The notes under the pieces: model-generated | Seen by the model: the letters and a program-made list of their open reading frames with translations, nothing else | Database searches by the model: none | Told to the model about the DNA's origin: nothing | Position numbers and translations under genes: made by a program | NCBI GenBank assembly: GCA_961205875.1 | Contig: OY540812.1 | Location: forward strand, 8,680,001-8,744,000 | Reading direction: 5' to 3' | Length of the DNA stretch: 64,000 nucleotides | Source: Sialis fuliginosa | Taxonomy: Eukaryota > Arthropoda > Insecta > Megaloptera > Sialidae | Part shown: positions 1 to 64,000 of the stretch, one piece after another | How the letters are laid out: every line of letters begins with the position of its first letter | Numbering within the stretch: position 1 is the first letter of the stretch

Positions 1-572
1 ACAATGTAATAAAAAATTGTTTAAAATAATTCAACTATATTTTTCAATAATCCTTAACAATAATTCCGTATTCTACGCGAGCGAAGCAACGAGCATAGCT
101 GGTACAATATAAATTAAAAATATAATTCAGAAAGACAAAAAACAAATTTTGCTCTTTGTCATTTTGTTTATTCCTGATGAATTTTTCAGTATAAAAAATA
201 GTTAGTATTTTTTTAGTTATTTTAGGTATTTTAACTCGTGTTCATATTAACCCGTTATTTTTTCCAGCAACTAATTTACAAATATTTGTGTTATATGAAA
301 TAATTTTCATATACAATATTTTATATTTATTCACAAATATTAAAACATTTAACATAGATAAAACTAAAGTATATTAAATTATTTTGATTTTTACAGCAAA
401 TTATGTTATTATATTTTTAAAATGAATTTATAGTAATAATAATAATAAAAATTATAAAAAATAACATATAGAATACAGATGATGTATTTTTATAGAAAAA
501 AAGCAATCATAAATTATATTTGGTATGTTAAAGAAACATCATGTGATTCCTTGAACTTTTCAATACCCGAAG
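1..572. other. AT-rich DNA, no gene seen
   Basis: Low-complexity AT-rich sequence. The one recognisable piece is at 75-103, where GCGAGCGAAGC is followed by a CATAGCTGGT-like tail. The same GCGAGCGAAGCTAG wording recurs at 59258-59271, so both look like ends of an interspersed repeat. Nothing else is identified. Confidence 0.5.
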
Positions 573-789
573 TCAGATTTCTATTCCATAATTCATGGTC
601 ATCGTCTGAGAATTTTTTGTGACTAGGGGAAACCTGGGTAAGCTCTGATCAATATCCGGTCTCTGGAACGACAGACAATGGCTCCGGTGGAGGACAGGGG
701 CAGGTGCATTGACAATCCCTTGGAGGGGTGAACGCGGTGGCTTTGCACCGGGGAACATCTGATTTCTTGAGATAGGTTTATTCTTCCTT
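573..789 (-). CDS. candidate terminal coding exon, product unknown
   Basis: On the minus strand a frame runs from an acceptor-like TCTGTCCCAG (its AG is the complement of 790-791) to a TGA at 573-575, about 71 codons. The segment is much richer in G+C than its surroundings. The predicted tail is proline- and serine-rich, with words such as MFPGAKPPRSP, HCLSFQRPDIDQS and PRFPLVTKNSQ, and does not look like translated AT-rich noise. The frame continues upstream to an ATG at 875, but that part is AT-rich and probably intronic. I see no partner exon on the minus strand up to about 3 kb. No domain is recognised. It could equally be a conserved non-coding block that happens to be open. On the plus strand, CTGG|GTAAGC near 640 is a donor-like site. 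Confidence 0.3.
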
Positions 790-875
790 CTGGGACAGAT
801 TTTTATTTGAATTGAAATTGTTAGTTTTATGTATTTTGAATATAGTTTTCCACTTTCATATCTTAGAGATTCCAT

Positions 876-2569
876 GAAAAGATTTTATTACTGTATATAA
901 AGCAGATTATTTTTATAGTTTCTCAGATTTAATAATATATAATTGAATTGTATGTTTTATTTTACATATTTATATTTTTATATTTATATTTTTTTAAATA
1001 ACATAATTAAATAAATTACAGTATTTTATAGAGGTAAAAAATATTCATTTCCTCAAAAAAATATTTCTTTCAAAGTTTGAATTAAATACATTATGTTCAT
1101 TCACAATCAAGTTCTTATTTAATTATAATTAGTGAACATTATACCTTCAACAGCTCAAATATCGGTGATAATAGAGTCTAAATGAGACTCATTATCGAAC
1201 AGTATTTGTTAAAACATTTTTTCTGTTCTGCTGATTGCTTTCATTAAATCCAGTATTCAATTTTATTTCCCCATCACGAATTGCGTGTCATTTCATATTT
1301 TCTTTTATGCATCGTAATTTTACTGGCACTTCGATTATATACAAACAGAAAAAATTGAAAATAATTCTAATCGAGTAGAACTTTTTTTTTATAAATGAAA
1401 TCATTAATTTAATTTTATATCTACATATAAGAATTTACTTATATTTGTCGTTCCCTTAAAGACATGTGGTTAAATTGGATTAAAAATACAAGAAGTATGA
1501 AAAAATATTTTCACTTTTCTTCAAAGAAATATATTTTTTGCTGAACACAGAAGATTGCAAATAAATATATTTATTCTAAAGAATTTTCCCACCTGCTGTC
1601 TAAAAATATGCAATTTCAGCAAAAATTACTTACAAGTGCTCCAAATTCTTTCTACATAATTTATTAAAACAAACTCTAAATGGTTAGCAAAAATTCTCTT
1701 TCTGAATAAGCCGCTTGAAACTTTCTAACAAATTTTATTATATTACAAAGTTTCTGTTTGTATAACAGCTTCCTATTAAAGGTTGAAGTTCATGTTACAA
1801 TTTTGACGGAAATGGATGTCTGTATTTATGAAACTTTTAAAATAGACGGACGTTATTGGGTTTTACTGCATTTCACAAAATTGTTAATACAATTTAGTGG
1901 AAGACATCATCGCATCGGACAGGACAGCTAACTGTCCCTTTGGGCGAGCTCGTTTTTAACAAGCCACATTCGTACTCGTGTGCCCATATATCATATTTTT
2001 AATTAATCGTTTTGAATATTTTATAATAATAAAGAGTTATTTTGGTAGAACTTTTTGTAACCCACATTGTTGATTTATTTTTGTTTATTTAATTTTATTT
2101 GTTTTGGATTCATAATCTCTGTTACTAGAATAAAATTTAACAATTCATTAAATATTTATTGATAATAATCAATGATGCAATATAATATATTGTCGATCAC
2201 GACATATGGTATGCATAATGCATATGTTAGACTCACAATCAATGTTGAGCTGTGAAAATTATATCAATGGACTTAGGAAGCATCTTGTAAGAGTATGTAC
2301 GATTTAAGAAACCCTCCCTTTCTTATGTAACGTCTCATATTTTTTACTTTATTTTTATATTTAACTAATAAGTAAAAACTACAGTACCTACTGTAGAAAC
2401 GTAGAAAATTAAAATTTAATATAAATAGATTTTTATTGATTTAAAATCATACGAGGCTGTAATATAAAATTAAATTTAAAAAATATTGCTAGTAACACCT
2501 GTGTTAAACTAACAATAACAACGTATCTACCCCACATATCTAACAAAACGTCCCCTTACACACAAACAA
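876..2569. other. AT-rich DNA, no gene seen
   Basis: No supported coding sequence. Near 1922-1937 there is a small perfect hairpin, GGACAG-CTAA-CTGTCC, inside a slightly GC-richer patch (1890-1985). Around 2200-2230 there are overlapping ATGCAT/CATATG palindromes. Nothing else stands out. Confidence 0.5.
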
Positions 2570-2830
2570 TATGTGAATGTGAGTGGTCCTTCATAATACC
2601 TGTTTCACACTCAATCACCGAGAGAGCAATTACAGCTCGTGGAGTTATGAGATTAATTATATTCGATTGTATTCCTGGTCGCGGAGAGTTTACAGCCATA
2701 GCCTGCTTGTCTGTCTTTAATCATTGCACTGCTATATCATTGTGATAGATCAAATAGATGACAAAAGACGAATAGTGCAAAGTAGAAGCCAGCTGTGATC
2801 TTAATGGGATATTGGCTTTTTCTCGTTGAT
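2570..2830. other. GC-richer non-repetitive block
   Basis: This block has noticeably higher sequence complexity than its flanks, with CACCGAGAGAGC, CTGGTCGCGGAG and GCCAGCTGTGATC. No frame is open across it, and it is not repeated elsewhere in the window. It could be conserved non-coding DNA or an untranslated exon; nothing in the sequence decides between them. Confidence 0.3.
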
Positions 2831-2979
2831 TAAAGAAACTTCTTATTGCTGAAAAGGATGTCTTTTAAGATGTACTTAATGAGAAAGCATCCTTGTTCTT
2901 TTTTAATCTTGTAATGAGCTATATAAACTACAATATTTTTTGTTGAGTAAATTATTTACAGCAAACTATCAATAACAAT

Positions 2980-3136
2980 ATATGGATCTTAGCTTCTGCA
3001 CTTTTAGGAGAGCCCTGAAGATGTCCACTGCAATATGTGACGAAACGTTGGCCGATAACACGACTATATCGACGCAGCTTACACCCAGAAGCCAAGATCC
3101 ATATCAAGATCACCGCGGAAGCCTCAAGACTTGAAT
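2980..3136. mobile_element. retroelement-type fragment with short inverted ends
   Basis: A compact 125-bp unit is bounded by 19-bp inverted repeats (ATATGGATCTTAGCTTCTG at 2980-2998; CAGAAGCCAAGATCCATAT at 3086-3104, one mismatch). Between them lies CCTGAAGATG, then GTGACGAAACG and CGACGCAGCTTACACC. From general knowledge, the pairing of CTGAAGATG and GAAACGT with this CAGCTTACACC wording is a frequent 3'-terminal signature of arthropod Penelope-like or related retroelements. That assignment is from memory of the motif style, not a search. No reverse transcriptase or endonuclease coding is present. Confidence 0.4.
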
Positions 3137-4204
3137 AACAATATATTTTTACAATATACTTATTTACGATAATTTTAAGCATAAAAAAAGTTTTAATACC
3201 CATATAAAAGTTCATATTTTCCATTTCTAGTATCCGTCTAAATGTTATTTTTTGTAGCGAAGGCATGTTTTCATATAACTTTATCAATTCTACTGTGAAA
3301 AATATATTTTACACACGATATGTGCTCTAGTGTTTCTGCGTCGAGACTTTTTTCACTCCTCGATTTTATTATTTTATTAAAAATTTATTACAAAATTAAT
3401 TAATTTATATATTAATAAGACGAAAAAGAATATTATCGCACACGTTTGCAAAAGTAGAACTTTACTCTCACATTTCAGGTTGCAGGAAAATATTCATTTA
3501 TTATTAAAAAAACGTGAAAAATTCGCTATCAAATTTATTTTCAATTTATTGAAAAATAGTTTTATAAACGGCGCTACTGACGGTTCTATATATTACGTAC
3601 ACATGTAAGTAGAGTTCATTTGTTTTAGTATTCAAATTCGATCGTATCTTCTGCTTCATCATTCATCGCTGTGTGAGTTATTAGAGTGTTTTTATTTTAT
3701 AGCTAGAACTCAAACGAAACTTATGGATATATATTATTTCCTATTTTGCTATCATTTTTAGCATCTCATTCTGAGAACACATATCACTACCGGGATTTGT
3801 AAAGAAATATTGTTTAAAAGATTAAACATCTTTGTAATACTCAATAAATCTTGATGTACTGTAAAAATATATAATGTAATATAAATAATCGGTTTGTAGG
3901 TACAGGCTTACAATAATATTGCAAACTGTATTAATTATGCGAAAGCGAATAGACGTCAGAGTGTTCCACAAATAGGACATCAGATTATTAATTATAATTA
4001 TCATCATCATTACAGTCTATATCTCATCCGCCCCAGGATGTGAGTCTTGCCCTTCCAACGAGCTTTGTTATACGTAATTTGCGAATTTAATTTATTATAT
4101 ACAAATATATACATGTATGCCTATATATTATTCAAAATAATATAAATTATGATACTACATAGACACATAGTATGTTTTTTATTTTTTTTTATTATAAGCA
4201 GGTA
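3137..4204. other. AT-rich DNA, no gene seen
   Basis: Mostly AT-rich. A slightly more complex patch at 3560-3760 (GGCGCTACTGACGG, TCGATCGTATCTTCTGC) has no open frame. No feature is supported. Confidence 0.4.
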
Positions 4205-4697
4205 AGGTACTGGCACCAGTTATGGCCGCTATAAGAGCAAGGTTTACTGTTTTTGTGATTGACGGGTTTCTTTTTTGTAATTTTCATGAACTCATGTTAC
4301 TAATAAAACAAGCAACCTTAATTTATTATCAAAGTCCGCAAATATAGTTTTTTTTTAATTATAGCCTTTTACTTTGTTTATGTTTTTTTCTCCAGTAATG
4401 GATAAAGTAAAACCAGTAATGAGCACGCAGTTATGGATACTTGCTAATGATTACAAAATGATAAGTACTACGACACAAAATATCGTTTTTATAAGCAGTT
4501 GCTATGATAATATAATAATTAATTAATAAATTATATTTTATATATTGTCATCAAATCACGCTGTAAGACAGTTAAATGTATATAGATTAATATTCAGAAA
4601 TGGTAGTAATCAAAAATCAACAAAGATTTCTAATTCAGTACATTAAATAAAAAAATAGCCATTGCTGGGGTCATATCCAAGACTGGTGCCAGTACTT
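4205..4697. mobile_element. TA-flanked non-autonomous element, family 1 copy A
   Basis: The 493-bp element is flanked by TA on both sides (4203-4204 and 4698-4699). Its inverted ends are AGGTACTGGCACCAGT and, on the opposite strand at the right end, AAGTACTGGCACCAGT (15 of 16 matching). The interior (GGCCGCTATAAGAGCAAG, ATCAAATCACGCTGTAAGAC) is shared with the copy at 11186-11702. The same terminal sequence bounds the 68-bp element at 35432-35499. TA duplication with these ends suggests mobilisation by a Tc1/mariner-type or similar TA-targeting transposase. No transposase coding is visible. Confidence 0.75.
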
Positions 4698-4699
4698 TA

Positions 4700-5678
4700 T
4701 TTCAATATAACCACGGATTATAGGAAAATCAATACTATTGCAAATATAAGTAAATATTTGCCCTTATGTTAATATTATGAAAAATTCAAAAAAACTTTTT
4801 TCTTGTTAATGTTAAAGTTTTTGAAAATAAAAGTTAAATACTTGAATTTAAATCTTTAAACGTCAAATTCAATTAAATTGTAGAACAATCCAAAGCATTT
4901 TATTTCCTTTAATTTCAATAAACAAACTAAATTTAATCTAACCTTTCCTAGATAACTATAATAGAAAATACTTAATTCACACGATATGGAAATATGTAGG
5001 TACGAGTATATCATATGACCTGTAGATTTACATAGATTTTCTCATCTAAATATACTGCAGTACATAAATCCGATATATGATCAAATTCTCTCCTATAAAT
5101 TCTACTATATTGATTAAATATTAATAGAATTAAGGTGCTCCATAAAATAGTATACGCGCACCCATATTTTCCTTGTCTGCATAAAATCCTGTTATTTACT
5201 CATATACATATACATACATATACGCTATAAAATCTTTGAGGTTTTCACTGGCCGGTGCATCGTTGCACTACGCGCGCTTTGCATACAAATGTACACCAAC
5301 AGGGTAAATATTACCCTCTTTAATATAATACTGCCGCCATTTTGGCTGCAATTCACGAACTGCATATCTGTTACACAGTATATAAAAGTTACTTCTGTGT
5401 GCAAACTTTGTACACGTATGGGAAGGTTTAATTGTGTTATCAAAACTTGCATAAGTGAATTGTAGTTAACAACTTTGATTTGAGGGTTCTAACAAACATA
5501 TAAATATAATTAATGAAGTTTACATAAATTAGACTGAATCTCACAACAATAATAATATTTTGATTTCACCTTTCTTATATTTTCCTCTATATTAAAAAAA
5601 TATATAATTAAAGATAAATGTAAATGTTATTATCGGATAAATAAATAAACCTTTCCTGTTTAACAGATCGCTTTAATA
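4700..5678. other. AT-rich DNA with one GC-richer block
   Basis: The first 450 bases are plain AT-rich. From about 5140 to 5440 there is a more complex block (GCCGGTGCATCGTTGC, CTACGCGCGCTTTGC, CTGCCGCCATTTTGGC). It contains the near-palindrome AGGGTAAATATTACCCT at 5301-5317, with 7-bp perfect arms and a 3-base centre. It is not coding on either strand, and regulatory or conserved non-coding DNA is the likeliest reading. Confidence 0.35.
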
Positions 5679-7058
5679 CAGGCCTGACTAATCCAAATTG
5701 CTCCACGGGCCGCATAGATAACCTAAAATTATTCGAGGGCCGCACATAAATAATAACATAAGAAATAATTTCACTTTGGATTAAGTTAGGCGTGTGAGTA
5801 ATTTTTGCTCACGAATTGTATTTTTTTCTCACGTCCGATCACGCTCGTGACAAAATTTAATATATCATGCTATAAATTAACTTTTGTATGTATTCGAGTC
5901 GATATTTCTATAAAAAGTTGAAATTTTTCTATGAAATTTTTATGAAAAGTGAAATTAAAACCATGAAAATTGACTAAAAAATTTTGAGTTTTAGATTTCA
6001 TTAAAAGTACGTTTTTGTATAGAAAATGAAGAGAAAAGTTGAATTTTTCAACCCGCAGGTCTGTATTTCAATCCGTTTTCGAGATATGGCCTCTCAAAGT
6101 TTCAATTTTATCATTCATTTTGGAGAAAAATAGCTGTAACATTTGAACGCGTGTTTAAAATTGATTTTAGTTGACGAATTTGTAATCACCGTGTCAAAAT
6201 CTATATAATGACATGTAAAATACTTCGAAACTTGACAAAAAAAATTTCGCGAAAAATCGAAAAAATGTCGATTTCTGGCCAAATTTTTTTTGTCCGATTT
6301 TGAAGTGTTATATACGTCATTACATAGATTTTGACACTCTGATTTCAAATTCGTCAACTAAAATCAATTCAGACCACGTGTTCAAAAGTTACGGCTATTT
6401 TTCCCCAAAATTTTCAAAAAAACTGAAACTTTGAGGCCATATCTCAAACACGGTTTGAGATACAGACTTGCGGGTTGAAAATTTCAACTTTTCTCTTCAT
6501 TTTTTATACAAAAAACGTACTTTTAATGAAATCTAAAATTCGAAATTTTATAGTCATATTTCATCCTTTAAATTTCAACTTTCCATAGAAAAATCAATTT
6601 AAAGATAAGAAAATTAGACGGAACATCATAACTTACTTTATATAATAATAGTTTTTATTATATTTTAACTAATTTTTCTTTTAAATCACAGGTATTTAAA
6701 CATTAAAATGCGCGAATATCAAAAAAAGAAAATAGCTTACGTGACCCGAAAAATTCAAAAACCCGCACCCCCAGGTAACCTAAATTCAACGCCAATGCAC
6801 ACAAAATATAATATATTAAGAAAAATATGGCAATTACAACGAAAATTTTTAACAACTAAAAAATATTGAATACTAATAAATAAAACAATATTTTAAATGT
6901 TATTTTAAAGAAAATAATTGGAAAATAAAACTATTTTCAGGGATTTTAAATAACCCGATACTTAAAAAAACGTTATTAAATATAATTTGTTCAAATGGGC
7001 CGCACAAAAGAGCGCGGCGACCGCATGCGTTCCACGGGCCGCAATTTGGCCAGCCCTG
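5679..7058. mobile_element. non-autonomous hAT-type element with nested foldback
   Basis: The 1,380-bp element is flanked by an exact 8-bp target duplication, CTTTAATA (5671-5678 and 7059-7066). The left end reads CAGGCCTGACTAATCC and the right end, inverted, CAGGGCTGGCCAAATTG. This CAGG(G/C)CTG start with an 8-bp duplication is the hAT signature. Subterminal CCACGGGCCGC words occur in inverted orientation at both ends. No transposase frame exists. The interior is dominated by a long inverted repeat (5890-6620) that also sits inside the unrelated-looking hAT element at 27722-28541. Just left of it, TCACGCTCGTGACA-type sequence resembles the interior of 17573-18155, so this element looks assembled from pieces of several repeats. 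Confidence 0.9.
5890..6620. repeat. long foldback core inside the hAT element
   Basis: The two arms are inverted copies: GTCGATATTTCTAT, GATTTCATTAAAAGTACG, GAAAAGTTGAATTTTTCAACCCGC and TTGATTTTAGTTGACGAATT on the left recur reversed on the right, meeting near 6265 around TTTCGCGAAAAATCG. The second copy of this core is at 27807-28384, where part of the left arm is deleted. The RNA or single strand would form a hairpin hundreds of bases long. Confidence 0.85.
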
Positions 7059-7066
7059 CTTTAATA

Positions 7067-8217
7067 GATCAATAAATTCAAATATTCGATCACACATGCT
7101 CAAGAACTAAGATTTGATATAGTAAGATAATAAAAATAACCATAAAATAGCAATTTTATAGGTATCTATACACTCTTTAAATACTCTTTTTAGAATGTTT
7201 AATTCGAAGGCATTATTTTATTTTTAATTCTCGTCTTTTATTACAAGGATGTTTAAAATCGTGTCTGTACAAATCCAATCAAATATTCCATGAACATCAC
7301 AAATTTTAAAGTTTACGTGTTGGTGAGTTATATATATATGTAGGTTGTTTAAATATAGTAACGAATCGATGCCGCTGATTGTATCGCGTTAATAGTCACA
7401 GAATAGCGTTATGTGTTGTGTGTGCACGTCATAAACAATTTTGTCAGAATTTATAATATTTCAACACTTAATAAAATCGCTGTTGCTTTGGTTGTATAAA
7501 TTATCACGTCTTGATTATCATAAATACATGTTGTGATGTTATGATTTATTATAATAATTATATTCTGTGAATAAATATTGAACTCTTTCAAATATATTTT
7601 GACAGTTCTGTTTTCTAATAATTATACTATTGACAAAAAAATAAATGCAAGTAAAATATAAGAGTACTATTAAATCAATATGTTTTGTTTTTGAAAATTT
7701 TCTATGATCGGCCCATCGGCAACCTCTCTTTGATACTCCAAACTTACATAGAATGCACACAGCCACAAATACTAAATCCGCACAGAACTCAAACCTACTG
7801 ACATTGTGTCAAACAAAGTTATAATTTAATTTACTTCCATGTTCCAAAAGAACCTTCAAAATGTAAAGAAAAGTGTTTAATACAAGTATTGTTTAACAGT
7901 TTTCTGGTAAACACTGAAATCTTTCATATTATAAATTACGGACAATAATTATGGAACATGGAAGGCATGTTCATACCGACATTGAAAAATAAATATATCG
8001 TAACTGAAGGGTTCAAATCAAACGGTCCTTAAACATGTTTTGTAGCATTTTAGGAGATCTATCTAAAGACATTCCACACAATGGGATAAGTAAAAAATAA
8101 AAATTTGAATATACTTTTTAGTCCATTACTTTTCATCATTTATGTCGGTATAAAATTTATAGAACCAGATATGATTAATTAAATGATAAAATATATTTTT
8201 TCTGAAATGAAAAAAAT
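7067..8217. other. AT-rich DNA, no gene seen
   Basis: No coding or repeat feature is supported. A small GC-richer patch at 7365-7440 (GAATCGATGCCGCTGATTG) has no open frame. Confidence 0.45.
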
Positions 8218-8305
8218 ATGGGGTATTGCTATTTTGCCTAACAAAGGGGATGGAGGGGTTCAAAATCAACGAAAACGCGCTTACGTAATACTTGAATAGC
8301 CCCTA
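8218..8305 (-). repeat. dispersed repeat fragment
   Basis: Read on the minus strand this is AGGGGCTATTCAAGTATTACGT, then GTTTTGAACCCC-type wording and AAAATAGCAATACCCC. The theme of a GGGGC-TATTCAA start followed by ATTACGTAAG is, from general familiarity, widespread in insect interspersed repeats. Only one copy lies in the window and its ends cannot be defined, so the assignment is tentative. Confidence 0.3.
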
Positions 8306-8543
8306 GGAACTTTTTAAAATAATCAAAATAGACCAAGTTCACAATTTGTACAATATTGTGGTACTAGCGAGTAAAAACATGTTTTATTATAGTAAATTTC
8401 ATAACAAAATATTGAATTCTTTTACGTACGTGATCTCGTATATGTATACTTACGTACATATATAATATATAATAACACTTTTATTTCTTAAACTGAAAAC
8501 TTGTACAATTCCCATCCGAAATAGGAAAAGTCGCGATATATGG

Positions 8544-8984
8544 GTGCTGCATATGACGACAAAATTTCACTTCTCCGGTGACGTATGGCGGAATCGTTTC
8601 AATATCGTTTGGTATTCATGTCGGGACACTTTTTTATCCCGTTTTTGCTTATGTATTGGTTTTTCCTGCACACAAGTTTGCGCCCAGAAGAAAAGTGAGA
8701 TTTCCCTCTGCTCCCCCGTTCAGATTTTCATCTTAATGTATGCTATTTTTCATAGCCTTTGTATCGTATACGTTCTAACCGGCTTACAGAGATACTATCG
8801 CAAATGTGAAGGGTTTCCGAACTTTGGGATAGGCAAATTTTTATATTTATGTGTCCATTTTCTTGCTGCCGTATCTTTTAATAAAACCTTGTTATTAATG
8901 GTAGGTATAAGAACCTTATTTTATTATATGTACCTAATACAAGTTTTTTTTACTATTGTGGAATATTATTATACTTTTTTTTAA
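8544..8984 (+). CDS. longest plus-strand open frame, 146 codons, unrecognised
   Basis: The frame runs from an ATG at 8544 to a TAA ending at 8984. The first two thirds lie in a clearly GC-richer block (about 8520-8900). The predicted protein has alternating hydrophobic stretches (FILMYAIFHSLCIVYVLTG; FLYLCVHFLAAVSF) and many cysteines, but no family is recognised and no signal peptide is convincing. The last 30 codons are AT-rich noise. A splice reading is possible: acceptor-like GGCTTACAG before 8788 and donor-like AATG|GTAGGT near 8900 would make a roughly 110-base exon in the same frame. I consider a genuine protein unlikely; a non-coding conserved block or a decayed exon fits as well. Confidence 0.2.
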   Translation: MLHMTTKFHFSGDVWRNRFNIVWYSCRDTFLSRFCLCIGFSCTQVCAQKKSEISLCSPVQIFILMYAIFHSLCIVYVLTGLQRYYRKCEGFPNFGIGKFLYLCVHFLAAVSFNKTLLLMVGIRTLFYYMYLIQVFFTIVEYYYTFF

Positions 8985-8989
8985 ATACA

Positions 8990-9755
8990 TACCTATACAC
9001 ATTGTCAATTAAATATTTAGTAATTGTAAAATTGCAATGATTAAAAAAATATATTAACGAATTAAATTATGTATATATCAAAGTTTATTCACAAACAAAT
9101 GATTCTGTGTTTTTTAAAGCATGTTAATAATTCTTATAGGCTAGCAATTATATGAATTTCATTACGACATTTTATTTTTTGTTTCGTTTTCTGTGACTGT
9201 TTAATCTACCCAAGTTAAAACGCTTAAAACTTTTAAATGAATTCGTAAAAACAAAAAAGCTCTAAGGACTTTAATACTGTACATTTAAATTGTAATTACA
9301 TATTTTTAAAGTTAAAGATTCAAGCTTAAGCTGTCTCAAAATATTAAACAAAACATGTCTTTGTGAAAAATTTTCTTTAAAATTCAGAATCTACAAAAAT
9401 GAAGCACAGAAATTTACATAAAACTCAAATGAGTAGTAAAATTGTTCATAAAACCCCACGTGTTAAGAAAGAATCGTAAAAACTTTATTATTGACTTCGC
9501 GTAATGCATGTGAAAGCTTGAATCATTTTTATGTATATTTTGTGTCTGAATACGAAATATTCATTCTTTGTGCATATCTTGTAATGGCGTATTAAATCAA
9601 ATGCATGCATAATCTGTGCAGGTAATGAAGCAACGATGCTTCTGTTTGCAAAAATTATATCGTGCTAAAAGGAAATTATATTTTATATCGTGGAATGATC
9701 TATGTCAAACGTATGTAATATATGAATGTTCATACTTATAGATTGTTAGTGATTA
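8990..9755. other. AT-rich DNA, no gene seen
   Basis: Plain AT-rich sequence; nothing supported. Confidence 0.5.
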
Positions 9756-9825
9756 CAATACTGGAATCTCACTAATTTTCGTCCAGTATTAAGATACCGG
9801 TATTGGAGCAAAAATACTGGTATTT
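9756..9825. repeat. short ATACCGGTATT-type inverted motif cluster
   Basis: Several forms of the same palindromic word lie within 70 bases: CAATACTGG, CCAGTATTAAG, ATACCGGTATTGG and AATACTGGTATTT. Clustering of one palindromic motif suggests a decayed inverted-repeat element or a transposase-binding subterminal region. Confidence 0.4.
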
Positions 9826-9899
9826 ATAATAAATGTTAAAATACATTGTAAGATGTACCTATACCAAAAGATTTTATTACAGACTAATACACTGCCGTG

Positions 9900-10386
9900 C
9901 AAAAGTCTTTGGACACTCAATTTTTTGCGAATTAGAAGTACAAAACTGCAAAAATGGTTGATAAAAAATCCTTAATATTGTAATATAGTACTTAATTACG
10001 ACTTTTGTAATAATCCTAGTATATCTAAAATAGAACAGTTACAATTTTCCATGTTAAATTGAAAGTATTGACGCACAGTGTCTTTCAAGCTAACGAGAAA
10101 TTGTTTTATAAACTTTTTTTGCTCTACTAGTGATTTTTATTGACTGAAATCTGTATATTTTAGTGAGTATAAGCATTTTATTTTGAAAATTATAAATTAA
10201 AAAGATCACTCTCTCAAAAGTGAGTTAACGTTTGTTTTAGAACGCGAAATGCATTCGCACACTAGTGTAGATCGAGAAAAAAGAGCTGCCATTTGTTCAT
10301 ATAACTCTGATGGGCTTTCTCTACGGAAAATCTCATCGAAACTGAAGTCAAAATCATAGGTGTCCAAAGACTTTTGCACGGCAATG
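9900..10386 (+). mobile_element. Tc1/mariner-type deletion derivative
   Basis: The 487-bp element is flanked by TA (9898-9899 and 10387-10388). Its inverted ends are nearly perfect for about 27 bases: CACTGCCGTGCAAAAGTC on the left, and CATTGCCGTGCAAAAGTC on the right when read inverted, followed on both by TTTGGACAC. TA targets with such ends are typical of the Tc1/mariner superfamily. The plus strand keeps about 340 bases of leader and then the first codons of a transposase (10249-10359) before running straight into the right end. It is therefore an internally deleted relic and non-autonomous. Confidence 0.85.
10249..10359 (+). pseudogene. transposase N-terminal fragment, Tc1/mariner type
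   Basis: There are 36 codons from an ATG to a TAG placed just before the right inverted end. The peptide contains DREKRAAICSYNSDGLSLRK followed by ISSKL. This matches the start of the first helix-turn-helix of Tc1/mariner transposases, where a (E/D)R..I...Y..G.S.R.IA..L pattern binds the terminal repeat. The second DNA-binding helix set and the whole DDE/D catalytic domain are missing because the body of the gene has been deleted. No activity is expected from this copy. Confidence 0.65.
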
Positions 10387-10389
10387 TAC

Positions 10390-11185
10390 ATTCATATATG
10401 ATTAATTGAATATGCTTTTACATAATTATTCAGTACAATTTTTTTTTGTTAATACAACGCATCATAATAAATTTAAGAATTTTTTTTTTTTTAAATTATA
10501 GAAAACACCGTCATTAATACGAATATCCTAGTTTCGGACATAACATTAAATATGTTATCGTATCATAGTATTTGGATCTATTCTATTATGTATTTACATT
10601 ATTTTTATTTTAGCATACTAAAGTTTGTAATACATGACATTATTCCTACGTAAAATAAATAACACATCACAATTGAATATTTTGAACACGAACATAATAA
10701 CAATAAATCAAAATACTGCTAATTAAATTATAATAAAGAAAGCTAATCTATTTAAATACGAAATATTTGCGTATGTATCAGTTTCATATAAATTAATCAA
10801 CATTATAATTTTGCCATATAAATCATACAAATTGTTATCCTATTTTCATATAAATTAATTATTCCTAGTATACTTATTTCATTCTGCATGTTGCGTGCCA
10901 AACGTGAAACTACTGATACGCATGTTTCTGTTTATATAATGTCACTTAAATGATTATTAATCCTTTTATAGAAAACGGTTTCATCCATAATACATAATAC
11001 GACGATATCGTTGTGCCTACGTTGACGGAAATTTAATATCATCGTACAATATGAATAACATATATTTAATGTTTAATAAAATGGCATATCATATATGTTT
11101 AAGGGTATAAAACAAATACTTTATTTAAATTTTAACATGGCAAAATTCTCAGGTACTTATTATTAAATAGATTCTTACAACTAAG
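10390..11185. other. AT-rich DNA, no gene seen
   Basis: Plain AT-rich sequence with a poly-T run near 10482; nothing supported. Confidence 0.5.
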
Positions 11186-11702
11186 TTAAAGGCACCAGTT
11201 ATGGCCGCTATAAGAGCAAGTTTTCAGTTTTTTTGAATTAATGAATTTTAAATTAAGTAACTCTTTATTTAATCAATTTAATTACCAAAGTTACCAAATA
11301 TAGTTTATTTTTTAAATTATAGCCTTTTATTTTATACATGTTTTTTCTCCAATAATGGCAAAGGTAAAACTAGAAATGAGCACGCAGTGTTAGACACTTA
11401 TTAATGATTACAAAATGTTAAGTATTACGACACAAAGATATAAAAGAAAGAATCGTCAAATTTGAAACAATGTAAAGAAGTTGTTATGATAATATAATAA
11501 TTAATAAATAAATTATACTAATAATTAGTTTAAAGGTTCACTTGACACCTATTGGCCGATTGTCATCAAATCACGCTGTAAGACAGTTAAATGTATATAG
11601 ATTAATATTTAGAAATGGTAGTAATCAAATATCAACACATATTTCTAATTCAGTACATTTAATTAAAAAATTGCCATTACTGGGGTTCTTACCAAGACTG
11701 AT
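11186..11702. mobile_element. TA-type non-autonomous element, family 1 copy B
   Basis: Colinear with 4205-4697: GGCACCAGTTATGGCCGC at the left, then AAGAGCAAG, ATCAAATCACGCTGTAAG, GTATATAGATTAATATT and ACTGGGGTTCTTACCAAGAC. Both ends are eroded: the left has lost the AGGTACT part and the right stops after CCAAGACTG. It keeps interior sequence missing from copy A (about 11440-11565), so neither copy is the source of the other. The 63-codon frame through its right half is not conserved in copy A and is not a gene. Confidence 0.75.
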
Positions 11703-14579
11703 ATGTATAAAAAATATTTTAAATATTATCTAAAAGTCAATATTTAGTTGAATATGATTATGCATACAAAATTTATATTTTAAATACGTATTCAGCTATG
11801 TTTTATATATACATACATTACAATTAAAGGAAATAATCTAAAAATCCAGTGGTATAAATCCTTTTATGTGCTTGAATATAAAACGTATAAAAAAAATTAA
11901 ACTATAAAACTTACTACTCGGCTTTACCGTTTCATACTGATTCTCACCTGAAAAAGAAAAAGAAATATTAATAGTAGAATAAAGTTCGATGATAACCAGA
12001 ATTTATTAGAGTTCTCTACAAGAGTTCATATGACCTATGTATAATTGCTGTAACCAGTGAATTAGTTGTACGTGATACGCTTTTAATTAATTAAAATTTG
12101 AATAGATCGTAGATAAATACTTCCACTGTTAAGAGAAAATGCTGTAGATTAATTCTTATATTGTGTGGTTTCCCGGGCTTTTTTATGCATACTTGTGCAT
12201 ACTAACTAAATCATTTATTTATTTATTTATTTACTAGCAAAAAAAATAATGAAAACATCTACCAAGTGTTTCCCCGTAACTAAATTCTTCAAAGGAAGAT
12301 ACATATATCTATATGAAGGTATCTATATATTATTACATAAATTGTAATTACCTTTTTTATAGATAATTTAATGCTCTACTAAGATAATAATTTCAATTTT
12401 CTACTATCTAGTATATTTATATGTGTAAGTAATACAAAATATGTAGATATATATGATTCAATAAATTTCAACAATACATAAATACACTTGAAACATTACT
12501 AATAGAATGTAAAATGTCAAGTACAATATTATTTAAAATAATACTAACAAATCTCTATAATGATGTACTTACATATTATATATATATGTTCAAGTGAATT
12601 CAATAATATCTTATTATAAAACGTTTTCTCTATGTAACCGTTGAAGATTCTCGTGTATAAGCTGATTGGAGAGAACTTAGTTTCCGTGTTAGTAGTGGCA
12701 TCGCTTAAGCCCTGAAGAAAGTGTTTACATACAAACATTGCCGCTCAGATAATGTACAAGTTTTACGCTAACAGCTAAAATAAACAGTGTAATAATGCAT
12801 TTACCAAACACTGATACACATACTATCAGCATTCTTACACACACGCATGTATTTATTACTTATGCTATGTCGTTTTCTTGAAGGGTTATATGTAAAAATA
12901 TTTTGCAGATAGTTTTATTTTTATTTTTGTCTTTATGATGCAAGATTTTATTTTATTTTTGGCTGAAGGAATGATCGAGAAGATACTTTTGCGTTTAATA
13001 ACTGAGAATAAAAAAGGCATTTAAACATAGTTTAATTACTTTAAACGAAAAATGCACTTTAAAAATATGAAAGATTTTTTATGTTTTTTTTTAAAAACCC
13101 ACGACAAAAAATTTGATATTTAAAAAAATCATTCGACTATATTATTAGTTATTAGTTTTTGATTTGGTCAACTTTTTTTCAAACGGAAACTTGTATTTTT
13201 ACTTCAATTTTCCAAGACATTTAACAAAATAATAAAAGATTTTGGACCATTTTTTACTCAGAAAACTTTAGAGAAACAAAAATTGTTTTTAAAAATTCTA
13301 AACAATATTCCAGGATTTATTTGATTAAAATAATCATTTTTAAAAATTTTAATTTCATAAATATTCAGGTGGTATATTTTAAAACTAATACACAGTATAT
13401 GAATATAATACATCATTAAATCAATTTTCATTCATGAACCGATATTAAAAATCTTTTAAATAGTAACATACGGGTCCCTTGTGGGTTGTAGATAAGCTCT
13501 AATCAGTTGCTATGGGCACTAATTAATCATCAATTTATTAGCAGTGTAAGTTTAGATACTTCATCACAGGCGGTGTCAATAATGACCTTATAATGACACC
13601 CAAACATGTACAGTAACCGCAAATACAAATTAACTAACCAAACTTTATGTGACCCTTCAAAACTACTAAAGCTTTAGAACTCAAAGATTCTGAAACGTGT
13701 TCAGTGTACATACACACAAATAAAATTAAATACGTGGTATTAAATTTAATGAGCACTTTCAAAATTGTTGACCAAATATTATGTATTAGTAATTTTGAAT
13801 TCAATATGATACTTGTACCAACTGACAATTAATTTTAATTATCAAGTAGGTTCAATTAAAGAAGTAAATTAAATCGTCTATATTATGCACGTTAAAAAAA
13901 ATACATATTATTACAATCTCTTATAAGTTGTAATTTATTTTAGATGTAATTTTAGAAACTGAAACTATATTCTTATATTAATCATTGTTTTATTTTCAAA
14001 TATATAGATAGATTTTAATTAAATACATAAAATTTTCAAAAGATTATAAAAATGTTATACCTATGTGCTTATTTCCTAAAAAAGTATTTAAAAACATAAT
14101 TCCTGGAGTTTTTTCGAATCTGAGCTCTAGCTTTTAAATGTATATGCATACTTAACCATGAATAAAGTTCAGGTCCATGATCAATAACCCTATATAATTA
14201 TGCATTTCCTAAATATCTATATCACTATTTCGTATATATTTAAAGTTAAGTAAAGGATTACAAACATTCATTCCGAAATCATTAAAAACTACATACATAT
14301 TGTTAAAAATACAAACAAACTTTTATCTAAATCTCGTTCATTATTATTCTATTTGTTTTCCTTAAAACTACAAGAGAACACTGTATAAATAAATAAATGA
14401 AAAAGTTTTGTAAATAATTCCGAAACCGATTCTTCTTTTACAACTACAAGCTAAGAGTGTGCTAGTGACAACAAGAATCTCTAAGTAGCTGATATCGGTA
14501 CAAGTTTCAAAGTTTGTGGTCATCAAAGATGCAGTTAGCCATATTCTTTCTAACTAGTTAGTAGTTGCTAACTACATTA
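11703..14579. other. AT-rich DNA, no gene seen
   Basis: Long AT-rich stretch. A mild GC-richer patch at 13465-13640 (CGGGTCCCTTGTGGG, CACAGGCGGTGTC) has no conserved frame. An ATTT microsatellite of four units lies near 12212-12232. No gene, RNA or element ends are supported. Confidence 0.45.
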
Positions 14580-14930
14580 CTAAGTAGTCGTAATTAGTGC
14601 GCAATACGTACAGATGGCGCTAGTGGCTGCCGCCATTTTGTATCATCTAAATGTAATTGCTTTATACAAGTTTGCGGGTGTCTAAAAGTGTACACCTGCG
14701 ACACCAGAGTGCAAGGGTGATCATTTTAGTAAACATGTTACTAGAGAACGTAAAGTACATATATCTAGTGCTTATACCTTCTCATTGTAACCAGTTATTT
14801 ATAGTGTGGTAAAAACTATACACAAACACATTATACAACAGATATGTACGATTTAGGTTCGTAAGTTTAGGTATTACAGAAACGTTTATTATGACTAGGG
14901 TTTCTTCTTTTTATGTCATATCTTCTCAAG
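14580..14930. other. mixed-complexity DNA, no gene seen
   Basis: Contains CAGATGGCGCTAGTGGC and CTGCCGCCATTTTG near 14611-14640, then ACACCTGCGACACCAGAG. No open frame spans it. The CCGCCATTTTG word recurs at 5330 and, changed by one base, at 22917. Confidence 0.3.
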
Positions 14931-15070
14931 CAGTGTTTCCCAATGTTTAATATGCGTATCTCTGGTGATAGGTATTACGTTTTCAGGGGGTACGTGGATG
15001 ATTTTTTTTGTACTTTCATGTTTTTTTTAAGTCATACTACATTAGAAAGTATCTAACGAGTCAATTTCCT
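14931..15070 (+). mobile_element. possible hAT-type left end, truncated
   Basis: CAGTGTTTCCCAATG is followed by GGTGATAGG and GGGGGTACGTGGATGA. CAGTG(A/T)TTC.CAA starts with internal GGGGGTACG are common in hAT elements of the kind whose ends read as opposing GGTACG words. No matching right end (TTGGGAAACACTG) or 8-bp duplication is visible, so this is either a truncated end or a chance match. Confidence 0.3.
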
Positions 15071-17255
15071 ACCAGATACTTAAAATTTGATCTAGAATTA
15101 AGAATGTGTTATTGTGATCGATGCCAGAAATAGATTTCATCGATAAAATCAGTAGAATATGCTAAAATTTCAGAATTTCAATATTTAAAAATACTTGATA
15201 ATAGATACTTTACATATTATGTGGGTTATCTGATGTTCAAATTCTGAATATTTTTAGCCGCACTTCCCTATCTATGAACTTATAAACCTATACCAATATT
15301 ACAGAATTTTACTAGAATAGAAATATGATACATTGGCGCAAAAGTTTTACCGAATGTTTATTTTTGTCGAATAACAGCTCAATTACTCGAAAACAAATAG
15401 TTTTATTTACAATTTTTTTTAATTGAAAATTCATTAATAATCATTAATTTTTTCCTTCAGATTTTCTTAAAGCTCAAATGAATAATTAACTTTTAATTAT
15501 TTTGTGTTTTTTTGATTGATGGAAGTTACGAATATGCCTGTACTTTATTAAGAATTTAACTAAATAGTCAAATAAAAATATAATAATTACATTCATAATA
15601 CATAAATAAGAAACACCCACATACGTCTATAAAATATGTACTTGTACAAGTTCAGTACATACTTACGTAATTAAGACGTGCGTTTTTTATGGTTCGTAAA
15701 ACAAAAATAACATTTTATTTATCCAATAACAGTTCTTATAAGCGGTGTCTAACCATAATATAACCAGGGATACAAGTTTTAGTAGAACTTGTGGTAAATT
15801 TTACAGGGAGCTGTGTGTCTGGGAAATATCAGAACTAATGTTCCGCGTCGTGTAATAAATTCCACACAACAGATGTTTGCGCAACAAAAACAGTTAGTGG
15901 CGTACCCTCGCCGATGCTACTAAAGACGTTATAATGTGAATGATCAAAGAATATATTTCGGACATTTATTTTAATCCAAATTTGATAACACTAGGGAAAC
16001 TTTGTATATATGAATATAAATATTTTCTTATATGAAGCTTTTTGGGTATCAGGGGTGGAAAATGCGGTATTCGGACAATGCTGCAATGATTATTGTAAAA
16101 CATATAAATTATTCATTTCACTTCCCTTATTAATGTTTAAAAAAATCTGAATCCTATCATTAAGTCTTTAATTAATTCATTTTGCAATTATTTCAAAAAT
16201 TTACATCAATGCCAGTAAGCTTTATTCAAATTAACATTATATGAAAACGATTTTCAATAAATAAAAGTAAATCTGAAGAACTTCATTAGTATTCAGTAAA
16301 TAATCAAATTCTTTCTTTAGTTTCTTTATGCAAGAAACGTAGTTGCATCAAAAAACCAATAAAAAGATAATTCTGATTTTTAAATTATAAAGTTTTCTCT
16401 TCGTATAAACTTTCCCGTTTTATGTAAGAAATACTATATAAAATATCAATATTTATGCTATAACTTTTTGTTTGGTTTTTTAATTTATTAAACTTTATTA
16501 GCTATCTTTATATTAACATCAAAGAAATGTCTAAAGATATACTTTCTTTGATACGGTTTTAATCATATTAATTGAATGCATTAATGCCAATAAAATGATA
16601 AAAATATAATGAATAAAATTCAGTTTTTTAGTGCCTTTTGAATGCTTAATTTAAATGGCTTTAATTTATCAAAGGAACAAAAAATGTTATATAAATATAT
16701 ACATTTCAGGAAGCTAATAATTAAAACTTTATATTATTAATACGTAATATATTTATATTTTAAATTACATGAGCATATTGTTTTTGTTTATTTTTTGTGA
16801 AATATTAATTTCTTTAAACATGTTTGCGCGTAATTAATTAAATGAAAATATCACGTTTTACGTTATATAAAACATTCTTAGAAATTAATAAAAATGTCAT
16901 AATACATAAAGTTTATTTTTTTCATTAGTCTATTTATGTTATCCTCTTTTTATTTTTATGCCCCATTCATAAAATTTGAAAATTCGTATGAGGAAATTAA
17001 ATTAAATAAATTACAGAGACATACAGATAATATATATAGGTATAATTAATATGATTTAATTTTTTTTGTATATTATGAACTTAGATATTATATACAAACA
17101 TATATAAAAAGACGTAAACAGCAAATTGTAAACAATATATTTTCCTATGTACTTTTATACAAGCATAATTTATACCAAACAAATCGTATTTGTCCAAATT
17201 AGCTAATTACAAACGACACAACACAAAGACTTGAAATTTTTATTAATCACCGGAG
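15071..17255. other. AT-rich DNA, no gene seen
   Basis: AT-rich throughout, apart from a small complex patch at 15770-15930 (TTCCGCGTCGTGTAAT, GGCGTACCCTCGCCG). At 15332, ACATTGGCGCAAAAGTTT looks like one end of a mariner-type element, but no partner end is found. Confidence 0.4.
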
Positions 17256-17510
17256 TCACGGAGTCAGTGTAATTAAAGTTGAAAGATGATCTTAGAAATC
17301 AATTTAATTACATTCACTTAATTAAGTCTTTAATTCTGGAGTTTAATTGTCGCAAACTTGTGCGAAAAAGGAGAATAAAAATGAGCGAAATGTCACAAAT
17401 GACAAAAACCATTACTGGAAAACGGGAGAATTTATTGTCGGACTCGTTCGCCGGTTGCAGCGCGATTCAATGAGTGATTTATGTAACAATTAATTAGTTT
17501 TCGGCGAGAG
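17256..17510. promoter_or_regulatory. candidate enhancer-like block with clustered TAAT sites
   Basis: Within about 250 bases there are at least six homeodomain-type cores in varied contexts (TATTAATCAC, GTAATTAAAG, TTTAATTACATTC, CTTAATTAAGTC, GTTTAATTGTC, CAATTAATTAG). They are interspersed with GC-bearing sequence (CACCGGAGTCACGGAG, CTCGTTCGCCGGTTGC). TAAT cores are expected by chance in AT-rich DNA, so the evidence is the combination with a complex, non-repetitive context. The 64-codon frame here has no recognisable product. Confidence 0.3.
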
Positions 17511-17572
17511 AAAAGAATCGTGTGAGATTTATGTTAGATGCAACTTTTGTTGCCCTTCTAATATTGAAGCTA

Positions 17573-18155
17573 GGGATGCCAACTATATATCGATAGTTGA
17601 ACGTATGTTTATTTATTATTTGATATTAACACTTCTCGTTCACTAGAGATAAAAGTATTATGCATTTTAAAATATGTCTTCTATATATATTGTTAATATC
17701 TATTCCAGACAATATAGAGTTGGACGCGTGAGAAAGTTTTGTTCACGAACACGAAATAATTTACTCACGTATGCCTACGATTTAAATTATTTTGCGGGTC
17801 ACGCTTGTGACACGTTTTTATACATATTGAAATATACTATTTTCGCGTTATGATTTCTTATATTTTATAAAATATGTATTTATAGTAACTATTGAAAATG
17901 CCTTTCTAATTTAAAAAAAAAATAACTCACTATTTTACTTTAACTCATGATCACGCACGCCTATGTTTTTAAAATTACTGGCGACTGAGAAAAATTCATG
18001 ACCTACGCTAACAAAGAGCTCTTTAAATATCCATAGCAACTACGATTATATATTGGCTAAAAAAACGCGATGCTTTCTATTCCCAAAAGAAAACATGGAA
18101 AACTGTGAAATATAAAAATATTTTTAAAACAAAAAAAAAGTTATTTTACCATCCC
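17573..18155. mobile_element. possible TA-flanked element
   Basis: The ends are GGGATGCCAACTA and, inverted at the right, GGGATGGTAAAATA, each next to TA (17571-17572; 18156-18157). Only the first seven bases match well. A 7-bp hairpin (CAACTAT-ATATCG-ATAGTTG) lies at the left end. The interior from 17716 to 17965 has opposing GGACGCGTGAG and TAGGCGTGCGTGATC words and GGTCACGCTTGTGACA, similar to sequence inside the hAT element near 5787-5870. Confidence 0.35.
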
Positions 18156-18157
18156 TA

Positions 18158-19419
18158 TCTCTAACATGTTTATTCTGTATTACACACTGTTGTGAAATTT
18201 TCTGTAAAATATATAAACCTATTTATCAGATATTTAATTTATCTTGTCAAAGTATCTCGCCGAGTTCAAAACATTAAGTACGAAATTAATTTTGTGTTTA
18301 ACAAGAAAACAAGTTCAAACTTGCGCATGTTTTTAGACTTTTGTTTTATTCGTTAAGGAGATGTTAAGAAATTGCTGTATTTTTTTTTTCTTCTGGTTTT
18401 AACAAAGAGGTAATTCTGCATTGTTTTAAAACTGACTATAACAATATTAATTAGCAAGTTGTTTAATTTTCGTAACCATCTGTAGTTAATATTAAAATTT
18501 GAAATTAATAATAAATTTTGTGCTCATTTTCGAAGAGATGTGCATGAAACCGAATTACAGACTAATGTTTTTAAATTTACATTTTTTAAACTGTAATTTT
18601 TATATCAAAAAGCGCTAATCTGAAGATTTTAGAAAATTGTATTATATTTAATGAAATTAAATTTGTTGCCTTTTTATTGCTAATACTATTTATAAAACAA
18701 AACTTAAACTTGCGTGATAATAATAACCTAAGTCTGAATATTCCATTACGTACTTATTAAAAATACCTCATAAAAAATTCCTTTCAGAATTCTTGAGAAT
18801 TCCATCAGAGTTACGTTCGAGACCCACCTCTGGAGGCATATCATCTATATTGAAACAAAGTTGTAAATAATTAAGACGTCAAAGTCGCAAGCGACGCGTC
18901 ACACGATTCCTTAATCTAATTTAAAATTAAACTTTACTTCTCTCTCTTTACCGCTTCACTTGTTTTCATGTGGCGTTCTGAACAAAGAATGATTGATAGA
19001 TCAATGCTAATTGACTACGTTAATCTATAATTGAACAGATATCTCTTTTATTATTAAAATTTGATACATATTATCTTTTCATAAAATAAGAACATGTTTC
19101 AATAATTTGTTGTATTTTATTTACGTAACTAAATGCGGAGTCATAGAAAAACAACAATTTATAAAATAAATATTGTTTTTGTTTTTTTTAAGAAAATTAT
19201 TTTAATGAATTTTTAACCTCGTTTGCTTTACATTTTCATATGGAAAATGATATGAAATTATACCTATAGTTAGCAAATGAGTTAAGGTAATTAACAATAA
19301 AACTTATCTATTAAACTGTTTAAAAATAAATTTATACAACCAGCAGTAATTATTTTCCAATTAGTTTAATTAAGTTGTTGGTATAATAGGTATATATACA
19401 TAGGTACTACTACATACTT
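18158..19419. other. AT-rich DNA, no gene seen
   Basis: AT-rich, with one GC-richer patch at 18800-18905 (GTTACGTTCGAGACCC, CGCAAGCGACGCGTCAC). That patch contains a B-box-like GTTCGAGACC but no tRNA structure. Nothing else is supported. Confidence 0.4.
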
Positions 19420-19802
19420 CAGAAGTAGTTTGCCACCCTAAAAATCAGAATCGCTTTCAATAGATTCAAAAATATTAAGACAAACATCATAGGTTAACTT
19501 TTTCTAGGGCGGAGCTTATATAGTTACATTATTTTAAATAAAAACACAAATATACGTCCATTTCATTAATTAATTTTATATCAAGTTTAACATATTTAAA
19601 TACTAAAATTCGGAATATCAAATATTTATTGCTACAAAATTTACTTCTACAATTTTCAATAGATTACATAATAATTTAATCGGACAATTTTATATGAGTT
19701 TGATACATGGAGAAATTATTTAAATATTATAATAATCAAATGGGAGAACCCTACTTAGTTTGCGATAAGTGAATTTGAATGAAAACTGGTCGACCACTTC
19801 TG
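19420..19802 (+). repeat. dispersed repeat family 2, copy A
   Basis: About 380 bp, closely similar in inverted orientation to 26192-26597. Shared words include GGAGCTTATATAGTTACAT, CAAATATACGTCCATTTC, TACTAAAATTCGGAATATC and TTTCAATAGATTACATAA. The ends are roughly inverted: CAGAAGTAGTTTGCCA on the left, and CAGAAGTGGTCGACCA on the right read inverted, which suggests a non-autonomous DNA element. No convincing target duplication and no coding. Confidence 0.7.
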
Positions 19803-20629
19803 CATGCGAATAAAAAGAAAAGAACATATTCCAATTTCCTACTATCTTAACTATACAGTATTTCTGAAACTACTGACATAAGCAATCCATACTATAAAAG
19901 CTTCATGTGCGTCTAGAGATATAATACCCCGAGTCGAAAAATAAAACCTAGTTATATTTTTTAAATCCTAAATTCCTTTGTTGTTCGTTTAACTGCTTAA
20001 AAATGGAACGTGTTTTAATCTTATACATGTAATAAGAGAATCGATAGATGTTAAACGTGTTTTTGAAACTCGTCTATAACGCACAAACTCTATTTATGAC
20101 TATATATATATATACTTTTAAAATAAAATATTGTAAAAGCCAATCTGAAAATTTTTATAAACAATAATTAATCATTTACACTTTTTATTTAATGGCGAAG
20201 TGATTAAATTATATTTGAATATATAAAGCACAAAAAATTATAAAAATATTTATATAATATATTATTATCAGTAACACGTTTCTGGATTAAAATATATTAT
20301 GAAGGTAAATTCATTGATTTATTTATGAACTTATAACTTTATAAATAAGAAAACATATATTACCGATAATAATACATTTTACCTATAAAAAAAAAAACAT
20401 TTAAATGAGAGGTAAGTAATTAAATTGATTTAATAAAGAGGTACTTGTTTTCTTAGTAACAAGAGTTCACGAGAATTACAAAAAAAGAAGCTCATTAATT
20501 CCAAAAAACAGCATATCTCGTTCTTAAAGCAGTTAATATTGGTACCAGTACTTTATATTTATAATAAAATAAAATATTGCAAAAACAAATCTGATTTTTT
20601 TCATTACATATATCCAATATATTATGGTA
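19803..20629. other. AT-rich DNA, no gene seen
   Basis: AT-rich. At 20538-20556, TTGGTACCAGTACTTTATA resembles the right end of family 1 (4205-4697), but nothing of the body is present. Confidence 0.4.
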
Positions 20630-20930
20630 GACAGGAGATGCGCATGCGTATTTAACCATAGAAATATTATAATATAGAGTAACTTGCTAAAAACGCAAAC
20701 ATTCGGTAGAAAAGAATGGATGGCGACCTAATCCATCTATTAAACACATTTTTTGAGTACACTTTACATAATTTTGTCTTACCCTCATTTGGGAACAAAT
20801 AGGTTTCCTTTTTCTACATATTAAAACATCGTTTCTACATATATGAAATGTTATAATTTCTATGAATTGAAACGTTGAGAGCGCTTGCGCAAATTAAAGC
20901 TAGCTTTGTGATTGGTTACCATTTTGTTCT
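20630..20930 (+). promoter_or_regulatory. possible promoter-proximal region
   Basis: TGCGCATGCGTA at 20639-20650 is a near match to the NRF1/erect-wing type palindrome (TGCGCATGCGCA). GAGCGCTTGCGCAAAT lies at 20880-20895, and an inverted CCAAT box (GATTGG) is at about 20910. Downstream are donor-like GTAAGT sites and the candidate exons at 22.5-23.3 kb. Individually weak; together they are compatible with a promoter for that transcript. Confidence 0.25.
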
Positions 20931-21083
20931 TTGTTCATTGTAAGTGAAGTGCTGTCAAACCTTGTGTACACATTTACTTCTATCATGGTTTTATCATCTG
21001 TCGTATTTTTACAACGAAATTATGGAAATTATTATAATACAGTAGTTCATAAACTTCAATACAGTAATCTGTTTTATCTTCAC
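20931..21083 (+). other. candidate 5' exon ending at a strong donor
   Basis: The segment is followed at 21084 by GTAAGTACAT, a good splice donor, and another donor-like GTAAGTG lies near 20938. The 64-codon frame that starts at 20931 reads through the donor and is not recognisable. In the phase needed to enter the exon at 22526 this segment contains stops, so if it belongs to the same transcript it would be untranslated. The exon start is not determinable from the sequence. Confidence 0.25.
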
Positions 21084-21515
21084 GTAAGTACATATTTTAT
21101 TAATTACATGTCTTTGCTTCTTTAAAACAACATTAAGTAGGTAATGAAATTTATATGTTCACTATAATTTTGCAATGAAGTAAATACCTATCAGGTGTTG
21201 CTACATACTTTTACATATTATATTATTTTGAATGATTTTGATGTATAAAAATATTAGAAAAATTTGGTGTAATTTTTATTGTCAAATTTAAATACGAACT
21301 TTGTAATTGTTTGTTTTTTACTGCACGAACAATGTATAATTTGATTATTTATTCAAAAAAATTTTCCAATAAAATACCTAGCTAAAAAAATGCAAAAACC
21401 ATAATAAACATTTATTTTAATTAAGAATTTATTCTGTCTACAGACGGAACTTCAAAGAGTATTTCACGTTCACCTTCCTATGGAATTAAAGTATGTCTGT
21501 CTATCCATATCGTCC
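21084..21515. other. AT-rich DNA, no gene seen
   Basis: Plain AT-rich sequence; would be intronic if the flanking exon calls are right. Confidence 0.4.
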
Positions 21516-21995
21516 CCTACAAGGTAAAGTATCATAAGCAACATTTTTTGTAAAATTGAGTTATGATGGTTACGATAATCTGCTTGATATTACCGATCGA
21601 TTCTGTAACTTTGACTATCGTATAATCGTATCCACCATTGTTTTTTAACCGCCCTACCCATATGAACATGCGTGATACGGCCGTTATATTATCGCCCGAA
21701 CGCAACAAGCCGTATCCCGTACGTTCAGGTACATAAAAAACTATACCCGCAACGCAACTCACAAAACGTTTGTGGTACGTCAAATTGTTCCTACGTACAT
21801 GTAATCAAGTATTGTTATTGAGAAATCTAATGAAAAAAAACTTGATGACTTAACAATTTTTTGAATAATAACCCAAAGGTAGGGCGGTTAAGTATCATAG
21901 CCGCCAGATAAAGAATCGTAACCACTGATATCTGCTTTATAAATTATTGTAACTGACTATGATAATGTATCGTAATGGCACTTAAGATATTTTCA
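21516..21995. repeat. region of inverted and reiterated ATCGTA/ATCATA words
   Basis: TTAACCGCCCTACC (21646-21659) and GGTAGGGCGGTTAA (21882-21895) are perfect inverted partners. Between them GATACGGC and GCCGTATC form another inverted pair. Variants of one word recur (AGTATCATAAGC, AGTATCATAGCC, AGAATCGTAACC, TGTATCGTAATGG, TATCGTATAATCG). It looks like a decayed inverted-repeat element with internally reiterated units. The 83-codon minus-strand frame here is most likely a by-product. Confidence 0.4.
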
Positions 21996-22525
21996 AATAT
22001 CGCACCTGTTAATTGTGAATTATATTATTGCATATTAATTTAATAAATCAAATATCAATTGGTAGTCCAATTTTGTACATATATATGAAACATTGAAAAG
22101 GTGTTTGCAGTGCACTGTAAAATATCTTAAACCACCAATTAAAAGTACCTTATGCACCAGTGACCACTAAAATTGGGGGCTATAAAATATCTTAAGCGCT
22201 ATTTTATTGATAAATAGTCATTGTTTTTTGATTTCTCTATATAATTGTGAGTTATAACCAGTGGTGAGCTATGAAATTTTTAACAAAGAGTTTGCTCATG
22301 GCTAAATATAAAAATCTTAATGTTAATATATGTTATTTTATGGTTTATTTATAAAAATAATGCATATACATATTAACAAAGGGTTTTCTACAGCTCATCA
22401 CTAGTTATAACCTCATATGACAGTATAATATGTTTATTTAGGAATACATTGTTCATTTTTATAGTCAATCGTATATAAATAATTATTTTAATCATAACTT
22501 CTTTTAATTATTACTTCTTTTTCAG
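21996..22525. other. AT-rich DNA with a short direct repeat
   Basis: TAAAATATCTTAA occurs twice, 63 bases apart (about 22118 and 22182), and in inverted form near 21985. The rest is AT-rich. A good polypyrimidine tract and CTTTTTCAG close the segment at 22525. Confidence 0.4.
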
Positions 22526-22629
22526 TCACTGAGAATATTTTATTATTCTTTCGTAAAATCCTGCGAACTGTAGAAAAAAGTTTTGAAATCCAAGAAAGAG
22601 CCACATTATTATCACGACAAGATCACAAG
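22526..22629 (+). CDS. candidate internal coding exon 1, product unknown
   Basis: A 104-base segment begins right after the acceptor TTACTTCTTTTTCAG and ends at CACAAG|GTATTG. In one phase it is fully open and reads TENILLFFRKI, then RTVEKSFEIQERATLLSRQDHK. Joined to the next segment (22706) the phase is kept and the peptide continues LPDWYTMPARK. Charged and polar residues and the fit of both splice sites argue for real coding or a recently decayed gene. I do not recognise the family. No start codon is visible upstream in this phase, so an unseen 5' exon would be required, or the locus is a pseudogene. Confidence 0.45.
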
Positions 22630-22705
22630 GTATTGTAAAAAGACAATTTTCTTTGGGTTATTTTCAATTCAACGTTATAGTTAAATATTATTAATAATTT
22701 TTTAG

Positions 22706-22840
22706 CTACCTGACTGGTACACCATGCCTGCTCGGAAAAAAACAAAAATTAGGGAGAGTTATAATATATATCTTCCCTCAAGTTCAGTATCTAAAAAAGA
22801 AGTGAAACTTCTAGAGGAACTCAAGATTGAAAGACATTAG
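22706..22840 (+). CDS. candidate terminal coding exon 2, product unknown
   Basis: Follows the acceptor TAATAATTTTTTAG and is open for 44 codons to TAG at 22838-22840, with a second stop directly after. The peptide is basic and helix-like: LPDWYTMPARKKTKIRES, then YNIYLPSSSVSKKEV and KLLEELKIERH. It is colinear and in phase with 22526-22629 across a 76-base intron. The TMPARKKTK stretch could be a nuclear-localisation-type basic patch; that is inference from composition only. A neighbouring exon-like segment lies at 23175. No family is recognised. Confidence 0.45.
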   Translation, partial: LPDWYTMPARKKTKIRESYNIYLPSSSVSKKEVKLLEELKIERH

Positions 22841-23174
22841 TAAAAGGAGCAATATTAGAAATATATGGAAACTAAATTGGAAATTACTTGGCAAAAGGGA
22901 TCCGTGGCGAACATCCCGCCATTTTATGGTGACTAAAGCTTTTCATTCAATACATAAATATTAATTATGAATACATCTTTGATTTTTCTTTTCATCCCTT
23001 TTGTAATCGGAGATCGATCAGCCTTAGTGGAATAAATTATAGATTACTTAGTTTGTTTAATTGCATTATAAGAGCAGATTACAAGTGATGCACAGTTAAA
23101 TAAACAAATTTGTATTCGTCATATTGTTTGCAGAATGTTGATAATAATGAAGTAAAACTATTATCTTTTCACAG
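22841..23174. other. candidate 3' UTR or intron
   Basis: Begins with mixed-complexity sequence (GGGATCCGTGGCG, CATCCCGCCATTTTATGG near 22900-22930), then AT-rich DNA ending in the acceptor-like TTATCTTTTCACAG before 23175. Confidence 0.3.
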
Positions 23175-23281
23175 ACTGGGCGAGTGCAACAACAGACGAG
23201 AAAATTGATGAGAAAAAATTCACAGATGTAATTAATAAACTCACAAGTAACAAACGTCTATCTATAAAAAAATGTATTTGA
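23175..23281 (+). CDS. candidate coding exon 3, product unknown
   Basis: After the acceptor ACTATTATCTTTTCACAG the phase starting at TGG (23177) is open for 34 codons to TGA at 23279-23281. It reads WASATTDEKIDEKKFTDV, then INKLTSNKRLSIKKCI. It is lysine- and acid-rich with helix-like periodicity. It cannot follow exon 2 as drawn, because that exon carries its own stop; it could be an alternative terminal exon or part of a different transcript. Function unknown. Confidence 0.35.
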
Positions 23282-23640
23282 TTGACTGAATTAATTAAAA
23301 ATGTTAATTTTTATACTTAATTGCTTCTTCACCATATTTATATTTATGTTTACAATTTTTTATTTGTTTGAAATCTTCTATTAAAAAAATCTAATTACAC
23401 ACAGATATTACCAAGTTTAACTAAATGCTCCTTTAACTAACTCGAATTATCAATTGAACCAAGCATAGTAGGTACATTTAATTACAGGGATTTTTAATTT
23501 TTTGCATTGTTTTTAGAACGTACATGTTTCAATTAAAGCCAAATCTACTTTAAAGGAATATTTAGCGCTAAAGGAGCATTAAATTTATTGGTAATACTAA
23601 TTAATGTAGTAAATTATTTAAAAAAATAAATTTTTATATT
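23282..23640. other. AT-rich DNA, no gene seen
   Basis: AT-rich; would hold the 3' end if exon 3 is real. No strong additional feature. Confidence 0.4.
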
Positions 23641-23785
23641 TAATCCCTTAACGCCCAGACCTGAGCTCAGCTCGGGCATACTAAACTGGCAGAAATGACC
23701 AAACCCGAGCTCAGTTCGGGCATGATTAATTTTGCTTGCAAGAAAATTACGTTCATGTACTGAACTCAGGCTTGAAAAATAATTT
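23641..23785. repeat. reiterated GAGCTCAG palindromes, element-end-like
   Basis: CCCTTAACGCCCAG is followed by CTGAGCTCAGCTCGGGCAT (23661-23679), CCGAGCTCAGTTCGGGCAT (23705-23723) and TGAACTCAGGCTTG (about 23760). The unit CCGAGCT-GAGCTCGGGCAT is palindromic and repeated at about 44-55 base spacing. A TTAA...CCCTTAACGCCC start with such palindromes is reminiscent of piggyBac-type non-autonomous elements, but no second end is found. Confidence 0.4.
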
Positions 23786-24109
23786 AAAAATAACAATATT
23801 TTTTAGAGAAAAATTATTATTACCTACTTCTTATTTCATCATCATTAGTTCAATTTTAATTGTTTCAATCTTATAATTAAAAAAAATATATGTTTTTAAA
23901 ATTAAATCTTGATTTTTACGTATGAAATATATATTTTTTTTATAAATAAAGCATTTAGGTTTATTATGTTTTGAAAATACATATATTTTTAACCAGCTTT
24001 TTCCTAAAAAAATTTTTTGTATCAAGTTATAACAAAAATTAAATGTTTTTCAATTATACTTGATAATTTCTTATTATATTTAAAAATTGACCGACTCATA
24101 CACGAGTGT
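23786..24109. other. AT-rich DNA, no gene seen
   Basis: Very AT-rich; nothing supported. Confidence 0.5.
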
Positions 24110-24364
24110 AAAATTCTACTAATTGAGATCCACATTTTCACATCCCACATGCCTACATATGAGCATTAAATTAACTGCCCCCCCCCCTCCCCCACTTCCT
24201 CCATCCACTATTTCTCCAAAATTTTCAATGATATTGCTGATTTTAGTATTTTTTAATATCTTCATTCTAAGTTTGTAGCTTATATAGTTTATGAGATACT
24301 TTGCTTTGACCAAAAAGGATGGGTGGACGAACAACAAAAAGGGTTTCTTTGGAACCCTAAAAAT
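24110..24364 (-). repeat. dispersed repeat family 3, copy A
   Basis: Read on the minus strand it starts TTTAGGGTTCCAAAGAAACC, then TTCGTCCACCCATCC, TGGTCAAAGCAAAGTATCTC, ATAAACTATATAAGC and ends CTCAATTAGTAGAATTTTAC. The same order of words occurs at 33171-33686 (-) and 47771-48000 (+), with a related start at 29518-29700 (+). A C10 run at 24178-24187 marks the G/C-rich variable part present in all copies. No coding; the 72-codon frame here is incidental. Confidence 0.65.
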
Positions 24365-24440
24365 AATATAATAAATGAATTAAACAAATATTTGGTTTTG
24401 TTTTAATTTTATCCACTAAGAGGTATGGGTGGCATATAAT

Positions 24441-24857
24441 CAGACCCGGATTTAGAAATTTGCCGCCCCTAGGCAGTTGCGAAAATTGCCGACCCCCTCC
24501 CCCCCCTCGAAACTAACAGTTTAAGTCATAGATGTCAAAATATAAAACTCAGGATCTTTTTTTTTTTGGTTGCGTCAGTTTCAAATTTTATAGTTACATT
24601 AGGAAACATAAAAACTAAAAATTGAAGACCTTTTTTTAGTCATGCTTGAGTTACATGTATAGAGAAATTATTGCTTATGTGTTGAAATTTTTACGTCTCG
24701 ATTTTCGGATGGCAAACTCATCGATAATGGAATCAAAATCAAATTCAATTCCCACGAATACAACAAGTTTTCAAAGTTTCCACCAAAATTTGCCGCCCTT
24801 CAATTCTTGCCGCCCTAGGCAGTTGCCTACTCTGCTTGCATGGTAAATCCGGGCCTG
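24441..24857. mobile_element. non-autonomous hAT-type element, 417 bp
   Basis: Flanked by an exact 8-bp duplication CATATAAT (24433-24440; 24858-24865). Ends: CAGACCCGGATTTA on the left; CAGGCCCGGATTTA on the right read inverted. Subterminal TGCCGCCCCTAGGCAGTTG and TGCCGCCCTAGGCAGTTGC are direct-oriented near-copies at both ends. CAGGCCCGGATTTA ends with 8-bp duplications are typical of hAT non-autonomous elements. No transposase coding; frames across it are incidental. Confidence 0.9.
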
Positions 24858-24968
24858 CATATAATTTAGTTGCTCTTTAAAATATGTAAATGAATGACTT
24901 TTATAAATTCTATGTAAGATAGTTTATCATCGCAAGTTATGATTTTGCACCAGCTCTGTCGTGAAAGA

Positions 24969-25182
24969 AGATAATTATTTTAATTAAATAGTTACTTTCA
25001 ATAATAATAATTCTCTATCATATATACTAGCTAATTTTAAAATTTGCATAAAAAAACCTTTTATTTGAGATAGTAATTATTTTTATATTAATTTTTAGAG
25101 ATTTTTTATGCAAATTATATAATAAGCTAGTATATATGATAAATAATTATTATTATTCAAATTAATTAAAATAAATATCAAT
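24969..25182. repeat. foldback element, about 90-bp arms
   Basis: The left arm (GATAATTATTTTAATTAA...ATCATATATACTAGCTAA...ATTTGCATAAAAAA) and the right arm are inverted near-copies around a centre near 25075. The arms are AT-rich but share ordered non-trivial words (TATATACTAGCT, TTTGCATAAAAA). No clear target duplication. Confidence 0.7.
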
Positions 25183-25190
25183 AATGGTTA

Positions 25191-25192
<2 letters not shown>

Positions 25193-25228
<36 letters not shown>
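25193..25228. repeat. (TA)18 microsatellite
   Basis: An uninterrupted TA dinucleotide run of 36 bases, directly after the foldback element and before a GC-richer block. Confidence 0.95.
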
Positions 25229-25231
<3 letters not shown>

Positions 25232-25800
25232 CTTCTAAGGTAAGACAAGGTTCTATAAATTTTTATGCGACTTTAGGATTTACGGGTTTGTAACAGATTT
25301 CTAGAACTCATTTTCGCCTTAAACATCGAATAAGCGGACAAAACTGCTATGCTTAGGTCTGAAATGAGTTTTGTTTAACATACAATCTCCATTGCTACAA
25401 AAACTATTTACACCTAGAAATCTTAGTTTAAAGCACTTAAGTTCAATCAAGGTTTTATATTTCGACTCGGGACATTCTAGCGTTTACCGAAATCACAGTA
25501 TTCCAACATTTACGGCAACGTCTCCCGCTGTTTTGCATGTTTCAATCATCGGGTAAATCCGGCTGTCAGCTCAGATTCGGGCACCTGGCCGAATATAAAA
25601 CGTCAAGAGCATTGACAGGCACGGCGAGGGCGTTAAATCTAACCACCCTTCGTAAAGCAGGCGTCATTCTTCATAAAAGGGGGTCATCACCGTATACTGA
25701 TGATGCATTACGCCCGCCGTTGAAATATTAAACTTGTCGGGAACTGTGTCAGTCGCTGCTCAAGCGAAACATCGCTACTGAAGTTTAAAGTAAAGGATTT
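25229..25800. other. long GC-richer block, possibly conserved non-coding
   Basis: The longest stretch of high complexity in this part of the window, with CTCGGGACATTCTAGCG, ACGGCAACGTCTCCCGC, GGCTGTCAGCTCAG, GACAGGCACGGCGAGG and TTACGCCCGCCGTTG. Two plus-strand frames (61 and 64 codons) overlap in different phases at 25537-25556. Neither has a recognisable domain, and no splice pair encloses them. CTGTCA/TGACAG cores (TALE-homeodomain type) occur twice. It is not repeated in the window. An enhancer, lncRNA exon or degraded coding insertion are all possible. Confidence 0.35.
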
Positions 25801-26191
25801 TTTATAATATTTATATTTATATTAAAAGTGAAATCTCTGCTAGCTTTCATAGTCTTATTTATTACATTGTATAGTACAATATTTATTATGAATATGTATT
25901 TTACTGGAAGCATAGACAAATCAACTTAAGTGGCCAGATTCATCGCATCTTAATGCGGGAAATCGATTCTGATAATCCCCTCACTTAATTAAATTATTTT
26001 TATTTGTTATTATTTTATTTTCTACATAATACAACCAGCTTTTGTATGAAAAAAGTCCAATTTATGCCTAGTGTTTCCAATGTATATTTTATACGATTCA
26101 CTACCCAGTTAAATAAAGAATAAGTTATCATAATATTTTTTAAAATAGCATTTATGTAAATCACCAATTATTTTATACTTACAATGAAATG
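25801..26191. other. AT-rich DNA, no gene seen
   Basis: AT-rich, with a short complex patch at 25925-25985 (CTTAATGCGGGAAATCGATTC, GATAATCCCC). No gene supported. Confidence 0.4.
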
Positions 26192-26597
26192 CCGAAGTGG
26201 TCGTGCAGTTTTCATTGAAATTCGCTTATCACAAACTTAGTAGGCTTCTCCCATTTAATTATTATAAAATTTATATCATTTCTACATGTACAGATATTTT
26301 GAAACTCATTTGCTAGATAAAGAAGTACTCTTCGTTTATAGTACTCTTGAATATTTGTGCGATTAAATTATTATGTAATCTATTGAAAACTATATAAGTC
26401 AATTTTGTGGCAATAAATATTTGATATTCCGAATTTTAGTATTTAAATATGTTAAACATGATATAAAATTAATTAATGAAATGGACGTATATTTGTGATT
26501 CTATTTTAAATGATGTAACTATATAAGCTCCATCCTAGAAAAAAACATCCGATTATGATTTATGTTAGTCTTAATATTTTGGAATCTGAAACTTCTG
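26192..26597 (-). repeat. dispersed repeat family 2, copy B (inverted)
   Basis: Reverse-complement counterpart of 19420-19802, about 6.4 kb away. It retains roughly 45 extra bases (AGTACTATAAACGAAGAGTA region) that copy A lacks or has replaced, so both derive from a longer ancestor. Ends read CCGAAGTGGTCG at one side and GGGCAGAAGT at the other (inverted). Confidence 0.7.
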
Positions 26598-27129
26598 CCC
26601 ATAGTATCTATACATTTTTCATGTTTGACTACTTTTTGATTGTATATTTTTTAATTCCATTATAAATTATTAACGTAATATCAGAAGGCAATTCTGAAAT
26701 TAATCGCTTTGACTCCTGAATAACTCCATTATACAACTGTCGATACTATATAATATAGATAGGCACATGTAGGTAATAATAATAATATTCATTAGTATTC
26801 GAACATAAATCATATACAATTTTACAGAAGATATTCCATTTAACAAAGGTCACTTGGTCATGACTGAAACTGCTGTCGATATAATATAACATTAACCACA
26901 CTCGCATCATATTACATAATTATAGACAATATGTTGCAATTAGCACAATATAAATCTAAATAGACTTCAGTGTGCATTAAACCATACAGTATGAATATAA
27001 TTTATTAAAATTTTATAATGAAAATTTGAATTAGTTATTATATTTATGTAACTTTATTTCAAATGAAGAATTTTATTAGAATGTACTTTTTATATTTTAA
27101 CATTATATTTTAATACACTTTATCAGCAA
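26598..27129. other. AT-rich DNA, no gene seen
   Basis: AT-rich; nothing supported. Confidence 0.45.
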
Positions 27130-27335
27130 CAGGGTTTGATAAATGTAACACGGACCTTTTCCGGTGTCTGTGTTCAGGTCAAAGTACAAACAAACTACGG
27201 TACAGAGTAACTAATATAACAATCTGAAACGAACCCGTGTCCTCAGGTGTGTTATAGCGCGGACCGTCTACGTGACGTACCGGCGTTATGCGAGATAAAC
27301 ACCGTTGTTTTAAGATGATGAGTTTTTCTCCTCAG
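27130..27335 (+). other. GC-richer block upstream of an exon-like segment
   Basis: Complex, non-repetitive sequence (ACACGGACCTTTTCCGG, ACGAACCCGTGTCCTC, GCGCGGACCGTCTACG, CCGGCGTTATGCGAG). It ends in the acceptor-like TTTTTCTCCTCAG at 27335. It may be promoter, 5' leader or conserved intronic DNA. Confidence 0.3.
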
Positions 27336-27405
27336 ACCCATGCCTCACTTTCACATTAGCGAAACGGATCCATTATTATTGCTCCTCCTTCCGTTCGTGG
27401 AGGAT
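27336..27405 (+). CDS. candidate small coding exon
   Basis: A 70-base segment lies between TTTTTCTCCTCAG and GTGAGTAATT, both close to consensus. With one base left over at the start, it is open for 23 codons and ends on a codon boundary: PMPHFHISETDPLLLLLLPF then VED. A second phase is also open, so coding status is uncertain. It could be a start-codon exon (ATG at 27340) or part of an untranslated exon. No matching neighbour exon is identified downstream within the AT-rich DNA before 27.7 kb. Confidence 0.35.
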
Positions 27406-27713
27406 GTGAGTAATTTGATTTATGACTTTGATGATGTATAATTTTTTTTCGTTTCATGTAATAATGTTGTGATATTTAATTAATTTTTACGTGGTGAAAA
27501 TTATGATGAATTGGTAGTACATATACAACGTTATTCATATTGTTTAAAATTTCTCTTATATACTTTAAAAATTACTTTATTTTACTAAAATTCTTCTATT
27601 TTATTTTAGCACTACCTACCTAAGCTAATGACAGAGTGTTCCTTAAATAAACAGCCATACTCAACGGGGCAATTCTTTGGTTAATTTGAAGAAAGTAGTT
27701 CATATAAACATGT
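27406..27713. other. AT-rich DNA, no gene seen
   Basis: AT-rich; intronic if the exon at 27336-27405 is real. Confidence 0.4.
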
Positions 27714-27721
27714 GTCTGGAA

Positions 27722-28541
27722 CAGTGGCGAAGCGACCATGAAGCAGAGGAAGCAGTGCTTTTAATATTAATTTACACGCTCAATTATAAAACTATAATAC
27801 CTCTACGTCTTATTTTCTTGTATTTTAGTCGATATTTGTATGACGAGTTGCTGGAAATTTCACTAAAAAATTTCGAATTTTTGATTTCGTTAAAAGTATG
27901 TTTATTGTATAGAAACTGGCCTGAAAAGTTGAAATTTTCAAACCGCAGGACTGTATCTCGAAGTTTCAGTTTTTTTTCAAAATTTTGAAAAAATTTCGCG
28001 AAAAAACGAAAAAATTCAAATAAAAAAATGTCGATTTTTGACGAAAATTTTTTTGTCTGATTTTAAAGTATTATACATGTCATTATATAGATTCTGACAC
28101 GCTGATTTCAAATCCGTCAACTAAAATCAATTCCGACCACGCGTTCAAAAGTTATGGCCTTTTTTCTCCAAAAATTTGAAAAAACTAAAACTTTGAGAGG
28201 CAATATCTCAAGAACGGTTTACGAAACTAAAAATGTGGTTTGAAAATTTCAACTTTTCACGCCATTTTCTATACAATAAACATACTTTTAACGAAATCAA
28301 AAATTTGAAATTTTTTAGTGAAATTTCCTGCAGTGAACTTCAACTCGTCATCCAAATATCGACTAAAATACAAGAAAATAAGACATAGAATCATTTAGTT
28401 ACTATATAAATATATAAGAATTTATTTTAAAAAGTAAAAACTTGATCTTAAGGTGTTTCATAACTAGTTTTTTTTGTTAATAGGAGGGGGAAGATTGACA
28501 AAATATGCTTCCCTTATTAAAAATTTCACGCCTCGCCACTG
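27722..28541. mobile_element. non-autonomous hAT-type element with the same foldback core
   Basis: The 820-bp element is flanked by GTCTGGAA (27714-27721) and GTCTAGAA (28542-28549), an 8-bp duplication with one difference. Ends: CAGTGGCGAAGCGACC on the left and CAGTGGCGAGGCGTGAA on the right read inverted. CAGTGGCG starts with 8-bp duplications are hAT-type. These ends differ from those of the element at 5679-7058, yet both carry the same inverted-repeat core. No transposase coding; the 103-codon frame here crosses the left end and the core and is incidental. Confidence 0.85.
27807..28384. repeat. foldback core, second copy
   Basis: Inverted arms start GTCTTATTTTCTTGTATTTT and end with its complement. 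Inside, AGTCGATATTTG, GATTTCGTTAAAAGTATG and GAAAAGTTGAAATTTTCAAACC recur inverted on the right. Compared with the copy at 5890-6620, the left arm lacks the segment corresponding to GTTCAAAAGTTATGG...GTCAACTAAAATC on the right. The arms are visibly better matched to each other than the two copies are. Confidence 0.85.
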
Positions 28542-28549
28542 GTCTAGAA

Positions 28550-29517
28550 ATGTTTTGTGTAGGAGCTACAGCCCCCCGAAAGTAGTTTTTATTTAATATC
28601 TTGGGAACCCATTGTAAAACAATAATGAAATTTTATAATCGGTTTAATATTAATAAAAATTATCGATATCCAGTATCAATCAATAATTATTTACAACAAT
28701 TATTTTTAACCATAGAATAAGAATGAAAGTTTATGTATTAAGTATTAAGTAAATTTCTACAGTTATTTCTTTTGTAAACAGTTGATCCTATGACAAATTA
28801 GCAAAGTAAATTTAAGTATATATATATATAAGTTATATTAATATAAAATTTTAATACCAATTTGAATATTTTACTTTCTTTCAACATATAAGCATATATG
28901 TATGTGCACACCAATTTTAAATAATCAACATCATACTGAAATATTAAATACATACGTAATGCTGCTAATATTCATAAAGCTTCAAGTCAAAATATATTTT
29001 ATGATTATTAAAAATGTATGGCACGTAAGAGGTACTTTTACGAATACGTATTTTCCATTAAGATAAAATATTACGATGTAAATATTCGGATGGTACGCAT
29101 CACCTGCCAACTTATTTCTAAACTGTCATTTAAGCAAAAACATGTTCATCCTAAATCATTCGACTTCTTCGCAGACAAAAGCTTGCTCGCTTAGTACATC
29201 TACATAATGTGTATGTTACAAAAACATTACCGTTTTGAAAATATTTGCCGCATTCAGATTTGCGAGTGTTTTTAAAAACAAGCAGCTTTGCCAATCGACA
29301 TTAAGAGAGTGTTATTCAACGTTTTGCTGAATAATATTTATTTTAGAAATGTGGGAAAGGTAGGAGCTTTTTGAATGCATGAACAATAATATTTTATTCA
29401 TTCGTTGAATGCTCGTGTACAATTGGAACATTAAATAAGGTATTTAATAATAACCTTTAGAGTAGGTATTTAAATTAATATTTATTTTTGTTTTCAAATA
29501 TTTTTAAGATGTCTTCC
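28550..29517. other. AT-rich DNA, no gene seen
   Basis: AT-rich, with only scattered complexity (29150-29290). Nothing supported. Confidence 0.45.
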
Positions 29518-29700
29518 TTTTTTAGGGTTCCACAGAAAACCAGAAACTCTTATAGTTTCACTCTGTCCGTCCGTCTGTCTATCTATATAAATTTTATACC
29601 GATTAAAATTAAATTTGGTATACGGACGAAGACGGATAACCCAAAAACAGAAATGATACAATTTTTGAAAAAAATAATTTTTTGGACCCCTTTTCCATAG
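29518..29700 (+). repeat. dispersed repeat, family 3-like start
   Basis: TTTTTAGGGTTCCACAGAAA, then ACTCTTATAGTTTCACTCTG and TCCGTCCGTCTGTCTATC. The TTAGGGTTCC...CTGTCCGTCCGTC order is the same as in family 3 copies but the downstream part differs. Two overlapping frames on opposite strands here are by-products of the repeat. Confidence 0.5.
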
Positions 29701-31749
29701 ATTAAAAAGCATATTCAAATTTTATTTCACACCCCATTGAGTGGGATACCTTTGAATAGGCCTCCTTAAATGTAACAGAAAATGTCTTATAACCTATTGA
29801 TTTTAACCCTTCAGTCACGAATTATTTGCTTTTAAATGTCATTATCAGAGCGTCACCCCATTTCTAAACTATCAATTCAAAAAATCTGAAAAAACTCCAG
29901 AATGTAACTTTTAATTAGTACTTTCAATGAAAAATATATCGAACACTGTAGCAAAAATAGTTTATGAAAAATTTTGAAATAACTATTTTTTACAAATCAT
30001 AATGACAACAGAACGCTATCATGTGCGTGCCCAACACGCACTGGGCCGTTTTATTTAACGATATTTTGGTAGTTGGATATATGTATAAAGAAGTAATTTT
30101 TTTAATTTGGATTTTAAATATTGACTATCTCTCTTATGTTTTTAACCACACCGTGAATACATATTTACATATGTATATAAAAATAAAGATATAAAAATTT
30201 CCATACTTTCTACTCCGATCGCGGGTACTTTTATAAACTTCAAATACCAAAAAAGATATATTTCCTTTTATTTTCCATAAACATATTATTTTAGAAGAAA
30301 ACTAGTATACATACATATACAAATGTTACAACTGTTTAAGAATTCACTCATAAAAATCTTTGCAATATTTGTTATAAAGATCACTTCATGTGCAAATACA
30401 ACTTTAAAAACAAACGCCTCAACTTGACACAAAGTCAATCCAGAAATCCAACGACGACGCTGTATTTACATTTTACAAACATAAATGGATGTGCCATTCA
30501 TTGCAATTGCGTTTTGTATGGATGATATGAATCGATACATCATAAAAATGTTCTAAACAAATACAAGTTACACGTATTAAAACTGCATTTTAACGTAAAA
30601 TATACAGCTGATTAATTTTTAAAATTATTTTTGAAAGACTATAATTTTTTCGAAGAGAGTAGAAGTATTGTAAAATCGTTGAAAAATCGGATTAGGAGTT
30701 TTGGAAATATTTAAATTTTGTACTAACAAGGGAACGTTGCGTATAATTGTATAATTGTATTGAAAAAAAAAAAATCCGACCTACCCCAAAGTAGGTGTTT
30801 TTTGATAGACTCCATTGAAATTTTTAATATAAAAAATTATTTAATTCTCTATACCAATTTTTTAAGTAAAATATACATTTTTAAACTTATAATAAATAAA
30901 TTATTCTTTCTATCTTAAAATAACTAAAATGAATTGAAAATTAATAATTGGCTTGATATTTCGAAAATATTATTATGTGTAGGTATAAATAAATATATAT
31001 GTATTAGCATATGATTCATAGTATTGTTATTTTGAAAAACGTTAAACCCATTATTTCTTTTGCATATAGGTATATTAATTTAATGAAAATGTAGACATCT
31101 TATCTGATAACAATAATTTAGTATTTTGTTTTACATAAATCTTTTTAAATGTTTTTCGATTCAAATATTCGGTTAATTATGTTAAATGTACAAGGCTATT
31201 TATAATTTATCGCTGATGCTTTGAATTATTGTAAGACATATATTATTGCGTGATAAAATACAATATAAATTATTACAGTAATGTTAAGGAAACATGCCGA
31301 ATGAACTAAATGAGCTTATTTTTGTGTTTATTCTTATTTGCTATTCTTCAAGATAAGTAGACAACTATAATTTACATAACATTTCTTTGTTTACAAATCG
31401 TCTTTAGTTCTTAGAGATTTTAATACATTTTTCTTATTATAATTTAAAAAAAATGTCAAAAGGTATAATTTATAAATTTATAATACATCTTATATTTATT
31501 TATATCATTTTATTTTTTAAATTAAATTATAACTATTCAGGAAATTGATAACTATTGTTTCTCATAAATTGTTGTGAAGTTCATATCAATCAGTCAAGGA
31601 AGTATATAAAACAATATGTATTTTATTGATAATATCGAAACATACAAATGATTGACAGTACATTTTCTGATCTGACATAATCTCCATATTCATACGAGAT
31701 ATAAAAAATAATCTTATTTGTCATAAGAACAGAACACCTCATGTTCAAG
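29701..31749. other. AT-rich DNA, no gene seen
   Basis: AT-rich. A short hairpin ACCTAC-CCCAAA-GTAGGT lies at about 30780-30797 after an A-rich run. A small complex patch at 30005-30060 (CATGTGCGTGCCCAACACGC) is not open. No gene. Confidence 0.45.
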
Positions 31750-31965
31750 ACAGTACAGAAAATGTGATCTGCAGGTGAGGATTTTTACATCAAATATGAA
31801 GAATCGAATCCATTTACATGAATCCCCTCCCCTTGGCATTCGGGCAAAAGGATTTGGCGCGTAAAGCCTTCCCGTAACTCCCAGTCGTATAAGGGGATAT
31901 AACTCTAGCGTACAGACATGTTCTCACCACCTCAAAACTACCAACGCCTACTCAACTTTGCTCTT
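31750..31965. other. GC-richer block, possibly regulatory
   Basis: CCCCTCCCCTTGGCATTCGG, then AGGATTTGGCGCGTAAAG and TTCCCGTAACTCCCAG. TTTGGCGCG matches an E2F-type core; this is a motif resemblance only. No open frame and no repeat partner in the window. Confidence 0.3.
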
Positions 31966-32104
31966 AGGACTGATCTGTATAGGTTAACTATTTAAAAAAA
32001 TATTACTAGTAAACATCAACTTTACTGTTGTGTAATTAAGTAATATTGTAAATAGTTAGGATTAAATATGGCGTTCTGAAAATAAAGTTTCGGGTTAAAT
32101 GTAA

Positions 32105-32318
32105 CATTGTGTCCAACCTTTTCAACCTTCTGGGCCGCATAGCAGAAATTTTATTGCATTTAATTTACTAAGGGCCGCAGGCTAGAATATATAACTGAGG
32201 GCCTTCTTTTTTTAGTCATACTAAGTAATTTAAATGTACATTTATTACTATATAAATTTTATTATTACCCTCGCGGGCCGCACCAAGACTTCTCGAGGGC
32301 CACGGGTTGGACAAGCTT
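32105..32318. mobile_element. short hAT-like element, decayed
   Basis: Left TTGTGTCCAACCTTTTC and right (inverted) CAAGCTTGTCCAACCCG share GTCCAACC. Subterminal GGGCCGC words face inward from both sides (CTGGGCCGCATAGC, AAGGGCCGCAGG / GCGGGCCGCACC, GAGGGCCACGGG), as in the hAT element at 5679-7058. About 214 bp. No clean 8-bp duplication can be read, so the exact ends are uncertain. Confidence 0.55.
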
Positions 32319-33170
32319 GAGTTAGAGTATAATATGCATATGCAAAGAAAAATGTTTTATTTATTTGTTAATTAATGTCCGGTGGAAATACTTCGTAGAA
32401 ACATTTTTGTTTGATTTTGGTCGAAAACAAATTCTTTATAATATTGTGTAGAAGATAACTACAATTTTTTTAAACATAGAGTAATTTAATTAAGTTATTT
32501 AAACAGATCAATTGTCAGTAACAAATGTGTTTTAATTAAAATGTACTAATAATGTCTATAAATATTAATATAATCGTAAAAAATAAGAGGATAATAAATA
32601 ACGACGAAAGTAAAACGATAATAATAAAATCAATAATTTGCAATTGTGCTAAAATTTCAGCATTATGAAAGTAAACACGAATTTAACTTTTCAAAATTAT
32701 TTACGTGACTCGAATTGTAAATCCAGTAATCTAATTTGAAAAGACATGATTACAAACTTTGAACATAAAAATTCATTGATTTATTTTTCTCAGTGAAATT
32801 ATATAAATCCGATGAAACTTTTTAAAATTTTAATATACGTATTCTTTCGAAAGACCAACGTCGATTTATAAAATGAAGAGAATAAGCATTCTTATAAAAA
32901 TAATTTTAATTTATTAAAATATTTACCCAGTAAATGCCTACTTATTATCCCAAATATTTTAATATCCATAATAAATAACTTTTCCAAAATATTAAAGAAC
33001 ACTATAAATATATTATTTTAATTTAACCTTGTACTGAAACAAATAAATTATCACTCAAGATAATCATGATATGAAGAAAATATTTGACTGTATTACTAAA
33101 AAAAATTCGGTCAAGAGTCAAGACTGGAGCAATATGTGCATTTTTTAGTTAAAAAATATATAAAAATATG
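32319..33170. other. AT-rich DNA, no gene seen
   Basis: AT-rich; nothing supported. Confidence 0.5.
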
Positions 33171-33686
33171 GTCATATTCTACTAATTGAGATCTACATTT
33201 TGATACTCCATATGCTTAGATATAAAAATAAATATTCTATGACGCCCCTCCCTATTATTACAAAATTTAAAATGATATTTTTGACTTTAGTATTTGTCGT
33301 TGGTAGTCCCACCAAAGCTTCGTTACCAATTTTTTTTCAGATTTTTTAAGCCAGGGGGGGGGGGCAAAATAAAAAATAGGGTCAAATTCTACTGATTGAG
33401 ATCTACATTTTGACATACCACACGCTTTGATAAACTTTTTTTTTATTTGCTTTAAAGTCCTCTGCAGGTGCCATTTTTGATTTAGAAAAAAATAAGAAAA
33501 AGAGTCAAATTCCACTTGTTTGGTTATAAATTTTGACGTGCCACATGTCTTGGTTTAAAAAAAATATTTTTTTGTCAAGCTTTAGCTCCTTAGCCCCCCC
33601 ACCCATGAAAAATAACTTTTTTTTAAATTGTGAAGGTACATCTTTTTACATATTCAGTAAAAATTTCAAATTTCTAGCTTATACGT
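33171..33686 (-). repeat. dispersed repeat family 3, internally reiterated copy
   Basis: The module ATTCTACT.ATTGAGATCTACATTTTGA, followed by a CCA(T/C)A(T/C)GCTT word, occurs three times: near 33176, 33389 and, more diverged, 33507. Each is followed by its own G- or C-rich tract; the second is a G11 run at 33354-33364. The outer part matches 47771-48000 reversed (TTTAGCTCCTTAGCCCCCC, CAGTAAAAATTTCAAATTTC). The repeat therefore contains an internally multiplied unit of about 120-215 bases. Frames here are incidental. Confidence 0.65.
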
Positions 33687-33689
33687 ATA

Positions 33690-33879
33690 GTTTACCACAT
33701 ATTTTTTTCGGAAACAATGGAGGAAGAAGAATAAGATTTTAATATTGTTTCTATAAAAAGTTCTATCCTAGTTCTTAAAATATCATTGAAAATATTGAAT
33801 ATGTACATTAGAATATTTTATACAATCAAATAAAATTTCTTTTAAAATTCTATACAGACTATGTATAAACGCAAAACTC
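33690..33879. other. AT-rich DNA, no gene seen
   Basis: AT-rich; nothing supported. Confidence 0.4.
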
Positions 33880-34260
33880 ATCTCGCCTACTTACTTGAGA
33901 ACTATCTACCAACCTGGCAGTCGTAAACTCTATCCCCAGGTGTGGTTTTTAATGTTGACACAAGACTGTTCTGGCGCAAGACATCTCAAGCCGACTACTA
34001 AAATGTTTGCAATAATGAACGAAATATAAAGCGGGCTGGAGTAAGAACAAGTAGATGTTGAACTCTTTTACGATTATTGTTACCATTCGTGTTATGTTTA
34101 TGCGTGATATAACTCATAGTTGTCGACGGGAAGAAGTCCCCACGTCTTGTTGTATTACAACTCGTTTTCAACTGCTGCTGCGTACACAATGCCGTTTCGT
34201 AATGAAGCTTTTAAATGCACAAGACATTATTTGCGTGAACGCCGGTTGAAATTTTAATTT
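33880..34260. other. GC-richer block, possibly conserved non-coding
   Basis: CTACCAACCTGGCAGTCG, TATCCCCAGGTGTGGTTT and TTCTGGCGCAAGACATC, then GTTGTCGACGGGAAGAAG and AACGCCGGTTG. CAGGTG next to TGTGGTTT combines an E-box and a Runt-type core. Opposite-strand frames of 63 and 64 codons overlap completely (33998-34249), which argues for chance openness rather than coding. Confidence 0.3.
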
Positions 34261-35004
34261 GTGTTTTGTGATAAATTCCGCTGAAATTAATTTTCACGGA
34301 AGTTCAATTTTTGCATAAGTATTATACTCGACTTAATTATTCCGCAAGTATGATTTATAAATGGCAACCTCGCAGAATTGATGAACTTTTAAATTGGGTA
34401 ATAACCATATTTCTTGATGAGTTCGTCAAATATTGTTTCGGTAATAAAACGGTTTCTTTGTTCGAGCTTTCCCATTGAATCTATTTTTATAATTTATTAC
34501 AATTTGTTATATTTTGACTAACGTGTGTAAGCTTTGTCTTCTATGTAGGTCATAAATTTTACTTGCAGAGCCTTCTTTGAGAAATCATAATATTGTTGCA
34601 TATGACCTAGCCTCGAGTCCTTGTTGAATTGTTTTAAAATATATTATTTCACCTTGAACCATTTAATTAGAAACACAGAAAAATAAATTCCTTGTTCTAT
34701 ATTGATAACCAAAATCAAATAAAACACTGATTTAAAATTCTTTGTGCTTTTTATTGTATAAACAAACATCTAACAAAAATTGTAAGTGTAACTAATAAAT
34801 TTCTAAATGTGTCATTAAAGTAAAATTCCTAATTTTATATCACTTTCATTTTGTTGTTACTGTGCATTAAATTTTATGATCAACTAAAACGCACTAGTAA
34901 ATATAAATTAATGCCAGAAAGGAATTTTAATGCAAAAGAAAATTACAATTCGATTACAGTCTTCTATGTTTAACGTTTAGCTTAAAAAGTCGATTTTAAA
35001 GTAC
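34261..35004. other. AT-rich DNA, no gene seen
   Basis: AT-rich, with a small complex patch near 34540-34640. No gene. Confidence 0.45.
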
Positions 35005-35085
35005 ATACATATTATAATATAATTATATAATATAATTTATTATAATTAATATATAATATAATTATATAATATAATTTATATTTTC
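35005..35085. repeat. AT-only tandem repeat
   Basis: Two tandem units of about 36-38 bases built on ATATAATATAATTATATAAT, each ending ATAATTTAT. Confidence 0.7.
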
Positions 35086-35299
35086 CAGCTGAGCTACCTA
35101 ACCTTACTCGAGGTTTAGTGATATTTTGACTCAAAACTTTAATTTAATATTAAGAAGAAACGTTCTATTGATATATATGTACATAATAATATACATTAAA
35201 AACGTATATAACAAACGTGAACAAAATATACAATTTCAATATAATAAATTGTTTTAGTAAAATCATTGCTACATTATTTACAATAACGGGAGCAATACC
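35086..35299. other. AT-rich flank of the P-like element
   Basis: AT-rich. Ends with the target-like octamer GCAATACC at 35292-35299 that abuts the P-like element. Confidence 0.5.
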
Positions 35300-35320
35300 C
35301 ATGATACAAATATATAAAGA

Positions 35321-35614
35321 CACAGCATTTGGATTTAGTAACCTCTTGATGCCAGGATAATTCAAAAGAATATCTTTGAGTCGCCAGTCTTTGTCAGTAA
35401 AATGCAGAGAGCAAATTCTGCCTGACTTATAAGGTATTGGCACCAGTCTTAAACAAGAATCCAACACTGACGTGTGATCTAAGACTAGTGACAATACCTT
35501 ATTGATATTTTCAATCCCGCATGCTTTCAACCACAATTCACGCACTATTTTTGGGAAATGAAAAAAACGTAATGTTTTAGAATCCTTTGTCTTATTAAGA
35601 TAACTTTTCACCAT
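35321..35614 (-). pseudogene. THAP zinc-finger exon, disrupted
   Basis: From the ATG at 35614 the frame shows THAP hallmarks in order: FFHFPK at residues 17-22, tryptophan 28 in ELWLKACG, C68-x2-H71-F72 in GRICSLHF, and LNPNAV at 93-98 in the place of the family's AVPTIF-type end. The N-terminal C-x(2-4)-C pair is missing from this frame. A cysteine-bearing stretch (SCDVI, CRIRF) lies just upstream at about 35628-35650 in shifted frames, so the start has decayed. Residues 39-62 come from a 68-bp mini-element inserted inside the finger. Without those 24 residues the Trp-to-Cys spacing falls from 40 to 16, the normal THAP range. THAP fingers bind DNA in P-type transposases and in host factors. 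This copy lacks a complete zinc site and any catalytic domain. Confidence 0.7.
35432..35499. mobile_element. 68-bp mini-element of family 1 inside the THAP exon
   Basis: Ends AGGTATTGGCACCAGTCTTA and, inverted, AGGTATTGTCACTAGTCTTA (18 of 20), flanked by TA (35430-35431; 35500-35501). The first 18 bases match the right end of the family 1 element at 4205-4697. At 68 bp it is little more than two terminal repeats back to back. It adds a net 24 codons without a stop, joining the two halves of the THAP motif in one frame. Confidence 0.75.
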
Positions 35615-35820
35615 ATATCAAAGCGAATTCTACACAATAACATCACATGAGTTTTCCATCTGACACATAAAGTACTCGACGTGACGTCACAATAGTAGAT
35701 GTCATTTGTTTATCGAGCCCACCTATGAGCAATACCCATGATGGAAAGATATATTTGTATCATGAGCAGTACCTACAATTCTGTTATTCAAACGAATGAA
35801 AAAGTTTCAATCGTTTCCTT

Positions 35821-35934
35821 GGTTACCACTTACCATCATGTGCGAATCCAATATTTTTAATAAAGAGAGTTATGATGTTGAGGATGTCATTGCACGCCGT
35901 CTACCAATCAGAGGTGGCTAAACAAATAAGTTTT
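35821..35934 (+). repeat. dispersed repeat family 4, copy A
   Basis: TGTGCGAATCCAATATTTTTA, AGAGAGTTATGA, CACGCCGT and CCAATCAGAGG then ACAAATAAG. Colinear with 60352-60456 (GTGCGAACCCAATGATTTTA, AGAGAGTTATGACC, CACGCCGT, CCAATCAGAATT, ACAAATAAG). No coding. Confidence 0.6.
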
Positions 35935-36339
35935 GGTATGTTATTATATCTATTTCGCGGGACAGATTTTTAGTCATAGTTTTAAAGCTTCTTGAGCAAA
36001 TATCGAATATCACTTTAAAAACCTCATCAAAATTGGTTCAGCGGTTCTCATATATAACTATATCAAAAACTTTCATAAGAGTTAAATTTGTGGAAATTTT
36101 AAATATTATATTTTATAATTAACTTATTAGCATTTTCTATAGCAAGATAATAGATATAGCATTATTACGATGATCAATCCATAGTTACTTTTTATTTTAG
36201 ATTTCAAAAAGTCAACACGAATGCGATATAAAAGATGTGCTTAACATAAATATATATCTTACACAATGTTTTAACTTCCTTTATTGAATTCATATCAGAA
36301 GTGAACTTCTTAAACTTGAAGAGAAAAAATCTATAAAAA
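35935..36339. other. interspersed-repeat tail and AT-rich DNA
   Basis: CTATTTCGCGGGACAGATTTTT at about 35949 resembles CTATTTCGCGGGGCAGGTTTTT at 61132. CATCAAAATTGGTTCAGCGG at about 36031 is the common insect-repeat phrase also seen at 63670 (TATCGGTTCAGTGG). The rest is AT-rich. Confidence 0.45.
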
Positions 36340-36580
36340 GATACTTGAAGCGCACATGGCGGTGAAATAAAAGTGAGCTATTCATCTTTGTTTCCTTATT
36401 TAAAATGCATCTCACATCTCTAGCAAGCTGCCGCATACACGAGTTTAAACAAACCCATACAATGTAACACTCTGTAAACACTATTGAGGTAAATGGATTC
36501 CTGTTTCATCACATTCAACATGGCGGATAAGGACTGCGCGAAAGTTCTCTTAAGATAAAGACGCACTATTCAGTTCAATA
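36340..36580 (+). promoter_or_regulatory. possible promoter-like block
   Basis: ACATGGCGGTG near 36354 and AACATGGCGGATAAGG near 36518 carry YY1/Pho-type GCCAT cores on the opposite strand. ATTCAGTTC near 36568 matches the arthropod initiator (TCAGTY). No TATA box is seen at the right distance and no exon is identified downstream, so this is weak. Confidence 0.2.
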
Positions 36581-37113
36581 CGGTTTTATTGTTTATTGTC
36601 TCTTTTTAATATTTTTATTTTCGTGCAAAATGTTTTTATATTTTTAACTGGATTATGAAAGTATAAGAATTTTGGTTCTATGATACATATGTTTTATATC
36701 TTTGTTTGAAATATTCGATATGGTTTTATATTTATCCTCAATTATTTTTTACACCAAACTGATAAAACACAAATACGGTAAAGAACGCATAAATATTTAA
36801 AAATCGATTAAATAAGTATATACATCTACTACCTACCTGTTATTTAACTTAATTTTTATAATTTATAGTTAACTATAATTTACTGTCAAAGGATACTGGC
36901 GAAATTTGGCCCAAATTTCACCCCAAATAAGAATCGATGCGCTGTACCAACCCTTATAACCTATATGAGAAATATAATTCAACATAATAAAAATTAAGTC
37001 TGGATTTATTTTTTAATTCAAAATCGATTTATGACGTATTTGCATTTACAAATGGCAAAACAGCATATTTTTTATAACTTTTAAAGATGAATATATTTTT
37101 ATAATTCGTTCAA
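36581..37113. other. AT-rich DNA with a module shared with the 38.7-kb foldback
   Basis: At 36900-36918, GAAATTTGGCCCAAATTTC is a palindrome with 9-bp arms. CCAACCCTTATAACCTATATGAGA at about 36947 resembles CCATTCTTTATAACCTATATGCGA at 39034, and CACCCCAAATAAG resembles CACCCAATAAG at 38757. It may be a fragment of the element at 38721-39228. Confidence 0.45.
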
Positions 37114-37116
37114 TAA

Positions 37117-37479
37117 CACAGCCACACAAAAAAAAGTTTGCGATATTTACCAAAAAAGCGACCTACATATATATCATTGTAGTATTGGTCGAGTATAGTC
37201 GAAAGTAAAAAATTGGGTTTAGGTTGAATTTTTCCAAGTTGGCAAAACCTAAAATTCAAGCTCAAATACTACAATGCTATATAGGCCGCTTCTTTGATAT
37301 CGCACACTTTTTTTGGAAAAATTAAACCTAAACCCAAAATTCAAGCTCAAATTAAAAAAAACTGGTAAGCAGAAATTACAAAAATGTGGATTTCGACAAT
37401 GCTGGACCAATACTACAATTCTATAATATATAGGTCGCTTTTTTGATAGGTATCGCACTCTTCTTTTTGTGAGGTTGTG
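37117..37479. mobile_element. PIF/Harbinger-like non-autonomous element
   Basis: 363 bp between TAA trinucleotides (37114-37116; 37480-37482). Ends CACAGCCACACAAAAA and, inverted, CACAACCTCACAAAAA, continuing for about 95 bases of inverted similarity (TTGCGATA, CAAAAAAGCGACCTA, GTAGTATTGGTC). TAA/TTA 3-bp duplication is characteristic of PIF/Harbinger. A third, internal copy of the terminal module (ACTACAATGCTATATAGGCCGC, ATATCGCACAC) sits near 37267-37310. GGGTTTAGGTTGAATTTTTCC is mirrored by GGAAAAATTAAACCTAAACCC. No transposase coding. Confidence 0.7.
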
Positions 37480-37482
37480 TAA

Positions 37483-38039
37483 TGATTTTAGTGCCTTTCC
37501 AAAGTTTATCTGTGAATATTTATGTAATTTCTTTCTGGACCATTCTCACTATGAAATCTCTTTATAAAGTTAAATTTTTAAATAATAGCATTTCAAGAAT
37601 ATCTGATAAAAATAAAATCCACGATTCATAATAAATTCGATCCATTAAAATTAAATTCTAAAGGTAGGAAATAAAAAGCTGTTTTATTGTATTTATAAGC
37701 AAATGCATATGGTGCAGAATGAATGACATACTTTTAAACGTATATTTTTATCCCGAGATACAATAAAGCATTTGAGCATCTCTCATACAAACACACACAC
37801 ACACTTCAAACATACACAAAGTACCATTAAAACTTTTTGTTTCACTATTGAGGTTTATCTTTTGAACTTTAATTAAATATGAAAACGTCAACAGCCGAAG
37901 GCCATATATCTTTACCGTTGCGACAGATTCAGAATAGAATAAAAAATATAAAAAAATAAAAACGCAACAAAGGAAATACATCAACAGCGAGATTTTAATC
38001 AGTGGGAGTTCACATTAACGTGAAAATCTACTGTCAGAA
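37483..38039. other. AT-rich DNA with (AC)7
   Basis: AT-rich; an AC run lies at 37791-37804. The 78-codon minus-strand frame across it is incidental. Confidence 0.45.
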
Positions 38040-38175
38040 ACGACTGGGGATTTCATAAAATGACCATCACACGGTAATCCAAAGTGCGACGCTTGCGGCG
38101 TGAGTGGTGGGAGGAAAATGGGGACATCTCTGCTGATTTTCCGCTTGGAAAAGCGCTTTTCATACTCTATTTTTC
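38040..38175. other. GC-richer block
   Basis: CGGTAATCCAAAGTGCGACG, CTTGCGGCGTGAGTGGTGG and TTTTCCGCTTGGAAAAGCGC. It contains one TAATCC site. No frame stands out. Possibly conserved non-coding DNA. Confidence 0.3.
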
Positions 38176-38720
38176 TCATAAATCAACCATGTATCCGTCT
38201 ATTTTATATATTTATAACAGTATTTTTTGATCGCAGATTACTTTATACCCATGTAATATAGAGTTTTAGATGGTTTTTGTAGATTAACATTGATTATTAT
38301 ATTAATTTCCAACAAAATTGCAAGTCGGAAAGGATTATGGTATAAATTAATGAGATTTTTCATAAGCAAATTATTAGTGACTGGTTTGTTTTGTTCGTGT
38401 TTTTATGTATTATTTTACATAGGTTAAAATTACTATGTAGATATTTTATAAATTGTTTTATTTTTCAATATAGAATATGAAAATTCACAATTATGTACTA
38501 CGGCATCCAAATATTTACTCTTCAGTTAATATTATAGCCAATTCGTTACCATATTGTTTCATGCATATGTGATGCTTGATATTTTACTACCATATTTAAA
38601 TTTTGTCCTTAGATTTGGCCATAATTACAATACAAAAATCTTTGGATTTTAACATAAATTATACAGTCGTAAAACAACCCAAAGCAATACATTTCTATTT
38701 TCGACAAAATTCAAGGATAA
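38176..38720. other. AT-rich DNA, no gene seen
   Basis: AT-rich; nothing supported. Confidence 0.5.
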
Positions 38721-39228
38721 AATTTCAATCTGACGGTAAAGGACTCCGCAACGCCCGCACCCAATAAGTTCCCGGCCAAATTTGCTGAAACTGAAATATG
38801 TTATTCATTATATCCTCCTGATCAAAAGTCTCAATGGACACAAGGCCCAAAAATCAATCGTTTTCGAGGTACTGAGCTTCATACTTTTTTTTACCTTTTT
38901 GCAATACCTACATGGAAATGAACGACGAAATCTGGTTTACGATCTTAATATACGTGTAACTGTAAAAATGTGGGCGTGGATGTAACGACAATGGTAGTAT
39001 TGAATTGACACGTATACTGATTTTGAAAATCAACCATTCTTTATAACCTATATGCGACACAATTAGTGCCCACTCAGCGTAATCCGGTGTGTGTCAAACT
39101 TTTGAAGCTCAGTATCTCGAAAATTATTGATTTTTGGACCTTGTGTACATTGAAACTTTTGATCAAGAGGTCATAGTTTCAGGAAATTTGATTGGGAGCG
39201 GGGCACTTGAATGAGGCGTCAAATTTGC
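38721..39228. mobile_element. foldback element with about 130-bp arms
   Basis: The left arm carries TGAAACTGAAATATG, CTGATCAAAAGTCTCAATGG, ACACAAGGCCCAAAAATCAAT and GAGGTACTGAGCTTCA. The right arm carries the inverse (GAAGCTCAGTATCTCGAAAA, TTGATTTTTGGACCTTGTGT, AACTTTTGATCAAGAGG, GTTTCAGGAAATTTG). GC-rich outer parts (CCCGCACCCAATAAG / GGAGCGGGGCAC) are also inverted. The centre, about 38885-39095, is unique and holds the ATAACCTATATGCGA module shared with about 36947. No clear duplication at the ends. Confidence 0.75.
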
Positions 39229-39625
39229 AAGAAAGAGTTTATTAACGAATTTATCGGAATATTAACAACGAGCATGCTAACAATTTTCTAATAATTATAT
39301 AATTTTTTAATTTTAATCAAATAAAGAAATGGTATTATAATGCTTTATAATTCTACCTATATAAATGACATCGCATTATTAAAAAAATGAGCTTGCCATC
39401 TGTTTTGAAATGTCATACCTATTTTTTAATCTGACGTTATTTTTGTACAAAATAAAATACATGTTGTAAATTTATGTCTTACAACAACAAAAAAACGAAT
39501 GAGAAATATATCTCAGTGACCCAAATAAAATACTTTATAATTAATGAGAAGCTATCAGTTTATTTTTTATATTTCAAAATGACAAAAAGCAGCAATCATG
39601 TCCATGTCAGGACATGTTATAAAAC
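39229..39625. other. AT-rich DNA, no gene seen
   Basis: AT-rich; nothing supported apart from a 6-bp hairpin ATGTCC...GGACAT at about 39599-39616. Confidence 0.45.
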
Positions 39626-39745
39626 ACTAATACGCGTGCAGGATTTGTAGCCCGGGGTAGCCAGATGTAACATCGCCCGCCCGCGCCGCTTTACACCGAT
39701 CACATTCACAAAAGAAGGGTTACGCATACGCTAATGAGACTGACG
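39626..39745. other. GC-rich block
   Basis: TACGCGTGCAGGATTTG, GCCCGGGGTAGCCAG and ATCGCCCGCCCGCGCCGC, then TTACGCATACGC. Strongly contrasting composition; no open frame of note. Candidate regulatory DNA. Confidence 0.35.
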
Positions 39746-40899
39746 TATTTTTTCTAATTAAATGTATGCATGTTTGTACATTATTTATGTCATGAAAGTA
39801 TTCTCTAAAAACAAAACTGCATTTTTGTATCTTTACTGTTTTTTTTTAAATGTCAGTCAAATCGTACATATATAACAGTTTACATGTTATTTTTATTTTT
39901 TTGCATATCGTTTTAAATGAAAATTAGAAAATTGTACATACAGAGAAACATCCGTGATGATTGCAATTTCTGATAATAAATATTGTACAATGATGTGTAT
40001 TATGTAGATTTGTACTCATTGAATTAAAATCAATAATGTAGTAGAAATAAATATTAAAATTAAAAAATAATATATGATATACAAAAATTTTAATTCTAAA
40101 CGACTCAACATAAACTGGGGTATTAATAAATAAATCATGTATATAAAGGTTTTTACTTCAGAATCCAAATAAACAGAACCATATTATTTGAAATCAGAAA
40201 CATTCCGGCTGTCGAACTTGAAACAATCAAAAAGAAATTTAGGTGGTATGTATAGGAACATTTTTTTCGATTATATTTAATCAAAGAATTTAGTTTAATT
40301 TTGTATAAGAAATAATATTTTAGAGAATGAAAAAAAAATTCATTGAAAAATACAATTTCCAAATTTCCGGAAAATTATTTTGCTATAATTTATCGAAGGA
40401 ACACCTCAAATATAGTACATTTCTAGCAAAATTTCAACAAATTAACAAAAAAAGTAAATTTAAATTTAAATTTTCGAAAATTCTGGAAATAATCCCTGAA
40501 AATTCTTAGCGCGACTCCTAAAATCCCTCAAGATAAAATATTATTCTCGAAATTCAGAATTAATATATGAATCTTTAAATAATACAAATTTTAAAGATTG
40601 GGGGGGGGGGATTTAAGTCCGTTCAATTAATATATTCTAAAAAATATTTAAAAAAGAATTTCATCAATATCGGTGCGATTTTTGAGCTTTATTGTCTCGG
40701 CTTAAACGATCTGGTAATTTTATGACATTTAAGTAAAAATCATGGCTTGCAAATTGCACAAATTTAATTTTAAGTGTTAAAATGTTTTAATTGCCATCAA
40801 TACAATTATTTAAATTAAATGCGTGTAAAACACTAGTTCCCTCACCCCCACAGTGTTTAAAAGAGCAAACGTTGTCATTTTGGGAAGAACAACGACCAC
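39746..40899. other. AT-rich DNA with a G11 run
   Basis: AT-rich. Short overlapping frames at 40153-40509 on both strands are incidental. A run of 11 G lies at 40600-40610. No gene. Confidence 0.45.
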
Positions 40900-41065
40900 T
40901 AAAATAATATTTTAATGTTCGTAATACCGTGCCACAATGGAATGGGACCATAACCAGTTTGGTTGTGGCATTCGTCTAAAGACCGGAAGAGATTACCAAG
41001 TTTTAAATGTCAAAAACAGGAAACGTTGCATATATCTGTTTTGTTTTTCATGGCGATGTTTTAAT
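40900..41065. other. GC-richer block
   Basis: GTGCCACAATGGAATGGGACC, ACCAGTTTGGTTGTGGC, AAAGACCGGAAGAG and ATGGCGATGTTTTAATCGCGGG. GTTGTGGC is close to a Runt core. Not open and not repeated in the window. Confidence 0.3.
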
Positions 41066-41769
41066 CGCGGGTGATTTTTATTGCAACAACCATACAATTT
41101 GTAAAAAAATAATTTTTAATTATATTTTTTCAAGTTTTTTTTTTAATTAAACATTAAAATCGTATACTACCTGATTTTAATAAAAATACATTGTTTATAT
41201 GAATTATAAAAAATAAACTATTTTCCAAAAATAAAAAGCCCTATATTTTTTATTAGTGACAATAATTAATGTTTAATGGTTAAGTTATTAGCTTGTTTGC
41301 GTTATTTATTGTGACTTTACATTATTTAATTAAAAAATAAACAAACACTTTGGATCAAACCGAATCTAATAAATTAGATTGAAACGAGATTTACCCAAGA
41401 TATGTAGTTTAAGATTGAAGACATATAAATCTACTGTCTGTCGAGCTTAATTAAAAAATGAAAAATATACTTTCTTACATTATTAATAATAACATCAATT
41501 TAACTTGAATGAGTCATTTTTATATAAAAACATAAACTTAACACACATTTTTGTTAATTTGTTGTGGTTATATAAAAATTAAGCTAAATACTTACTTAAC
41601 AATTAATATAATTAGTTAGTCCAGATCCTTTTTTACATGGGACGAAATAAAATTTAATTAAAATATCCACAAGCTTCTAAATATATAAACAGGAGTCACG
41701 TGGAAAGAAAATATAACAGAAATTAAAGATAACATGCGCCTAAAAAGATTATCCTCATAAAATATACGA
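41066..41769. other. AT-rich DNA, no gene seen
   Basis: AT-rich; nothing supported. Confidence 0.5.
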
Positions 41770-42015
41770 GTTGGATCCCAATTCTTATCCCGCCGCTTAT
41801 TTCCGGCGTCCCTTCCTGACCGGGATAACGCTTTAATATCCTGCTGCTAGGAGATATAAAATTGGCCATTATTCCCTCGACACTAAACGCATACACTCTG
41901 CATCAGTATGCCTAAGTACCGGTCATTGAAACGGTTGGCAGAAGGTACCGACTGTAAGATGAATATCGGGTTAAAACTGTACGAGAGAATTTCAGTAAAT
42001 CGGGTCTAAATGAAA
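41770..42015. other. GC-richer block, possibly conserved non-coding
   Basis: TTCTTATCCCGCCGC, TTTCCGGCGTCCCTTCC, TGACCGGGATAACGC, GTACCGGTCATTGAAACGG and AAGGTACCGACTG. CCGG(T)/GGTACCG words recur. Stops occur in all phases. Candidate enhancer or untranslated exon. Confidence 0.35.
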
Positions 42016-43040
42016 CGAGGACTATGTGATAAATTTATTATGTTTGTAGCTTCGATAAAAATTATTCAGGGCTTTTTTGATTTATTTGTAAACAAATATT
42101 TCTTACTTTCCTCATCATATTTGGTGTCCCATATACATACGAATATTTACATTGTACGTACGGTTTGGTTATAACAATCATTTTCTCATTTCATTTCAGT
42201 TAATAGTATTGGCTTCTGAAATGCTCATATCAGTAAAAATATCAATTAATAATTGTTCGCTTTTAACTAGTTAATAAATAATACAAATCTTTTTACGGTT
42301 ATTATTTATATTTAGGCAAGATACATTAATTTTTAAAACAATGCATAACTTGGATCATATTTCTGATTATATAATAGTTTAAATAAATAACATAACATTT
42401 TTTGAACATTATACCTATGTAACTAACTAGAAAATCCAACTTTATATTTTTGTAAGTATTCATACAACATTTGTTCTACAGAAAGAATGTAAATCTTCAA
42501 ATATACGGGTACCCTTATTCGTTCTATACGATAAAAGAAAAGTCTATACATGTTATTTTCGGTTTCAACCCTTAGTAAAATCTACGCATGCATGTACATT
42601 TGTTTTAGCGTTACACATACATATGTTACAATAATAAAATCTTTTGTATTTTTTCCTACAATCGCTTCAGGTTTACTATTTTCTCACAATATTTACCTCG
42701 CATTACATAAACGTATATATTAATATTAAAAGTTATTTTTAAGTACGTATGGTTTATTTAAAATTATACCTACAGTTATAATTAGTCTAGACTACTATAG
42801 ATTTTTCCCTTTCCTAGTCAATATATTATACATACATTTTAATGACTGCATTTTCTATCTTATATATTATATTTATTTCCGTACAGCTAATAATTTCATA
42901 AAATGCAATTATTTATTGAAGTGGATAGTTTTTATATATAAATCTGCATAAAGTAATTTTATTTTACCATAAAAACTATAAGGTCCGTATCGTTTTAATA
43001 GACATCCTGGTATGTTGTTAGTAAACTAATACTTGACATT
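42016..43040. other. AT-rich DNA, no gene seen
   Basis: AT-rich; nothing supported. Confidence 0.5.
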
Positions 43041-43049
43041 TCAATTCAG

Positions 43050-43188
43050 CAAGGTGGAAGAGACTGCAGTGAATGCAGCAGCTAGAGGGGCTCCGGTAAA
43101 AGGATTAATCCTCAAGGATTAGCATCAGGATTACATTCAGTCAACGACGAGGCGACGACGGCAGTGGTCTGGACAGACTGACCCACCG
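43050..43188 (+). other. candidate non-coding exon bounded by splice consensus
   Basis: The 139-base segment starts after CATTTCAATTCAG and ends at CACCG|GTAAGTAGC, a near-perfect donor. It is GC-rich and complex (GGTGGAAGAGACTGCAGTG, GACGAGGCGACGACGGC). No phase is open throughout; the longest opening is 23 codons, KVEETAVNAAARGAPVKG then LILKD. It may be a 5' UTR exon, an lncRNA exon, or a terminal coding exon with the stop at 43120. Its middle carries the GGATTA cluster. Confidence 0.4.
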
Positions 43189-43242
43189 GTAAGTAGCGGG
43201 CCGCTAAAGCCCATCGGGTAGAAATAATTGCTGGAGGGATTA
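43102..43242. promoter_or_regulatory. cluster of K50-type homeodomain sites
   Basis: GGATTAATCC (43102-43111) is a palindromic double TAATCC site. It is followed by GGATTA at 43116-43121, 43128-43133 and 43237-43242. TAATCC/GGATTA is the preferred core of K50 homeodomains such as Bicoid, Otd/Otx, Pitx and Goosecoid. Paired-class proteins dimerise on palindromic sites of this sort, though usually with a 2-3 base spacer between TAAT halves. Four cores within 32 bases, in GC-rich context, is unlikely to be background. Confidence 0.45.
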
Positions 43243-43269
43243 CGAATATTGCCGTCATCACACGCCCCT

Positions 43270-45489
43270 GCTTAAACTACTTTTCATATTGTCGTTGTTC
43301 ATATATGAGAAAATTGAGACAACGCGTGGAGTAATTATTTGGTTCAAATTTGTATATTTTTTAATCTTAACTGTATCATAAAGAAATAAAGATTGTTTGA
43401 GTTGATAAAACAAATCATTCAAGAATTTATTAGAACCCAAGAAGTAAGCTATATAGGAACGTATAACCAATTTTAAATTTAACGAATCAGTAATTTACAT
43501 GCATATATTTATGATTTATTCATAGATTTGAACATTTTCTAATGTTGCCTTAAATTAATAATGTACAATATTTTTATTTGGATGGAGTTTTAGATTTCTT
43601 TAGTTTGGTAGTATTGTTACAGTGAAAATATTTATTTTTATTAGTAAATAATCCACATGTTAAATGAAATGTCTTTACAAAAAAAAACAAACTAGGTAGG
43701 TAATTAAAATGAGATCATATTATTAATTGTTTTAGTTCACTTGGAGTCAAATATCGAAAATAGAAACGTTTTAATTATGTTGGTAACTCATTTAGTGGTC
43801 AATGAAATATATGTATCTAATTAATGAAGAATTAACAATAATATGATGGAATTAAAGAGCGAATTTATTTATTTGTTTAATTAAAACGTAATCCTGTCAT
43901 TTTTGATATTTTAAGTTCACTAATTAACAGTCAATCGAACACAATATAGCTAATTAACATTTACATTTAAAATACGATAATCCGTAAATGTTTGTTTGGT
44001 TGTGTTTTGATGTCAATTACGGTATGTGTATAATATTATGTGTTTTTGCCGGGAAAAGTAATTTCAAAAATTATATCAAAAATAAAATATTACAGAAATA
44101 TAATATTCTCAATATTTTTTTGTAAAATCTAATAAGAATTAATTTTTCTTTTACAAAAATACATGTTAAATTTATAAATATAATATGTATTATGTATAAT
44201 TCTGTATAAAGTATAATACTACATTTACTATAATTATGCCAAATATCAGATTTTGGTACGAGAAAGTAAAAATGGTTTCCTAATAAAAACATATATATCT
44301 GTTGTGCAGATACAGGTTTTACAAGTGATTTAATATCATCATTTTATAGGTAAATTCAATAATTATTATCTCAATATAATCCTCGTCAACACAACACAAA
44401 CAAAACAATGGCACAAGCAAAAAATTTATATAACATTCTTTGCAAAATTTCAATATTGAATACCGGTAACAAAATGTTGCATTCCTACGAGCTTATACAA
44501 AGCGAATCCTGCATAGGGAATTTTATGATTTTCCCCAGACCCTGTTGCATACCTTTGCTCTCAATGAAATTTTACAATTTCCCTTCTGTTAGTCGTTAGC
44601 TTGCAAAAATTAATTTTCTTTCAACGATATTACAAGAAATCATTTGCAATAAAACTGTTATCTACCGGAGAATAAAATCTACAATATAAAACAGTGTATT
44701 CTTTTCCTTTCTAATGTGTTTTATTTTCTTTATTACATTCAGTGAAATTGGTTTTTATGTATATGCTTAATATTATTTAAAATAAAATAACATATACCAT
44801 TCTGTACCTTTTCATAGAATGTTAACTAAGAAAATTATTCTTCAAAGATAACTGACGCATTTTTAGACATTAAAAAACTAGATGCAGATAATGTAAACAA
44901 TTAAATTATCTGCTATATAATATAAATAAATTAACACTTATAAATACAATCATTTATTTATTTCCATCTTAGAAAATCACAGGAATTTATCATTACAACT
45001 TTAATCATTTGTAAGATTGTATAGTAGATAAGTATAAACTTTACATTGTAAATTATATATGTTTTAGAGATCGTTAGAAATCAATATGTATACATGTATA
45101 CTTGTATATTGTATAGCATGATGAATATCTTGATAATATAATTTTATTTTATTTTCAGAAAATACTGTAGGAATATGTTTGTATGTACGTTTGAAAGATA
45201 TAGAGTATTTGCCTCATTATTTCAAACACAAAATATTTTATACCTGAATACGTGGTTTGTCCATTTAGCTCAGTAGAATAACTACAGTTAGGGGAAGAAA
45301 ATCAAATCAATACAGTAAAACAGAAAATAGGCAAAACATTAGATCGGCCACAGCTCACACCCAATACATAATATGATTATGTAATCCAATTGTGTTGAAT
45401 GTGTCTTTGGAACTTACTGGATAATTTATAGCTGTTGGCAATGAATATCCTGTTAGGTGCGCACTTGTGCAGTATTTTATCCCTTGCAC
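43270..45489. other. AT-rich DNA, no gene seen
   Basis: AT-rich. The 63-codon plus-strand frame at 44408-44599 has a slightly complex second half (CGAGCTTATACAAAGCG, CCCCAGACCCTGTTGC) but no recognisable product. No gene is supported. Confidence 0.4.
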
Positions 45490-45920
45490 CCTATAAGTAA
45501 GATACATTGAACACCCGTGCAGATGTACGCGAGAACAACCCCTCCCGCAATATCGTCAACTTTTTTCAACTAGCTCTAATACAATTACCCTCTTTATTGC
45601 ACATACGCACGCAGTTACTTTCTCGTGCTAAATATACGAATCATGTAGAAAATCCCCGTGTAAATGACTTTGTTTCATTCACTATCATGTAAACTGTATT
45701 TGCTCTCTCGCTCAGTACGCGGAGGTAGATTGTAACCTCACACCCTACAGTGTCAAGTGGTTGAAGTAAGGTGAGGTTGGTAGGTGGAGGTTTGAAGGAC
45801 CCCTCAAGATTCAAGGACTCTCACTTGCTTCATACGTAAGGCCTCCGTTGGCAGAAATGATACATTGCCTTCTTTATTGCGATTCTGTGAAATCAACAGA
45901 GAGCTTGTTGTTCTCGACTC
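45490..45920. other. GC-richer block, possibly conserved non-coding
   Basis: CACCCGTGCAGATGTACGCG, CTCTCTCGCTCAGTACGCGG, AACCTCACACCCTACAGTG, AAGGTGAGGTTGGTAGG and GGCCTCCGTTGGCAG. CAAGTGGTTGAAGTAAGGTGAGG includes a donor-like GTGAGG. The 61-codon frame at 45507 is unremarkable. Confidence 0.3.
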
Positions 45921-47300
45921 AACTTGATAAGTATGAAAAGTTTTTTATCGCATTCGATGCATGAAATGATATATGAATGGTACATATTTTAAAATAAATT
46001 TACATCCTTATCACTGTACATTTATTTTTGTTACCTCACAAGGGCTTTTGTTTTTAATCATATTTACTTTTTATTCGGGATGTAAGCTCTGTGTCACTTT
46101 GACGAGGATAAATTCAATATTGTCTTATATTATAATAAAAATTCTCGTTAAATAGCCTAGTAAAAATAAAGAGTTTAAAGATGCAATTTTTATATTGAAA
46201 TTAAATATTGGGAAAAAAATTATTTAAATGTTATTTTTCATACCTTTATTTATTTTTCCTCGGTTCATAATTCTTAAGAACCTTATTCATACACACTTAA
46301 GGGTAAGTGTATATTTTTAATCAAAATAATGTGTATTTATGAAGGTATACATATTTACAATATCAATACGTATACAAACAGTATTTTGTAAAAAGCAAAA
46401 AATCAAAGATGTATTATTTACTCAAATCACGTAGCCCTTTTCGATCGGGGTAACTTTGAGTAGGTTTATACTATATAGAGCTACGCGCTATACATATTAC
46501 ATTTTTATCAACAGCGTCATCTTGAAATCAAGCATAACATTGAAAATATAAAAGTAAAAATTTTATTACCTACACTTATAATCAAATATGAAAAATTTTA
46601 TTAGTTTGTTCGTGATAAAGAAAATATATAATATCTACAAATTAAAAATTAATTAAAACAACATTTTAATTTTGATTGTAGGTATAAAACAAGAAAGGAT
46701 ATCAACCTACAATGTAATATAGTACAATTTATTTTTCTTGATTGAAAAAAAGTATGTATAATTCTAAGAAAATCCTGTTGTGGAAACAACATTTATACGT
46801 ATCTAAAAGTATGATGAACCCTTTGTTATTATAGAAGAGAAGAAAACAGAGATTTTCTCCAAAACAAAAGAATTACTAAATAAAACATACGATGTTGTTT
46901 TTGTCAGACTAAAATTATCTTTTATAAGAAGAAAATAAATTAAAGTAATTCGTACTGTTTCTACCTCCTTAATAAAATTGCAGTAACTTTTTCATTTTCA
47001 ACGAAGATAGTTTTTTTTTCAAGAAAACGTTTATATAAAACTTAATTTGTTTATATATTATTATTTACGTTATTTATTTATTTCAAAGATTTAATAATGG
47101 TACGTTACATTTAGTATATTTATTTGTAAAAAATACTATACAGTTTCTATTTTAAATGTTAATAAATCAGGGTACAAAATTTAAATTTTAAATTAGCTAA
47201 TATAAAACACAAATATGAATTTCTTTTATTTAAAAAAAATGTATTTAATTAAAGAAAATAACCTTCCACATTTAAAGAAAATAAATACAAAAACCTTAAA
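45921..47300. other. AT-rich DNA, no gene seen
   Basis: AT-rich. A short patch at 46435-46500 (TAGCCCTTTTCGATCGGGG, GAGCTACGCGCTAT) is not open. No gene. Confidence 0.45.
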
Positions 47301-47600
47301 CATTTTCACATCATAAACTCCGTACGTGATCCTCGCAATCATCCTGTATGTGTTGTTATTTCTTGCACTCTCAGCAGCAAAGACACGTGTCTGTTGGCAC
47401 AATGGGCGCTAATGAAGTGAAGAGTTAACGAACCAAGACTCCGAACAGTCGGAGTCCAAATAACCAACATTTACCCCTCTTTCAATAGCGCTACCGCAAA
47501 ACTCAACCTATTGACTGTTTGACAATATCTAATGCGCTAATATGGACCGTTCGGAGAAATAAGTCGTACACGTTTTATGCTGCTCAAATCAGACCAATTT
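47301..47600. other. GC-richer block with a 7-bp hairpin
   Basis: CGTACGTGATCCTCGC, CTCTCAGCAGCAAAGAC, CAATGGGCGCTAATG. GACTCCG-AACAGT-CGGAGTC (47437-47456) is a perfect 7-bp stem. AGCGCTACCGC and ATGGACCGTTCGG follow. Candidate conserved non-coding DNA. Confidence 0.35.
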
Positions 47601-47770
47601 TCTTTTACAATATGTTTATTTGTACAGTTTTTTTTTATAAAGACTGTGGATACAAACGTCCTGGATACTGAGGTAATTTTGTTTTGAATCATTTGAAGCT
47701 AATGAGGTGATCTATAGACGAATTTAAAAATCTACTAGTATTATGATAGTTTTTAAGGTTAATCTCACAT

Positions 47771-48000
47771 TGTCGTCCGTCCGTCCTTTTTAGTCAAAGC
47801 AAAATATCTCGTTAACCATATAAGCTAGAAACTTGAAATTTTTACTGAACATGTAAAATGATGCCTACTAGTAAAAGATGTACAAATTTTCAGTGGGAGG
47901 GGGCTAAGGAGCTAAAGCTAGGTAAAAAATATTTTTCATTATACCAAGGCATGTGGCACGTTAAAATGTATAACCAAATCAGCGGAATTTGACTTTTTTT
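47771..48000 (+). repeat. dispersed repeat family 3, copy C
   Basis: GTCGTCCGTCCGTCCTTTTT, AGTCAAAGCAAAATATCTCG, TAACCATATAAGCTAG, then GGGGCTAAGGAGCTAAAG, AAGGCATGTGGCACG and GGAATTTGACTTT. It matches 24110-24364 and 33171-33686 in inverse orientation. Confidence 0.65.
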
Positions 48001-48149
48001 ATATAGGTATAATTAATATAATATATAAATTACCGTTAGTAAACATTTTATTTTATATTATACATATAATACGTGTCAGAAATAAATGGTACTTGTAATA
48101 TAACATTGTAAAGAGGAATTGATTTGAAATCTGATTTCGTAAAATAATA

Positions 48150-48330
48150 CAGGATGTTGTGTTTAAGAAAACAAAGTTAAATATTTTTCGGGAAACAGGT
48201 AGGCTATGGAAAAAAATTGCTTACGCCATTTTGTAGATCAACTTTTGTTTAACAAGTTTCGAATTCAACTTTTTTGTAACATCAATATTTTAACAGATAT
48301 AAGCTGGACAATGAAAAATCAGACACCCTG
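48150..48330. mobile_element. short TA-flanked element
   Basis: 181 bp between TA dinucleotides (48148-48149; 48331-48332). Ends CAGGATGTTGTG and, inverted, CAGGGTGTCTGA; only about eight terminal bases match (7 of 8). TACAGGGTGTC-type ends occur in many arthropod non-autonomous elements, and 54692 carries another TACAGGCTGTCCC start. The interior is AT-rich with no coding. Confidence 0.5.
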
Positions 48331-48332
48331 TA

Positions 48333-49334
48333 TATTAAACATAAAACATTAGATGAAATAATCAGCTAAAAATATTTAGAAACTTACATGTATATTTACG
48401 CACATAACAGGCACAATAGTGTCAAAGAATACGAATATAAAGTTTAAATAAATTGATTGATGATATGATCGCAAATTTCCTATTTTACATACCTTTGTAT
48501 ATTTTATAAACACATTGAACGATAACAACATGCACAGTCACTCTGTGTATGCATTTCTGATAGAACCTTTAATAAAACATCCAGAGTCTGTGGGATGAAT
48601 GGATTAACAGCACGCACCGCTGTAAAGCAAAATTATGTAAAGTTCTTTTTATGTGAATTTAAATTTAATTCGAACCGATTCAAACAGGAACATGGTAAGT
48701 GCATTCTGCAGGGTCATTAATTTCAATACAACAGTTGAATAGTGAGGGATTCTAACCCTATATATGTATAATATAGTATATAATACAGTGTTTGTGAAAA
48801 ATATTACACTAATGATAGACAATAAAAACGTCAGACGGGTGTGTGATTTTTTGCTCAATTTGTAAATTAGCATTAATAGTTAATGGGATGTTCATTTGTA
48901 CATTTTTTAAATGGCTGGTGTTTTTATCAAGTGGAATTAATTAATGTTTGTATACCTTGTTCCTACTGATTATTTTGTTTATATGAAGATGCGTGTACAA
49001 ATTCTGATACATAAAGTATTTTATATACAATTATAGTTCATATTTGATAGTAAGTATTATATTTATTTTAATATGTATAATAATTTATTGTTCTTATTCT
49101 ATTAACTTTTTTGTTCAGCTAAGATAAAGACGACCAAAAAGGTCGTAGGCTATAATACAAAATGTGATTTTGCACACACAAAAAATTATTAACTTTTTTT
49201 TTTAGTATCAAGCCAAAATAGTTTATTTATATATTTATTCGGTCTAATTCTTGTGTAATTATGAAAAATGATAACAAGACATTTTTTCTACAACCGTGTA
49301 AAAAAGTAGGCTTTTTCTTTGACATTTCAGTGTG
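48333..49334. other. AT-rich DNA, no gene seen
   Basis: AT-rich. A moderately complex patch at 48505-48640 includes GGATGAATGGATTAACAGC (a GGATTA site) and ACGCACCGCTG. No gene. Confidence 0.4.
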
Positions 49335-49336
49335 TA

Positions 49337-50005
49337 AAGCCCGCCGCACACGACGCTAGATTTGCTGCTAGTTTGTTTGCTAGATTCAATGCTGGTTTTC
49401 AAGCGTGTTTCGGCGCTGGATTGTTGTCATGGTTTCAATGTGTGTTGGCTTCACACGATCCTTGATTTTGTAGATGGTTTTGATGCGTGCAACATAATAC
49501 TGTAGTGGATATGGTTTATGAAAATAAAAAAATCCTTTGGGTGAATAATATATAATTAATGTTTATTAATTTCAACAGTTAAACTCAATGATCTAAGTTT
49601 AAAATTTCACTACAATTCAGTTTTGCTCACATTTATTTTTTACATTCAGGATCGATCTTATAAGGTATGTTTAATAAAACTCACATTTAAATATTTGTAA
49701 AATGGACATAATTATTTCTTATGATTTGTACGAACAGCTGTTACAAAAGTATACGCTATGACGCCATGTTTGTTTATGACGTTTATGCTCACGTGACATT
49801 ATAATATTTTCTGATTGGTTCTTGCTCAAATCTAGCAGCAAATCCAGCACGAAAAATAGCCCCGGTTCTAATTCTGAAATCTAGTATGATAGCGCGCAGC
49901 GTAGCAAGCAGTGACGTCATTTCTATCACTGAAACAAGCCCGGTTGCCAGCACAGCAACCAGCAAGCAAACCAGCAGCAAATCTAGCGTCGTGTGCGGCG
50001 GGCTT
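49337..50005. mobile_element. non-autonomous element with long inverted ends
   Basis: 669 bp flanked by TA (49335-49336; 50006-50007). The two ends are identical for 33 bases starting AAGCCCGCCGCACACGACGC and similar for about 47, continuing TTTGCTGCTAGTTTGTTTGC. CTAGATTTGCTGCTAG and GCTGGATT words are reiterated further in, in both halves. Whether TA is the whole duplication or part of a TAA (PIF-like) cannot be settled. No transposase coding; the two minus-strand frames inside (49789-50086) are translated inverted repeat. Confidence 0.8.
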
Positions 50006-50014
50006 TAAGTAGTA

Positions 50015-50067
50015 CTTTTGCGCTCGCCGTGCGTAAAAAGTTTTTTCACGCACGGCGTGCGCAAAAG
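50015..50067. repeat. GC-rich hairpin adjoining the element
   Basis: Arms CTTTTGCGCTCGCCGTGCGT (50015-50034) and its near-complement (50048-50067) match at 19 of 20 positions around a 13-base A/T spacer. It lies eight bases outside the element at 49337-50005. Confidence 0.9.
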
Positions 50068-50599
50068 TGTTTCCATAGTAACACATCTGTACATTTTTAC
50101 ATTTTTTTACGATTAATGAATTTTATAAATACTATTGTATTATAGTATTAAACAAATTACTAAAATTTAAGTACTATATTAATTATTGTAATAAACAAAA
50201 TTATTAATAAAATTAAATAAAATATAAACAATACCTTTAGGGTTTTTTTCTTGGCACAATTCATGGTATTATGTGTAATTTTCATATATCAATTTAGATT
50301 TTGCAGATATTAAATTTAAAATTACAGAATTTGCAGTTTCTGATATCTCTGGTGGTACACACTTATGTTCTTTTTCAGTATCACCACTTATCCATCTGAA
50401 TATAATATAATAGAATAACAAATTATGAAACACATTTGAATGAAAATAGAACTGTCAAAAATTTTATCCAAAGCTTACTAGAGTTGAATTTTAATATTAA
50501 TATAGCAAAATACAAAGTATATAAATTAATTATTATATTATATTATTGTTAATATTATATAATCAATAGGGTTGTAGAAAAAATATTGTGTGCACCTCG
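50068..50599. other. AT-rich DNA, no gene seen
   Basis: AT-rich; nothing supported. Confidence 0.5.
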
Positions 50600-50650
50600 G
50601 GTGTAAAATGCGTTTTTCACACTCGTGCGAAAAACTATCATTTTACACCC
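50600..50650. repeat. hairpin repeat
   Basis: GGGTGTAAAATGCGTTTTTC on the left and, inverted on the right, GGGTGTAAAATGATAGTTTTTC, with ACACTCGTGC between. Weaker inverted similarity continues outward (ATTGTGTGCACC / TGTGTATCTA). Style similar to the hairpin at 50015. Confidence 0.7.
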
Positions 50651-50819
50651 TAGATACACAAATAACTATTTTATGCAATATTTATTTATATATTTTTTCA
50701 ATAAAGAAAACAATCTGAAGTCTAAAATAAAATAAATAATAACATATTTCCAACCACACGAGATTAAACCAATAACATTATTCCAACGTTTCAATTAAAA
50801 CAAGCACGTTCTTTATTTC
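50651..50819. other. AT-rich DNA, no gene seen
   Basis: AT-rich; nothing supported. Confidence 0.5.
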
Positions 50820-51065
50820 GATAAAGAGTGTAAATGCACGCGTCACGTACAACATTGGGTACGCACAAATGTGCGCGCACGAACACAAATGCACGGACAT
50901 TACTGGCGGCGGTGCAGCGTCCTTCACATTCAAGAGTGGACCCCGTCGGGTTGTGTGAAAGCATAACAGTAATAATGTATGCATATTTGATAGAGTCACA
51001 TTTGCCGGTTAGGATTTCACAGCCAGCGTGCTATACAGTCGGCATTCGTTATGGAGAAAATTTAT
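50820..51065. other. GC-richer block, possibly conserved non-coding
   Basis: TGCACGCGTCACGTAC, TGTGCGCGCACGAAC, TACTGGCGGCGGTGCAGCG and GTGGACCCCGTCGGGTTG. Frames of 73 and 77 codons on opposite strands overlap, which is typical of chance openness in GC-rich DNA. CACGT/GCGCAC E-box-like words cluster. Confidence 0.3.
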
Positions 51066-52888
51066 AAAGTAAAATTATATATATTTTTTTCCAGAATTAA
51101 AATTTTAAGATATTAAAATTCTTAATACCATTCAGAGACTGCGCATACTACATATTTTTAGTCAGCTTTAATAGCTTTATTGATAGTATAGTGTGCAAAC
51201 CAAGTACGCCATATTTATTTCCAGTCGACCGATAGTTGCTCGAATTTTAGTCGACCAACTTTTTATCGGATAGGTGGGCGCAGATTCATGCCAACTTCCA
51301 AACCGATGTAGTTTGCGTGGGCTCTCACTGTAACAACTAAATAGTCAATATACTTTAACATTATTATTAACGAAGTAGTGAGCTTTTGATATTTCAGTAT
51401 TAATACTGACACTTGAGTGCGCCAACCGGAACTAAATGAGGCCATATTTAAAGTGAAATGGAGCATGTTTTTATAGCTATACATTGTTCTATATGGTCTA
51501 ATCAGGCCAATATAATACAGTATAATATAATATGTTCTCAGTTAAAAACATAAAATGAATAATATTAAATATGAAAGGTAGATATATATTTTTTTTAATT
51601 GCATCTCAAATATCAAAAAGTGAAATTTTAATATTTTTATAAAACATTTTGGTTTCAGAATTTTGTAAAAGAAAATAAAAATACCAATAGTTCTACCCAG
51701 AAGTCAAGAGTATTCTGAAGATAACTATCGATATTAAAATCTGATTAGTTAATTTATTTAATGAAACAATATTAATGTAGAATGAGTTTTAAATATGAAT
51801 ATTTGTGAAGTATCAAATTTTCTAAGTTCGACAAAAAATACAGATCTTTCGGTGAATTTTAAAACAAGACAGTTGTGCTGCAACTCATTTCGTATGAATG
51901 GGTACGTATGTACACAAAGATTGGATGATTTGTGTGTGGCGATATTTCTTGATTTTCTTCTATTTCGTTTATGTCCCATGGAACGTGATGTATTTTTTTA
52001 AAGTTGCTTATATATTACAGTATCATCTATGAGGATATCTGAAATATTATATATATATGTTCTTTTATGTTCGCTGCCTGCTTGTAATATTTATGCGAAT
52101 GAGCTCGGCGTTGTGTTAGATCTTCCAGTCGAAGGGTCTCGAATCATAATTATGAAGAAATATGGCTTTCAATGAATTTTTACATACAGTTTTCCTATAG
52201 TATATACAACTTTTTATTAACTTCGAATATTAGGTATTCATATAAAACGGTTATTTATTTTTAGATTTTGAAATATAGTTTACATACTCAGATATTTTTT
52301 AAACTTTTTATCTTATCAGCTTAATTAATTATTAAGTAATTAATTAATTTAATTTTTAACTATTTGTGAAAGTTGGGTCATTTTTTTAATTTAATGAAGT
52401 AATTCTTTAAAAATATATATGTATATCCGTGTATACTTACAAATAGCTGACTGATCAAATCTTACCTGAAACAAAAAAAAAATTAGAGTCAATAATTAAA
52501 AATATTTCTCTTAATATTTTTAAATAATATATTTAAGAATAATATACATGTGTGCGCCAATAATAAAAAAAATATTTACATAGCAAAAAATTGACTAAAC
52601 CTTATACGAATCTGTTTTTGCATAATACAATTTAAATTACAGGAATCGCTTTACATGTAAATACAAAAATGCATATGTATACGACATTACATATGCCAAA
52701 TCAGTAAGATCTAATACATGCGTTTTTTTTCGTAGAAGAAAAACTATATCGACAGATTCTTAAAATCCGCCATGCGTCAAAATTCAATCAAACAGAATCT
52801 GTAAACCCAATTTCCAGTATAACTTGATTTCGTTTCCAATATCCCGCCCCTGTTTCATTTCGCGTGGACACATGTCGCTTTGCTCCTT
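51066..52888. other. AT-rich DNA, no gene seen
   Basis: AT-rich, with a small complex patch at 51190-51300, where AGTCGACC occurs twice. Opposite-strand frames at 51758-52001 overlap and look incidental. No gene. Confidence 0.4.
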
Positions 52889-52916
52889 ACACACACACAC
52901 ACACACACACACACAC
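52889..52916. repeat. (AC)14 microsatellite
   Basis: Uninterrupted AC run; the two plus-strand frames that cross it are artefacts of the repeat. Confidence 0.95.
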
Positions 52917-54369
52917 TCCCTTACCTACCCACGATCAAAATACTAGCTATAGTTTTAAAATTCTGTACCATATGTTTAATTTTCTTCAAGAAGAAATTGC
53001 ATTGGATTTTATCACTACAAATAAAATGTATTTATTATACGAACCTAATGAAATTTTTTAAAACTATTTTAATACAAGATAGGTATTAGATAATTATAAC
53101 TTATTGTAGTGATTTGTTCACTGTTAAAAGACAAATCAATTGAAATATAACTAATAGACGAGTCCATGGGGTGGATTTCACAAGATTATGCTAATCAAAA
53201 CGATATTTTTGATATTAATATAAATTTATAATATGAAATAACATCTGAAAAGGAACTGGTTTTTTATTAAATTCACTATGTTAAAAGGGTAACACATAAA
53301 GTACTCATAAGTATCTGTAACGGGCGTTACAATTTCGGAAGTTATTTCAGCTAAGTTATTAAGTCAGGTAAATCTGCAATGTTTTTTTTTTGTATACTGT
53401 GGTCTGTGACTTTATTAATGTAGGCAGATGTAAACAAAAAATGAAACTAGATTGTATGCTTATCTATTTTTAATGATTTTTGATAAGTGTAAGGGGCGTT
53501 ACACACAACTGATTTAGATAATTTTTCCTTCATTGCTTGTAGTTGTTAAATGTTAAGTGATTTTTAAAATAATATGTAATAATGAAAAATGTGTTCTTTC
53601 TTATTGTTTCTTACCATTTAGACGTCAATTTATCAGGAAGTGAATTTTTTACGCAAAAAATAAATTAAAAAAAAGTAAAAATAGGGGTTAGTCTGGACTC
53701 ATCCTAATGTTATAACCGCAGAAATTTCAATAAATTGGAAACATAAACAATATAAAATTTAATGCCATTATATTTACTTGGCATTAATAACGTTACAGCT
53801 TCTCATAACCTAATTTTTTTTGTTACATTTTATAATTCTGTAGCAGATGTTTAATTTTTCTCAGGCAGCAACTACATAATTTTTCTTATTACACTTGTGT
53901 AAGACCCGTGTTATAATTTATGAACAATCGTAGCTAATATTTGTAATTTTATATACAGGAGCGATGCAATGTTTATGACCGACTTTACTTTGTTTGGTCC
54001 TTTATTAAAAAAAAACGTACTTTTATTGTGTTGAGCTCTAGATGTAGGTTTTATTAAGGTAGGGGTGGTGAAAATGCTCTAATTACTATTACATGAAATA
54101 TTGCTTAAAGTTTATGCTCCTACTCTCACTAATTAAAAAAATTAATAACACTGAAGAGGGTATTTAGTTCCATTTTTGATATTAAAAATATGTGTATAAA
54201 CTATAAACTTTACTTGAATTAAATTCTCTTTTACATATATTTATTTCCCTTTCCAGCTGCATAACATAAAATTATATATAAAAGCATAAAAAACTATTTA
54301 AATATAGGTCGATAAAACCATGAATGAATACCATATCCCGTATCTTATATGATAATAAATATTATGTAA
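52917..54369. other. AT-rich DNA with two GTAAC-GGCGTTAC motifs
   Basis: GTAACGGGCGTTAC (53317-53330, palindromic with 6-bp arms) and GTAAGGGGCGTTAC (53489-53502) lie 172 bases apart in otherwise AT-rich DNA. AACGTTAC also occurs near 53789. No coding. Confidence 0.4.
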
Positions 54370-54600
54370 ACTAAGCACCGAGTTTCAGCTGGAGTATTAT
54401 TTTGTTTGACACAGAAAGGAGGACAAACTGCCAGAAGTTATACCCGGAGACATGTTGTTAATATTGACAGTCTGGAAGGTTTGTCGGAGATAAAGGCTAT
54501 CTCTCAGTAAACGCGGTTTTTAATATGTTCCCATGGGATAAAAGAAAAGTCTGGTCTCGACGCTTTTGACAATCCACATACCACAAAATCTATTTCAGTA
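54370..54600. other. GC-richer block
   Basis: AGCACCGAGTTTCAGCTGGAG, AAAGGAGGACAAACTGCC, ACCCGGAGACATGTTG, GACAGTCTGGAAGG and AAACGCGG. Not open over its length and not repeated. Confidence 0.3.
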
Positions 54601-54691
54601 TGCTGGAGAACATCTTAAGATTTCTAAATATAAGAAAATTTTTATGCGTGCAGTTTATATATGTAATATGAATAGAAATTTCAGCAAATAT

Positions 54692-54770
54692 AGTATACAG
54701 GCTGTCCCAGATTTGAAGGATTTTATTTTTTCGAAAACGGATTAAATTTATTGTGGCGTTTAAATAATAA
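54692..54770 (+). repeat. element-end-like TACAGGCTGTCCC
   Basis: TACAGGCTGTCCCAGATTTG, then TTTTTTCGAAAACGGATT. It resembles the CAGG(G/A)TGT ends at 48150-48330 and a phrase common in arthropod repeats. No opposite end is found. Confidence 0.35.
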
Positions 54771-56011
54771 ATAATAATCAATTTTTTCAAATAGTATTTT
54801 TTCAAATCGTTGGAAAAATGATTTTTTGCTGAATACTTAGATATTTAATCTACAGTTCTTAAGAAAAACATAATTTTTTATCAACCGAAATCTATGATTT
54901 TAATTCTGTAACTAGACAGTTTAATTATATTTCACCTGGTTGTATATGTAGCATTAAAACTAAAGAAAAAGGAAAATATATGCCTTATAACTATGATTAC
55001 ATATATGTATATCGAACATGTTGTCTAGAATGAGAGATAAAATATCTCCGATTTGAAAAGCTTCTCGTGTAGTACGTGTACGTACTATTTGAAAAAATAT
55101 TCCTGTTAAACGACACAAAAAATATTAACATACATATATAATATATCTATCTTCAAAGGCAAGGCAAAAAGTATGAAAAATAGTATGTTTCGAATCAGAA
55201 GCTAATCCGTTTTCAAAAGAATTCCCTGGTCTTTTGAAACTGGATATATTATTATGTATTAATTATTATGTACCTATATTATAATAATAATAACATTACG
55301 AATTACTGCCTAGAAAATATTTTCTCTGTGGTGTATATTTTTTGATAATATGTTTATAATATCATATATTACTGATTTTTAAAATAAATATATTTATTGA
55401 TATATTTTATACAGGATTATATGTAGAAAGCGTTAAAATATTGCTCTTTAAACTTACTAAATTTTCAAAGGTGAAAAGATTTCTATTAAAAGGAAACTTA
55501 TTCATCATTTAAAAAAATTAAGTAAGTACTGAATTATACAATACATACTTTTTTCATAAATGTTAAACTTTTGTTGGCCAGTAGCCAGATAAGAATCCTA
55601 ATGTAGGTAAAACAAGCACAATAAATTCCCTTTAATTAGTTTAGTTTTAACTGGGCTACTATACTTTTAAGAACCCATAAAACATATAAAAATATACACA
55701 TTATGTATCTTCTTGTTAAATGTGCCATAATAAATTACAGTTTAATTAATTATAAAAAGGATTAGAGGTATATTTATTATACCAATTTGTCTCAAAAATA
55801 TCATCGGATTAAAGAAACATACAAACAAAGTGCTTGTCGATTCAAACGTCCAAATATTTTATGTATATAAAACTTTCAGGCCTGTCAGGAACTTAAGTTT
55901 AATTTACGAACTATAAATTGAACTAACCTCGTTTACATTTTATTGACGTCACTATAGCTATATTAAATGGATATAAAATAATTTATTTAATTCCGTGGAA
56001 TTTATCTATAA
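54771..56011. other. AT-rich DNA, no gene seen
   Basis: AT-rich; nothing supported. Confidence 0.5.
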
Positions 56012-56051
56012 AAAATAGTCTATGAAAACAGTATCTTTCATAGACTATTTT
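56012..56051. repeat. perfect 16-bp hairpin
   Basis: AAAATAGTCTATGAAA - ACAGTATC - TTTCATAGACTATTTT. At 40 bases it is too short for a typical miRNA precursor; a terminator-like or element-derived hairpin is possible. Confidence 0.9.
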
Positions 56052-56259
56052 ATTAGTTGTTAAATATATATGTTTATATTATAAAATTAGTCATTTTAAC
56101 TACTATAACTATAATTTTTTTTTAAATATTTTAATTATATAACCTACTACTATGATTATAAATTTCGTAATACATAAAAACCACTGATCTGGTATTATTT
56201 AACTGGATAGTGGATATTACTATTAAACCGGATGGCTAAATTTCATACATTTTCTAACA
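56052..56259. other. AT-rich DNA, no gene seen
   Basis: AT-rich; nothing supported. Confidence 0.45.
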
Positions 56260-56620
56260 GTATCGTTTCCATTTGCGCATGCGCGAGACGCAACACTGAA
56301 CTCAATTTTGATATAATATAGAGGTATGTGACGTGATTCTATAGTTTCTTTATTCAATTGTTAATCAAATTTGACAGTTAGTATGCATCTATGTTTGTTT
56401 ATTTAGTTATTATTTGATAATTAAAATAAATTACAGGTATTCGCGTGTTAAATAAGTGTATTGTAGTTGATATACAATTGAACTTGTATGTATTTATTTA
56501 TATATTTAACAAATCAATTTTATAAATTTGAATTTCGAACATCCGTTGACGCATGCGCATAGTCAGTTTCGGTTGTTAGGAAATATTCAATTTCTGCCAT
56601 TATGTCTGACTTATCATCAG
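56260..56620. promoter_or_regulatory. possible promoter-like region with GCGCATGCGC sites
   Basis: TGCGCATGCGCG (56274-56285) matches the NRF1/erect-wing type palindrome, and CGCATGCGCAT recurs at 56550-56560. ACGTGATTC and GACGCAACAC lie between. No transcript can be attached: the 61-codon frame at 56528 is not recognisable. Confidence 0.3.
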
Positions 56621-56979
56621 TCCAGCCATGTCAATGATAAAAACATATATACTTACGACGGTTACAGTAGTTATTGCCATTTGTACTTATATAAATATAA
56701 TCTAATGTCCTAATGTCAAAAATATAAAACACATTCGTAGAACAACTAACTTGATAATTTGAATTTAGTCACATTTGTTTCCATGGCAACATTAATTAAT
56801 GACGTATTAATTAGTATTTAAAATTCAAATTTTAAGTGTTTCTTACCCCTTTAATGGCTGTTTGGGCACGTACAAATAATAAATGTTCCTTAGATTCAAT
56901 TGAACTGCAAATGTACCAAATCTTATCAAAATTAGTGAGATAATACTCGCAATGTTCACTTTTTAGACGAAAAAAGTTA
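56621..56979. other. AT-rich DNA, no gene seen
   Basis: AT-rich; ATGGCTGTTTGGGCACG near 56853 may be the edge of repeat family 5. Confidence 0.35.
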
Positions 56980-57215
56980 CAAAATTTCGAAATTTCCAAA
57001 ACCCCTAATCCAATTAGCACCAAAATCAATAGGTCTGGAGTACTCACTGAGACAAACATTTTCCCTAAAAATAATTCAGATCGGTGCATTTTTACAGTAG
57101 TTATCGTGAACGAAAAAAAAATCTACATCCTGACACACAGGCACACAGACACACAGACACACGCACAGCCGCCATGCGGAAATTAACTTTTCTTTACGTT
57201 TTGAAGTTAGTACAA
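56980..57215 (+). repeat. dispersed repeat family 5, copy A
   Basis: CACCAAAATCAATAGG, GTACTCACTGAGACAAACAT, AGTTATCGTGAACGAA, then an imperfect CACACAGG/CACACAGA run (57132-57168) and GCCATGCGGAAATTAAC, TTTTCTTTACGTTTTG. It matches 62620-62795 in order. The AAAATCAATAGG...GTTATCGTGAACGAA...CACACAGACA layout is familiar from arthropod and other invertebrate interspersed repeats. The 85-codon minus-strand frame is incidental. Confidence 0.6.
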
Positions 57216-57499
57216 TGAGAATTTGTCATTTTCTCGGACACGATTTTTCGATGGTATTACAATACTTCCATTTCTTTCAGAACATGGAAGTAAAAACGAA
57301 GAGAGGATGGATATTTTATATTTTTTTATATATTATTTTGTGATTATCAATATAAATATTTCAATTTATGTTGTTTCATAAATATTCAACACCGTTTGTC
57401 CGCAAGGTAACTACATCGTGAAAATATTTTCTAAAATAACAATTTAGAAGCACAATTCACGTACCTACATGCTTAATCGTATATATTGTTAACAACAAC
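57216..57499. other. AT-rich DNA, no gene seen
   Basis: AT-rich; nothing supported. Confidence 0.45.
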
Positions 57500-57905
57500 A
57501 ATTTTTCTTCTTTTGCGAACCATAAATTTTATCACCGCATCACGTACGCCCGGTTCACACGTTTCCGTAGCGACGACAAATACCCAATCCTCGGCATAAC
57601 GACACCGTATTGATACGAACGATTCAAAGGGGCCTTTTTATGAATCGAATTCCGTCAGACGGGTGACGCGTCGTTGGGCCGTTGAGTTACGGCGCCGGAC
57701 CCTAGGGATCGACCACCGCCCCCACCACCGGCACCCCCCTGCCCCTCCGTGATGCACTGCCCGCGCCCCACACCGTTGCGTTGGTATCATGGTTGTATGG
57801 ACGGCGCAGTCAATCTGCCGGCCGGTTATAAATAAAGCAGCAACATAAAAAGCGGAAGAGGTATTGTTCATCGGATGTGTATTGGTTCCATACATCAAAG
57901 ATCGC
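57500..57905. promoter_or_regulatory. CpG-rich block with a TATA box, candidate promoter
   Basis: The most GC- and CpG-rich DNA in the window: GACGGGTGACGCGTCGTTG, TTACGGCGCCGGACC, CCACCGCCCCCACCACCGGC, CTGCCCGCGCCCCAC, TCTGCCGGCCGG. On the plus strand TATAAATA lies at 57827-57834, directly after the GC-rich core. A weak initiator-like TTCATC at 57867-57872 is somewhat too far downstream. The 89-codon minus-strand frame reads low-complexity Gly/Trp/Arg from C-rich DNA and is probably incidental. No first exon is obvious on the plus strand; the candidate exon at 58350-58445 lies on the minus strand, 3' of this block. Confidence 0.4.
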
Positions 57906-58145
57906 AAATTACGTGCTATTTATTATAAAGCTTTTATTAATAAATAACAAAATACACATACACTCGTATTTTATATATAAAACCGTTTGTTCGATTATAA
58001 ATAGAACTAAAGTTTAATTATAAATTTCAATTTAATTTTATCTATACATGTTTTCATTATAAAACAATTTATTATTAATAACGACAATATTCGTAGATAA
58101 ACATATATAATTTCGATACATAAATTATTATATAAATTTAAATAA
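57906..58145. other. AT-rich DNA, no gene seen
   Basis: AT-rich; nothing supported. Confidence 0.5.
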
Positions 58146-58349
58146 TCAGTGGGAATTAATTGTAAATTCAGAATTTTTCAGAAAAATATTTTTAGATACA
58201 TATGTAGATATAAATAATTGTATACGAACGATTTTTTTATAAATCCGCTCCGACTTCAGAGATGTACGTAACGGTTGGACAGTTTCGCTGGAGACAGCGT
58301 CAATCAAAGTAACGTAGGTATTATTGCGTAATACTGCACCCTCGCTTAC

Positions 58350-58445
58350 AATGGACCAGTGTTTAGAGGACAAATAATTTATAAGATTGCGTAGATTGGC
58401 TGTTCCTCCCTTCCTGTTACCCGGAAGTGGTAGAGGAAAAGACAT
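58350..58445 (-). CDS. candidate first coding exon, product unknown
   Basis: On the minus strand an ATG at 58445 opens 32 codons that end exactly at a strong donor, CCATT|GTAAGC. The peptide is MSFPLPLPGNRKGGTANL then RNLINYLSSKHWSI. The frame also stays open through the donor to 58146, giving 99 codons in all. The DNA here is clearly GC-richer than the flanks. No family is recognised, and no acceptor-exon pair is identified downstream on the minus strand, although the CpG-rich block lies about 450 bases that way. Chance openness cannot be excluded. Confidence 0.3.
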
Positions 58446-58722
58446 GCGTGGTTACCCACTGCGCACTATGGTTTATGTAATAAATAAATAATGACGTAGT
58501 AGTTCTAAACTTACAGGAAATGTTAGCCATTTGATTCTTGTTAATTATTAATCTTGATTTCAACATGCTTCTATCTTTCACTTACACATTACAAGTGTTA
58601 AATCTGTGGCCACATCCCCAAATGTTCAACTAGTTTGTCTACACTGCATACGTACGTTTATATGTAAATATTGAATCATTTTATATTACATACAAATATT
58701 TAGACCACTTTATAGTAGGGCT
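58446..58722. other. mixed DNA, no gene seen
   Basis: Slightly complex at first (CATGCGTGGTTACCCACTGCGC), then AT-rich. On the minus strand the first part would lie upstream of the candidate start codon. Confidence 0.35.
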
Positions 58723-59452
58723 GCACGCGGTCTCAAATTTAAGTGACAGTCTCGTATTGTCACGTAAACGTAGCCCAGATCGAAACGAGATCGAGATCAA
58801 AAAAAGTCTCGTTCTCATGAATCTTTTAAATAATTTTTTATCCATTTATCTTATATATTTTACTTTAATTTTTAATTAAAAAAATAATTTAAAATAGTAA
58901 ACTTTTACTAATCATTACATATTATAAAATACAACGTCTGTCTGCCCGTCTATCCGTTAGTGCGCTTATCAAACGATATATATGTTGTTTTTTTTAATTC
59001 ACAGATATGTTCTTTGCCCACGTATTAGTATATATTTTGTTACGTTAGGTAACATAAAGAATAAGCAGTTACGATAATAGTAAATGTAAATTACGATAAT
59101 AGTAAAAGATAGAAAAAATTTTACCACTAGCGAGTTTTTTTGTAATACACTGCCTAAACCATTAAATATAGAATAATATAATGTAGTAAGTAATTGTGTA
59201 GAATAAAAAGATCTAAAATAAACTTCGCTATACTATATATCTAACTTTTATATTTCAGCGAGCGAAGCTAGTTATTGACAATCTTTTAATTCTGAGACTC
59301 GACGAGATTTTAGATCAAAAACTATATTGCCTATGTTTCATCTTGTTGTTAAAATTTCAGACGGTCTCATCTCGTTCGAATTTAAGACATTCTCGTGTTG
59401 GTCTCATTTCGATACCAAGACCGAGAAATTACTCGTCACTATAGCCCTAGAA
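58723..59452. mobile_element. possible composite element with GTCTC-rich ends
   Basis: Outer ends TAGGGCTGCACGCGG and, inverted, TAGGGCTATAGTGACG share TAGGGCT. Just inside, AAATTTAAGTGACAGTCTCG and GAATTTAAGACATTCTCG (with GGTCTC before each) are direct repeats, about 58736-58772 and 59361-59405. GAGACGAGA-type words are frequent. A second repeat appears nested: CGTCTGTCTGCCCGTC near 58938 and GCGAGCGAAGCTAG at 59258. No 8-bp duplication matches. Confidence 0.4.
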
Positions 59453-59860
59453 ATGAAAATGTAAACTAAATGCAATGCTAGATGATTTAGTATAGGCACA
59501 TTTTTATAACGTAGTTGTCAAAAAGCGAACATACATTCAACAAAATTAAATGTGCAAATATTATCATTAGTACACACTTTTTACCGATGTTTATAAATTA
59601 AAACAAAACGAGAACCAAATAAAAATCATGTGTTTCCGATGTATTTACATGTCTAAATTAAATGAAAAATGAAATCGAGTTATATCGGTAAAAATCAACA
59701 AATTGTACAAACTAATGGTATATTAGTATTTGCACTTTCTAAAACAAACATAACTGAAAAATAAATTAAAAGCTATGAAAATATTTTTGCCTTAGAATAA
59801 CATACCGGAAAGAGATTAATTAATAAAGAGATACAAACCATAAAAGCGTTTCCGTTTCAT
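59453..59860. other. AT-rich DNA, no gene seen
   Basis: AT-rich; nothing supported. Confidence 0.5.
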
Positions 59861-60175
59861 CAGGTGGTATTTAATTCAAACACCACAAAACAAGCGGTGT
59901 GCAGGAGAGGGGGGGGGGAGTAACAACGCCATAAATGCACATCACACTAACATCTGGTCCGTGTAAATCATATACGAGATCCATGAAACAAGAGGGGGAG
60001 GGGGTCGAATCAAATATGCATCCGGAAATAGGGGATAGGGATGAAATCTGTTGTCTTCCTACATAAGAGATGCGTTTCCTGCTGAGGGTTTGCAGGAGAG
60101 GGCCACTGGACAGCAGGAAAAATTAACGGATGTGGAATGTATGTTGCTTAGGAACTGTGTGGTTTAGGTCTCGTT
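59861..60175. other. G-rich block, possibly conserved non-coding
   Basis: AAGCGGTGTGCAGGAGAGG leading into a G10 run (59909-59918), then ACATCTGGTCCGTG, GAGGGGGAGGGGGTCG, CCGGAAATAGGGGATAGGG and GCAGGAGAGGGCCACTGG. GCAGGAGAGG occurs twice (59901; 60091). Several G-tracts on the plus strand could form G-quadruplex-like structure. Confidence 0.35.
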
Positions 60176-60351
60176 GTTTGTTCTACATTCTACTTTAATG
60201 ATAGCTGTCTTTTTTTTTGTTCTTTGGGTTTAATTTTCTTGCAAACGAATATACATAGCGTTACATATATATTTTTGTAACTACGTAAATCTTAATACTT
60301 TATAATATTTTATATTTAATTCTTTAATTTAAACATGTTTCAGTTATTTTC
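60176..60351. other. AT-rich DNA, no gene seen
   Basis: AT-rich; nothing supported. Confidence 0.45.
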
Positions 60352-60456
60352 ATGGCTACCACCATATCGTGCGAACCCAATGATTTTAGTACAGAGAGTT
60401 ATGACCTGTCAGTTCACGCCGTTAGCCAATCAGAATTCGTTAGACAAATAAGTTGA
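60352..60456 (+). repeat. dispersed repeat family 4, copy B
   Basis: Colinear with 35821-35934, sharing TGCGAA(C/T)CCAAT, AGAGAGTTATGA, CACGCCGT, CCAATCAGA and ACAAATAAG. Same orientation, about 24.5 kb apart. Confidence 0.6.
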
Positions 60457-61424
60457 GACCGGGAGCCAGTAAAAGTAAATATGCCGTTATCACATATTTA
60501 AATAAGTTTTATATTAATTGATGGTAAAAGAGCATACAAACAAAGTAAGAGCGGTATGACGGCGCAAAGCATGCCGAAAAGGTGTTTACTGAAATTAATT
60601 ATTATTTAAAAAAAATATTTTTTACCTTTATCGCGTAATTGAATAAAATTTATAATACGTATAAAAGATGATATTCTCTTTCAGAAAAACTAGGTATGAC
60701 AAACCATCTCTTGCCGGAAGTGTCTGTCATATCTCTCGGAAGGGGGTGATAAATAACAGAAATTTAGCGTTATCGCGAAATCACACTTTTTTTTCAAAAA
60801 TATCTTGGTATGACAGGTTGAAAATTGGCGGAAATATCTGGCTCTTGGTGCCATTTTAATGAAACTTGGTGAAAATGTTAATCAGATAAAAATTAAGGAC
60901 ATATATTTTTATTCGTGCTTAATCTCAAGTTTAGGGCGTAACCCTTGAATATGACGGTAAATTTTGGTATTACAAGAGCTGTAAAATAACATAAATGTGG
61001 TACCCCCTAAAATTTTTAATTAGGATGTATAATAAACACCCCTCAACTTTTTCCAAAAATTATTATTTTTTCTTTCATAAATAAATAGATTGTAGTATTA
61101 TGAATACAATAATATAAAACTAGCTATTAGCTATTTCGCGGGGCAGGTTTTTTAAACATTAAGTTATCACTATACAGTAATATTCTATTTATTGTTTATT
61201 GTATTTAAAGATTAAATAATTTAATAATACAAACATAGTTTTTAGAATCACAAAATTTATAATTATGATAATCATGATGAATCAACGAAATATTAGTACA
61301 ATAAGTAATACAATATTTTATTATCATAACAGAATTCAAATATATGCTATATAGAGACATTTTGAGACATGCCCTTTTAATTCATATATATTTAATCAAG
61401 ATAGATGACAAAATCTACACATCA
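60457..61424. other. AT-rich DNA with a repeat tail
   Basis: 60670-61060 is moderately complex (TCTTGCCGGAAGTGTC, GGAAGGGGGTGATAAAT, GGTACCCCCTAAAA) without a recognisable product; TCTGTCATATCTCTCGG and ATGACAGGTTG suggest a decayed repeat. TTAGCTATTTCGCGGGGC at about 61126 matches 35945. The rest is AT-rich. Confidence 0.35.
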
Positions 61425-61645
61425 CAGAGTGTAATCTGCTTGCGGAAGATTTAACCTTGAAAAGCTCCGAGACGTTACAAAAACGTCAGGATAAGGTTTA
61501 TGACGTCGCCAGTATTCCGGACTAATCCATACAATCATCCATCAAATCGGATTAAACGCCACTTATTCGGAACATTAAAACTGGGTTATAAACATTAATA
61601 ACTTCGCGGCGGAATTAGATCTTTTATGTTTATTGAAACACGTGT
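61425..61645. other. GC-richer block, possibly regulatory
   Basis: CTTGCGGAAGATTTAACC, AAGCTCCGAGACGTTAC, TTATGACGTCGCCAG (CRE-like TGACGTCG), TTCCGGACTAATCC, AATCGGATTAAACGCC and TTCGCGGCGGAATTAG. Two K50-type cores (TAATCC; GGATTA) lie about 40 bases apart. No open frame. Confidence 0.35.
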
Positions 61646-62619
61646 AGGTGGATATGTGATGATTATTTGTGGTTTAAAATTAAACCGTATCGTATTTATT
61701 GATACTTAAAAGTAGATTAAAAATATTGAAAACTGTCGTTAAGAATATTGTGGTTGCATCTTTCGATAATTTAAATTATATTTTTTTAAATAAATGCTTT
61801 TAAAACTAATAAATATTTTTTAAAGTAACTGAAATTTACTGGAAACTAATGATAAGTTCGCAAATAATTTATTTGTACAATTATATCTGAAATTATATTA
61901 TATTTATTCATAGATAAATCAGTAAAATGGCCATTAAAAAACTCAAATGATTAAAATTTCGTCGTTTATATTTTATTGGTGTTTTTTTCTTCTCATTACA
62001 GTATCATTTTTACAATACATCAACAATAAAAAATATATATATATAAAAAATAATTTGTATTATTTTCAACACTTGTACGAAATTTAATATGTTCAATAAC
62101 GAAAAGGATAATATAAAAGAAGTGATCTATAAATGCGATAACCTAACTGAAGACATAACAACATTTTCTTGAAAAGAACATCCATATACACCCATCCACA
62201 TAAAGAATATCTATTTGAACAATCACAAAAAGAATCATTGAATTTTATCACCTTCCTCGCAATACAAAGGACTTATGAGCCCTTCGCACGTTTTGTACTT
62301 ATTCATTGCCGGGGTAACTGGAAAATAAACGACAAATGTCTTATATTATTAATTTTCTGATATAATATTTCTCATTACAGCTGCTTTAAAAAAACGTTGA
62401 GTTCTATGTAGTAGATATTAAAAAAAATATTTTAAACTGGTGTTATTGATTTTGACTATAAAATCAAACGAAACATTGACAATAAATTTTGTACATCAAC
62501 CTTAAAATATTCTTTAAAATTACCACAAGTGTATGAATTTATATGTTCCATAATCATTTTTCGTTATTTTATATGAAAAATTTCAGGTGGAAAACTCGAA
62601 AATTGTTATGGTATATGTC
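61646..62619. other. AT-rich DNA, no gene seen
   Basis: AT-rich; the 63-codon frame at 62169 has no recognisable product. Confidence 0.45.
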
Positions 62620-62795
62620 CAAACAGCAACAAAATCAATAGCTCTTAAGTCTTAACTGAGACAAATATTTTGTAAAAATAATTTAATTTGTTCATTTTAT
62701 AAAAGTTATCATAAACGAATGAAAATTATAGAGACAGATACATGCACAGTAATTATGCGAAAACTTACTTTTCTTTACATTTTAAAGGTAGTACA
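62620..62795 (+). repeat. dispersed repeat family 5, copy B
   Basis: AACAAAATCAATAGC, ACTGAGACAAATAT, AGTTATCATAAACGAATG, ACAGATACATGCACAG, then TTATGCGAAAACTTAC and TTTTCTTTACATTTT. Same order as 56980-57215, more decayed, and without the long CA run. Confidence 0.6.
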
Positions 62796-63296
62796 GACAA
62801 AGACATGAAACCCAAAGGTATATGCATTGTTTTTTTTATATAATAAAAACCTAGTTTTAATACTAATCACCGACAACATTAAACTGTCATTGAAAATATG
62901 TCTTATTAAAGAAACTATGAATTCTATGAAATTTTTTATATCCTGTATTTTAGAGTTTCTGTAAGTAGGTGTTAATATAGTTTTTTCCCAAATATAAAAA
63001 TTATATAAGCAGTAACAGCGTTAGTAAAACATTTATGATATTACAAACCAGTTCTACGCAAGACCTATTTTTATATAAAAAACATCTGCCAAGTAAATGC
63101 ACAGTGCTTCCTCGTGCTAAATTCACTAAAACCGATAGTGTTCAGATAAATTGCCTGGCATTGGTTAACCATTTAATTTTTATACATATTTTACTAAAAA
63201 ATCTTAGTTCGAATTTTTTCTTAAAACGCACCTGAATATTTTTTCATATATTTTTAATTTTTTGACAATTTCAATCTAAATCTAAATTTATGCAAA
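62796..63296. other. AT-rich DNA, no gene seen
   Basis: AT-rich; the 66-codon frame at 63035 is not recognisable. Confidence 0.45.
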
Positions 63297-63374
63297 TGTC
63301 AAAATGACATTTAAAACGTCAAAGTGACATTTAAAACGCCAAAGAGACATTTAAAACGTCAAAATGACACTTAA
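63297..63374 (+). repeat. tandem repeat, 20-bp unit, about 4 copies
   Basis: The unit AACGTCAAAGTGACATTTAA is repeated in register with single-base variants (CGTCAAAG, CGCCAAAG, CGTCAAAA). Each unit contains a GTCA-TGAC inverted pair. Confidence 0.9.
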
Positions 63375-63569
63375 TATATCCAATCAAATATCAATTTAGA
63401 AAAACAAAACACGAATTTTTAAAATTAATTTAGATAAATCTTTGTAAGAGAATATTTTACAACAAACGTAGTAGACCCATATTATAGGAAATTTAATTCT
63501 CTACAAAAAATATTCTATAAAATTTTCTCGTAACATGTGTCGTTCTTGAGATATCTTGAAAAAATAAAT

Positions 63570-63738
63570 ATTTTGGGGTGTCACCCCTCCCCCTTACACA
63601 CGATTTTAATGATTTTGAAATGGGACCGTCCTCAAACCAAATCCAACCATCCGACCAAGTTTCAATAATATCGGTTCAGTGGTTCATGAGTTATGCGTGT
63701 GACAAGGATTCAGGGGACAGACGGACGGACGGAAGTGT
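63570..63738 (+). repeat. dispersed repeat fragment abutting the palindrome
   Basis: GGGGTGTCACCCCTCCCCC, CATCCGACCAAGTTTCAATA, ATCGGTTCAGTGGTTCATG, AGTTATGCGTGTGACAAGG and ACAGACGGACGGACGG. The phrase of accession to a ...CGGTTCAGYGGTT...GAGTTATGCGTG...ACAGACGGACGG tail is common in insect interspersed repeats. The 77-codon frame is a by-product. Confidence 0.5.
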
Positions 63739-64000
63739 TTGTCTTGACGTGAAACGGATAAATAAATTTAAAATTTTGAAATTGGAGAACTTTTTTTTTG
63801 TCTCAATCTGAAACGATCACATAGCTTCTCGTATCTTCGATATTGCGAGGAAGCAAAATATTTCGTTTATTAAAAACATTTATTGCTTCCTCGCAATATC
63901 GAAGATACGAGAAGCTGTGTGATCGTTTCAGATTGAGACAAAAAAAAAGTTCTCCAATTTCAAAATTTTAAATTTATTTATCCGTTTCACGTCAAGACAA
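63739..64000. repeat. near-perfect inverted repeat running off the window
   Basis: Arms 63739-63856 and 63883-64000 are inverted copies with one difference over 118 positions (CACATAGCTTC against CACACAGCTTC). They are separated by 26 AT-rich bases (AATATTTCGTTTATTAAAAA...). The right arm is cut by the window edge, so the true arm is longer or ends there by chance. Confidence 0.95.

Follow-up and report, generated by a model that had tools for sequence, protein, structure and literature searches.

P elements make 8-bp target duplications, and their mobility needs longer ends than 17-21 bp. The Drosophila singed-weak arrangement is a double P insertion at one octamer, in which the two elements share one target repeat. 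THAP domains are found in further transposase families and in host genes as well. In its excerpted text, PMC7776569 describes the P transposase as cutting 17 bp inside the terminus and leaving long 3′ overhangs. For what follows such cuts, the excerpt of PMC2895639 reports that the end-joined excision sites of Rad51-deficient flies include ones that read octamer, terminus arm, short microhomology, terminus arm, octamer; the commonest junction that keeps the arms retains 30 bp (14 isolates), and just as many isolates (14) have a junction from which both arms are almost entirely gone. In wild-type flies most products of that assay, according to the same excerpt, arose by incomplete synthesis followed by end joining, an outcome which would yield a one-sided piece such as the one described below.

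The locus described here lies in a window of 64 kb (the whole stretch of DNA that was analysed), which is about 28% G+C throughout and gave no matches in Rfam and tRNA scans. The reading that we favour, with a confidence just short of even, is that of a dead P-type wreck at one target site, left by a double insertion and carrying an excision-repair scar. The features of the locus are collected in Table 1. In common with Drosophila P elements that have internal deletions and with the P-like deletion copies of zebrafish, both covered by the excerpt of PMC7776569, it has a THAP domain on the N-terminal side, inverted ends and direct flank repeats, and the catalytic part is missing. Unlike those copies, it has a 9-bp, mismatched flush repeat, a target that is repeated inside, an insert in the THAP exon and a 3′ end cut to 17-21 bp, and it is known here from one copy. 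With the P excision footprints excerpted from PMC2895639 it shares two terminal arms that meet at an AT microhomology and have a target repeat on either side, with a size of 28 bp as against 30 bp in the common Drosophila form in which the arms are kept; it departs from them in that the arms differ at 3 of 14 positions, a second, THAP-bearing piece adjoins, and the agent is putative. The P-MITEs of Anopheles gambiae (PMC1562414, as excerpted) are likewise short non-autonomous derivatives with P ends; they are multi-copy, with perfect 8-bp repeats and the ends of longer P elements, whereas a single copy is known here.

Table 1. Features of the THAP-bearing locus, in window coordinates
Feature	Position	Strand	Remarks
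Left flank repeat GAGCAATACC	35290..35299	+	Flush 9-mer AGCAATACC = 35291-35299; octamer GCAATACC = 35292-35299
Left terminus (3′ by THAP orientation), 17 bp CATGATACAAATATATA	35300..35316	+	14/17 agreement with 35737-35753
THAP-bearing piece X	35300..35727	-	Identical AGCAATACC on both sides; putative unit
Degraded THAP exon (PF05485)	35306..35614	-	Pfam match; C-x2-H kept, N-terminal cysteine pair missing
MITE-like insert in THAP exon	35429..35502		23-bp inverted ends
Middle flank repeat GAGCAATACC	35727..35736	+	Same sequence as left flank repeat
28-bp near-palindrome CATGATGGAAAGATATATTTGTATCATG	35737..35764		Read as P-type excision footprint
Right arm CATGATACAAATATAT	35749..35764	-	Perfect inverted copy of 35300-35315
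Right flank repeat AGCAGTACC	35765..35773	+	1 mismatch against left and middle flank repeats

The initial annotation had taken the locus to be an internally deleted P-type element with 16-bp identical inverted ends starting CATGAT and near-identical 8-bp flanks. The ends are as described, CATGATACAAATATAT forming a perfect pair at 35300-35315 and 35749-35764. The near-identity of the flanks also holds, but the octamers lie flush on the left only and are one base off on the right. The sequences that do lie flush with the 16-bp ends are 9-mers with one mismatch, AGCAATACC (35291-35299) and AGCAGTACC (35765-35773), and a scan with flush 8-mers at ≤1 mismatch did not return this locus. Counted in this way, the flush repeats agree at 9 of 9 positions around X, and at 8 of 9 for the 16-bp ends as well as for the footprint; a 9-bp flush repeat is reducible to an 8-mer only by assuming an extra base (an extra T) at one end. 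Simulation of 30 windows of 64 kb with the dinucleotide make-up of the real one yielded no 16-bp inverted pair spaced within 3 kb whose flush 9-bp flanks agreed with ≤1 mismatch. The same scan of the real window gave five rows: three window-end artefacts in which the flank is cut off, one nested in the inverted repeat at 63739-64000, and this locus. Since inverted 16-mers give 221 rows in the real window, to which long inverted repeats contribute many, and 0.87 on average in the simulated ones, chance is underestimated by the simulation as far as the ends alone are concerned, and the simulation is a rough guide only. The inverted repeat at 63739-64000 has 123-bp arms that are 98% complementary, with 16 bp between them, and runs to the window end. 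No further copy of the 16-bp end was found in the 64-kb window, and CATGAT occurs in it 25 times, at 35300, 35737 and 35764 (minus strand) within the locus.

A feature absent from the initial annotation is a third copy of the flank, GAGCAATACC, which is followed by 17 bp of terminus and lies at 35727-35753, inside the claimed element. The stretches 35290-35316 and 35727-35753 are identical at 24 of 27 positions, made up of 10/10 in the flank and 14/17 in the terminus, and the likeness stops at the next base on either side. GAGCA[A/G]TACC is present in three copies, at 35290, 35727 and 35764. Outside the locus the 10-mer GAGCAATACC has no exact copy in the window, with one-mismatch forms at 8222 and 57860; an exact copy of the 9-mer AGCAATACC is found once, on the minus strand at 8222. 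A target repeat is not expected inside a cleanly inserted element, so at least one further event must have taken place here, unless the repeat is element sequence. The exception amounts to a rival explanation, in which the inner GAGCAATACC is a subterminal motif of the element family. The element would then be longer or have other boundaries, and it might belong to a superfamily other than P. The presence of the motif in three copies would suit this explanation, as would flush repeats of 9 bp rather than 8 bp, the lack of any catalytic domain seen in this copy and a likeness to the Drosophila terminus that is not significant; we nevertheless regard it as distinctly unlikely, the 10-mer being without an exact copy in the window beyond the locus and the 10+17 structure being one that fits P cutting.

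The order within 35727-35773 is target repeat, 28-bp near-palindrome, target repeat. In the near-palindrome 22 of the 28 positions equal its own reverse complement, and the 28 bp can be composed of 17 from the left terminus and 16 from the right, overlapping at ATATA. A scan for such structures (14-bp arms with ≤3 mismatches, length ≤60 bp, flush 9-bp flanks with ≥3 G+C at ≤1 mismatch, all settings chosen post hoc) gave one match in the real window, which is this locus, and one match in all over 25 simulated windows. Exact 16-mer direct repeats within 500 bp number 34 in the real window against a simulated mean of 0.43, the window being richer in repeats than the simulation; when at least 7 G+C were required, a threshold also set post hoc, a single one was left in the real window, at this locus, and none in 30 simulated windows. 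These counts bear on the explanation by chance, in which a fragment of a host gene, now a THAP pseudogene, happens to lie next to a short palindrome unrelated to it. The AT-richness of the window and its excess of inverted and direct repeats over the simulations speak for that explanation, but neither the ends with their flanks nor the G+C-rich direct repeat appeared in any of the 30 simulated windows, and we hold chance to be highly improbable.

The model of the initial annotation is a single element at 35300-35765 with 16-bp inverted ends, an 8-bp duplication and a simple internal deletion. Perfect inverted ends, near-identical flanks and a THAP start codon 150 bp from one end all agree with it. 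A single clean deletion derivative does not explain the copy of target flank and terminus at 35727-35753 nor the adjoining 28-bp near-palindrome, and its flush flanks are of 9 bp with a mismatch; we consider it improbable. What is kept from the earlier claim is the P-type ancestry and the junction of THAP exon and far end, and what is given up is the single insertion with a clean internal deletion. The structure calls, at the least, either for an excision followed by repair or for another insertion. The 16-bp pair that was taken for terminal inverted repeats is probably the end of the THAP piece together with one arm of the neighbouring footprint.

The THAP-type frame does begin 150 bp from 35764, with an ATG at 35614 on the minus strand, and, as had been proposed, its likeness to the THAP pattern breaks off directly behind LNPNAV, close to the left end. 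It is 149 aa long and reads past the left end to 35165. The frame matches Pfam PF05485 with an E value of 5.6e-7 and 30.7 bits against a cut-off of 23.9, over profile positions 12-83 of 87; its sole other Pfam match, GBV-C_env, is below its cut-off. C-x2-H is present, and the N-terminal cysteine pair, which we take to be that of the C2CH THAP finger, falls outside the open frame, the match starting at profile position 12. The frame presumably leaves the domain ahead of the conserved proline that follows AV. As judged from its sequence, the frame is homologous to the C2CH THAP finger but broken. The damage is of four kinds: the N-terminal cysteine pair is lacking, the domain is left early, no catalytic part follows, and the exon carries an insert. 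A working transposase cannot be made from this locus, which, given a 3′ end of 17-21 bp, was probably not mobile after the deletion either. Conservation of the zinc motif in Galileo is treated in the excerpted text of PMC3688188. Searches for relatives of the THAP peptide gave 22 pattern stretches in IMG/VR and 118 in GTDB contigs, none of them confirmed, in collections that may omit the window's own genome, and a PDB sequence search returned only a weak match to THAP11 (E 0.85).

Read from its 5′ side, X consists of a leader, the THAP coding sequence up to LNPNAV, 4 bases, and then 17 terminus bases, which recur at 35737 with 3 differences. Its right end, on the minus strand, is CATAGGTGGGCTCG, beside the middle repeat, and does not begin CATGAT. 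With a 5′ end that starts CATAGGTGGGCTCG, the outer terminus would have been lost there. We have placed the right boundary of X by the flank repeat alone, since the right end is no recognisable terminus. The leader between the right end of X and the THAP start contains a palindrome, TGACGTCA, at 35682-35689, which by eye is a possible promoter element.

From the structures set out above we infer P transposase as the agent, a double insertion and an order of events, as follows. A P-type element would first have inserted at GAGCARTACC. An element would have been excised by a transposase whose cuts leave some 17 nt of either terminus behind in the chromosome, and the two overhangs would have been joined at the AT-rich microhomology ATATA, giving the near-palindrome at 35737-35764 between target repeats. 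X (35300-35727), in the neighbouring left repeat, would probably be a second, head-to-head insertion sharing that repeat, the first-inserted element then having been lost by excision. X itself would be a repair product, in which the 5′ side (outer terminus lost, leader, THAP exon) was joined to only 17-21 bp of the 3′ terminus; such a one-sided structure is expected if gap repair after excision stopped early and the end was then joined to the other overhang. A MITE would have landed in the THAP exon at some point. The flanks of X are identical (10/10) and the outermost copy differs by 1 base, which fits the arrival of X after the first insertion. The sharing of a target repeat would be as in singed-weak, except that a footprint would stand here in place of one of the partners.

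For a 17-nt staggered cut the indications in the locus are indirect: the 27-bp repeat (10 + 17), the 28-bp joined arms and the 17-21 bp kept at the left end. Against the double insertion stand the 9-bp rather than 8-bp flush repeat, the differences between the near-palindrome arms (3/14), the lack of a second copy in the window, the unrecognisable right end of X, the poor scores of the ends against the Drosophila terminus and the many occurrences of CATGAT. The equal frequency of junctions that have lost their arms, the richness of the window in repeats and the presence of THAP domains in host genes also count against it. In its fullest form, that of an ancient head-to-head double P-type insertion in which one partner is a 28-bp footprint still showing the 17-nt staggered cut and the other an aborted gap-repair product, the proposal is possible, though doubtful. 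If true, it would be fossil evidence that the unusual 17-nt cleavage and the end joining described for Drosophila were at work in a further P lineage too.

The main rival of the double insertion has P-type cutting in common with it and dispenses with a second insertion. In this explanation there was one P-type element and one repair event, in which the left junction (terminus and target repeat) was copied onto the right-hand end as templated filler; a switch to the element on the sister chromatid would then have allowed the 5′ part to be copied through THAP, before a final join with the left overhang. The inverted ends, perfect over 16 bp, would remain a true pair, the inner flank would be a copy of the left junction, with which it shares the A at the variable base, and P breaks are known to carry templated insertions (PMC2895639, as excerpted). 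Two template switches would be needed, however, and the copied terminus differs at 3/17 while the copied flank is identical at 10/10. We judge this explanation unlikely.

The P-type character of the locus is called from structure; it is the best available reading and an unproven one. We prefer P-type ancestry because of the THAP domain at the 5′ side, the inverted ends, the short direct flanks and the 17-bp units at the ends. When a 31-nt Drosophila terminus was aligned with the window (the first 17 nt from the excerpt of PMC2895639), the four ends here scored 16-18 against 22-28 for the window's best 12 rows, so the likeness is not significant. The best of these rows, at 60981, does not start with CATGAT and was set aside. 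The inner 18 nt of the Drosophila terminus scored 16 with the right end of X; among the best 12 rows listed, 5 scored 18 and 6 others were tied with it. No catalytic domain (RNase H-like with a GTP-binding insertion) was found in this copy, and among 20 of the 53 other ORFs of at least 72 aa Pfam gave no transposase, the two matches lying far below cut-off. Exact motif searches in IMG/VR, with one match each, gave 23 contigs for the flank with CATGAT and 17 contigs for the 17-bp end, which we take as chance. In the literature on end sequences, P and THAP, footprints, CATGATG, double insertions, P elements of Hemiptera and Lepidoptera, and aborted repair, covered mostly at the level of titles, no published description of these ends was found.

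A paralogous empty site was sought at 60318-60454, a stretch whose BLAST core is similar to the right flank from 35777 onwards; with the left flank added the alignment score rose by little, from 61.5 to 66.0, which is no proof. The stretches 35777-35932, to the right of the locus, and 60318-60454 form a repeat whose core is 71% alike over 134 columns, and the likeness sets in three bases past the right flank repeat. As an element the locus is dead and of an ordinary kind that is already known. If it is P-type, it records the chemistry of cutting and repair (17-nt overhangs, microhomology joining and aborted gap repair) in its sequence, and a test for the flank repeat with the 17-bp unit would be applicable to other genomes and could speak to the age and generality of that chemistry.

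The insert in the THAP exon has inverted ends of 23 bp (35429-35451 and 35480-35502) that are 91% complementary. It measures 74 bp from end to end of the inverted ends, or 72 bp net with the repeated TA/TTAT counted once. With a net length of 72 bp the frame stays open across the insert, and the THAP domain match therefore spans it; the halves on either side match separately with E values of 0.0038 and 0.014, each below the cut-off alone. The ends of the insert resemble those of a repeat of about 500 bp at 4203-4700. A second long copy of this repeat starts at 11182 and is alike in blocks (78-92%) to about 11700; a search allowing up to 5 mismatches did not find the right inverted end of this second copy. 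The insert (35430) and the 4203-4700 copy are both compatible with TA repeats, and the insert with TTAT too. The insert may be a Tc1/mariner-like MITE, a class with inverted ends and a TA duplication. The repeat family with ends like TAAGGTAYTGGCACCAGT comprises the two long copies, one further end at 20538-20555 (minus strand) with 4 mismatches, and the miniature in the THAP exon. Elsewhere in the window, complex inverted-repeat blocks at 5944-6629 and 27849-28394 are related, being 75-95% alike between and within both places, and a tandem array at 63294-63374 is made up of about four 20-bp units of AAACGTCAAAATGACATTTA.
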